A stretch of DNA of 64,000 bases, from positions 13,191,001 through 13,255,000 of the forward strand of contig NC_091094.1 of NCBI RefSeq assembly GCF_024713975.1. Reading direction: 5' to 3'. This document shows, in pieces, positions 1 to 64,000 of this stretch (its first letter is position 1; each line of letters starts with the position of its first letter). The notes under the pieces are model-generated. The model saw only the letters and a program-made list of their open reading frames with translations. It searched no databases and was not told where the DNA came from. This DNA comes from Paralichthys olivaceus (lineage: Eukaryota > Chordata > Actinopteri > Pleuronectiformes > Paralichthyidae). The position numbers and the translations under genes are program-made.

Positions 1-2945
1 TGAAATGATGTTAGATTTCACCTGCAGTGCACTGTATCAGGGTCACTTACCAAAACACTAAAGGGATTTTTATTTGTGGTCACTTAGCTGGTTATGTAGC
101 ATAAAGAACAAGTGTAATTGCTGTGGTTATCTGCAGCAAATGTTTCATAAAGTACAAGTTTTGTTGCCGTGGTTACCTGCAGCAAATGTTTCATAAAGTA
201 CAAGTGTTGTTGCTGTGGTTACCTGTGGTTAACTGACACCAGGTTCAAGTTACTAAATGACTCATTGAGCTTCAGTCTTTAGATTTTTATTCAGTTACTT
301 TTGAAAAACATTGCAGTTACTTATTTACCTTCATCGAGGGCGAAGCCAATGTTTAATTTCTTGAACTCAGGATGCTTCACGAATGTTTCCATTCCCTTGT
401 GACCTCCAACCTCTTCATCTAAAAAACACATATTTTAATTGACAATGTAATATTCATATACAGAACAAGTGTGAACTTGTGACAATCTACCTAAGCATGG
501 CGGGGGGGGGGGTTCCTAACTCTGTACTTTTAAGGGTACCGACCGAATTACGTCGGTACGACTGGGTACCGTTTCAAGTTAAATCAATCTGTGCCAAATT
601 TCAGTACCTGTTAGCACATCTGGGTGAGAGAGTGTGTATACATGAGTGAGTGAAAGAGAGAGTATACGTTAGATAAAGAACGAGTGAGCAAGACCATGTG
701 ACTCACCCCTGGAACGTGGTCAAGCCAAGCTCATTTCTTATAACTGCAGACACTCAGAACAATGGAGAGTCATTGGCGCAGACACCCAGGGAGCCATGCA
801 TGGTGCCAGGGCACTGACCCAGGGACTGTCAGAGTGCATGTCCCCGAGGGAAGATGCACAGCTCCACTATGTTCGCTTACAGTGTTCATTTGGGCGTTTT
901 CAAACATGTTTGGACGGTGAAAAAGTAATTTTTTTACAGTGTTTCCCAGCTTTGTCAGTAATTTACTGCTCCTCTCTGTGTCTCTTCCATTGTGGGACTA
1001 TCATTCAAAAGCTGCAGAATTATTTTATAGTAATCAACCGAAGATATATAATATCTTACCAGGAACAAACATTAAGTGGACAGTTCGCATCAGTTTGCGT
1101 CCCTCTGCCTTCAGTCTTCTGACTGCCTGGATGTATCTACAGAGAGAAGAAGCAGACACAGCAGAGTTGTAACAAAGACAAAAAAGAGATGTGAAGTAAC
1201 ACTGTACAGGTTTGGTTAGTGCATGTAAAAACAGGTGATTCTCATTCAACATTATTTCAAGTGAAGATCACAAAAAAAACACTAGAGCACAAATCCTGTG
1301 TACTAAATCAAGTTATCAAGGCAGTTTATACCCACTGTATAGTTACACATTTCATGTCCTGTGATCCCCGGGCATAAATGTTGCCCTCTGCATCTCTGAA
1401 AGCACTGAAAGCATCGTATTTCCAATGTTCCTGGAGAAGAGATTGATATCAAATCTATTTTTTTCATGTCTATTACAGGTAATAACAGGATTTCAACGCC
1501 ATTAACAGAGACGAATGTAATACCTGGAAAACAGGTACAACATCGGTGTGGGAATTCAGCAAGATCGATTTCAAGCTTGGGTTCATCCCTTCCCATGTCA
1601 TGATGCTCACCACTCTGCCTGGACAAACCTAAAGGGACACAGAACGACAGATGGAACACTTTTCTCCTTTTTCCTTGCAGAAGACGTATTAAACATTTCT
1701 GGTCTGTACTTGAACATCTGTTTGCTTCATGGACTTAACTATCAGCAGTGACACACACCTCAATCTTTTTCATGGGCAGCTCGAGCTCCTCTGCTATTCT
1801 GTCCAGGAACCGCAGAGCAGCATCTATAAATAAATACAGATTAAACAACAGTCTGTTTAAAAACCTGTGACAGAGTAAAAAATCTCAGACTATTAGTCAT
1901 AACCCATGTTGTTGTTGGTCGTGGTGGTACTGGACTTTGGCAAGATCGCCAAACCAGGATAGAAAGCCAAGGAATCAAACTGTCTCTATCCATTTTCAGC
2001 CTCTTATTTCAGTCAGTGTGTGGAGGTGATTATGTCAACAGAGTTTCTTAAATTTTTCTAGTTTTCCCATATCAACTAGGGGATGTGCCTCCAACATTTC
2101 CATTGGTCTGCTACAGGGTCGCTGGTCATCATGCCTGGTCCAACTCCAAGAGCACATACCTCTGCCAAGGTTATTGTTCAATTTTTAAATTCTGAAGAAG
2201 TTAAAAAGGAATTCCTGGATCTGCGCCTAAATGTAATGGATTGTTCCTTAAAGGGCACATCCCACCCCTCCACAAAATGTAATGGACTGAATGACAGACA
2301 GATTGTAATGAAAACAAAACGTCACAAACACTTAATGTTTAACTGATGCAGATAAGAGCTGGACTTTGTATAACTTTGCCTTTTTGTCTGTCGATTGTGA
2401 TACATCTGCCTGTTTTGGACCAACCCCTGTGTACTGAACCTTCTCCATCTAAGACAGTGTTCTTTAAAGCCGAAAGTTGTATCAAAACGAAATATAGCAC
2501 GAGTCATTAGCAATAAAAGACAAGCGAGATAAATGTCACATTTTTATATTACATACGTTTATTTGTTTGCTGAGGTCAATGAATTATGTGCTTGCACAAA
2601 GCATAAGAAACATATATACTGAACTTTTGCTGTATTGCTATTGATGGCAATTATACTGCGATCATTTTTGATATTACTTGATTACACTGGCGTTAAACAC
2701 AGTATTTAGTACTAATCACATCAAGTTGAATGTTCAAAATCCTCACATGGACCCACACATTTAAATCTCAGCTACATTCCCAAACATCCATTTTACAGTC
2801 GGACATGTGTCTCACCATAGTCGGGCTGTGGATGCACAGTTCTGAGGCGGAGGTAGTCTCTGAACAGACCCACAGATGGGTCCTCTCCTCCGGGGGACTT
2901 TCGTCCTCCTCCTACGCTACCCGGACCATCTTTGTCGGGCAGCAT
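1..2945 (-). CDS. acy1: Aminoacylase-1 (partial; first six coding exons)
   Basis: Cytosolic zinc M20-family metallopeptidase that hydrolyses N-acyl amino acids to free amino acid plus carboxylate. Coding exons on the minus strand: 2816-2945, 1759-1823, 1524-1628, 1336-1430, 1060-1136, 329-418. All have GT-AG borders and compatible phases, giving about 187 codons; the remaining exons lie beyond base 1. Family landmarks are present: [15 protein letters not shown] near the N-terminus, the metal/catalytic NSHTDVVPV in exon 3, QDMKC with the metal-bridging Asp in exon 4, and DEEVGG carrying the general-base and zinc-ligand Glu pair in exon 6. The start ATG at 2945 has an in-frame TGA about 60 nt upstream in genomic sequence. 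It gives 22 residues before PSV, against 10 in the human protein as I recall it. abhd14a lies directly upstream on the same strand. Identity is secure; the extra N-terminal residues are less so. Confidence 0.95.
119..230. repeat. 46-bp tandem repeat, about 2.4 copies
   Basis: Three successive copies of a unit starting TGC(T/C)GTGGTTA begin at 119, 165 and 211, giving a 46-bp period. The first two copies are nearly identical through the AGCAAATGTTTCATAAAG segment; the third is cut short. A looser related stretch precedes the array. It lies downstream of the sixth acy1 coding exon, inside an intron. No function is apparent. No acy1 exon was found in 1-328. Confidence 0.75.
500..600. repeat. Palindrome-rich segment in acy1 intron, possible transposon remnant
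   Basis: A G-run near 500-511 is followed at about 535-571 by GGTACCGACC...GGTACGACTGGGTACC, an imperfect palindrome with KpnI-like GGTACC boxes. Such arrangements occur at ends of non-autonomous DNA transposons, but I found no matching second end or target duplication. It lies in the intron between the fifth and sixth acy1 exons. Confidence 0.25.
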
Positions 2946-4663
2946 GTTGTGGTTGATCCGCTGCTCTGAGGACCCGGGGGGGACAACGGTTTTCAGAGAA
3001 ATAACAGACCGTCAAACACTAACACCAGCGGGACACTGTGAGGGACACACCACGTGTCTCTTAACGTCGTTGCTTCAGTTATAGCGTCGTTGACATAAAA
3101 ATAAAAATGTGTTTTCAGCTCTTTATATACAGTCTATGGTTTTCAGGTGTTTCACGGTAAATCTGCTCCCGAGGATCAGCGTCAGGCTACAACAGTAAGC
3201 TAGCAGTTTCTATCTGTGGCTACGTGTTTCTATCGTTAGCTCTCGTTCAAGCTACAGCATAGCTAGCTACAGGGAGCTAACACACAACGATCGACAGATT
3301 TACTCCATTTATTGTAGCTGGAGTTTCTCCTAAAGGAACTCACCCCGTGTACGAGTGGCAGGTGACGGAGGAATCGCAGTCTCTGTGGTTCCAGCCAGCC
3401 GGACCTCAATTCGGAGTGCGCGCGTGTTCAGGTCTTTAAGGTAAATCGAGAGCGAGCGGACTGTTCTCCGGGTTGAAATGACAAAGTAAAAGTCCGAACA
3501 TTGTACCTTGAAAGGATCTTGCCTTTGATATTTGAGGGGCTGTAAAAACACATTGCACAATAATTCCAACCAATGACTTCCACCATACTCAAACCAGACT
3601 CTTGTACAGTGCCATGCTACAGCTGGCTCAGACTCTGAACATAATCATGGACACGAGCTATATAGTTATATTTATATACAGTCTATGTTTTCTGATTATT
3701 TATAAATGATTCACAATTGCTGATGTAGACACAGGTTGATCTTTTAACACTGTTTCTCTGCCCATAACAACAGTTGATGTTAGCAGTGCAAGAATTGTGC
3801 TGGATCACCTCTAATTTATTTATCAACCGCTGAGTCAGTGTGGGAGGAAATATACAGATCATGTACTCACATAAATGTTGAAATAGCGTAATGTAAAAAC
3901 ACCTCATTCAAAAGTTCTGCATAAGCCTTGCATTAAAAAAAACACATGCGTACTCCTGCATATTGGTTGATAATACACATTTTATGAGCTGATCCAATAC
4001 TTTGAATGTAAAAAAAAAAAAAGAAATTGGCAGATGACTGTAAAAATGTTGTGGTGTGGGCCACAACATTTCCAGACATGGAAGAACCCTCCGAATAGAA
4101 AATCTTAAAATACATCAGAAGGATGATTCCCAAAGGAAACATACAAAACACACATTTTTTGTTTTTATTTTAAGCTACAACTTTAGGTTTGTTTTCTGCA
4201 TGATTGTCCAGACTTATTGCAAATATATTACATGCCTCTTTGCATATTTACAGTAACCTACATGTCACCTACAAAAATGGTAACTGAAGCAAACACATTC
4301 CATGTTTTTACATGCAAAGAGAGACATGAAACACATGAAACTAAAAACTCACTATAAACTAACTATACAAGTCCGATGGCAATTTAAAAAAGGTTGAGCT
4401 GAACTCATCAAAAGTCTTGGTTGGAAAACTGAAAAACAAATAGTTTCATAATGAAAATACTGGATTGTTAGGGGTCACTATATGACTTTACATGCCGAAT
4501 TCCATGTAATAAAACCTATGCCCATGCTAATGGTCTTCAGGTGACGATAGTATGACAATGAAGCTGATTTTAAGTCATTTTTAGCAAAACTTTTAACACA
4601 TTAAACCACCGATTAGAGTTCCTCTTTCTAATTTTCCCTTTTCTCCCCTTTGTTTCCATCTTT
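2946..4663. other. acy1 promoter region and abhd14a 3' flank
   Basis: No coding exon seen. The acy1 side (about 2950-3480) should hold its 5' UTR and promoter; CpG density is moderate. The abhd14a 3' UTR starts at 4663 and runs downward. A minus-strand AATAAA (TTTATT at 4164-4169) is a plausible polyadenylation signal. The words TATATACAGTCTATG (3124 and 3674) look like the ends of a common teleost dispersed repeat. Confidence 0.5.
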
Positions 4664-7284
4664 CTACCCCAGCTTCCTCTGCGGTGCATCTTGTTTCAGT
4701 GTGCTGAGGAAGTCGATCAATCCCTGGTGAAATTCTCTGGGTTTGTCCATGTAGCAGGCATGACGAGCTCCTTCTAACTTGAGCACAAAGTGCTTTGGGA
4801 GTTGTATGAGGTTCTTGTGGGACTGGGCCCCCAGATTTGTGTCCAGGGCTCCAAACACGATCAGAGTGGGAGTCTGGAGGAAGAAGCACACAGGACTGAG
4901 GAGTCTTCATATAAACATCAACCTGTAAACAGCTTTCTGAGGATGCACACCATTCTCATTACCTCTGAAACTGGACAAATTGTTGTCGTCTCTTGTATAG
5001 CACTCACATAAAAGCTACTGATGCTGACTTTAGACACAGATTTATGGCAAAATGTCAAATTCACATCATGATGATGCAACATAAATAGTCAAGATTTGTT
5101 GAGGTAAAGAGAACTGAAGCTTTTGATATTTTCTTCTTCCACTTTATTTATTTTTTTGAAAATAAATGTTTCTAGCAAAAACAACCATTTCATCGTTCCA
5201 GGTTCTCAAATGTGAGGCTTTTCTGCTTTCTGGTTGTTTTACATTTTAGACATGAACTCCGGTGGCTATCCACAGAATTGGATCTGGAATCTTTTTAAAC
5301 TGTTAGCTGGACAAAACAAGCAATGTCAAAACATCCCTTTTTTCAAGAAATATTTTTGAGCTATTTTTCGGACATTTTATAAACCTTACAGTTAAACTTG
5401 AAAAATAAATGGCTGATTGAAAGTGAAAATATCTGTGAATTGTGGCCCTGTTGTTTCAGCCCTACAGACTTTGATTTTGATGATTGATTTTGATTGTGTC
5501 TAATTTGTGTGTTGCACACACAAGGCACAGATATTAGGAAAACCAGTGGTTCAACCATACACTCAATACAAAGATGGACATTCAACAAGGCCTCACAGTT
5601 CATTCACGTTTGAGAGCCCCCTAGTGGGTTGATCAGGTCATGCCTGAGTGGTATGGATGATTCCTCATTTAAAACACAGTTGAGATATCATGGTGTTATT
5701 GAGAAACACCAGTGAAATCTGTTTACGCAAATAAGAATCACCACATGATGTATTCTTCCCTCACCTCAATACTTTGGTACTGCTTTGGAGTGTAGCTCCG
5801 AGTACCAACTGGTGCTATGGGGATGAAGCCATGTAGCTGAGCGCTGTTCTTCATGAAGAAGGGAATGGAGTAATGTCCACTCATGGAGGGGCTCAAAAGC
5901 ACAGCTGCCCTGACACCCAACGACTCCATGAACCTTGAAAGAAGGTCCACTCGATTCTGGTCAGTCTTCAGAGCCTCTGAGTCCGGGGATTTTCCGTATC
6001 CTTAAAGAAGAGGAAGAATTTATATCTATTTTTTATTTCATTTTTCAAAAATATATATATTTTTTATTTTGCAATAGGATTAGTGACATCATCAAATACT
6101 GAGTCTCAAAGACATCCCTTATCGGCAGAGATAATTATTTTCAAATAAATACGAATACAAGCTGTGAGTGCTCAGATTTCAAGACAAAAAAGACATTTAC
6201 GCCGGTGTGTGTGAATGCGCTCGGTTTGGCTTGATGCGGTTGGCGCAGTGAGCAGCGTGAATGATAGAGACACAGAGAGGAGCAGTACATTACTGACAGA
6301 GCCCCTAAAAAAAGTTTAAAAAAAAAAACATTTCATGGTCCACACATGTATGAAAAGACCCAAAATTAAAACTGTGTGGACTCAGTGGAGCTGTGCATGG
6401 CTCCCTGGGTGTTTGCCCCGGACTTGGTGGCGCTGCGGCCGGGCTGTGCGCCCTCTCCCTCGCGCTGTGGAGCTGCCCGTGGTCCCTGCGTCCGTAGCCA
6501 GGTGGAATGTTTTCAATAAAACAATGTTGTTGGAATGGAAATAATGCATTTCATCTTTTTCAGTGTCTGCATAGACCACTTACTATATAGGGTCTATGTT
6601 ACCAGCGAACCCAGAATGACTTTCACACTGTATACTTAAACATGTGTTTATTTATCACAAGTCACATAGTCATGGCAATATTCAACAATGTTATCGCACA
6701 TTTTCCTAATGATCATTTATAATTTAATCAAGTTTTATAGTAATATGGTTGCAGTCATTAGGATGAGTGTTGATTATGTGTTTAAAACCTCAGTTCTACC
6801 TGGCAGGTCCATCGCCAAGGCCTGATATCCATTTGTTGCCAGCAGAGCCATTGTGCCGAGCTCCTCCCAGGTTTTGGATGTGAAGGCCTGGCCGTGCAGG
6901 AGGACCACTTGCAGCCTACACAAAGAAATAACATAAACTCACTTAACAACACAAGCACAGACCAGGAAAATATGGCATGTTAGAGCTGCACACTCGTATC
7001 AAAACTGTGCTTCTGTCAGCTCACCTCGGTAATATCTGTCGTCCAGCGCCATCCACAGGCAAAGCCTCTCTGAAGAACAGCGGTGGGTCCCCGGGCAGCT
7101 GGCCGGTGCGAACGGACACGTTGGTGGTTGGAACAGGAGGCGAGGTGGCCATCAGCCCCAATCTTTGGGCTTCCAGAGACGGCTCCATGCTGCCCTGGCG
7201 AATGGATGGCAGCAGCAGGTACAGCAGTAACGTGGCTAACAGTACCAGGCCCAGAACAACGAGACGATTACGCAGGAAGTTCAT
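4664..7284 (-). CDS. abhd14a: Abhydrolase domain-containing protein 14A
   Basis: Four coding exons on the minus strand: 7025-7284, 6800-6915, 5765-6000, 4664-4873, all with GT-AG introns. They total 822 nt, or 273 aa, close to the human ABHD14A length of about 271. Residues about 8-27 (LVVLGLVLLATLLLYLLLPS) form a signal anchor, so this is the membrane-bound ABHD14A rather than soluble ABHD14B. The alpha/beta-hydrolase core follows: VVLLHGQAF strand and oxyanion loop near 90-98; SPSMSG with the likely nucleophile Ser164; an acid in FGALDTN; and the catalytic His in GARHACYMDKP. A 5' UTR splice acceptor (CTTCTAG, + strand about 7303-7309) lies just upstream of the ATG, so the promoter is further up, probably in the CpG-rich stretch near 8350-8600. 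The natural substrate is not known to me. Confidence 0.95.
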
Positions 7285-8650
7285 TTTGTCAAGAGTAACC
7301 TCCTAGAAGAAATGGAAGAGAGCAGCGAGTGACGCCCAATCATATACATCCTATTCATACAATATTTCTATTTGTTTTTAAAAGCTTAATAAAAAGCAAC
7401 ACATTTTACAAATCTGAGGTAGATGTGTTAAACTTGCTACCGATGAAATTGATACTGCAAATATTTAATCATATTGTTTTATTGCCTGTTGGGATACAAG
7501 GAACTAGAATCCTGGATTTGTGTCAACAGATGTTGTCACATCTCCAGATGTCAGAAATTGACTTTTATCATACCACCAAGAATGATGGCCAAAACAACAA
7601 AAAATGTGATACTGGTGCCATCAGCATGTGAGGTGGTTAATTAGATGAAAATCTTTGAGTTTCAAACTACAAAAAGCAAAAAATCTATTTTATAGACCTG
7701 TCATATCGACAGATCTCCAGATCCAGATGTCAGTGATGGACTTGATGGTTAAAAACTTATCATAACACAAAAGAAATAAGTGGTGGTTCAACAGAATATT
7801 TACAAGTGAAGGCTTCACTGGACAGTACAATCTTTGGTAAACCACTTTTGAAAATGCTAGTGAACTGTAACATTAAAAGGTCAATGAAAATGAATAGTTC
7901 CAATTTAATGCAGCTCTGCAGGGAAAATCAAAGAATCTAGAAAAGGGCCCGAAGTGGAATGATTTAAGGGAAAGTTAAGATCAAAGGATGAAAAATAAGT
8001 GACCTTGCCATGCAGAATAAAGTCAACTGATTAATGTTACTGAGTCAAAACATGCGAGAACACACACAAACACACCCAGACATGGACAAGGATTAGATAT
8101 AGTACAGGAAATATTAGTGGGGGAAAGATTACTTCTTGTTTAAGGGTGAAAGACGGTGAACCTAATAGATAATAGGAACAATGGGTTCGGTTTAGAGATA
8201 AAGATCAGCTCTGAATGACACGACTGACAATGTAAACATCCTGGTAAAGGTGCATTACACGACAAACTGTGACGTGTACACGCTCTTTGCTTCTGTGGTT
8301 TCACAGGTTTATTTACCAACAATAAAGGCTGAGGAGACGACGACAGCTGAGTGCAAGGACACGCTGGACGTGTTGGAGGGACACATACCGACACACTGAA
8401 GACAGGCGGACACGATCAGTGGACGCGGGACGAGGCTGTCTGCTTCATCCTCTTCTGCACCGCTGCTCGCCACTGGTGGAAGTGTTGCAGGAAGGGTCGA
8501 CGCTGCCGATCGTTAGCTCTGCAAAGCGACACACAGACAGAAACACTGGCGCGCGAAGCTAACTACGCGTGTGGCTGTTGAAACAAACACCGCCCGCACA
8601 TCCGGTGTCCCTCAGGTGAAGAGACTGTGGGAAGTAAACAGCAGAGATGG
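7285..8650 (-). promoter_or_regulatory. abhd14a 5' UTR intron and likely promoter region
   Basis: No coding exon seen. The first coding exon of abhd14a has an acceptor site just upstream of its ATG, so a non-coding first exon must lie at higher coordinates. The stretch about 8340-8600 is rich in CpG (for example GGACGCGGGACGAGG and GGCGCGCGAAGC) and is the best promoter candidate. 7310-8300 is AT-rich intron with nothing recognisable. Confidence 0.4.
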
Positions 8651-11600
8651 AGTGACACACGAGAAGACGGAGGAATCTGTAGACTGTGTCGGCTCAGTGT
8701 TTAATCTGCCTCCGTCTTAACCCTCTGTTTCGCGTCGGAGCAATTTTCAAGGTGCACACGACCACAAGCAGCGTGCGTCATTTCCTTCTAAAGCTGCAAT
8801 GTAACAACAACAGTCACATAATGAGAAGACATAGAAACATTAGATTCAATCATGGTCTCTCTCTCTCTTTCTATATATCTATAGCAATACAATGATAATA
8901 AAGGGTTGCACCTGGATACACTGTATGGATGTATTGTAAAAGCAGGAATAAAAGGAGGACAATACAATTATTTAAAATCAATTTTAATATTGAAATGTTT
9001 TTATGTAAAAATGAAATTATGAAATGCTTTTAAGTACAAAACCATTTGATAGTGCTCCAGTTTGGTTTCAAACAATAAAAGTTTTGCACTTTGGCAAAAC
9101 AAGGCTTTTAAGGTCATTTTCTCGCTAACAATGAGACAAAGCTGTTTCTATAATGGAGAGGTGGATGGTACAAGATCCTGATGTTCCCATGCATGTTGGA
9201 TGGGATATATAATCTCTGCAGCAAATTCAGGTTCTCCTCCCATTTGAAAAAAAATAAAAAAAACAATCAAGACAAACAAAAAGTGCCCAGGAGAAAGAAA
9301 GTGGTGACATAATTCTGAGGATTTGTGTCAAGCAGCAAGTTTAGCAACCAGCACTACACCCACAGGGTCCCTCAGGGGACACAGTCACATGCCTTCAGTC
9401 AAGTACACAATACACATGTGGAGTGGAAGGTCCAAATTTGCATTGCCCCTCCTAAAGCTGAGGTTCGAAAATTGGTCTGAGCCTCTTTTCCAGGACCCTG
9501 GAATAGACTTTCCAGGGGTGGCTGAGCGGTGCAAAATGTTAGTTTACTTCTGACTGGAGTGCATTTAAATGTATGCATTATATGTGAAGTGGGAATAGGA
9601 GAAAACTATTAGTGCAAATTCAAAGGTTGAAACACTATCCCAGTAAAATGGTTGGCAGTATAAGTTTAATGTCCTTTGAGTAAAAAGGCTGTAAAGCACA
9701 AAACAGTGTGGATGCTTAATGCACTTCTTCCTTTACCCTCATATTAAAATGTTAAGAGGTATCCATGGTATTTGCTTTTGGCATAATTGCTGGGCAACAA
9801 CATCAATATGACACATGGGTGACACATTTCTTCTATCTTTACAACATAAAACAGAGCTACTGTGTTACTGATCTTACACATCATATTAAAAGATAATGAC
9901 AAATGAATTATTATTATTATTATTTTCACACTGCAACAGAGTTAAAGATCAACAACGGTTAAGATTCACAGCCAACACATCTCTGACATGAAACATTAAA
10001 TGGAAAAAACATCGTTATATACTGTGATGTACTGCTTTCAGCAAAATTACACATTTTCACCTAATGCATAAGAATCAAGCTCAGATTCATTTCAACGGAA
10101 AATTAGTTAAAGTGCAGAATTTCAAAAGTCCAGCATACATAAACTGTTGTATTGCAATACTGGTTTTGTGTTTCTCCATTTTCCAGTTTGGGAAAGCCGT
10201 CAAACATATTACTTACTTCCCACCTCTTCTCTAATTTAGGTACCTTTATACTTCTTTGAGCACTGCCAGAATAAATACAAACAGCTACTGTATAAATATG
10301 AAACTGCTCTACTAGTTTTAGTCTAGTAAATATATTTACAAGTCTGAAGATGTACCCACAGTAGTTTCTATCAACACAGCATCACTGGCAGGAACCCAGA
10401 CACAAGCTGCAATGCAGGCAAGTCAAGCTACACAAGACACACAATAAAACTGGTTATTGTGCACTGACTGTTATCAATACTGGATTTCTAAAGCTAATAT
10501 TATATCTGATAACCACACATTAGCCAATATTCATTTCAGCATAAACAAACTTTTTTTTTTATTTCCTTGCTAAAGTGTTGAGGCCAAAACGGAAAACTAA
10601 CATATTCTTGCATTTGATAATATGATACTGGTCGTATTTGATAGACCTCTTGTCGGTCCTCAAGAAAATTTAAAAATAAGGCCAATGGGATTGCAACCTA
10701 TTACCAGCGAACTCTCCCATCCCATCAAATATTAACACTTGTCTTTTCTGCGCGTATTCACTGATCTGTCCAGCCTCTCTTTTTTAATGCACATTTAGTT
10801 TACTTGTAAAAAAAAAAAAAAGAACTGGTAGGCAATATGGATACAGATATTAATTATATTAGCAAAGCATTGAGCCCAAAGGGGGCTGAGATGAAGACCA
10901 CTGCACTAATGCACAACCCTCAATGATCACAATATGTAAACAAAAGTAAAAGAGCATTTCGAGGCGCAATTCTGAAAACTGAAACAGGCAGGTCCAGCCA
11001 TGTTGTTTCAATGAGCCAAAGATAACCAAAGAGATTTCAGACATTTGCCACAATTTATCACAATCATAGTGTACTATTTATACGTCCATCTTAAGGCTAA
11101 AGGTAATAGCACTTGATTCATCAACGGATACAAACTATTAGGCAGCAATGTGAAAAGGCAAAATACCTAAAAGTACCATTTTGTTGCACCAACGACTAAA
11201 AAATATTGTATCTTGAGTAAATGTACCTTTGTTCCGCACATTTGGTTAGGCATCATGTTGTTGTGTTCATCATAAGAAAGTGCAGGTGGATTTAAAAAAA
11301 GTTAAGCTGTAATTGTTTCTGCAGGGACAGTCCAATCCGGAGGTCAGGGCCAGCATGGAGCTTGGCAAAAGCCTTAAAGGTTCAGTGTGTAGAATTTAGT
11401 GACATCAAATGATGAAGTTGCATGTTGCAGCTGAATACCCCTCACCTCACCCTCCTCTTCCAAACATGAAAGAGAAGCCGATAGATCCTTTTCACCTCAA
11501 TCTTACACACTGGACCTTTAAAATTGGATTTGATTTTTGACATAATTCAATGTAAGTTTATCAGCTGCAAAACTGATTGAAGGACATAAGTTCCAGGAGG

Positions 11601-11823
11601 CGACCCAAGACTGGCGATCTCCCATTGCAGTGTCAGACAAAAACATTACTGTTAGATGGTCTGTGTGCTGGAATGAAAAGATCCTGTCATAGTGCGAGAT
11701 GAGTGAGGATGGGATTTAACTGTCACTCATGCAGGGTAACCTACCACCTTTACATCACAAAGTTTGAAATGTTCTTTTCAGAGCTGACAGATGCAGGTAA
11801 GGAGTTTGGGCTCCTGTGTTTCC
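8650..11823. other. Intergenic region and hyal2 3' flank
   Basis: No coding exon recognised on either strand; short frames here are broken and unlike known proteins. The hyal2 3' UTR must enter from 11823 downwards. Minus-strand polyadenylation candidates include the TTTATT near 10558. A short non-autonomous element sits at 11374-11521. The rest is AT-rich with simple runs (ATT triplets near 9908-9923). Confidence 0.5.
11374..11521. mobile_element. Short non-autonomous DNA element (MITE) flanked by TTAA
   Basis: The left end TTAAAGGTTCAGTGTGTAG and the right end ACACACTGGACCTTTAA are inverted copies of each other, with about one mismatch over 17 bp. TTAA is present at both outer edges (11374-11377 and 11518-11521), as expected for a TTAA-targeting element. 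The interior resembles, from memory, an abundant percomorph repeat containing AATACCCCTCACCTCACCCT. It lies in the probable hyal2 3' UTR or flank. Confidence 0.6.
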
Positions 11824-13944
11824 TTAGTGTAGCAGAGTGAGGAGTCCTATTGGGAGTAGAAGGCAAAGAGGCCAGGTCCCGAAGACAGAGGAGGCTCTAT
11901 TCTGCCCTTTTTCTTTCAGAGCACAAGCCTCGCCCCTGTACCCATGGTAGCACTGGCACTGGAAGTGTGTGCGGTAAAGTGTAAGCTCGGCTGGGCCAGG
12001 TGCTCCTGTAACCTTCAACTGGCCACCCTGACTGGTGATGCTGTGTGTTAAAGGGCTGAGGTGGAGGTACACGTCTCTGTCTTGTACTCTGCGGAGACAG
12101 CGGCCGTGGGACTTACACATCACCTGGCTGCAGTGCTCTGCTGCTGTCGACACATTGAGCAGGTACTGGCCCAGGAGTCCCTGAAGATACTTATTAAGGA
12201 TGGAGCAGCTCTTCTGGAGGATCAGAAAAATAAAGTTACACGCAAACCTCTAAACACTTAACTGCTCAGTATTAAACACATGCAGATATCTGGCATGGTG
12301 CATGAAATGCTTCCATTTATTTTTGAGCTGTACACTGTGCATTTTAAATGAATGAACAAATAAAGCTGTTTTCATACATGAACTCTGGAGAATGTCCGAT
12401 CAATTGTGTTGGGGCTTTCTCTAGAATTTTCCTTTCACAACACAACAACACAGAAATCTCCGGAGCGTTTAAGTGAGTGGTGGCACAGCATGCAGGAAGC
12501 AGGATGTAACATATAAATCCCACTGCGGAGATCACATGTTTTTGTTTTGCTGCAGAGGATCTCCTGCTGCGGTCTCAAAAGGGGTCATGTGGACATTCTC
12601 CAGAGGTTTTACTAGGGAGCTGGCCAAGCAAATTCGTCTCACTCGGACATTTGCATTCTCACATACAGTCCCTCCGGATAATGTCAGGAGATTATCCGAG
12701 GTTCAGGGCATGTCTGAAAGCTTAAATTAAGTATAAAAACGAACAGAGGGGGTTCACTTACATCACTGCTTGCATAGGAGGTGTCCCCCCAGAAGATTAT
12801 ACCTGCGGCTCCAAGTGCAACACTCTCACCAATGGTGGAGACCAGATCCATCTACAAAACATTGACGTACACAGTTCAGTGGTGTATTCTACTACGAGCA
12901 AAAAACACAAAAAAAAAACAGTGATGTGAAAACTAAAGATAACAGATAATGAAGCCTAATGTGCTTGATTAATTATTGAATTGGTGAACTAACCTCACTT
13001 AGAAGTGTCATCTCATTCATATACGTAGGTCGGGCATAAACAAAAACAGGATTCGCTAATCCATCCCCAACAGATGCCAGACGCATCGCCTCCTTCACTC
13101 TGTTCCGGACAAACAGACGCCCATAATTTGAAGAGCGTAGTACTGAACCCATGTATATGGATGGGAAGAATGCCGTACATTCCATCCACAACCAGTTCAG
13201 ATGATTATTGCGTGTCATCTCCACTGAGGGGCAGCGGCCTGTGTAGTTTTTCAGTCCAGTCATGTAATCATGGTTGTAACAGTCTGGAAACAGGTAGAAG
13301 CCCCACAGTTGATTTGGCCTCAGACTCTTGGCAAATTTTAGAGTCTCCAGCATAAATTTACGAGCTGACAACTCAAATTCCTGCTGTGCAACTTTAGTCA
13401 CTTGATCTGGGGTCCACTTAGGATTCATTTTGGCCAACATTTCACGAGATTTACTTCGATAAATATCTTTATTATCCCAATTTCGGATCCACAGTGGGCG
13501 CCACTCCTCCCAGTCAATAACAGCCAAGCCTTTTGCATCTGGTTCACGGATGTACTTCTGCACACCTCCGGGCATCTTTTCATAGTGCTGAGTGAGGCTG
13601 GCGAGCTGTGGAAGACCTCCATTCACTGCAGTGCCATCCCGCTTGTAATAAGGATACAAGCCGAGGCGCTCCTTGTAGAAAATTGTGAGATTCTGCCGGA
13701 CAAAGCCTTCATTGGGAGACGCCACAATGTCGAACTGGTCCAGAGATAGAGTTACACGATGTCGCGGAGCACACTCCTGTGTTGGGGCATTCCAGGCAAG
13801 AAGAACTGGCTTGTGGGAATATAATGGCCATCTTGTCTGCTTCACGTCTGCTGAACATAGGACTGTCCATAATGTAAACAGAGTCAGAAGCAGCCAAGGC
13901 AGCTGGCCAGCTGCAGTGAAGGGAGAGTGAAATACAGCCTCCAT
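11824..13944 (-). CDS. hyal2: Hyaluronidase-2, GPI-anchored
   Basis: Three coding exons on the minus strand, 12994-13944, 12762-12851 and 11824-12213, total 476 aa (human HYAL2 is about 473). A hydrophobic signal peptide covers about residues 16-33. The GH56 catalytic core carries the Asp-x-Glu pair in VIDWEEWRP (about D144 and E146), CAPRHRVTLSLDQFDIVASP and the YLFPDCYNHDY segment. The last exon encodes a Cys-rich EGF-like module (CKSHGRC ... CQCYHGYRGEAC) and ends in a hydrophobic tail (WPLCLLLPIGLLTLLH) typical of a GPI-attachment signal. The ATG at 13944 is chosen because a GTG two codons earlier is not a plausible start; a 5' UTR acceptor lies at 13973/13974. It cleaves high-molecular-weight hyaluronan at the cell surface or in lysosomes. 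The GPI tail and tusc2 as next gene support HYAL2 over HYAL1/3. Confidence 0.94.
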
Positions 13945-16900
13945 GGTCACTTCTCTCCTTCTCTATTCTTGCTCTAAAAAAAAAAAAGAGGCAGTTTTGT
14001 TCAATTCAGCCAAAATTAAAAACCACAAATTGTTCCAAATATATTTACAGATGATGATGATGCAGGGATCGGCACTTTTTCTAATAATGTCACAATAATT
14101 CAATACATGAAAAATAACATCTGTATGTGGACCTTCAGGTAATATTAACTGACTTTAAAGCAAAGTATTGATAGGGTACTTACTTAAAATAAATAGTTTG
14201 TGGATATCATTACTGTATAAACCTATGGTGCCCTTTTATATTATAACCTTTTATTATATGAAATAATTATCTGATATGCTTTTACTTGTGAGATTAGACT
14301 TTTTTAATTCAGTTTAATTTTACTGTTTGAATTTTTTATTGTATTTTTTAAAGATACATGTGATTGTTTGTATGTTTATGTTCTGACAGACATTTATTTA
14401 TTGAGATAAAATAATAAAAAGTATGAATTATAGAAAAGAGGATCAGGGCTGATGGGTACCAGTGTTACCACGTATGCTTCAGTGATCAGCTTCCTGTTTG
14501 ACACAAGTTCCATGAATCATGTTGCTCTAGAAATCAGTTTGGGGAAGTTCCTGTTGTTTAGAGAAACATAAATAGATAAAGAGGGTCAAATAAAACGCTC
14601 CTCTTCCCTGTGGCCTGCTTCTCTCAGACTCTTTGAAACTTGGCCACATGAGCTGAAAAGTGTCATTGAAAGTGAACGTGCTACGTTAGCTAGCGGCTCG
14701 TGTCCGCTTCCTGTTCTCAGTCTGACCTTTTCCGATGAGGAGGAGGGCGACGCGGGTTCGTTCCACTTCCACGCATGTAACCGTGGGATCGTTGACTTTT
14801 CCACGGCCCTGCCATGTGAAAACCACCGGCCGCGGTCCAGCTTCAGTCCATATCGGTGGAGGACGGCGGCTCCGGGCAGAGCTAACACCGAGCATCACTC
14901 AGACTGAGGGTTGAGCAACACCCGCCCGGCCAACCCCTCAGCCACCGAGGGGACGAGACTCATCGTTTACTTCAGCCTCCACATAAATTAATTATAACAC
15001 TCACACAATTTAGACATTTAAAATATCATAACTCTGTTTTAATGTCGTCTTTCTATCCAGACATGTGTGTGTGGGTGGGGGGGGGGGGGTTAATAACATT
15101 CCAAGTGCCACTCGAACCCCCCCCTCAAATAAAGGCAGAGTAGACTGTCCCCCAAACACAGTCCTGTTACGTCACGCGTGTAATCAGAGCCCCGGTTTAA
15201 AAAGTCACTTCCTGTTTTTATCCCTGCAAAACCTTTTCCTGCAGCTGTTAAAAGCTCACTGATGTGCTCTGGTCTTTTTGTGGCAGTAGAACATGTCCGT
15301 CACTTGTTCTGGTCTCGTGCCCACGCTTCTGTTTGTCTGCACATTTATTACCAAATACCTTCTCCCTCTCCTATGAAATGTATTGTTTGGCCTTACTACA
15401 CTTTACTACTCCAAAACTCATCAGTATTACGTTATTGATTTGATCCTATTACTTGCTAAATCACATATCCACCAATCTGAATTTTAATTGTTTGTTGAAA
15501 GAGTCAAACAAAAGATCAATTCAATACTAAAATTCCCAAAGAAGCTCTGAAAACACTGAATTTATGTTCCATCTGCAATATTTCCACTGATTGAATTCCT
15601 GCTTGTCATAATCCCCTGACATTATTTGCTATGTTTTATGTTTGCTTTGTTAATCGTTGATTTTGCCAAAAGCATAAAATATAAAATAAAAGCAAACCTC
15701 CTTCATGCATTATTATTTATCTTATTCTATTTTGATTTACTAAAATTTCAGTCATTATTATTTGTTTGAACGTTTTACTTTGTTGACTTTTTGCCGTCTT
15801 AGTTTAATTTATTTTATGTTGCACTATACTTGGGCTGCAATACTCAAATGTCCCCCATGAAATCAATGTGATATGACGTTTATTATTCAGACTCAGGGTC
15901 CACAAAGAAGACAACACAATCACATAAGGGATTGAATTTAGATTATTTGAATCTTATGTGTAAGTAAGATTTATTGTAGTTGGTCAAAGCAGTGCCAACT
16001 ATTCAATACATCTTTGAGAAACTCAATCTGAAAAATCTTTATATATATCTCTATATCTCAAGAAAACATGTTACAGAAACAGAGAATCTCCAGATCACTC
16101 ACATCTTTCTTTTTTTTGAAGAAGCTCATAATATGAGTATTTAAAAAGAAGAGAGTCACTTTGTCTTGTGAGTTGTTTGCAGCTTTTTGATTCAAGCTTA
16201 AGTAAGAGTTAACAACACTTTTTATGAGTTAACAAGTCACACAGTTTAATTGGTAATAATGTGACTTTGTTTTTAAATCTGATGTTCCCGAATTATGTAA
16301 CTTACCAGCAACCTCTTGCTCTCAGATGAATTGGGCTGTTGCAGATGATCGAGATCCGGATGCGTTCATCAGAAGGGAGCAACACAGTTGTTCGTACTGT
16401 GTGGAAATCCACCAGTGACCGGTCCTTTAAATATTCAGGAGACTCCACCTCTGTTTGAACTCGACTTTACAAACAAGTGTGTGAAGACTTGCCAACCTTT
16501 CATTTTCAATAGAGAGAGTGACTGTTGCTTCTCTGACATCATCAGAAATATTTAAAACCTAAACTGCTTGAAGTGGACAACTTTAATGTCACTAACAGGG
16601 CACACAAAATAATATTCTTAGTGTTTCGAGGCTTTTTTTCTGTTTAGTAGTTATTTCAGATTAAGAGTGTGGAAGCAAAGACAGCACAGTAAATAGCTGA
16701 TGATATCTTGACTGAAACAACAAACCTGCCATCGAATACACTAGAATTGCCTCAGAATTAAATAATTCATGTATTTAAAAGTCACATTTTGCTTGGTATC
16801 ATAACTTTTTTTCTACTGTGACAGCAACCCACGTCACACTGCTGCTTTTTTCCTACTGTGCACTGGGTCTAAAGACAGGTTTAACTGAAACCTATGTGAA

Positions 16901-19318
16901 GTTGCGTCATTCTTAAAGACATGGTTATGACTCATGCATTCACAAATATAGTTTTCAAGAGCTGAGAAGGTAAATATAGCTTACTGATAAACTTTAGTTA
17001 AGTCATCGACCCTTTGTGACTAAACTAATGACTTTGAAAATAGCTTTTGTGAGATATCTGTTTGAACTTATGACAAATAAAGCACATTTAATTACTTTTA
17101 TTGACAAGTCATATATTTTAAAACCATTTACTGCATTACACCATGAATAACTTTTAACCTTAAATATGCACTCACACCTCCTGACCTGTGGATTTCTCTG
17201 CTGAATGCTATGTTAATTCAACAGTTCCTTTTTGCCGCTGCTGTTTAGTCATTGGCAGGTTTCTAAAAAGAATGTAAAATAATTTACACATTCTAAGCTA
17301 ATAAGATAAAAGATTAGTCTTAATAGAATCTCAAAACCTGCCCTGACTTTCATCAAAGCCAAACCATGGGCTGTTTGCTGAGTCAGATTTTTTTCCTTTA
17401 ACCCTTATGCCACAATTCACCTCATGGCCTTGCATAATATTACAGTTCTGTGAAAGTAAACAACAAAAAGTAATTGTATCACCATGTCTCCCCCAGACTC
17501 AACTGATTTCAGCCAGAGGACTTGTGCAGGGTAAATTAATTTCATGGGAGCAATAAAGTGGAGTGGATTTTGGCACAGTCCTCTTTATCCTCTGAGCAGA
17601 ACAATATCAGAGACAGCTTTACAGAAACCACTTTCTCATGGAGACATGGAGATTGATGGCCTCCACTTCTCTCAACATCATCCATTCTTCAATAACACAC
17701 ACGCATGCACACACTTCATCGGCAATCAGTGTTTCGCCTTTGCAATTTCCTCTGCAGGTGGTTAATGTCATCACAGGTGGAGGTCGGGAACATTATATCC
17801 ACAGCATGGGCGTCCTGTCAGTTCTTTGTAGTGTTTACAACCTCTGACAATTACAAAAGACTCTTACAGCCATATTAAATATTTCTGATACAAAGACTCT
17901 AGAAAAAAACACATTAAATTCTGATGTAGCAGTTTTCTCACACTCGCTACATTTCACTTTTTATTAAAAATGACTTGCTGTCAAATGAACAAAACTGAAG
18001 ATGGAGGTTATTTATTCATTTAGATAATAAAAAGTATTTTCAATAGTCCTGATGTTATATAAATTAAAGAATTTTACAAAATAATTATTTAACAGTAAAA
18101 TATGATTTCTATTAGGCTCATTGACAGGAATTATAGTAGGTATAGTGGTCTCCAGGCGTCTAAAAGGAACGTACTAGTTTCTTTATCTTTCACTTCTAAA
18201 TCCTTCGATACAAGGAAGGATCTTTAGTCAAATGATGACTGGTATTAATGTTTATGGTGGAAGAGACCTTGGAAATTTTGTCAAACACGTCTATATTTTT
18301 GCTGAAATCTGCCAATTAAATTTGTACTTTTTTCAGTTGTGGTATGTGAACGCTCTGCTGGTTGCTTATAATGCTTGAATTCTCTTGAAATTTTCCCACG
18401 ACCTTTGTGCCCACAGGCATTTCCAGCCGGACGTGTGTAGTAAATATAATCTGCAGCGGTAAAAATAAAGTCATTATAGGCCATTAGTATGTAAAGTACA
18501 TCCTTAGATTTTCACCCCCCCTTGATCTTGATGATTTGCAAACTAAATGCACTCTACTGCTGTTCAGTGAAAATGAATGGATATAAAAAATAAAAGGACG
18601 ACACAGTTCAGCATTTTAAATTGTAATTAAAAAAGTTATAATAAATTAAAAGTGAAACATAATACGCCAAAACAGCAAAGAAAACAACAGGATCTCTTAT
18701 TAAACTGCTGCTGTGTACATGTGAGGCTCGGAGGTAACTGAAGCCAGTCCATCCATGACGTTAATCCACTCCAGATTTCGTGGGCAGCTGATTGTCAACT
18801 CCCTCAGATGTTACTGAAAAGCTGATCCTGTTCCATGCATGATAAAGCGAATCATGAGGGTGTCGATAAACTAAAGTGTGCAGCTAAAAGTTCCTGGTCT
18901 ATATATACTGTGACAGGAGAAAGAACTGGTTATATTCTCGTTGAAATCCTAGAGTTCAGTGAATCATACAAGAAAACTATCGGCAGCAACAACTCCAGGT
19001 CTGTCACACTTCATCCTGTGTCTGCACACACATTCACACATACATACATGCACACAAACCATGATCTGTAAACTGAGTAGGTTTTGCCAACTTGGCTACC
19101 TTCAACGTCCCCACCGGTGACCTATTCTGTGTCTGAACACAAGCCAAAAGATCACATGCAGAGGCTCAGCAACATTGCATCTGCCTGTCCACATAAGAGC
19201 ATCAAATATATCAAGAGATCATGTGTTTTTTAAAAAGGTGGTTCAGGCTTCCAGCTGAAGGGAAAACCACGGGACGGAGTTGACACAGTGGCTCGTCTGA
19301 GACAATCCTCAGACATTG
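13945..19318. other. Intergenic region between hyal2 and tusc2
   Basis: No coding exon recognised over about 5.4 kb. A GC/CpG-rich island at about 14640-14960 and a possible minus-strand 5' UTR exon ending near 16305 (donor GTAAGTTAC read on the minus strand) are candidate hyal2 promoter parts. The rest is AT-rich. HYAL1 and HYAL3, neighbours of HYAL2 in human, were looked for and not seen. The tusc2 3' UTR extends downward from 19318 for an unknown distance. Confidence 0.45.
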
Positions 19319-20386
19319 TCATGCTTCACAGAGAACAACTGGGAAATCTACATGGATGCATGGGTGGTCCAGCTTTATAATTCCCTGAAACAAAACAAGA
19401 GAGATTAAAATTATTTGAGCTAAAAATACAAAGAACTGGTGCTGGTGAACAATGTCCTAGTTTAGATTCCTAATTCCCTTACCTGAGGTGTTAGATTTTT
19501 TTGAATTCTTTTCAGTTTGGCCCTTTTACGTCCATTTTTTGTCACAATTGTTTCTTCATAGAACTCGTGGGCCAAGTCACCGTCTTCATCAAAGAACAAA
19601 GAGCTGCAGCAGAGAAGAAAACCACATATAAATAATGTGCCTGAGTGAACTCAAAACTTTGTACAGTCATGGCTTGACAATACAACGAGGCCAAATCATT
19701 TTAGAACCGCAACACAAATAAAATCTGGTGTTTGGATTTCAAGCCCACAAACCTGTGAGCAAAGGAAAAACAAACACCAGTTGCTTAGTTTGCTGAAGCC
19801 TCACCTCTGTTGGACTGTCAGCTGTTTCCTTGTGGGTAAAGTGCACTCTGACATTTCTGAAAGGTCAGAGTGCACGGTAAGCTAATAGGTCAACTATGAA
19901 TTAGGAAATAACCATTGGATAACAGAGGCGTATAAGATGAGAGTTACGACCACTACTGCAAAACCACATCTGCAGGAACCAAACAATACTACCTCATCAA
20001 GATTTAACTTGTTTCTCTGGAAGATTTTGGGCGCGAAGTGGACAGGAAGCTTAAAACTGATCTCAAAATGATAAAACTCCAAATTAGTAACCGAATACTG
20101 TTTTCACCTTATAGAAATGTCAATATGAGCTTCTATCTTGTGAGGCATCGTGATAACGAGAACATCACATTTCATCAGTACGCTATAATCGTTATTATAT
20201 TCGATGGAGATCACATGATCCTGAGGCTGTTATTTACCTCCGTCTAGTAAACACAAAAGGTGTTCTGCCTCGGAAACTTCGAACTCTGGCCAGGGACTGC
20301 TCATTTCCATCTTTGGTTGGGTCATCCACGCTAACTGAGCCAGAAAAAGGCCAAAATCCTTTGGATTTGGAGCCGCTGCCGCCCAT
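19319..20386 (-). CDS. tusc2: Tumor suppressor candidate 2 (FUS1)
   Basis: Three coding exons on the minus strand: 20238-20386, 19483-19603, 19319-19384, totalling 336 nt or 111 aa (human TUSC2 110 aa). The N-terminus MGGSGSKSKGFWPFSG retains the N-myristoylation consensus Gly2. The core FVFTRR, then SLFFDEDGDLAHEFYEETIV, KRAKLKRIQKNL and IKLDHPCIHVDFPVVL follow the family almost residue for residue. Known family role: myristoylated mitochondrial/membrane protein linked to calcium handling and apoptosis. The ATG at 20386 is chosen over an in-frame ATG 11 codons upstream because only it exposes the myristoylation glycine. It lies between hyal2 and rassf1 as in human 3p21.31. Confidence 0.96.
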
Positions 20387-22905
20387 CTTCAGCTGCTGCA
20401 CATTATTTTCTTGGGTCACAGAACTGGCAGTGGTGCTACAGCGTCACTGTATCAGATGGGAGTTGACCTTCAGGATAAGACACATGAAAAAAAGAACACA
20501 TGAAAGGTTAACTTCTTCTGGTATATTACCAAAACAGGCACGATGATTTTTACATCACAATTTAACTTCAATCTTCAATTTATGATAGAAAATAAGAAAA
20601 ACCACAAGATCATGGTTTTGGGAGCAAATTGCAAACGCTCGTGTAGATGATTACACATCACTGTTTGTCTGACTTTCCTTTTCTTGTGGTTGACACAACA
20701 AAAGAGAGACAGGAAACAAAGCCCAGACTGCTGAAGAGTCCAGCTGGTTTATAATGCACATGTCCTGAATGTCTGAATGTAGCAGGCCGGTGACATGACA
20801 GTACAACCAGACGACTGCCACGGACACATGGAGGAGCAGCACACTGTGTCATGATGCGTAGATCCATGTCCGACATTTGGAAAAGCCCAGGACACATCGG
20901 TCAGCTGTGCTCGTGTCCAGAAGGCTCGTTGACATTAGTTTACCTGGGGAGGGGAAGCTAACGTTGCTAACCTGAACCGACAACACGCAGGACGAGTCCC
21001 TACACGCGTGTTACTCGCTGTCATGTCACTTTATGCGCTGGCTGCTAACGTTAGCTTCAGATCAAGACAATTAGCTCCCCGTTCCTAGCATTAGCCAGGT
21101 CGACATGTTCTCGTCTGCTTTGCAGGACAACGTTCACTGACGTTGCCAGATGCGAACGTTAGCTGCGTTGCTAACCGGCGTCTTTCGCTTCCGTCTGGCT
21201 GATCACGTACCTAAAGTGTCCCGTTCGCTGGAGAGAGTGTCTCCTGGAGGAGTTTGCCTCGGTGGGATGATACGGTTGCACAAGCTCGGACCTTGTAACA
21301 CACACACACACACACACACGTCTGAGCTAGCTGTTTATGCTAACGTGACACACGTTGTTCTTCCTGGGTTCTATTACTGTCGACTGCAAAAGAGACGCGA
21401 GGAGCTGTCGCCGCTGCGTGGACGGGAGGGACAACAGCGGGTAAAGAAAAACCCCTGTCATGTTTACGTTTAATATTTTACAATCGGCTTTCAAGTTTTT
21501 ATTTTAAATCTGTCAAAGACATTTGTAGAATAGTTGTTTATGTATTTTTGGACAGGTTTGATTTGCAAAGCAGAAACTCTTCCATAGTTACATGGCAACA
21601 TAATACTTAATCGTCAGCCCTGGCTTCTGAATGGTTAAGTGGGTTAATATGCTGCATGTGCTTGGAACTTTGAGGTACCACTACTCCTTGACCCTGTTCA
21701 TATTCCTATGCACAGTTTTGTATTTGAAGAACACATTTTTCAGTTAACATTTCAGCCAGACTTTTTTTGTTGTTGAAGCCCCATAGTCCACTCCACTCTG
21801 TGTAAGAAGGTATTTTCAAGAAATAGACAAAGCCAAACTCACAGTAGTCTTTTTTTATTTGTCCTCTTTGTAACTTTGTAGCAGCTAGTTCGAAATGTTT
21901 TGTATATATATTAAGTTGTTATGATGTTCTTATTATTATTTACATTATTAAAATTGTGTGGCCAGCAAACACTGTTATCTACCTGGGGCTGTTATTCATA
22001 GTTTGGGTTTAGCATTATGTTGCAAATAATGAAACTCTTAATGCTGCAACATGCAATGGCTTTAGAGACAATAACTTGCTTCCACATACCAACAGCCTGC
22101 ACGAAGCTTAGTCCATATTCAGCTTCAGCTTAGTTTTAACACCTTTAGGATGAGTTTGAACAAACACTGTAAACCAGGCCTTAACTTCCAACACCAGAGC
22201 CTGATCACACTGAATCTGTGGCCAACTGAGAGTCAATTACTGCAGCCAGGTTCCAAATCCTTGTGGAAACCCTGCTCTGAAGAGTGCACAGTGTTATTAC
22301 ATTCCTAGAAAATCGGAAAAGATGGTTAATATTCCTTGTCTGTTTGAGTCCATTTACTTTTTGCCAAAAAAAACAGTTTTTTCACACCAAACCTTGATCA
22401 AACCTCTTACTTTGTGTCAAATTTAAAATCGCTGCAACAACAGCATTAAATGACCCATTATTTACTATCATCAGTTTCTTTGAATATTAGAATTTTAAGT
22501 TTTAACTTATTCAGATCCATTTCACAGGTTTAATAAAGTGCCAAACTTTAAAAAAGAGTCTCAAAAAAGGAAACTAAATGTAACATAAAAATATAAATGC
22601 AAAATATTTCTTAACACCACTATAGATAATCTAACCAAGAGTTTTTCAAGGATTAACTGCAATGGATAGTTTGTGGTGATCTTAAATGTTTTTTGCCAGT
22701 TCACAATAGTGGTTAAACTCACACACTCAGTGGCAGTGTCTTCAGGTTCTCTCTAAATGTAACAGCAGTATCCCTTCTTCTAAAACAACCCTTTTTCTAC
22801 ACAGTGTCATTGTCAGGTCTTCTCACTTTTCCATTGCTTGAAATATTCGTATTGATCCGTGATACTGATCCATGATGGCAGCAGAAGGCTCTTTTTCTCT
22901 CAGAG
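20387..22905. other. tusc2 promoter region and rassf1 3' flank
   Basis: No coding exon recognised. The segment about 20930-21440 is CpG-rich with repeated GTTAGC words and a short (CA)n at 21299-21320; it is the likely tusc2 promoter. From about 21480 to 22905 the sequence is AT-rich and should contain the rassf1 3' UTR (stop at 22906-22908); minus-strand AATAAA (TTTATT near 21852) is one candidate end. Confidence 0.45.
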
Positions 22906-25900
22906 TCAAGCAGGTGTATTAATCCTCGCCATCGCCTGCTTCGTCCTTTCTCTCGCAAGAGTGTAACGCTTCACAATCTGCCGGACATGCTCCTCTTCTT
23001 CTCGTTTCAGGATCCGCAAAAAGTTGCACAGCTCAGGAAAGCTGAACGCATCCCACTGTGGAAGAGGGTAAGTTCAAAGCACTTTTACGTATCACACGTT
23101 AACTGTCAGGATATAATGAAGACTTCTCATATGACCAAATGGAAACTTACATTGACATCCCCAGTGTCATTTTCTTTCAAAACCAGACTCAGGACTTTCT
23201 CACTGGGTCCAGCACACAGGCGTAGGTAGAGTGGACAGACATCGTCAGACATTTTGCGCGTGTACACTAAGTAGAAAGGGAATAAAAAAATAAAAATGCT
23301 ATACTTGATAACACAGTTCTGTTTTACTTTAACACACAATATCAAGAACACTACCTTGACCTTGTCTTTCAGTGCGTTCAAACAGGGCAAACTTGGCCGG
23401 GTTGTCCACCACAGTGAACTTGTTGAGCAGCGCCTCAATGACTTCCCGTACCCGTGTTTGTGAGCTTATGTGCAGGTGCTTTGCAGTATCTTTGGGGAGG
23501 TAGAAAGATGTCCGCCGTTTCATCCGCCTGTCCTGCTGATCTCCGTCTTGTGTCGAGCACATCAGGCTCTGAGGAGGAGGGAGGGAGATCGGCCGAAGCA
23601 ACTGAAAGTGGACCTTGATGAAACCAGTGTAGAACCCGTCTTTATTCTGAAGGTGGACATATGGACAGGATTAGATGGGGAGTGAAAAGGTGCATGGGTA
23701 TAGTTTGTAAACCACTTTTAACATGTAACTAAAAAAAGAGAAATTACACAAACAAGTGAAAAAATAAACAGAAAAAAGTAATATTTACAGTGATGAGGAA
23801 AAAAAACACTTAATGATACACTTAATAAACACATATTCTTACCCTTTCTCCATAATTAATAATTATGTTTTGGGTATGTAGGTTTACGAGTTATATATGT
23901 TTTAATATGTTGTTTACCTGTGCTCTATATTGTATATAATCTACAAAAACACATGTGACAATGAATACATTATAAATAATTAAAAAAGACTATATATATA
24001 TTTTTACATATATAACTTGCACCTTCATACCCAAAATCAAATATAAACAAACAAAAAGGAGAGGAAGATAAAGTATGGAAAAATAAATATTAAGTGACCA
24101 AATAAAGTGAACCCATATATAAAACTGTAAGTTCAGAAATATAGTTTATGTGTCACTCACCACCATCATGGAGAGATTACTGTTGATCTGAGCGTTATAC
24201 TCTTTAACCTTCTGCTGAATCTCCCCGACACTTAAACCCTGTTTACCCAAATCGATCTGTTCATCCTGAAATGTAAAGAACGGGGGAAAAAAGGGGTCAC
24301 AAGGTTTCAGCAGAAAGCGTGTGAGCTTTCAGGATGAAGAGAAAGTGATGAAGCAGAAGAAAGAGTAAAATAAACAAACTCTATCATCTCAAATGAAGCA
24401 ATGCATGAATCAAAATCACTAAAAGCAGAAAGTGGAAACTGCTTTGTGCCTCAGGAATAATCAGCTTTTCCACTGCTTCCCCGTTGACCCTCTGACCTTT
24501 TGAAAGAAAGATGCACATGCAGTAAAATACAGCTCCAGCTCCGAGCCACTGTCCTCTGCTGTATTTCCCAGGGTCATTTTCTCCGAGGTTTAGATGAGCG
24601 GGACCTTAGATGTTTTACTATTTCTGTCATCCACACTATCTTAGAATAATCTCCAGATCTGTGGGTCCAAAATGTCTCTGCTGTCCTTTGTCTGTTTGGA
24701 GAAAACTGATCCCACTAACAGCTCTACAGCCCCAGCTTTCCCATCAGCTCCTCCCTGGCAATAAAACTTCACAAAGATATCTGAAGGGGCCGGACCACTC
24801 CCACTCCCACTCCCACTGAGATCTGCTAAAATATTTTATTTAAAATATTTTACTCATGTTATTGTTCATGTGTGAAGAGAGTGTAAAAATGGATTATGAT
24901 ACATTACAGATGGAAAAGCATTTGCTCTTGTTCATATTACTCATTATTGTCCATATCATGACTCAAACTGTCCAGTTCTGGCTTCGCTGAGGGTCGAGCA
25001 GAAATAGAAGTATTTGAACCTTCAAAATAAAGACATATTTACTTGTACATTCTAAAAAAGAGGCTTCCGAACATATCAGCAAAAACAACAAAAAGCATGA
25101 TCTTTGGCATGACTGGCTTTTCAATTTCTACACAGAGATTCACTCTGATTTTGCATGTGTTTCAAATCAGTGAAGTACTGCAGCAAAGTCAGTTTGTGAA
25201 AATGACAGCTGTGAGGTTGATCCGTGCATAATGAGCCAAAAATATGAAATATTGATGACAAAGTAATCGAGCCAAAGCTCATTCATTTGGGGTTGATACA
25301 TGTAAAAAAACAGACTTTAAATCTGGTGAGTGGTGGTTTGTTGATCACAGTGGTGTCAGTATTTTGCAGCTCTGTAATAAGGACATCTGTCTTATTTGTA
25401 AGTTGTTAAGTTGTCCCCTCCCCTCAGCTCTCTCCTCAGTTACTTTCTGTATAGAGGCCTCAACAATGAAGAGGTAATAAATCTAGTATCTTTGTGGCAC
25501 AATAAAACACAGCAGACAGCAGTGGGCAATCTGGTTGACTCCATCTGCTTTGACCCGCCCACCCACACAACACTAACAATGAATTATTTTATTTCTACAA
25601 CGATCATTTTGGCTTGGTTGGTTATTTCAATCTTTCTTTGTAAATAATCTTTAATGTTTGATTGAAGATTGATTGTATCTTCCTGGAGGACAGTAATGCT
25701 TTCTGCGTGTGTAACCGCAGCTTAATTCCTCACCACATTAGTGTCTGTCTCGATGGCGTCAACAGAGAAGTCTCCCTGGTGTGTGAACAAACCTCCATCT
25801 GTGCTGCAGTCCAGTCGGATAAATGGTCGACAGCGGTAGTGACAGGTGTAACTGCAGTCTGAAAGAGAGAGAGAGGAGAGAGAGAGATAGAGAGAGTATA

Positions 25901-28900
25901 AAAGGGCGACTCATCAACACTTGTGGTGTGGCACCGTCTGCTCTGGATTTTGTTCAGTAATCTGTCTTTGTCCTGAAAAGTATCTCCCAAAATCACACTA
26001 ACCTAGATGCATAATCTGTGTTACATAAGCAACATACCAATGGTTTTGTATTTAGAAAATGAAAATAGCTAATGTTAGATATTCAGAAGCTATTTTCATT
26101 GCCGTTTGTCTGACTTTTAGCAGGATTATGCAAAAAATACAGAATCAATTTTCTCGAAACTTGGGTGGATAGGGTTTGGGCTGAGGAAGAACCCATGAAC
26201 TCTTGCTATTGATTGAATCAAGGAGGCTAACCCAGGATTCTTTTTACTTTCTTTAACTTTATATTATAATAATGCAGAGATCTTGATTGAAATCTTGGAT
26301 CTTGGATTTATATCTGTGTGCAGTCTGGTGCAGCTTGAATATAAGGGGATGTGCTCTGTTGAGTGTCATCTAGTTTTTTCCAGTTGCTACATTACTTCAT
26401 ATCTTTTGTTAAACTGGGCTGTCAACGTGTCACAGTTACGCCTAAAGTCAAACGACACAGAGAAACAAAGACATTCACAAGTGCTGTTTGAACCAACATG
26501 CAGTTAAAACATGATGTTACCAGACCTATCGTTCCACAAACCCTGATAAGGTTTCTCATGAATGGAAAACACAACATGAGCATCCTGCTTCTGGTGATAC
26601 TGGAAGCTGGAGAGGGAATATTTTATGAGAACTTTGGATGAACATGGAGCGACACAGCTGATTCACTCTTCAATGTTAAGATTTCTTTACCCATTTTTTA
26701 TTCCAAGGTTAAATTACAGAGAGGTTGATCATTTAGTTTTGTTTTCTATAGAAAGGAAGCAATGGTTCACAATGTCTATTATTAATCCTATTGGCAGGAA
26801 CAGCCTGACATGCAGATTTAGTGGCTGGTCGCCTGTTTTTTCTTTTTAGGTCAATGCCTACAGACAAAAACATGTTTTGCTTGTACACACCAAGCATTAA
26901 GCTGCTTTTATACCATGTTTTCCTTCTCGACATGAAAAAAAGGGCAAACGCCTTCAATGCGTTAATCTTTCTCTGGATATGTTCAGACCATTTTCATACT
27001 AATTGTGGCTCGAAACACCAAGTCCATTTAAGAAAATTAATATTCTATTGCTATGCTATGCTATTAATATGCTAATATGCAGTATACTTTTATAAAAAAC
27101 AAATAAATAAATAAAATGTCAATATAATTACAGCCACAAATGTTATTGTCTGGGTCAATGGTGTAAATGTTGGGGACTGTTCCGCTGTAGATTTAGTGTG
27201 CAAGTTATAATTTGCTGCAGCAGGACAGTGTACGTGGGACTGACTAATAATTAAAGCATCTATCTACCAGCAGGTCAAGGAAAATTCTTTATGGTCATAT
27301 TGTTTTGGTTTTTTCATGGTATTTGTTGACAATAAGAGTAATATATAATATCACCTAAACTATAAAATCACAAGGATCTCTTATCCTTAAAACCAGGGCC
27401 TAAATCACCATATACATTGGGGGGGACATGTCCCCCCCAATATTCAGATATGCTCAAAATGTCCCCCCCAATATCTATCTGATTAAAAAAAAAAAAAAAA
27501 GTCAGGCAACCACATACACATCCCACTGTCCGAAATAATCAATAGCAAAAAAGTCATTTAATCATTATTATAGCTAAACATAAGACATTTTTGATATAGG
27601 CTAGTTACTACCGGTTGTAGGATTGCAGTTATGCGTGGTTTGTCCAGATGGTGTTGCCCGCCGTACAATACCATGTTGACACACCACCCCATCCAGCAGA
27701 ATTCATTGCTCGACTGCTGTGGGTATGTCAAACCCTCTCTCTGTTTTTCATTACTTTCAAACATATTTAAAAGTGGAAAATCAGAATGTAGCCTAATATG
27801 AATGTTACTAATCGACTTTATTAAAGTTGTTGATTATATTTTTTGTTAAGTGTTAAGAAAATGTAATTTCATGAATGGTCTTGCAAGGAATAGCCTACTA
27901 GCTAGCTGGCTAACATTAGCTAACATTCTGACAGGAATTCTGAGCTAACTCACTAGTATAATGTTAGGCTACATTCCATTTACAGGTATTAGCTAGTGAA
28001 CAGCCAGAGCAACTAACATGAGGAGAGGAGAAGTTTCCCAGCTCCTATATCGAACCATATTATATTTGTAAGAAAACCCACATGAAGTTTGAGTGTCAAT
28101 CATTTATGTAGCACGTCAATTTCACAGTGAGTCATCATGAGCAAGAGGAAGAGTGGCAGCGATATAAGACTGTTTTTTGGGCAGCTTCAGAAAAGAAATA
28201 AAGTAAGTTCAGAGCAGTGAGAAAATGAGTAATTACCATTAATGTCAAGGAGTCAATATAGTATAATCAAATAGGCTTTCTAGTCTATAATTTACTATGT
28301 CTAGTCCAGTAATTTTAAGACAAAATGGGGGACAACCTTGAACAAATTGCAACAGAAGCAAATGCAACTGATTTTATATCCTCAACATGAGGGAAAAAAT
28401 CCCTGGAGAATCCCATTTCCCAAGTTTCAAAAAAGACCCAAATATAGTCCATTCGCTAGCCTCATTATTTTCCTCACGTGAATAGGGTAAAATGTTTAAC
28501 CCGCCTTAGATATCACCATGTAAATTACTGAGTTTATTACTTACATTAAGACAAATGAAAAATGTATACAGGCTTTTTGAAATTCGTTGTTAACATGAGC
28601 AAACAGTGCATAATCTAATTACTTATGGCTAATTTGCATACATAACACTGCTTCTGTTGCAATTTGTTCACCCAACATAACATAACAGTCCAATGTTAAA
28701 GTACAGACTCGTGTTGCCCCCCCATATGTAAAACATGTATAAATATTAGACTTTCTAGTCTATGGTTTACTAATATTTCATCCATGTTCACTGTGGTGTG
28801 TTCAGAGTAAGGACAGAGAGAATGAACAAGAGGATGGTGACAGGACAGGGAGAGTGTGTGCTGGTGACATAGAGGTGAGTGAGAAAGGAGCTAATATGAA

Positions 28901-31900
28901 TGGTTAAGACCAACTAATGACAACCTAACAGTCTAATATTGAAGTAAACATATATAAAAATTAGACTTTCTAGTGGTTTACTAATATTTCATCCATGTTC
29001 ACTGTGGTGTGTTCAGAGTAAGGACAGAGAGAATGAACAAGAGGATGGTGACAGGACAGGGAGAGTGTGTGCTGGTGACATGGAGGTGAGTGAGAAAGGA
29101 GCTAATATGAATGGTGAAGACCAACTAATGACAACCTAACAGTCTAATATTAAAGTAAACATATATAAATATTAGACTTTCTAGTGGTTTACTAATATTT
29201 CATCCATGTTCACTGTGGTGTGTTCAGAGTAAGGACAGAGAGAATGAACAAGATGATGGTGACAGGACAGGGAGAGTGTGTGCTGGTGACATGGAGGTGA
29301 GTGAGAAAGGAGCTAATATGAATGGTGAAGACCAACTAATGACAACCTAACAGTCTAATATTAAAGTAAACATATATAAATATTAGACTTTCTAGTGGTT
29401 TACTAATATTTCATCCATGTTCACTGTGGTGTGTTCAGAGTAAGGACAGAGAGAATGAACAAGAGGATGGTGACAGGACAGGGAGAGTGTGTGCTGGTGA
29501 CATGGAGGTGAGTGAGAAAGGAGCTAATATGAATGGTGAAGACCAACTAATGACAACCTAACAGTCTAATATTAAAGTAAACATATATAAATATTAGACT
29601 TTCTAGTGGTTTACTAATATTTCATCCATGTTCACTGTGGTGTGTTCAGAGTAAGGACAGAGAGAATGAACAAGAGGATGGTGACAGGACAGGGAGAGTG
29701 TGTGCTGGTGACATGGAGGTGAGTGAGAAAGGAGCTAATATGAATGGTGAAGACCAACTAATGACAACCTTAACAGTCTAATGTTAATGTTAAGTTAAGA
29801 TGAGATCATCCTCGTGCATTTCAGATCATACCCATGGAGAGGGAGTTTGACAGTGAGAGAGAAAGAGATAGAATGAGCAGCCAGACAGGCGATGATGAGG
29901 GCACTGGAGAGGAAGGGAGGGAGCTTGGACCTTTCCCAAATCATCCAAATGTGAAAGTCATACCGAGTCAAACCCTATCAAATAAAACACTCTACTTTCA
30001 GGAGAAGTGGTTTAAAGATCATACATGGCTCCATTACAGCCCCTCTGTAAAGGGTGTTCTCTGTTACTATTGTGCTAAATACTTTGCAGCACAAAAGTCC
30101 AAGCTTGCATCAAAAGCAGATTCAGCATTTGTCAAGACTGGCTTTAACAACTGGAAGAAGGCACTGGAGAAATTTAGTGCACATAAAGACAGCCAGTGTC
30201 ACAAATTAGCTGTGATGACTAGGCTTCAGGAGCCAAAGACTGTTAATGTGCAACTTTCACGTGAGCTTGAAAGACAGCAGCAACAAGCAAGGAGAAATCT
30301 TATGAAGATTGCTGGGGGTGTGCAGTACTTGGCACGGCAAGGTCTGGCTTTTCAAGGCGATGAGAAGGAGAGTGGGAATTTCAGCCAGCTTCTAAAGTAC
30401 AAGGCAAAAGGTGATGCAGAGCTGACCAACTGGCTAAAACGTCAGTTTGATTTCACCAGTCCCAAAATGCAGAATGAACTGTTGCAGCTGATGGCCAATA
30501 CAATCATCAAAAAAATTGTGTCAGACATAACATCAATGCCAGTGGTCCAGTTCGCACTTATCATTGATGGAACCCAGGATGTGTCAGGTGTTGAGCAGGA
30601 GTCAATATGTGTGCGCTTTGTAGATGCAGATCTACAACCAAAGGAAGAATTCCTGGGACTCTACGAGGTGTTATCAACAACAGGGGAAAATATAGCCAAG
30701 GTGGCTTGTGATGTGATGACGCGTCTAGACCTTCCTCTGTCTCAACTCCGAGGACAAACTTATGATGGTGCCGCAAACATGGCTGGACGATGGCAGGGAG
30801 TGCAAGCCATATTAAGGGCACAACAACCACTGGCTGTGTACTGTCACTGTGGTCCACATTGCGTGAACTTAATTACACAGGCTGCCTGTCTATCATCTCC
30901 ACTTGTGAGAGATTCAATGGCTCTGGTCCATGAATTGGGGGGCTTCTTTAACCAATCTGGCAAGTTCAAGTTGGTATTCCAGGAAATTGCCAAATCGGAG
31001 CATGGTTTCACCTCATTGAAGCCTCTCTGTCCAACCAGGTGGACTGTTCGCACCCCTGCCATCCACTCAGTTCTAAGGCAGTATGAGTCAGTGCTGACAG
31101 CCCTAGAAGAAATGGCATCAAGCAGCTCATCTGAGACGTCAGCTAAGGCTAATGGTCTTCATGGAGCATTTCTAAAAGGCAACACTGTGCTCGGCCTTGT
31201 AATGGCTGAGGACCTGATGGGGGATCTGGAATGCCTGAACACCTCCCTGCAGCATAGGAAACAGACAGTTTCAGGCATGTTGAAAGCTGTGGACCATGTA
31301 AAAACAAGCATGCAGGAAAAGCGAACAGAGGAACACTTTGATGTCTTGTTCTCAAAAGCAACTGCTATGGCAACAAAGTTGGACCTGCAACCAATTCAGA
31401 TGCCTCATATCCGCAAACCTACAAAGCGTTACACTGGTCAGGCTTCAGCCCATATCCATCCTGATGCCCAGTCCTTCTACAGAGCCCAATTCTACAACAC
31501 CTTGGACACAGTGAATACTCAATTCATAGAGAGGTTCGATCAAGCTGGATTCCACAAACTTCAGCAGCTTGAAAATGTGCTTCTACAGGGAACCATTGAT
31601 GAGGTTGTGGACCAGTATCCCGAATTGAATCCACAACTGCTTCAAGTACAGCTGGCCATGTTCGCAGCCAATTACACTTATGAAACAAGCTCAGATGTTG
31701 TCAGCATTATGCATGACATGGTGCCAGAAGTCCGAAGTCTGTTCAGCCAGGTGGAGGCTTTACTAAGGCTCCTGCTCATCGTCCCTGCATCCTCAGCAGA
31801 GGCTGAGAGGAGCTTTAGCGCACTACGAAGGCTCAAGACATGGCTCAGATCCTCCATGACGCAAAGCAGGCTGAATCATGTTGCTATCTGTCATGTGCAC

Positions 31901-33113
31901 CAGAGGAAGCTGGACGAACTGGACCTGGAAGATATATGCCAATCTTTCATCAGTGCCAATGATAGACGCAAAAAGGCGTTTGGGTCCTTTTCTAGGTAGA
32001 GGAGAGGGGAGAGGTGAGGAGAGGATAGCAGAGAGGAGAGGAGAGAGGAGAGGAGAGAAGAAAGGATAGGAGAGAGGAGAGGATAGGGGAGAGGATAGGA
32101 GAGAGGAGGAGAAGAGAGAGAGAGAGGAGGAGAGGGGAGAGGAGGAGGAGAGAAGGAGGAGAGGATGTGAGAGGGGAGAGGACAGAGGAGGAGAAGGAGG
32201 AGAGAGGAGAGGAGGGGGAGATGATGGAGGAGAGGAGAGAGGAGGAGGAGAGGGGTGAGTATAGAGGAGGAGAAGAGAGGGTAGAGGAGGAAAGGAGAAG
32301 AGGGTAGAGGATAGAGAAGGAGAGAGGACAGGAGGAGGAGGAAAGGAAGAGGAGAGGAGGACATAAGCACACATACATACTTTTTTCATTTTTATTTTAT
32401 TTGGTTCTGTGGGTTGTATTTGTTTTGTTTCATGTATTCCTGATGCTTTGGCAATATAGTTCTCACAACATTCATGACAATAAAACAAATTTGAGTCAAA
32501 TTGAATTTAATTGAATTGACTTGACTGGAGAGGAGAGGAGAGGAGATGACGGGAGAGCAAGAGAGAGGAAAAGAGAGAGGAGAATATAGGACCACAGGAG
32601 CTTGGCAAGGGAAGACAGGATGAGAAGAGAGCAGTGAAGGCCCTCCTGCCCAGTGCCCACACAAGTAATACAATGTAATAACATGTAACGCAATGCATTA
32701 TCATTATGGTAAAAAGAAAAAAAAGGTATATATATATAAGAGAGAAATTTGGTCCCCCCCAATGTTGACTCCATGGTTTAGGCCTTGCTTAAAACACATT
32801 AAATTAGATTCATATTCAGAAGTTACTCACTGGTGCAGCGTAAACCCTGCTTGTAGAGACCCCAGATGAATTCTCCACACAGGTCACACCAGGTGGGGTG
32901 AGCGTGACTGTAGACCTGGAAGTCATGACCCACTCCAGTCTCTCCTGTCTGACACCCGGGTGCCTCGATGCTGACGCTGTCTCCAACCAGACGGACGACG
33001 CTGAAGGAGCAGGGCTGAGCCGATGGTGGGGCACCACGGGCCGCAGGGGCAGCCAGCTCGATGGGATCATTCAGACTGAGGTCCTGCAGCTCGATCAGCT
33101 CACATTTAGACAT
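22906..33113 (-). CDS. rassf1: Ras association domain-containing protein 1, RASSF1A-type isoform
   Basis: Six coding exons on the minus strand: 32831-33113, 25734-25858, 24161-24265, 23355-23646, 23151-23266, 22906-23055. They sum to 1071 nt, 356 aa. The first two exons form a complete C1 zinc finger with spacing HX12CX2CX13CX2CX4HX2CX7C (H63 to C112), so this is the long RASSF1A form. A Ras-association domain follows (RRTSFYLPKDTAKHLHI ... FALFERTERQGQVY ... LVLKENDTGDVN, about 195-306), then a SARAH helix (WDAFSFPELCNFLRILKREE onward, about 307-352) that pairs with MST-type kinases. A non-coding 5' exon is predicted, with its donor at 34294 and the acceptor leading to 33314. Intron 1 (25859-32830) is swollen by a 5.4-kb hAT transposon in the opposite orientation. 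Known role: microtubule-associated scaffold activating Hippo signalling. Confidence 0.95.
27386..27393. repeat. Left 8-bp target-site duplication (CTTAAAAC)
   Basis: CTTAAAAC immediately precedes the element's terminal CAGGGCCTAAA. The identical octamer follows the other end at 32788-32795. Eight bases is the diagnostic duplication length for hAT elements. Confidence 0.92.
27394..27427 (+). repeat. Left terminal inverted repeat of the hAT element
   Basis: Begins CAGGGCCTAAATCACC and ends ACATTGGGGGGGAC. It pairs with the right end after reverse complementing, with several mismatches and a 2-bp length difference in the middle. Confidence 0.85.
27419..27438. repeat. Perfect 20-bp palindrome near left transposon end
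   Basis: GGGGGGGACATGTCCCCCCC is its own reverse complement. The half-site GTCCCCCCCAATAT recurs at 27461-27474, and a related GTCCCCCCCAATG occurs once at the right end (32752-32764). Repeated subterminal motifs in hAT elements are known transposase-binding sites, so these are candidates for that role. Confidence 0.7.
28137..31999 (+). CDS. hAT transposase with TTF-type zinc finger and repeated N-terminal exons
   Basis: Predicted exons: 28137-28202 (22 codons, starts MSKRKSGSDIRLFF), five 69-bp exons at 28806-28874, 29017-29085, 29228-29296, 29439-29507 and 29650-29718, then 29825-31999. Every intron is GT-AG and phase 0, giving about 861 aa. The last exon alone has an internal ATG at 29834 and 721 codons from it. 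Numbering from that Met: TTF/BED-like zinc finger with C77/C80 (CYYC) and H117..C122-H123; catalytic Asp245 (ALIIDGTQD) and Asp311 (TYDGAANMAG); CHCGPHC at 337-343; CPTRW at 399-403; and the C-terminal hAT dimerisation block with AEAERSFSALRRLKTWLR (about 655-672) carrying the catalytic-type Glu. The function is cut-and-paste transposition. The frame is intact, so activity is possible but unproven. The use of the upstream exons is inferred from splice-site quality and frame. Confidence 0.88.
28730..29780 (+). repeat. Tandem array of five 211-bp exon-plus-intron units
   Basis: Exon starts at 28806, 29017, 29228, 29439 and 29650 are spaced exactly 211 bp. Each unit holds the intron tail TTCACTGTGGTGTGTTCAG, a 69-bp exon starting AGTAAGGACAGAGAGAATGA, and the donor GTGAGTGAG. 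The exon is open in phase 0 and encodes 23 acidic residues (SKDRENEQEDGDRTG, then RVCAGDME). Copy 1 has Ile instead of Met near the end; copy 3 has Glu to Asp once. The units are otherwise almost identical, so the amplification is recent. Because each exon is a multiple of three in phase 0, any copy number or skipping pattern keeps the transposase in frame. Confidence 0.92.
31998..32361. repeat. GGAGA-type purine-rich microsatellite, about 360 bp
   Basis: One strand is almost entirely A and G (units such as GGAGA, GGAGAG and GAGGA) from the transposase stop codon onward. It lies in the transposase 3' UTR. Long open frames rich in Ser, Leu and Pro on the other strand are artefacts of this composition. 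Such mirror-like purine tracts can form triplex DNA and vary in length. Confidence 0.9.
32375..32522 (+). mobile_element. Possible LINE 3'-tail fragment inside the purine tract
   Basis: Between two purine-rich blocks lies a non-purine insert containing CCTGATGCTTTGGCAATATA, an AATAAA at 32479-32484 and a GAATT-repeat tail (AATTGAATTTAATTGAATTG). This order resembles, from memory, the 3' end of fish L2-clade LINEs. It may supply the transposase polyadenylation signal. No target duplication was identified, so the assignment is tentative. Confidence 0.35.
32527..32592. repeat. Second short purine-rich tract
   Basis: A GGAGAGGAGA run and GAGAGAGGAAAAGAGAGAGG continue the same composition as 31998-32361. 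It is probably one ancestral tract split by the insert at about 32375-32522. Confidence 0.7.
32752..32787 (-). repeat. Right terminal inverted repeat of the hAT element
   Basis: Reads GTCCCCCCCAATGTTGAC and ends GGTTTAGGCCTTG on the plus strand, the inverted counterpart of the left end at 27394-27427. Confidence 0.85.
32788..32795. repeat. Right 8-bp target-site duplication (CTTAAAAC)
   Basis: Exact match to 27386-27393, directly abutting the terminal CCTTG of the element. Confidence 0.92.
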
Positions 33114-34420
33114 CCTGTCCTCGATGGAGACACTGACATGTCAGTGACATACGGCTCTGAGAGGAGATGGCATCAATAGGAGCACCTGAACGTCTGTATT
33201 GAAGATGTGGATGTTGTGAGTGGTGAAGTGTACACAAGCACCACGTCAGTTTATTCCATCCACTTCCAGCTTTGTTTGTTGTTGAGGAACAATCAGCCGC
33301 GAAATCCTTAGGACCTGCAAGACAGATGACACTTCTAATACATGCATGGGTCAGTTTAACATACAAAAAACATGCAACACACATGAATTATGTTGCATTA
33401 TGTTATAGGGTTTAACATTGAGGAAAAAAAGATGAACCTCTGTTATCTGATGCCATGATCCATATGATTATGTTCAAATATGGGACAAGATGTTGAGTAT
33501 AATCCTGTGCAACCCAGAGACGACACATCTGTTTTTCTGCACCTGACAGTGAAACAAAACTTAACAATATCATTCCTTATCCACTAAAAATCATTTCAAA
33601 CTAATGAACCCACAGACTATTCAATGCTCTTTAAATGTTCACCAATTTATATAAGTAACCATGACAATGACAGTCAACTGAATTATCCTTTACTTATCAA
33701 TAATTAACTTTTTGCTGACACCTCCACAAGTTATTGTTTCCTGGATGTTTGTAATAAAGAACTACGCTTCAGAGAGAAGTTAAATCTTTTTTCCATCACT
33801 GGTGACAGAACAATCACAGACAGGGAATAACACAGGAACACTTCCTGCAAATCTAAACAGAGCTTGTGGTTTAACATGTTCGCAGACAGGTGCATGTGAA
33901 AGTTAGTGTGACTCGTTTCACTGTGGAGCTGCATATTGTGACTAGAATGTGAACAAGCCGGGATGTTTCTGCCAAGTGGGTCACCACCACCACCACCACC
34001 ACCACCACCACCACCTCCTCCAGCAGCAGCAGCAGCAGTACACGGTGCATTATTCCCACAGGCCAACAAGAACATATTGTGACCGGGATCATCCTGCAGC
34101 TCCTGACACTTAAATGTTAAACTATGCTCGTGTGGTAAAAGACAAACTTAATATTTCATCTCTCATTTGTTGCAAGAAGCATCTGATCCTGTCCCGGGAC
34201 AGCCCGGTTTAAAGCTGAGGTCTGGAACAGAGCAACAGTCTCATCTGACAGTGACACACATGACACAATGAAGCGTCAAATAAACGATCTTACCTCGTTC
34301 ACTTCTCCATCATGAGCTCAGAGCAAATGTGTGTTAGTCGCAGAATTAGAGCAGAACCTCTCTCCGGTCTCACGCACTTGTGTTTGCGCATGAGTGCGGA
34401 TTACCGTCTAATCCCGTGTG
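33114..34420 (-). promoter_or_regulatory. rassf1 5' UTR, leader intron and promoter region
   Basis: On the minus strand a clean acceptor (CTTGCAG) precedes base 33314, and a strong donor (GAACGAG then GTAAGATC) ends an exon at 34294. This implies a leader exon from about 34294 to a start near 34400, then an intron of about 980 bp, then a leader continuing into the ATG at 33113. CpG-rich sequence at about 34350-34440 fits a promoter. Confidence 0.55.
33982..34038. repeat. (CAC)n followed by (CAG)n triplet repeats
   Basis: Eleven or so CAC triplets run into CTCCTC and then six CAG triplets. They lie in the predicted rassf1 leader intron. Frames through them give homopolymers only. Confidence 0.9.
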
Positions 34421-36668
34421 CGCATTAACCCGTCCTGACAGAGGCTCCACGGGAGGACACTATGAGGAGCCACAAGGGACAAAACTCAGGACTCCACTTA
34501 CACATACATGTAACTGACATGTAGATACATACACATTTACATGCATGTACATACACACAGTGGTGGAATGCAAGTACATTAAGAATTGTTGGATTCAAGA
34601 GGGTTTTTATGTATCAGTACTTTATCTGAGTACATTTGTCACTTTATCTGTACTTTCTGCTCCCCACACATTGTGTGACATGTTCACACTGATTTTTAAA
34701 AGTGATCGATAATTAGAGGGGTGTGGGTTCAATGATCCAATCAGAGCAGATAGGTAACATTAGACCCCGCCTCCTGCAGCAGCGTCACTGGTCAAGAAGA
34801 AATAATCTGAAATGGATTCAGAGGAGACCAAACCTCAGCCATGTTCATGTAGCAGACGTTTGCATTAGTCTTTAGACTTTTCTTACTTTTATTATTGTAA
34901 CTTAATTCAAAAAAGAAAGTACGAACTTACTTTTATTATTTAGTACTTCAAATCTTGAATTGATCTTTGTAAGGGAGGTAAAATGTGCTGGTAATAATGC
35001 ACATATCTAGATTTTCCACTCTTGTCATAAATAAGTTCAAATATTAGATCACTTACACTTTCTTTCACTCTAAGAATAAATCAATCATGTGTAGGATTGT
35101 TAAGCCTTGACAGTTTACTCTACTGAGTGCCATTGTAGTGGAACAAGTAAATGTAATGTAAATAGCATACATGAAGTTCATAAGGGGAGTTGACAACTAA
35201 TCAAAATTGATTTCAAAGTTTCCACATTATTAAAGAACTGAATGACCTTGAAAGGATCAGTTTTATGTACCTGACAGCACTGAGGTAAATCAAAACACTG
35301 TGACTATATTTTTTACTTGAAAAACAAACTAAATTAGACTTTTCCATCCAAACGCTGGGCTGCTAATGACAATTTTCATCGTCGACTAATCTGCTGGTCA
35401 TCAGATGAGACACACATATTATATATGAGTGTGTGTATATATGTTGTATATGTAGACTCTGATTCTAAAAAGATACTTGTAAATCAAGATATTGAATTAA
35501 TGTAATCAACTAAACCAAACAATATTTAAAATATATAAAGCCAATAATTGTATCAGAGTTTAATTATCAAGTAGCACAGGAAATGCACAATAAAGTCATT
35601 AGATACATTCTCAACATGGGACTCTGAAAACATGTCTGATTTGGAAGTAATGTTTTAGTGCCATCGTCTGGACAACACATGAGGAGTGAGAGAGAGATTG
35701 AGAGAGAGAGAGAGAGAGAGATTTTCTGAATGGGCATGTTGTTTTTTTTCTTCATCTGTGTAGCCAGTGTGGTGACAATGTGCAGTCACAAGATTGCTAG
35801 AGAATAATTGGAGCACAGCAACCAGCAAACAGCTGACAGTGAGTATTCACTGAGTTATGAAATGAATGGTGTTAGTCAAAGACACCACACCCCCACCCCA
35901 CCCCCATACATACGGTTTATCCTTAATTTGTCTGCTTGGGAATATAATTGTGAACTATTATTAGTATCATTATTATTATTATCATTATTATTATTATTAC
36001 TGATAAAACCTGCAACATTTGAAATGAGTTGCTTTTCTTCTTTGAATGTTGAGTGTATTAACACTAACTGTGCAGCTCCACTCGTGACTGACCCATAATA
36101 ACCTTGTCTCAAGTGTGTGTGTGGTGAATCCTCAGAAACTTTCCACGTCAGCCTGGACAAGGTTCGTCAATTCACGATAATGATACAGGAAACTGGAAGA
36201 CTTGTGGTTTCACAATAAAGGCGTGGGAAGGATGCTTGCTGCATGTACACACTTTATATAGAGCATCAATTTGATTTTAAATAGACTATTCAGTGTCAGA
36301 AAAGTGATTAATTTGATCCCAGTAACTTATATATGGTACAGTTGTATTTAGGAGTGGTGGTGGATTAATATAACGTTTTACACTGAAAAATCGAAGCGGA
36401 AGTGTGGCTTGTTTTCTTGAAAACAGCAGATGAGGAACTGGAGACTTGTGAGAAGATGTGTTCACGTGTGTGTGACAGTTGTTTGGTTGTGAAGGATTCT
36501 TTTCTAATTCAACCTCCGGTGTGTGAGTGAAGCAGGACTCAGGCAGGAGGAGTTCACACTTCACATCCAGCATCAGTTCCGGCTTCAGCTGCAGCGGACT
36601 TCACGCTGGGTAGCAGCAGGTTAGCAGCGTCCATATTTCTATATTATTAAACACGTCTTTACCTCAGC
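34421..36668. other. Intergenic region between divergent rassf1 and cyb561d2
   Basis: No coding exon seen. It contains the dispersed repeat at 34557, a CCAAT word at about 34736, a (GA)n run ending near 35720, and ATT/ATC triplet runs at about 35960-36000. The 150 bp before 36669 are the likely cyb561d2 promoter and 5' UTR. Human ZMYND10 and NPRL2, expected here by synteny, are absent. Confidence 0.5.
34557..34720. repeat. Degenerate teleost dispersed repeat (AGTGGTGGAATG type)
   Basis: Begins CAGTGGTGGAATGCAAGTACATT and contains CAGTACTTTATCTGAGTAC and TCTGTACTTTCTGCT. This resembles, from memory, a very common percomorph repeat starting AGTGGTGGAATGTAACTAAG. Ends are not defined here. Confidence 0.45.
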
Positions 36669-36818
36669 ATGGTGGTAGACAACAGAGAGCCTGAGTCTGA
36701 GCCCCGGATCTACGGGTTTACCAGGAGAGCTTCAGCTGTGTCCACGCACTTCATCTGCATCGTTTTCAGCCTCTTCATCGCTCTGATGTCCAGACCTGGC
36801 TCCAGTGAGTGATGCCAC

Positions 36819-36904
<86 letters not shown>

Positions 36905-38135
36905 TATGTTGCCCCTGTGTTCATCCTGTGTGATTTCATTTGACTTCCTTCATGTTGTTCTAGGTTTGTTTTCCTGGCATCCTTTCCTCATGACACTGGC
37001 TGTGAGTTGGAGCTTTCAAAAATAAATGTACTCAGCTGTAAACACGTGAAATCATCAATACATACAATACATATATACATAAATAAAGAGTATGTCGATT
37101 GATTGGTCCAGGGCTGCTACTAAAAAAAGACTGAGACTAAGATAATAGTAATTAATTTGACTCAATATGGGGAAAGATGCTGTGTTAGCACTAAAGGGGA
37201 TAGTTATGATAGAGACATCGCTGAGACATAAGTAAAGATACTTTATAAACACGAGGAAACAGCTGTAAAATTAGAAAATATGAATATAAAAGGATTGTAA
37301 CAGGATCACATGTATGAAATTGAACTAGCAAATAATTATTGCACACTAGAGTTGGTAAATCATTTTTGCTAAAATCAAGATATATTAGGAGCATTTAAAA
37401 CAGAAAAATGTCCACAATTTTATGCGATCAACTGATTGATTAATCAAATATATGTTGCAGCTCAACATTGGTTGATCAATAGAAAATGTCTTGGCAGTTA
37501 TGTCACAGGAAGTTATTTTTAAGTGAAGAGCAGTTTAAATGTCATTTCCTGTCATTTTCAAATAACCTAGACAATAATGGTCACATGATCAAATGCAATC
37601 AGTTGACATATTTTTCTTTTTATTTCTTCAGTTCTCCTTCTTCATGACAGAAGCCATTCTCCTCTTCTCCCCCCACGGCTCCCCTATCAAAAGTTTCTCA
37701 CACAAGGTCAAAGGTCGTGTTCACTGGATCCTGCAGTGCCTGTGTGTGTCCTGTGCGGTCCTGGGTCTGGCAGCCATCTCTTACAACAAACACCTGAACA
37801 GTAAACCCCACTTCACCTCATGGCACGGTCTGCTCGGCCTGCTCACGGTGTGCGTGGTCGGGCTGCAGTCTTTGGCAGCTGTGCCTCTCATCTACCATTC
37901 CCTGGTCAAAGGCTGGTCCCTGGCCAAACTCAAACGCTATCACGCGGCCTCCGGGCTCATCACGTACCTGCTCGGCAGCATCAGCCTGCTGCTCGGCCTC
38001 TGCTCGGCCTGGTTCACAGCCTCTGTCGGGGAATACACCTGGTACCTGTCAGCACTGTGCCCGGCTGTCAGCGCCCTCATCATAATGAACCAAGTCACCA
38101 GTGCGTACATGGCCAAGAAACGTCTGCAATACTGA
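36669..38135 (+). CDS. cyb561d2: Cytochrome b561 domain-containing protein 2
   Basis: Three coding exons: 36669-36804, 36964-37001 and 37632-38135, giving 225 aa (human about 222). It is a six-helix transmembrane ferric reductase / monodehydroascorbate reductase family member that uses two b-type hemes. Hydrophobic segments start at about residues 24, 54, 80, 111, 148 and 180. The four heme-ligand histidine positions are visible in [23 protein letters not shown] and KRYHAASG. The second exon is only 38 bp. An 87-bp CA repeat begins 11 nt after the first donor. It is divergent from rassf1 and convergent with rad54l2. Confidence 0.95.
36816..36902. repeat. (CA)n microsatellite next to a splice donor
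   Basis: An 87-bp CA run with a single AA interruption near 36838 lies in cyb561d2 intron 1, 11 nt past the exon 1 donor. CA-rich intronic tracts are known hnRNP L binding sites, and the intron is only 159 bp long. Confidence 0.95.
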
Positions 38136-41100
38136 CATTTTTTTCAGTCTCATACAACCATTTGATTTTCTGTAAAAGGAGCTGATTTCTGCAGCTACAG
38201 ACTCATATTCCTCACAAGGAGTGTGGATAATGAAATAGCTTTCTCTCATTGCCTTTTTTATACAATGTAGAGGACACAGAGGTCACACGTCTCTGTAATT
38301 TGGGGTTTTAGGTACGCCCCAATGACCTGAAGAGTTTTTATTTAACGGTTACGCACACATTTTGATGTTCCATGTTGAGCTTTTTTGGTTTGTTTGGCAG
38401 CTTCTGATGTTTTTAGCCATGCTAGCTTTAACTACGACCATGGACTGTATGTACTACTATTCAGACAAGAAGCCAATACATCCTGGATATGAAGGCTGAT
38501 CTTTTGCATTTGGAGCCAGATTCTGTGCAGTAGCGATGGAGCCACAACAGAGGTCCAGTTGAAACATCCTCTCAACCAATCGCGAGTCAGTCTTAGCAGT
38601 CAATCAGGACCTTTCACTTCCCTTCAAATGAGTAATATAACAATTGGAAAAACTACAGTGATAAGAACTACATAATCTCATTTGGCCCATGTCACATCCA
38701 CTAACATGGAGGAGTTGGAGGAATTTATGTCCTATACTTGAACCAGCCACCAGGTGGCGATCGGGAGGATTTAGCTTTACTTTTGGGGAGCAGTCTTGTT
38801 GTCCATCTTTATATAATGAATATTTTTAATGCTTATTAGCAACATTTTAACATGCTCACAAGCCACATTAAAATTGTGAACCAGGTAAACATAACATGTT
38901 AAACACCAGTACGCTAGCAATAGCATTTTGCAAAGAATTGTTTCCTCTACATTCTCAGATCTGCTAGCATTGCTGCAGACGCAATATTGTTTTAACCAAC
39001 AACTTTAAATGTGCCAGATTTGAGCAAAAAAAAAATCGGTAAGTGAAATAAAAAATGGTTTCAATATTCTCTACAGACTGAATAGTGTGAGGTTGGTTTT
39101 GACACATCACCAAAACTTTTTGGCAGTCGTAAGAGATCCTATAGTGAATCATGAGCTCATCCTGGCTATGTCCTTGAATATTTGTTGATCTCAGGTTGAA
39201 TTTTTGTATCTTGTATTATCCTTCCTCCTGGTTACTGACCTAACCATGTCTGATGATGTCATACTAAAGTTATGTCCAGATTAAAAGCACATGTCAATGA
39301 TTCACACTGCAGTAAGTGTTTTATTGTTAAAATAACATTGATAACACAGTCGGATTCTGCTTTGATCTAGGCTGCATGTACGAAATTCTTACTGGATCAG
39401 CCGTCAATGGGTCAAAGTGAACAAATGTTTAAAAAAGTAATAGCAAAAAAAACAAACAAAAAAAACAACCCCAGTATATTTTACATAAATAAATAAACTT
39501 CAGACTTACACCGAAATACAGGAAACAACTGTCATGTGAGCGAACACCGATAATTAAGTTATAAAAAACAATTTTTAAAAAAATGAAATGTTCCCATGAA
39601 TCACAAACCAATGCACACAACTGACAAGAATGGGGTTAGAAGGGGATTTCTTTTATGTACTGATAATTTTTATGATTCATATGTGTAGTGTTTCCAACGG
39701 ATAAAGACTGAAAATAAAGGTCAGTATAATGTACCAGATATGATCCGAGTGCCAGCTCCACCTTCACATCTGAAAACAAAGCAACTCACAAGTTTCCAAG
39801 ACATGTTGAAGAAAAGTGGAGATGTCTGATGATAGAAATAAAGCATACATGATGAAAGGGAAGGAGCCGGTACAAAGTAAAACTAAAGGTGAACAGTACT
39901 CAGACTGTGGGGGCAGAGGGGCCCCACGAGAAAACGGAACTACAAACATGAGCATTCGTAGGGAATAATCTGCTGTCTGAGGTTATCCAGTGTTTTCTAA
40001 AGTCTTAACCACTGCATCGAACCTATTTACTTAACGGAGGAGAGGGATCTTCCTACATCTAAATACCCCAAGGTGTCATCACAACACAGAAACAAGGCTA
40101 CAGAGAACAGCAAAGACTTAGACTTCCTAAAGCACCGCAGATCAACACTGACCGACACTACTGACGATAGTACACTGCACTGCATTTAGGCAAAACGCTA
40201 CCATATTAATGGCACTGTCAGTTTGGTAAGGCCGCCACACAACCCGACACAGTTCTGCCAACGTCACTGGTGGTTGTAATGAAATCTTATTCATGATGAA
40301 TTTGATGTTTGGTGGATACATTGATTTAAGGTTTTATACACTCAGGCTGTACAAATGCAAGTTTCTACAGTTTAGGTAACCTGTTCTCAAGAAAATGATC
40401 AGTCGTAAATTTCATAATGAGAAATACACTTAGCATGTAGGTGGACTCAGCGATGGTAAATCAACTCATACTGAGGACACACTGGGTTTGTTTGTGCGCC
40501 TTTCAGCTTCCACACTTGGTGCTTTTAGTCATTATGCTGAATCTGCCCCAGAACTGTGTTTTGAGTTTGTCAGCGACTTGTCTCAATGCTCAGTAGATCT
40601 TCTTCTGTGATGCTAAAGACCCCTTTGTGTTATTTAAGGCTAAAAATGAAAGAACACAGTCTGAATCCATGTCCCAGCCCCTGTGTTGTCAAAGGCTAAC
40701 ATGACGGTACATTCATTTTGGTTAAAAAAAAAAAAAGAAGAAGAAAATTACAAAGTTGAACATAAATTTGTTTGCCCAGCACTTGTGTGAAGGCGTGTTT
40801 ATCGTCATGATAGTCGTAATAATAAGCCTTCTCCCTATGACCAAAATCTACACACTGCACAGTATCGACTTGCAATATAAACAATGATAATGACTGCTAT
40901 TTACAAAGTATCAACATGTTAAATTATTGTTTCACACATAACATCTTTTCAACAGGGGATGCCACAATGTCTATCAAATTGCTAAAGACTAAAATATGCT
41001 CTGAAAGCCTAAAGTTTCTGTTCTTTAAGGTAAACCCTGAAGAATTTTCTCTTCATAGATGAAGTGGATTTTGACAGATATTAACACCATTGTTTTTACC

Positions 41101-41849
41101 CTCTGTGACCCATTTATTTTACACTTATTTCTTACACTTAGAAAACTGAAATAAGTAAATCAGTGTTCAGCAGGTAAGTTTGTCTGACAAATCTGAAAGC
41201 ACTTGACTGTTTCCCAGCAAAATATATGATGAGAAAATCCAACAGTTTTGAATAACGTTACTCCATCTGAATTCAGAAGAAATAAAACGGCACAGCGAGG
41301 CCTTGCTTACAAATGCAGCAGGTGAGGCTGTGCTTAGAAAGCCACCTAAAGCTTAAGCTGGTCCCCAAATGACATAACGTCTGTTCCCACTGCTCCGATG
41401 CTCCAGGTGAAGTCTGGGATATTCAGCATTAGGATTTGTTACTGTGACTTTGTAAAGTCATGAAGGTTCACGTTGATTCTCTCTTAGGTAAGAGTCCATG
41501 TGTTTGTGAGGGAAGTTCAATGAGACCATAGAGATGGGAATTTTATTTCCCTGACAATTAGGTGAGTGATGCGTTGTCAAATTTCATTGTGGCTTTTTGC
41601 TACTGATAGTTATTATTTTTATTCACTTTTTTTCCCCTCTTGATCTCCCTTTCATTTTGATTAGCTCAAACATTCAAAATATAACATTACCTCTGGCCAT
41701 CATTAACCAGCTTATGAGTTAGGGTAGATACTGTAACATAAATCATTTAATTTAGTAATGTAAACACGTAATTATTCCCATCCCTTATGTACTTTGTTAA
41801 CTATAACAAGAGTTTGTGTGAAACTGCTTCTCCGTGACTTCACAAGTCG
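38136..41849. other. Convergent 3' UTRs of cyb561d2 and rad54l2
   Basis: No coding exon seen. The cyb561d2 3' UTR runs rightwards; AATAAA occurs at 39047-39052. The rad54l2 3' UTR runs leftwards from 41849, and a minus-strand AATAAA (TTTATT at 39320-39325) is a plausible end, implying a UTR of about 2.5 kb. The two transcripts would then end within about 250 bp of each other. Confidence 0.5.
38440..38816. repeat. Degenerate teleost dispersed repeat (GGACTGTAT...TTTATATA type)
   Basis: The left edge CATGGACTGTATGTACTAC and the right edge GTTGTCCATCTTTATATAATG are roughly inverted. Internal words (CCAATCGCGAGTCAG, CATGTCACATCCACTAACATGG, CCACCAGGTGGCGATCGGGAGG) resemble a common percomorph non-autonomous repeat, as I recall. 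It lies in the cyb561d2 3' flank. Confidence 0.4.
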
Positions 41850-44800
41850 CTACTGTCCCATCACCTCTATAACATCGTCATCCGAACTACTGCCGCCGTT
41901 CTCCGTGATCTGGTGTCTGTCTGGTTGGGTCAGAGCTGCCCCCAACAGGCTGGAGGTGGGATTGTAATGAGAGAGGAAGCTGGACGTAGAAGAACTGGAG
42001 TTAGGAACAGGGTACCCCCCTGACCCAGAGAGAAGAGGGGTAGGGAACATCCTCGGCTCGGACAGCAGTGACTGACTGTAGTTGAGGGGGAAGCCTGATG
42101 AAAGCAGGCCAGCCATGTTGTGGTTCATCAAGTATGGGGGCAGAGAACCTGGTGCCAGGGAGGAAGAAGTTGCTGCTGATGGTGTCGATGACATGGGGAC
42201 TGTGGTGGAAGGAGAGGAGTAAACAGTGGACAGGGAAGAAGAGGAAGGGGTGGGAAGGTGTCCATTCCCTGGGGCAGACTGTCTCAAGAGGTCTGAGCCT
42301 GCAGAGGGGAACATAGTCTGTAGGTCGGCCAGTGTTTGTCCTGGTGTCTGAAGGAATGATGATCCACCGCTGCCACCCATTAGAAGTGGGTGACTCATGT
42401 GCCCTAGGTTACCCAGAAGGGAGGAAGAGTTCAAACCCATGGGAGGAAAACTGAGCCCACTGGAGCCCATGGACAGTCCAGGGAAGCGAGCTGCAGAAGA
42501 GGTGCGTTTGCCTCCTAATTGTGTGCTTCCCTGGCTTTCAGTACTTTTGCGTTTGGTGCCACGCATCTCTAACGCCGAGCTCATGAGGTTGTCACTGTGC
42601 TGCCTGCTGAGATCACCTGTCAGATTGTTTTGAGAATTGTCCCCATCCCCTGCTTGTATGGCAGACACAACTGGGGGCGACGGCAATTCGTTCCCCATGC
42701 CGGTGGCCTCGTCACCTGTAGATGAAGCGTAGCGGCTGAGTTCTCTGAGAATCTCAGCGCTCAGAGGAGAGGAACACTGTTCCCCATTGGGGGAGCGCTG
42801 CTGCTGATCAAGAGGGGATGAACAGCCATTATTCACTGGATGGATCAGGGAACCTTGGGTATCTGGGGAGGGGACAGAAAAATACAGTCATGATAGGTTC
42901 AGAAATACAAAAACTCCACCCACAAAGTTACAGGAGTTGTTTAGATGTTTGTAATGCAAAACTAAGTAGGTTAAATTATGGAAGTATTATAATTAATATG
43001 AATTTGTACCTCTCGAAGCAGCAGAGCCTCCAACTGCTGGTCTACTTATCTTTCCTGATCGAATAGCAAAAATCCTTCCATCATTTGTCCTAATGTAGGT
43101 TCCTGTGTTGGAGGAAACAAGTGTTTCCATTTACTAAAATTATTCATAAGCAGAGAGAAATTGTTGTGTTGCTTTAAATACCTTTAGATCCTCTGATGAC
43201 ATGGATGCTCTCTCCTGCACTAATGCGAGCTTGAACATCCGTTGTACTGTTGGCTCCTGGGATTACAATATCTGTAGATCCAATCAAAGAGGCTGATGTT
43301 AATGTCTGGTCATTACATTTCAAAACACAGAATTCACTTTGCTTCTGTTGAAAGAGGAAATAGTTCAGGTGATTTAAACTATAACATAATGGGTTTTACT
43401 TGGTATTTTCAGTGGTTCAAGATTTTTCAAAATACTACACATTACCAGTTGTGGTGACAATCCTCTGCACATAGACTCCAGCTTTCTGCAGGAAGTTGAC
43501 AGGCAGGCTGCCGGCTGAGCTAGAGCCGGCCATGCCCATGCCGACCTGGCGAGGCATCATGGGTATTGGGGTTGACTGGATGGGCCTGACACTTGCTACA
43601 GGTTTGTCATCCGGCCTTGCCATGGGACGCCTGAAAATATGAGCCCTCAACCAATGAGATGAACTCACACACACACACACATACTCAAGCAGCAGCAACA
43701 AATATGTAAGCTTTAACCTCAATCAAACAATTCAATTAATTGTAGATTTTGTTTTCTGTGTTTGCCAGTAAGCAAGGCAGAGTTAGCTCTAGATTCTTAT
43801 GGGGAGTGTGACTTTTGATAATGTAAGGCTGAGTCTAGGGTGATTTAGATGTTTCATGCATATGCTCATGCACTGCAATATCAGGCAAACTCTCAAAGCC
43901 AGACTGTAGTTGAGGATATGAGCTAGTAATGAACAAAGCTAAACTGTTAGCTAACTACTGAATAAAAGGAGGGCAAGATAAAATGTAAAGTCTGAAACTC
44001 ACCAGCCCCGTTGGTTAAATGCTGGTATGTTTGTGAGCACCTGATCACTGGTTGGATAATAGGGTGCATACGAAGGGCGGGAGTACGGCACAGAAGCTCG
44101 TTTCTCGTCTTCGTAGCTCTTCTTGGCCGCTCTTTTCTCCGCTTTGGTCAGTTTCGACTCCTTCCGGTCCACCAGCAGAGACTCGTGATGGAAAGGTTGC
44201 TATTGACACATGCGGAAACAAGTGAAAATGATTCACAGTCTATATAGGATTCACAATATTAATAAAATAATCATGTTTCCTTTTTTTCCCCTTTTCCTCT
44301 CCTGCTTATCTATTTCACCACAGATGTACTCAAGCTCTTTTCAGATAGGATTGAGATTTTTATACATTCAGCTGGTGAAATGGAACTGCTAGACTTCCAT
44401 TACATCCAGATTGGATGTGATGACAGAATGACACACAAGTTAAGATTCTACTGTTTTTTTGAATTGAGGCATTAAGAAGTTTGTGTTTTTAGATCTGCAG
44501 ACTGGGGCTACTATTGGCCTACCTGGGCATAAAGTGAACAAATACAATAAAGACCATAATAGTATTAGTGAGTATCTAAATAGTCAGACTACCGCGGTGG
44601 AGAATGTCAACACTTCCGGGTTAGTTATTAAGTACCTACTGTTTATTTGTATATCAAACAATCCACACCAAAGCTTTGTTTCTTTCAGAGTCCTGGCCGG
44701 CGAGTAACTGTACCTTGGTGATGAAGTGAGGGTAAATCTGACAGGCTTGGTATATCACTTCCTCAAAGTCGTCCGAGGATCCCAGAGGGATTTTTTCAGC

Positions 44801-47800
44801 ACCATGCTCTTCCTCTACAAAGTGCAGCAATGACTCCACTTCCTTACGAGTGAAGTTCAGCACTGGGTTCAGGTCATCAACTACACGGTCTATATTAACA
44901 CACACACAAACAAGATATATCCATTTAGGTATTAGTAATGAGCAAGATCTAATTACACATGTGTTAAAAAAGACTGGGTGGGGTTTAATTAATAGTTATA
45001 TGATGCAAAAATATCTACAGTGATTCAAGCCTTAATGGACTCTACAGAGTTTTAAAAATCAAAAAGTCATTTTGTGAGCAAAACGTTCTTACCAGACATG
45101 CCCTGTTTGGACACCTGTCTGTCATAGATTTTCTTCTCCAGGGTGTAATCACAAACAAGGCGGTAAATGTAGCATGGTTTCCTTTGACCATACCGGTACA
45201 CTCTACACACTGCCTGGGCGTCATGACAAGGGTTCCAGGAGGCATCGAACACAACAACGCGGTTGGCCCCGATTAGATTTACTCCTAAGCAGCCAGCTCT
45301 GGAAGGAACACAGAAAACCAAAGATAAACTTCCCATCAGAGTGTTGGGGATGTGTGAGAAACGATGAAAGAATAGTAGCAGAGACAAAGACCTGGTGGAA
45401 AGTAGGAAGACCCATGCTGCGATGTTCTCTGGGTCATTGAACTGATTGATCAGTCGTTCTCTTTCTGTGGCAGACGTACTCCCATCCAGTCCTGCAGACA
45501 CAGACATACATCAGAATACACTTTAACTTAGAGCAAAATGAAATGCAGAGAATAATGGTGATAATTTCACTGAATGACAAAAATAGGAGGTTGTGCTTCA
45601 TTTTCAGAGTGCTTCTCTCACACGCTTGTTGTTGCTAGGTTACAGAAACCGTCCTCTAGTGCTTGTACATCATATTAGATTGTGAATAAACTTGTCAGTG
45701 ACAGCTGGGGCCAATTTCTCCTCCTCCATTGTTGACAGTGTCTCACTCCCTTCTTGCTTTTGACTGGTGTGTGCGAGATAAGTGACATTGACAAGTTTGG
45801 CAGTGTTCCAAATGTTTCAACTGAAAGTGACAATATCTTTGGGCCGAGGATGTTTGATCTTTGGCTACCAAAATCAAGTGAGTTAATCCTTCAGTCCAAG
45901 TGAATGTCTGTATAAAATGTGAAACGATTCCTCGATGGTGTTCCAGGGATCTTCTCCACAAAATAAAAATTGTGCTTTGTGAGATCATCATGAACGGACG
46001 GAACAACCTGAAAACATAATGCCTCTGGCCACTGGCAGCCACGGGGCGGAGGCATACAAATGGGGGATAGGTTTAGCTTGTGTTTTCATTTTAATGTTGA
46101 TGCAATCATTGTCAATGCAGAGCTTATCAGCTCACTTGTGTTTGCCTCTGTATTTTATTAATAGTAAAATTATAGAGTTTTTGATGCTGAATATGCGAAA
46201 TACTTTTATTTGCACTGAAAATTCACTGAAATTTTTTATCCCATGTATTGTGTTAGGGATTAAAAAGTTGGCTTTTAGATTTAATCTAGTAGGTGACTAC
46301 ATTGCAAATAATCTGACCGAACCCAGTTCATAATAAACTATTTAAATGGAGAATATATAATAATCAGAGAACATATAAAAAGAAAATAATTTTGCTGAAT
46401 TCTCTATTACATTGCTCCTGATCATGCTCGTTTCCAGAGCACAGAGCAAACGTGCTGACAATCAGAGCTGTGGGGTTTCAGTGCTGAAAGCCACAGAGCA
46501 GAGAACAGATTGGATGACTCACTGTAGTAATTGAGGTTGCGAATCCAGTTTTGGTTTTGGGTGGCAGAGGAGGCGACTTCTGTTGGCACTGGTCTCTTTG
46601 ATAAGAAGTCCTCAATGACAGTCAGTGTGGACAAGCTTTGACTAGTGGCAACACAACAGACACAGATAAGAACAGGTAAGAGAAGTAAGTAAGTATGTTT
46701 TGGTATTAAAGAAATTATTGTGAAATCCAATAATCTGATGTGTATAATAGTCACAGTACTGCATCACTTTTGTTTTATTTAAACACCATCATTGTGGCTA
46801 ATTGTAAAATTCCTGTTTATAAAAAGGTAAATAAGCTGTAAGAGGACTAAAACATTTATTTTCAGTCTTTATCAACAGTCTGTTAAAAGCTCTGAAAACG
46901 TCTGATTCATCAGCCTGTTCAGTCTACCTGCTCTCTAAGCTGCGATTTGTGTATAATAAGATGTACGCTGGACAGAGATCTTACCTAAACACCAAAATCT
47001 TGTCTCCTCTTCTCACACTCTCATCAATCAGATGAAAGAGCAGAGTCATCTTGGCAGAGTTTTGAAGAACTCCTTCTTGGTAGTTTAACATTATGTTCTT
47101 AGCCTAAAACAAATAAATGGAAAAACAGCAGTTAAATGTCAAGATGCTTTAAGCCCCAAAAAACAGAAATGACAAACCCCAACATTTTTCTTTGTTGTTA
47201 AGTATAACAGTGTGGATCCAGGGATGTGTACTTAAAGCACCATGCTCTGCTTGCACTTCAAAAACCAAAGAAATAAAGCAGGTGCTCACATTTTGAAAAG
47301 TTAGTAGTAAAAAATCTTATGCATTAAAAGTGGATATTTAGTTTACTGGAGTTAGACTGCTTAGTGTCATGACATACCCATTCATATGTAATGACTTGAT
47401 TGGCCCTATCTTGCGAAGGATTGAGTGGTGGCAGGGTGATGTTAACTTTGCTGTTGCTTGAGTCGGCTACTTTGGCTTTGAGGCCAGCACCGGGTGCAGG
47501 GCAGCGAGGGTTGATGTCATCCAGGTCTAGGTCCTGCTCATTGGCCTGATTCTCCTTCTGCAGGGCTTCGTAGAGGACGTCAGGGTGATTCCAGATCTAC
47601 AGGAATGTAGAAACACACGGGATTAGCAACTCAAAAATGACAACAAGATTCTAAGATACAAACCAAAAAACGTAGGAGGTAGGAATGCACACTCACCTTG
47701 CAGCACACACAGAAGGCTTTGAGTGGGTTAAGACCGAGCCAGCCGTTGTTTCCTGCCTCTCTGAAGCGTTTCATAAACTCAGTGTACAGTGCCCTCTGAA

Positions 47801-50770
47801 TGGGAGAAAGTCGTACTAAGATGACATGCTCCTGTTTGGAGGGAAGCTGGTCCTGCAGAACATCATGACCCCTTCTGTAAACCAGAAAATCACCAATAAA
47901 TTAAGTATTGTCCATGGAAGTCTTTTTTTATTACCAAATTATTTTCTAATTTCTGACAGAGCGCTCACCTCTGCACAAAACCCTCCAGCAAGCTGTGCAG
48001 CACATGGCTGCGGTAGCGCATGAGGCGGACATCTTGAGGTGTGCTGTCCACGCACTGCCCATTCAGAATGGGCCGCTCAAACATATTGCTGAACTCCTGC
48101 CTTGTGCCTAAAAAGTCAGGTCTGACGAAGTCCACCATGCACCAGTACTCAATGAGGTTGTTTTGCAATGGGTATCCGGTCAGAACAACTCGACGTCGGG
48201 AGCGGATGTTCTTCAGCGCCTGTGATGTGCTGGCATGGTAGTTCTTAATGCGGTGACCCTCATCACAGATCACCACATCTGGACCAGGCCGCGCAATGGA
48301 CTTTTCAATTCCTGAAAAGAGAAAGAAATGAGGGAAGATTGTGTGAAGTGAGACTGTAAATGTAAATATATATCAAATAATAAATTGTATCTCATATCTT
48401 CATATAAATGTTTATGGTACATAGAAAACTTCACTGCTTCTCTTAACTTTTAAATTACCTTTCATGAGTTCCTGCTGTCGATCCTCTTCATCCAGGTCAA
48501 TGATGATTGGTCCTGCAGGCTTCTTTGATTTCCTCTTCTTGCCCATAACAAAACTCTTCTTCATGGACAGCAATCGGTACATCTCATAGCCCATGAGCAA
48601 CACGCCTCCATTTCTAGACCAGTCCTCCACAACCTTGGCCCTAGCCAGTGTTGTTCTGCAGGTCACACAGTCAGTAAAATTAGAAGCTCAGCTTAACATT
48701 GAAGACCAAACTCTGCAGACAAAAACACAAAACGTTGCACGTTACATACTTGTGCTCATCGTTGAGAATGTGAACTTTGAATGTGCGGCCAGTGTGGAGC
48801 GTAGGGTCCGTGTCAGGGGAAAGGGCTTCTTGAGCTGGAAGCCAGAGGTTAAACTCTGTCAGCCAGTTCTGAAGTGTGTTCACCTTGTGCGGAGGAAACA
48901 AAGATGGAGGTTAATTTAAACTAAATCAAGTTTATAATTGAGGGAAAATGAATGAATTCACTATTGACTACATTGCTTTCACACTTCATGTACTCACTGG
49001 GACAATGGCCAGCACAGTGTGGGCCTCAGTATTCCTCAGTAAGATGTCAATGAAGGAAATGACCTGCAGTGTCTTGCCCAACCCCATGCTGTGAGCAAGG
49101 ATGCAGCCAAATCCACTGCTGGTCTTATAACGCTCCAGAGACTCAATGAGGTTATCATAGAGAAACCGGATCCCCCCGACCTACGAGATGAAAAGAAGAA
49201 CATTTGTAAGAAAACAAGCTGAACTGTGGGTGTCTGTAACAGAGTTTATATTTCGAGAGTTCAAGAGAGAATGAGATGCTGTGTTTACCTGGTGGGGTTT
49301 GACAGCCCTGGCCAGCTGTGGAGCGAGATAAATGTCTTTCTCCTCTGCAGGGTGATTGATGTTAACCAGCACTTGACCCTGGGCGTCAGGCAGGTTCAGA
49401 GCATCGTTGATATGCGCCCCGCTGCTCTCCTCTGAGCCGGTGGTGCCATCAGCATCCTCATCAGCCGACTCGCTGCTTATCTGCAGGGCGTCCTCATCCC
49501 CAGAGCTGAGTTCAATTACATCTGGGTGATGATTGGTGAAATTAACACTATGTGAGAACTTGCTTGATTCTCAAAATGTTGAATGATTTGGAAATTGCCC
49601 TCTCTCACCATCTCTCATGGCCAGTGCAGGCAAGTTGGGTTCCATTTTGTCATCTTCATCACCGCTGCTGTCCAGACAGATCACATCCTGCTTGACTGCG
49701 AGAGCCTGGACCATGTGGGATGCTTCTCCTAAAAATGAAGCAGTGTCCACTGTTGGAAAGATGGGAGGGGAGTGGTGAAATTTAGTACACAGACTGTCAA
49801 ACTGAAATATGACTGGACGCAAAAACATCCGGGGTTCACTGAGCAAGTGACAGTCACCTAGTTGAGAGTCTGGGACAACTGGGGCTGGTGTGGGAAAGTC
49901 CTTCCTCTGCTGCTCCAGACGTTTCCGCCTCTCCATCTCTTCCTGTTGCGCAGCCTTGGTCCCAGCCTCCAGCTGGTCCTCTTTTAGCAGCTTTCTATAA
50001 GCACGGAAGAAAAAAAGGTCATGTTACAGTATAGAATATTATTTGATGGGCATATACATTTATCATTAAATTTACTTAATGGGAAGGTCAATGTACCTGA
50101 TATTTTTCCTCATGTGTCCAGGTTTTAATGGCTTAGAAGGTTTAGAGCCTTTTGAAGACTTGGAGGATTTGGTTAATTTAGAGGCTTTTTGTTTCTTGGT
50201 TTTGCTGGATGGTGGTTTGCTCATGTTTGCACTTTTGGGGCTGTTTGGAGGCTGAGAGCAGGAGGGAGGTCTTGACGGAGGTCCAGAGGGCACTCCGGAG
50301 GACGGGCGGGATGCAGGCCGAGACGGAGGCTCAGAGGAAGGCTCTCCGGAGGTAGCTGAGGCGGAGTCCCTGCCATCCTGGGCACTGGTGGGCCGATCTT
50401 AAGAAGAGACAGCATTTCACTTGAAGTTTTAAAACACAACTAAACAAGCACCAACTTCTAATACATACTCTACAGACATATTATCAATTAGAAAACTTAG
50501 GAAAAAAAAAAATGTCTTCCCTCTGTTTTCAGCTGTTATCACAATGTTTACCAATGACTGTGAAGGCAATGGAATGCATTAGAGTGATAAAAGGTACAAA
50601 AAAAAGAATTTCATTTATCACTCACCAACACTGTCATCTTCATCGTCTCCATCATTTTCATCCTCATCTTCCTCCACATCTTCCTCTTCCTCCTCCTCAT
50701 CATCCATATACTCCTCTTCACTGTTAAGGCTGGGCTCCAGGTCACTTTCTGAAATTGCCTCTTCAGACAT
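41850..50770 (-). CDS. rad54l2: RAD54-like 2 / ARIP4 SNF2-family helicase
   Basis: Twenty-one coding exons (minus): 50626-50770, 50097-50397, 49858-49994, 49609-49749, 49289-49521, 48998-49180, 48750-48883, 48459-48655, 47969-48311, 47697-47874, 47378-47596, 46985-47103, 46523-46641, 45392-45491, 45093-45298, 44714-44889, 44003-44199, 43446-43630, 43182-43271, 43010-43102, 41850-42862. They sum to 4509 nt, 1502 aa (human about 1467), with no frame break. The N-terminus is acidic, then Pro/Ser/Lys-rich. SNF2 motifs: Walker [10 protein letters not shown] (about 348-356), DEGH box (about 506-509), [11 protein letters not shown], and the helicase-C block [13 protein letters not shown] with CRVYRYGQ (about 860-890). 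The Ser-rich C-terminus ends [10 protein letters not shown]. It is a nuclear DNA-dependent ATPase, a known androgen-receptor cofactor. It is divergent from bap1. Confidence 0.96.
45991..46060. repeat. Teleost dispersed-repeat end with GCCTC/GAGGC hairpin
   Basis: Contains GAACGGACGGAACAACCTGA and then TGCCTCTGGCCACTGGC ... GGCGGAGGCATA, whose outer arms are inverted. The pattern matches the end of a common fish repeat as I recall it. It lies in the rad54l2 intron between exons 45392-45491 and 46523-46641. A relative lies in bap1 at about 56965-57278. Confidence 0.45.
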
Positions 50771-53688
50771 GGTGTCTTGCAGGGCTCTTAAAGTATTACC
50801 TACACACCTTCATCAGGAGCCCTAACATGATAAAACACATCACATCTTGAATTTACAGTGGTAAAACTACTTGCTATAACTACAATGAGCTTTCTGATGA
50901 GACCGTTTCCCTATTTATTTACCCTAAGTTATTATGGACGTTGGTACAAATCGTTTTTCTAACCACTAAATTATTACCATACTAATTCTTTATCTACACA
51001 CCCATCATGTTAGACCTAGTTCAAGTTATGGTTTAGTTGGCAAACACCATCTCACACAGGAAAGGCACTAATAGCATAACTATGTGATAAAACAAGAAAA
51101 AAAACTAAACACCGAAAAAAACTTAAAACACAAAGTTCTATGGCTAGATTTTGCACGTACTTTTTAAACTTAAAAGGGGAAAACTGATCAATGACCTGGA
51201 AAATCTCTTTAATCGAAATGTCAAATGTACAGAATATTTTGTATGCAAGACCATAGAGCAGTGTGTAGACAAGGATCTTAATCATTTGAGTTAATTCGCG
51301 CATATACCTCCATCAAGGCCCAACAGCTTTGAAGAAAGTGATATAATAATTTCCTGGATCCGCACAAAAGTTTAATTGGGTCTTGTTCTTCCCTGACCCA
51401 TATCTTTCCACCAAGTTTTGTTTTAATCTGTCCAGAAGTTTTTGCATTTTGCGTACAGACTAACCAACAAACAAATGGACAGCGGTGAAAACTAAACTCC
51501 TAAGCAGAAAAAGATAAAGAATATTACAGTAACTGCATGGAGATCTATTTCTACTTTGGTTAAAGTTTCATCTTAACTTTAAATAGGGGTCGTGTTTCTA
51601 ACCCTAACCTACAGCAGGGTTAAGAGTTTGAGTACACAATGTACCTTATGTTTAAACTCACTGGGTCATTTGGTGGTTCCATCCACAGTAGGGTTATTAT
51701 TATTATTATTATTATTGGACTCACACTGTTTCCATTAGTGAGTATCCCACACTGATCACCAGACATATAGGATCATGGATGAGGGACAGAAGAGTCGACA
51801 AGAGCTGGATGCTTTGAAACTGCAAATAACATGACCCCTAGGAAGCTTTCCCCCCCAATAGCCGAGGATGGAGGCAGCTAGCATGTAGCACAAAGCTACC
51901 TCTGCAGCCAGTCGCTTGTGTTGTTGTTATTGTTAGAGAGCACGGACAACAAGCAGCTGTCGTTTCACACCGGGCTTCCTGGCTGGATGCATATGAATAC
52001 TATTGTTTCCAAAGCTGAGTCAGCACACCAATCTGCTAGCTACTTACACAATAAACGCAATTTCAAACGTCGAAACCACGTAGGCGCCCGTGTCCATCTG
52101 TGGCAGCAAAACAGGGCGAGCTGGTTGGAACCGGGGCGGTGAGAAAAAGCAGCTTTCCCCGACGAAGCGGTCGTTCTGTCGAAGGTGGCAGCGAGATAAC
52201 AAACCTAATACTGTCGAAGTGTAGCGAGCACTTTGCTAACGCTAGCCGAAATGAGGGCTAGCTCGGGTGCGTTAAACACAAACACCGGTGTGTAGCTGCA
52301 GCTCACCGTGAATGATGCGCCGTGTCCCGTCAATGGACCCGGGGTTCACCTCGAAGAACGACCCGTCAGTTCTTATCCACCGTGTGTTTATGTAAATGAT
52401 CTGATAAACGTTGCTAATTTCAATTATTCTTTTTTTTTTCTTCCCCAGCGTGACCATAAATACCTTCCCCGAGATTACCTCAAGTAAGGTTCCGGGATGA
52501 AAAAGCCCGTCAATTAAGAAACTTCAAGAAAGAGAAGGAAATACTCGTTTTAAGAAGCTGGCCAATACACTTACAGAATTAATTTATTAATAATATAACA
52601 CATCTAATATCTGATGGTAGTAACACAACTCTAATCCATCACAGTTTTTCAAATTGGCCAGAGAGTAAAAATATTGATTGACAGCCAATGTGGTGAGAAA
52701 TGGTTGATTGCAAAATGTACATTAAATATATGGATGTTGTCTCTCAAAGACAAAGCCATATTATACAAAATATACAATGTACAACATTTGTAATACACAA
52801 TAAATGCTAAGTGTGAGTTTTACTGAATGTCAAATGTATTGGGCAGCTGAGTAGCAATGGAAACAAGTTGTTTTAATGTTACTCAGTATTGTCTCTGTTC
52901 TTCTTATGCTACATGTTTAACGATGTGTTGAATTTGTCTTGTATCCCTCTAAACTCTCTTTTGAATGTGTGGATAAATGTGATCAAACCAAACCTTTGTG
53001 TTAAACAAGCTTCAGACTTAAAAAATACAAGATTCAATTTTTTGCTTCATGTTCAGTAATCCTTTTAATCCTGTACATGACCATACATTTACTTAACAGG
53101 TGATAATAATTGTCATAGGCTTTCATAATAACATTATAGTTGTAGTATTCATATTAATGTTGTAGTTTATCTAAGCAGTAAATATGCAGTGCATGCAGTA
53201 CACAGCACCTTCAGGAAATAAAACTGGGGCGCTGTTTTAGAGCATTTAGGAAATCAATCAATTACATTTTTCACAATTTAAAATCATATGCTATGAAGTT
53301 TTACTGGTTACACATCAGATTTATTCTCTTTACACTCAACAGAAGTCCTGTGTGTGTTAGTGTGTATATTTATGTCTAATGTTACATACTTTACATATAT
53401 TATTCTGGCTGCAGCATGATACCTCTAAGTTTTGCTCACTTGTTTACACACCGTGTGTTTTTATTAGCTGTGTTTGACAACAGGAAGTTAGAGTTAATGA
53501 GCCGGACGCTCGTCGCGCCTTGATGACGTCGCTTTGAACGCGGCCAGTTCTGTCTATTGTGTTTATGTTGAGCTCTGCACAGTTGTCTTGTGAATGGACG
53601 CAGCGTCACAGTTAAAGTTAGTTTTCTCCCCTGACGACATGGACTGGAAAACATCCTAAATACCGATCATCTGTGCTCACATGCAAAC
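50771..53688. promoter_or_regulatory. Divergent promoter region of rad54l2 and bap1
   Basis: No coding exon seen. For rad54l2, a 5' UTR acceptor precedes base 50799 and a strong donor ends a leader exon at 52307 (minus strand), within CpG-rich sequence at about 52080-52500. For bap1, CpG-rich sequence at about 53490-53690 lies just before the ATG. 52540-53400 is AT-rich with nothing recognisable. An (ATT)n run lies near 51695-51716. Confidence 0.5.
51305..51500. repeat. Degenerate teleost dispersed repeat (ACCTCCA..CAAGGCCCAAC type)
   Basis: Starts TACCTCCATCAAGGCCCAAC, contains GGATCCGCACAAAAGTTTAA, TCTTCCCTGACCCAT and CACCAAGTTTTGTTTTAATC, and ends near GCGGTGAAAACTAAACTCC. The order of words matches a widespread percomorph repeat as I recall it. 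It lies in the rad54l2 5' leader intron. Confidence 0.5.
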
Positions 53689-60382
<6,694 letters not shown>

Positions 60383-62673
60383 TCACAAACAATCATAACG
60401 CCTGTAAGTAACGGAGAAAAATAAGCTGCTGCACTCCTGAAGCTCTTTGTCAGACAGATTATTGTTACATTTTACTCTGAGCCTCGTCTTCTTCATGAAA
60501 TCCACCATGTATTTGATCAGGTCTTTTATCCCATTTGTAAATATGTACCTCCATTTTAGTCTCAATGTAAATTTTCTTCTCGTGCCAATGCTATCTACAG
60601 TTTGTAAATATGACAAAAAGGCATGTCCCCAATGATGCACCTGGATGCTTTTTATTGAAACTTCTTCCTTAGTGTCATGTGGTCACTGCAATACAGTGGA
60701 TTCTCTTAAACACCTCTGTAAATCACATAATACACACTTTGGTGACCATAAGTCAGACTCCCTTCAGCCGTGTCCCTCTCTGGTGTTTTCACGGTGCCAA
60801 TGAAGTATTTATTGAATGTTTTGACGAAAAACGTCACATTTTATTCATCAACAGCATTTCAGCCTCACTATATTCAATATGGGTAATTCACTGTATAACA
60901 TGAAAGAAAGCATATTTTAATCACATTCTTCATAGATGCTTTTAATATCAAGAAGAAGTCATGATGCATCCTTTTTTTTTTTCTTCTTCTTTTCATTGGA
61001 ATGTCCAGTCCACTGAGAGTCTGTATGTATTTCTCTAGAGGTCCTGCGAATGAAAATCAAGCTCTTGTGTTATTTTTGTACCTGAACTGGATCTCAGAGT
61101 GAGTGAACATTAGATTGGACGTGTGCAGTTGTGTGTTTTGTACATATGTATCTGTTAATGGCTCAATTGTACAATGAGTTCAGTCATTCTTTGTGCTTGG
61201 CAGTTCATATTATAAATAAAGTCAGTGAAAATACCTCGCTATAATCCGGATTTAATTCTTGTGTTTGTTTTTTTATTTTTAAAGTCACTTGACTGAAGAG
61301 GTGGATCCATGACTATATTATTGTAAGTTTTCAGCAATTGGCTTACAAATGTTGGCAATCAAATTCATATTTATTAGAGTAGGCTTATGAAAATGTTTAT
61401 TTGGTGAATTACATTTTATTGTAGTGACAGGTGGTGTACACTAGGGAGAGCAATCATTCAAAGAGGAAGGGGGTCACTTCAGATCTGTCTCTAAGACAAA
61501 GCTGTGAGGAAATACCATTCACAATAAAAATTAACTTGGGTTTGCTGCAGTGGGATTGTGTTGTGGCACCATGGCTTTGGTGCACGTTTGTATACAGATG
61601 CTAACATTTTTTCTATTCTGTATCCTAGAACGGTCTCAGTTTTCATCTGTTTTTCTTTTTGAATTAAATTTGTAGCAAAATACTGTACAGTTGCAGTTTT
61701 AAAAATCCACTTTTTTAAGTTAAAGTCAACAATCTTTTATAACATGTAACACAACTCCTAGATTCTACCCTTTTAACAAAACAAAAATCATCTGGATTTT
61801 GTGTTTTCTTCTATTTGTCAGTCTTTACCTTTTTAGATGTGTTTGAGTATTGGCATGATGATTTTATAATAATGACACTTTCTCTCTGGCAGAGCAGTAA
61901 AGTATTCACAGTGGCCTGTGTGGGAGTCGGAGCTAAAACAAAATACCCCACAGCCACACATCTTCAGCGGAGCAGATGTTTGAGTTGAATAAATCCATTC
62001 TGTACTGTTATGTCACCACTGTTTGCCTATAATTTGTTTGGCTGGCTTCATATAACCTAGTAGCACATATGTACATTCGCTTAACTTGATTTACTTAAAC
62101 CCAAGCTAACATAGTCACATTTATTTCTTCTACAACTCAAACGTATCCAATTTGATGTCCCATGAGTAACCCCCCCTCCCTAAAAATAAACTGCATCTGA
62201 GAAGCTGAAGCCAATAAATGTGTGTCATCTTAGCTTTGACAGTAACAGCTTAATAGATTTTCCTGAATAGTGAGTGATTCATCAATCAATGAGGTGACTT
62301 TCATCATTTCAGCTCTATAGTGATTCATATATAACCAACTGCTATGGCAAGAGGTGACATTTAAGTAGCATCCATAGCTTTTACTATTTCTGATGAAAAC
62401 AATCTCATGTAGTCTGTTAGGACTGTAGGAGCAGTAAATTCCTGACAGAGCCGGTAAACTAGAATAGTGTAAAAAAAAAAAGTGAAGTGGAGTACTTGAT
62501 CACTATAAACGAATTATTTTAACAGCATTTGTATAGGAACGATTCTGTCCCAAGCTTTTTGATCCATATAAACGGTCGATCACTATGTCTGTGATGTCTG
62601 TGGGGGTCCCAGTGGTCCCCGGTCATGAGGTGTGTGTGTGTGTGCGTGTGTGTGCGTGGTGGTGGTGACTCAA
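60383..62673. other. bap1 3' UTR and intergenic region before the bsn-type gene
   Basis: No coding exon seen. AATAAA at 61215-61220 is the best bap1 polyadenylation signal, giving a 3' UTR of about 850 nt. From 61250 to 62560 the sequence is AT-rich without recognisable genes. A TG-rich run with interruptions lies at about 62630-62660. Confidence 0.55.
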
Positions 62674-62678
62674 TATAA
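62674..62678 (+). promoter_or_regulatory. TATA box candidate of the bsn-type gene
   Basis: TCAATATAAGGAGAGC lies at the border between AT-rich upstream DNA and a CpG-rich 5' UTR, 228 nt before the ATG at 62902. Spacing would put the start near 62700. It is inferred from sequence only. Confidence 0.45.
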
Positions 62679-62901
62679 GGAGAGCCGCGAGAGCGCGCAC
62701 GCACCGGCCTCTCGAGTTCCCACCCATTGCGTCAGCGCGCTCCCCTCGGCCTCTCCGTCAGCGCGCGTGCTCCGTGCAGGATGCTGAATTGTAGGTGATG
62801 ATGGCGGAAGAGGAGCAGCGCTGAGTTCCATCCGAGTTTCCACCACAGCTGTAGCAGCACCTTCGACACCGTCTCTCCGCGTCGACACCGCTCCCGAGGC
62901 G

Positions 62902-63080
62902 ATGGGGAACGAGGCCAGCATGGAAGGGGAGGGACAGGCGGGACAGGCCGGCCCCGCCGTCCCCGCGGCAGGGGCTCCGGCTTCCATTTCAGCACCAGCG
63001 GACTCTGGACAGCTCATCAAGCCCAGCAATGGAGCGCCCGCCGGAGGAAGCGGGGCTGGACCCGGGCCGGGGATTAACAG
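62902..63080 (+). CDS. bsn: Presynaptic active-zone scaffold, bassoon (first coding exon, partial)
   Basis: The ATG at 62902 opens MGNEASMEGEG and a Gly/Ala/Pro-rich stretch ending GAGPGPGINR, cut by a donor (AACAG then GTAGCC) after 59 codons plus two bases. MGNE(A/V)S(L/M)EG is the N-terminus shared by bassoon and piccolo and carries an N-myristoylation-type Gly2. The Pro-Gly-rich continuation and the 3p21 gene neighbourhood favour bassoon over piccolo, though the start MGNEAS is closer to piccolo as I recall it. The remaining exons lie beyond the right edge. The mature protein is a giant cytomatrix scaffold at the presynaptic active zone. Confidence 0.75.
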
Positions 63081-64000
63081 GTAGCCGCGATAGCTAGGAG
63101 GCTGCGGGGCGGAAATCAGGGCGGACACACGGCGTGTAGGGGGCTTCCGTACATCTGTGCAGCGTAGATATAGGATCAGCCGAGTGCGTGGAGGTAGACC
63201 TGAATGGGTGCTTAATTATTTATTTCTATATCCTTGTCAACACAATTCACCCCCAGCCCCCTTTTTCAGACTCGTTCTCCTCTGTCACCGGCAGCACCGC
63301 CCTGTTAGTGAGTTGGTCAAAGTAAAAAAAAAACGTAAAGCTTTTGATGTAGATTCAAGCAACAGTTAAATATACTGTGTTTCTGCATGTATATATCCAC
63401 ACGATTCAATGGGGATTTCTACGCCTGTTTTCACGCATCCGTAGCTTAGTATCGTAAAAGATCAAGTTGATAGTAATCATTTGAAATCGATCTTATAGAT
63501 ACAAACGTCCCTTATAGCTGCAGGGGATAAATAAATTAGAAATGCATGCAGATGCACTGGATCTGAGGCGGAGAGATCCAGTCGCTTCCATCGCAGGAAC
63601 GACTCCCTGAACATGCCTCGACGTGAATACCAGTAAATACACAGAGTCATTGTGAGAAACCAGCTCTGAGCAGACGTCTGTATAGACTGATGACAGCGGT
63701 GTATAGGGTGACAGGGCTGCCATCAGACGTCATTGTGAACACAGGACCGTAACGCAATATGTGTCTCATTTATCAGATCTCAGTTCATATCAACATGGAA
63801 ATTGTTTTTCACTATAGTCAGCTGCACAGAAAAGGCTCATTTCTTCTGGAGGAGTGCTGTTGCATGTCTCCCAGACACCTTAACAATGCTACACACATTA
63901 TTATGGCACTTACATATATGCATTGTTCGCTTGTACTATGAGACAATGTGGACTGATACAAGATTTGCCTCCCGTCCCCCATAAACCAGCTCAGAATATG
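63081..64000 (+). other. Intron 1 of the bsn-type gene (partial)
   Basis: Follows the donor at 63081. No second exon, repeat family or RNA gene was recognised in this stretch. Confidence 0.5.

What the first reader, a model, noticed from the sequence alone, without database searches (positions are those of the whole stretch)
28730..29780. Expandable in-frame exon array inside a hAT transposase gene
Five units of exactly 211 bp each contain one 69-bp exon with acceptor and donor. All introns are phase 0, so any number of units, or skipping of any of them, leaves the transposase frame open. The encoded 23-residue acidic repeat would precede the zinc finger. An array of duplicated exon-intron units in the coding part of a cut-and-paste transposon looks unusual to me. 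It could tune protein length, charge or dosage by copy number or splicing. The near-identity of copies points to recent or ongoing expansion.
Basis: partly seen in the sequence, partly recalled or inferred. Interest (0 to 1): 0.8.

Follow-up and report, generated by a model that had tools for sequence, protein, structure and literature searches.

The report
Copy-variable exon array in transposon gene
A young jumping gene, apparently of a fish, carries a stack of near-identical exon-plus-intron blocks in its transposase gene, and the stack holds two to six blocks in different genomic copies without breaking the reading frame; splicing and any effect on activity remain to be shown.

Summary
The element is a 5,394-bp hAT transposon (27394-32787) with an 8-bp target duplication. 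Its own genome holds at least nine more full-length copies, each with its own perfect 8-bp duplication. Outside the array the ten copies differ at 13 substitution sites in 4,356 and by four small indels. Inside it they carry 5,5,6,4,4,3,3,3,2,2 units at exact 211-bp spacing (37 units, 7 distinct arrays). All 37 units keep ag|69-nt phase-0 exon|GTGAGT; the main exon is open in 9 of 10 copies. A 57%-identical sister family has a three-exon, phase-0 plan, and its middle exon is an in-frame tandem repeat of 264, 252 and 330 nt; the two middle exons share position and phase, not sequence. A distant hAT family in the same genome shows a second case: 220-bp exon-intron units (120-nt exon, phase 1-1), 1,2,2,2,3 in five loci. 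I read this as an intragenic VNTR whose repeat is a whole frame-symmetric exon plus intron, lengthening a probably disordered linker. Splicing was not observed and functional tuning is untested; hobo TPE repeats are the nearest precedent. New variant of a known kind.

The parts
27386..27393 (.). left 8-bp target-site duplication CTTAAAAC
27394..32787 (+). complete hAT element, 5,394 bp; starts CAGGGCCTAAA, ends TTTAGGCCTTG
28137..28202 (+). exon 1, MSKRKSGSDIRLFFGQLQKRNK, donor AAA|GTAAGT
   Evidence: sister family has MSKKRKMDIRDFFRSQS|GTAAGT at the corresponding place in 2 of 3 copies; the similarity alone is not significant (57% over 14 residues, E 4.6)
28203..28805 (+). intron A, 603 nt, phase 0
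28339..28670 (.). 332-bp stretch with 22-bp perfect inverted ends inside intron A; the left part of the element has the same length in all ten copies except for two 1-base insertions in L016
28731..29787 (+). array of five 211-bp units
28806..28874 (+). unit 1 exon (23 aa, ...GDIE variant)
29017..29085 (+). unit 2 exon
29228..29296 (+). unit 3 exon (E to D variant)
29439..29507 (+). unit 4 exon
29650..29718 (+). unit 5 exon
29719..29824 (+). intron B, 106 nt, phase 0; shares a 28-column alignment around TAACAGTCYAATGTTAA with intron A
29825..31999 (+). exon 3, 724 aa, hAT transposase body (DUF4371, Dimer_Tnp_hAT)
32788..32795 (.). right 8-bp target-site duplication CTTAAAAC

Best explanation
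The array is a variable-number tandem repeat inside the transposase gene of a recently amplified hAT transposon. The repeat unit is one complete phase-0/phase-0 exon plus one intron. Each unit adds 23 residues to a linker between a short N-terminal segment (exon 1) and the DNA-binding and catalytic body (exon 3). SHOWN: the structure, its variation from 2 to 6 units among ten nearly identical copies, the frame kept by every unit in every copy, a repetitive exon at the same place and phase in a sister family, and a second hAT family with its own variable exon-intron units. INFERRED: that every unit is spliced in. INFERRED: that the first duplication arose by recombination between short similar stretches of introns A and B, and that later changes came from unequal exchange, slippage or template-assisted gap repair after excision. 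INFERRED: that the linker is disordered and its length largely tolerated, because selection sees neither intron length nor a frame shift. Any effect on activity is possible but untested.
For: Ten full-length copies, each with a different perfect 8-bp TSD. Unit counts are 5,5,6,4,4,3,3,3,2,2 with exact 211-bp spacing. Outside the array there are 13 substitution sites in 4,356 gap-free columns, mean pairwise 0.063%, and four small indels. There are 37 units and 7 distinct arrays. The two 2-unit copies keep different internal introns, so at least one of them is a contraction; the 6-unit copy carries the D variant twice. The only flanking site shared by two copies joins L009 (5 units) and L013 (3 units). 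The 57% sister family (3 copies) has phase-0 introns and a middle exon of 264/252/330 nt (exon 1 found in 2 of 3). Second exon-unit family: 1,2,3,2,2 units of 220 bp, extra exons 120 nt, in frame. TRF arrays within the matched transposase body: 0 of 20 related loci; in the N-terminal coding linker: 7 of 20 (frames).
Against: No transcript or protein data. The repeated acceptor is weak (top 17%), so skipping or partial use is possible. The sister's middle exon shows no sequence similarity to the 69-nt exon, and the exon 1 similarity is not significant on its own, so 'the same slot' rests on position and phase; two of the three sister copies have a stop in the body. Both exon differences among the units (E/D, M/I) change the amino acid, so there is no sign of purifying selection on the repeated peptide, though two sites decide nothing. 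Unit counts come from one assembly; some may be mis-assembled. In the second family three of five copies have a broken or shortened body.
Confidence: 0.75

Rival explanations
1. Intronic minisatellite: the units are spliced out as one long intron (exon 1 to exon 3), the exon-like 69-mers are not used, and copy number is protein-silent.
For: The unit acceptor is weak. Joining exon 1 to exon 3 is also in frame (both phase 0). The sister's middle exon has no sequence similarity to the 69-nt exon.
Against: The sister family has a long, open, 3n exon in this place with good sites (acceptor top 4.0%, donor top 0.07%). The unit donor ranks 11th of 7,656 GT sites in the window, and 37 of 37 units keep frame and splice-site bases. 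All three sister middle exons are multiples of three.
Confidence: 0.15
2. The units are promoter or enhancer monomers, as in mouse L1 5' regions (recalled), and transcription starts inside or after the array.
For: Position near the 5' end; a methionine lies early in exon 3.
Against: An exon 1 with start codon and donor lies upstream of the linker in the sister family (2 of 3 copies), and exon 1 is unchanged in 9 of 10 copies here.
Confidence: 0.06
3. Adaptive tuning (an addition to the best explanation, not exclusive of it): linker length or charge sets transposase activity, and selection among copies favours particular unit numbers.
For: hobo, also hAT: copies with 3 TPE repeats are reported to transpose more than copies with 5 (PMC4807377 citing an earlier study, passages). 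Predicted net charge runs from +6.4 with 1 unit to -13.6 with 6. Repeats recur in this place in several families.
Against: No activity data. Repeats in disordered linkers are expected where selection is weak. The second family's repeat is not acidic.
Confidence: 0.2
4. Assembly artefact or single odd locus.
For: Near-identical units are hard to assemble.
Against: Ten loci with their own TSDs and several unit compositions, and a second family.
Confidence: 0.02

Closest known systems
hobo (Drosophila hAT) TPE repeats
   Same: Variable in-frame tandem repeat in the transposase of a hAT element; number differs among populations (3, 5 and up to 7 reported) and is reported, from an earlier study cited there, to affect activity (PMC4807377, passages read)
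   Different: There the unit is three residues (TPE) repeated within an open reading frame; here it is a 211-bp exon plus intron that must be spliced
LPA kringle IV-2 VNTR (human)
   Same: In-frame array of exon-containing units, copy number variable (5.6 kb per unit, 1-40 units: abstract start of PMC11462820 in the listing; two exons per kringle: figure legend passage of PMC11201333)
   Different: Host gene, folded domain, two exons per unit; here a transposon gene, one small exon, probably disordered peptide
Tandem duplication of symmetric (phase-matched) exons in genes
   Same: Frame is kept because both introns have the same phase (general knowledge, recalled)
   Different: Usually fixed and diverged (recalled); here variable among copies of one mobile element
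Tetris foldback transposon (Drosophila virilis)
   Same: The listing matches it to internal tandem repeats within a DNA transposon (title and abstract start, PMC4079207)
   Different: Described there as building blocks of satellite DNA; I saw only the listing and nothing on coding exons

Membership tests
hAT superfamily transposon | 8-bp target-site duplication | tested here: met
   10 of 10 copies, perfect, all different
hAT superfamily transposon | short terminal inverted repeats | tested here: met
   the two ends align, with gaps, over GGCCTAAA...ACATTGGGGGGGAC; same end sequences in 10 of 10 copies
hAT superfamily transposon | C-terminal hAT dimerisation region | tested here: met
   PF05699, E 4.9e-07, 29.9 bits against a cut-off of 21.4
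hAT superfamily transposon | similarity to a solved hAT transposase | tested here: inconclusive
   Hermes, best E 0.0035, 41 residues only
Coding VNTR with exon-containing unit | tandem units, number variable among copies | tested here: met
   2 to 6 in 10 copies
Coding VNTR with exon-containing unit | unit contains a complete phase-symmetric exon | tested here: met
   37 of 37 units by sequence
Coding VNTR with exon-containing unit | units are spliced into mRNA | not testable with these tools
   no RNA data; indirect support from the sister gene
hobo-type activity-linked repeat | repeat number changes transposition activity | not testable with these tools
   needs a transposition assay

The most novel reading that the evidence does not exclude
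The stretch between the N-terminal segment and the DNA-binding part of DUF4371-type hAT transposases is an evolvable ruler. Families repeatedly and independently turn it into a fast-changing in-frame repeat, twice by whole exon-intron units in one genome. Linker length acts as a dial on transposase activity that each new copy can reset, with the introns supplying both the recombination substrate and the frame protection.
Probability: 0.2. Interest if true: 0.82.

Novelty: new variant of a known kind. Interest (0 to 1): 0.62.

Why it matters
It is a natural allelic series (2, 3, 4, 5 and 6 units) of an otherwise almost identical transposase, so the question whether linker length sets hAT activity can be tested directly. 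Array length has changed at least five times while the rest of the element gained 13 substitution sites and four small indels. That makes the locus a clean system for watching tandem exon duplication, normally seen only as an old result.

Tried and rejected
Relatives outside this genome: scans of viral contigs (2 pattern stretches, 0 confirmed) and genome contigs (44 pattern stretches, 0 confirmed) gave nothing; the genome search says that G000 has no relatives in its collection.

Idea that exon 1 or the start of exon 3 is itself an old copy of the unit: scores 32 and 38 against shuffle maxima of 36 and 40, with 2 of 500 shuffles reaching each (single-base shuffles). Left open, not claimed.

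Idea that all of intron A is an old degraded unit: its part before the nested insert scored 50, reached by 1 of 500 shuffles; its first 70 nt were reached by 26 of 500 and 28258-28338 by 44 of 500; the insert by 255 of 500. Only the part after the insert (28671-28730) is clearly similar to the unit intron (0 of 500).

Sequence homology of the middle exons: tblastn of the 23-residue exon against L028-L031 and L038 found nothing in the sister's middle exon (best E 3.1, elsewhere in L030).

Charge tuning as the common cause: the second family's repeated exon is Ser/Thr/Pro-rich.

An N-terminal I-x-x-F-F motif in exon 1 recurs in the sister family and perhaps in L041. The scan hit 6 of 13 related loci (L028, L029, L030, L038, L040, L041), several hits plainly spurious, against 2 of 84 background windows. 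Noted, not used.

One control, the donor of a host C1-domain exon, was misplaced by a base in my script and says nothing. A first unit count with a fuzzy-match script missed variant units; it was replaced by an ungapped count.

Wanted but unanswered: spliced retrocopies (exon-junction pattern), truncated copies by the 5' region, more copies of the 33-bp family.

Full report
WHAT IS THERE. The window holds a complete hAT transposon at 27394-32787, flanked by the 8-bp duplication CTTAAAAC. It lies about 40 bp from the end, as I read it by eye, of a host exon that encodes the start of a C1 domain on the other strand (PF00130; the name RASSF1-like is my recollection). The transposase body is one exon, 29825-31999, 724 aa, with DUF4371 and Dimer_Tnp_hAT. 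Upstream lie a 22-codon exon 1 at 28137-28202 and the array at 28731-29787: five units of 211 bp, each with a 69-nt open exon between ttcag and gtgagt, all phase 0. The introns contain stops in the exon frame.

SPLICE SIGNALS. With recalled vertebrate matrices the unit donor ranks 11th of 7,656 GT sites in the window (both strands) and the unit acceptor only in the top 17% of 8,246 AG sites; exon 1's donor is top 1.25% and exon 3's acceptor top 6.1%. A TACTAAT stretch lies 30-35 nt upstream of the unit acceptor (sequence; reading it as a branch point is recalled knowledge). So the exon is plausible but its acceptor is not strong.

SISTER COPIES. The genome that holds the window (588 Mb, 25 contigs; organism not named, I infer a teleost) was searched with the array (11 matches at 10 places, 10 of 10 candidates scored) and with the 724-aa body (67 matches, 62 of 285 candidates scored). 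Both give the same ten members of this family; the tool calls such counts lower bounds. The nine others were fetched, and all ten are full length with their own perfect 8-bp TSD. Unit numbers are: window 5, L009 5, L010 6, L011 4, L012 4, L013 3, L014 3, L015 3, L016 2, L017 2, always at 211-bp spacing. Exon 3 is open for 724 codons in 9 of 10; L012 has a 7-bp deletion there. Exon 1 is intact in 9 of 10; L016 has a 1-base insertion there. So 8 of 10 copies are intact in both.

TEMPO. Outside the array (up to the first unit acceptor, and from the exon 3 acceptor on) the ten copies show 13 substitution sites in 4,356 gap-free columns, mean pairwise difference 2.76 (0.063%), and four indels: two 1-base insertions in L016, and a 7-bp deletion and a 10-bp insertion in L012. 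A 382-bp stretch with the long GA-rich repeat behind the gene has one length in 10 of 10 copies; the 10-bp insertion of L012 lies in the second, shorter GA-rich tract, near 32526. In the array there are 7 distinct arrangements. Five length states need at least four changes; the two 2-unit copies keep different internal introns (L016 the common type, L017 the type otherwise found only behind unit 1), which adds one, so at least five changes and at least one contraction, probably two. The one flanking site shared by two copies joins L009 (5 units) and L013 (3 units); the other 12 sites are private to one copy. The 6-unit copy carries the E-to-D variant in units 2 and 4, the window in unit 3. Array length thus changes faster than anything else I could measure in the element, roughly 1,700 times the per-site substitution count (a crude ratio).

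ORIGIN OF THE UNIT. The unit intron begins like intron B and ends like intron A. Introns A and B share a 28-column alignment around TAACAGTCYAATGTTAA (score 34, shuffle maximum 31, 0 of 500), close to the point where the unit intron changes from one to the other. This suggests that the first duplication arose by recombination between these stretches. That step is inference.

SISTER FAMILY. At 57% identity there are three loci (L028, L029, L030); L029 and L030 each have one stop in the body. A DNA probe of the middle exon finds only these three at 92-100%; its other hits (68-82%, on the GA-rich part; 40 of 101 candidates scored) I take to be simple repeats. They have a matching plan: exon 1 MSKKRKMDIRDFFRSQS (found in L028 and L030; not in L029's fetched stretch), a middle exon and the body, with all introns phase 0. 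Their middle exon is a Gly/Glu-rich repeat of 264, 252 and 330 nt, each a multiple of three, with good sites in L028 (acceptor top 4.0%, donor top 0.07%; the exon 3 acceptor there is weak, top 14%). Against this, the 69-nt exon finds no sequence similarity in it, and the two exon 1 peptides match only at E 4.6. So the case that the 69-nt exon is real rests on equal position and phase, not on sequence. It also shows that this place varies in length by another route.

A SECOND EXON-UNIT ARRAY. In a family only about 25% identical (L039/L040; DUF4371 and Dimer_Tnp_hAT by Pfam on L039), L040 has a 220-bp unit twice with 2 mismatches. The duplication makes a full extra exon of 120 nt, phase 1-1, in frame, with good sites (donor top 0.64%, acceptor top 2.0%). 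A genome probe found five loci (5 of 5 candidates scored), with 1 (L039), 2 (L040), 3 (L048), 2 (L049) and 2 (L050) units. In L048, L049 and L050 the frame stays open for only 92, 101 and 209 residues past the array, against 718 in L039 and L040, so three of five are broken or shortened. The encoded peptide is Ser/Thr/Pro-rich, so charge is not the common factor.

MORE REPEATS IN THIS PLACE. I ran TRF on 20 of the 30 loci (L028-L047; the other ten are window-family copies). They include partial and decayed loci, L031 and L037 are one locus, L034 is part of a window-family copy, and in L044 only 240 bp of body matched. TRF finds 0 arrays inside the matched body (20 loci) and arrays in the coding linker in 7: L028, L029, L030, L032, L036 (decayed), L040, L046. 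For L034, L042, L043, L044 and L047 the match starts too late to define the linker, so the fair denominator is 15. Loci are not independent: the seven belong to about four families. Five further loci (L031, L033, L037, L041, L047) have upstream arrays that are not clearly coding linker, and L038 has a 22-bp array at the end of its open frame, after the match. L033, a relative of L032, has lost most of an 11-residue repeat (DEREEEQATKE) that L032 has about five times. Body sequences are under strong constraint, so this contrast fits simple tolerance as well as function.

MECHANISM AND FUNCTION. Shown: an exon-plus-intron VNTR, its number variable, its frame safe. Inferred: splicing of each unit, and a probably disordered linker that grows 23 residues per unit, from 792 aa (2 units) to 884 aa (6 units); predicted charge at pH 7 runs from +2.4 to -13.6 over that range. 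Tuning of activity is a live but untested idea. hobo is the precedent: 3 versus 5 TPE repeats are reported to differ in activity (PMC4807377, passages; the primary study was not read).

PRIOR WORK. By titles and abstract starts, the searches at (0 papers; 27, 20 listed; 6; 7; 3; 12; 4) show no paper describing an exon-unit array in a transposase. I opened only two papers, for passages. The library lacks most subscription journals, so absence there is weak evidence.

Noticed in passing
window 32823-33140 (-): Host exon with the start of a C1 domain (PF00130) ends about 40 bp from the right end of the transposon, so the element seems to sit just inside a host intron next to its 5' splice site; RASSF1-like by recollection.
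   Followed up: partly
window 28339-28670: 332-bp stretch with 22-bp perfect inverted ends inside intron A, which looks like a nested small transposon carried by all ten copies.
   Followed up: partly
L032, L033, L036 (N-terminal part): Another hAT family has an in-frame 33-bp acidic repeat before the body, about five units in L032, fewer in L036 and L033.
   Followed up: partly
L048, L049, L050: Copies of the second exon-unit family whose frame closes 92-209 residues past the array; possibly internally deleted elements that keep the exon array.
   Followed up: no
window 28137-28202; L028:214; L041 (oriented 530): Exon 1 encodes a short basic start followed by I-x-x-F-F, resembling a PCNA-binding motif without its glutamine (motif recalled); similar starts in the sister family and L041.
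   Followed up: partly
window 27410-27478 and 32750-32772: Runs of seven G or C just inside both ends of the element, forming a near-palindrome at the left end.
   Followed up: no
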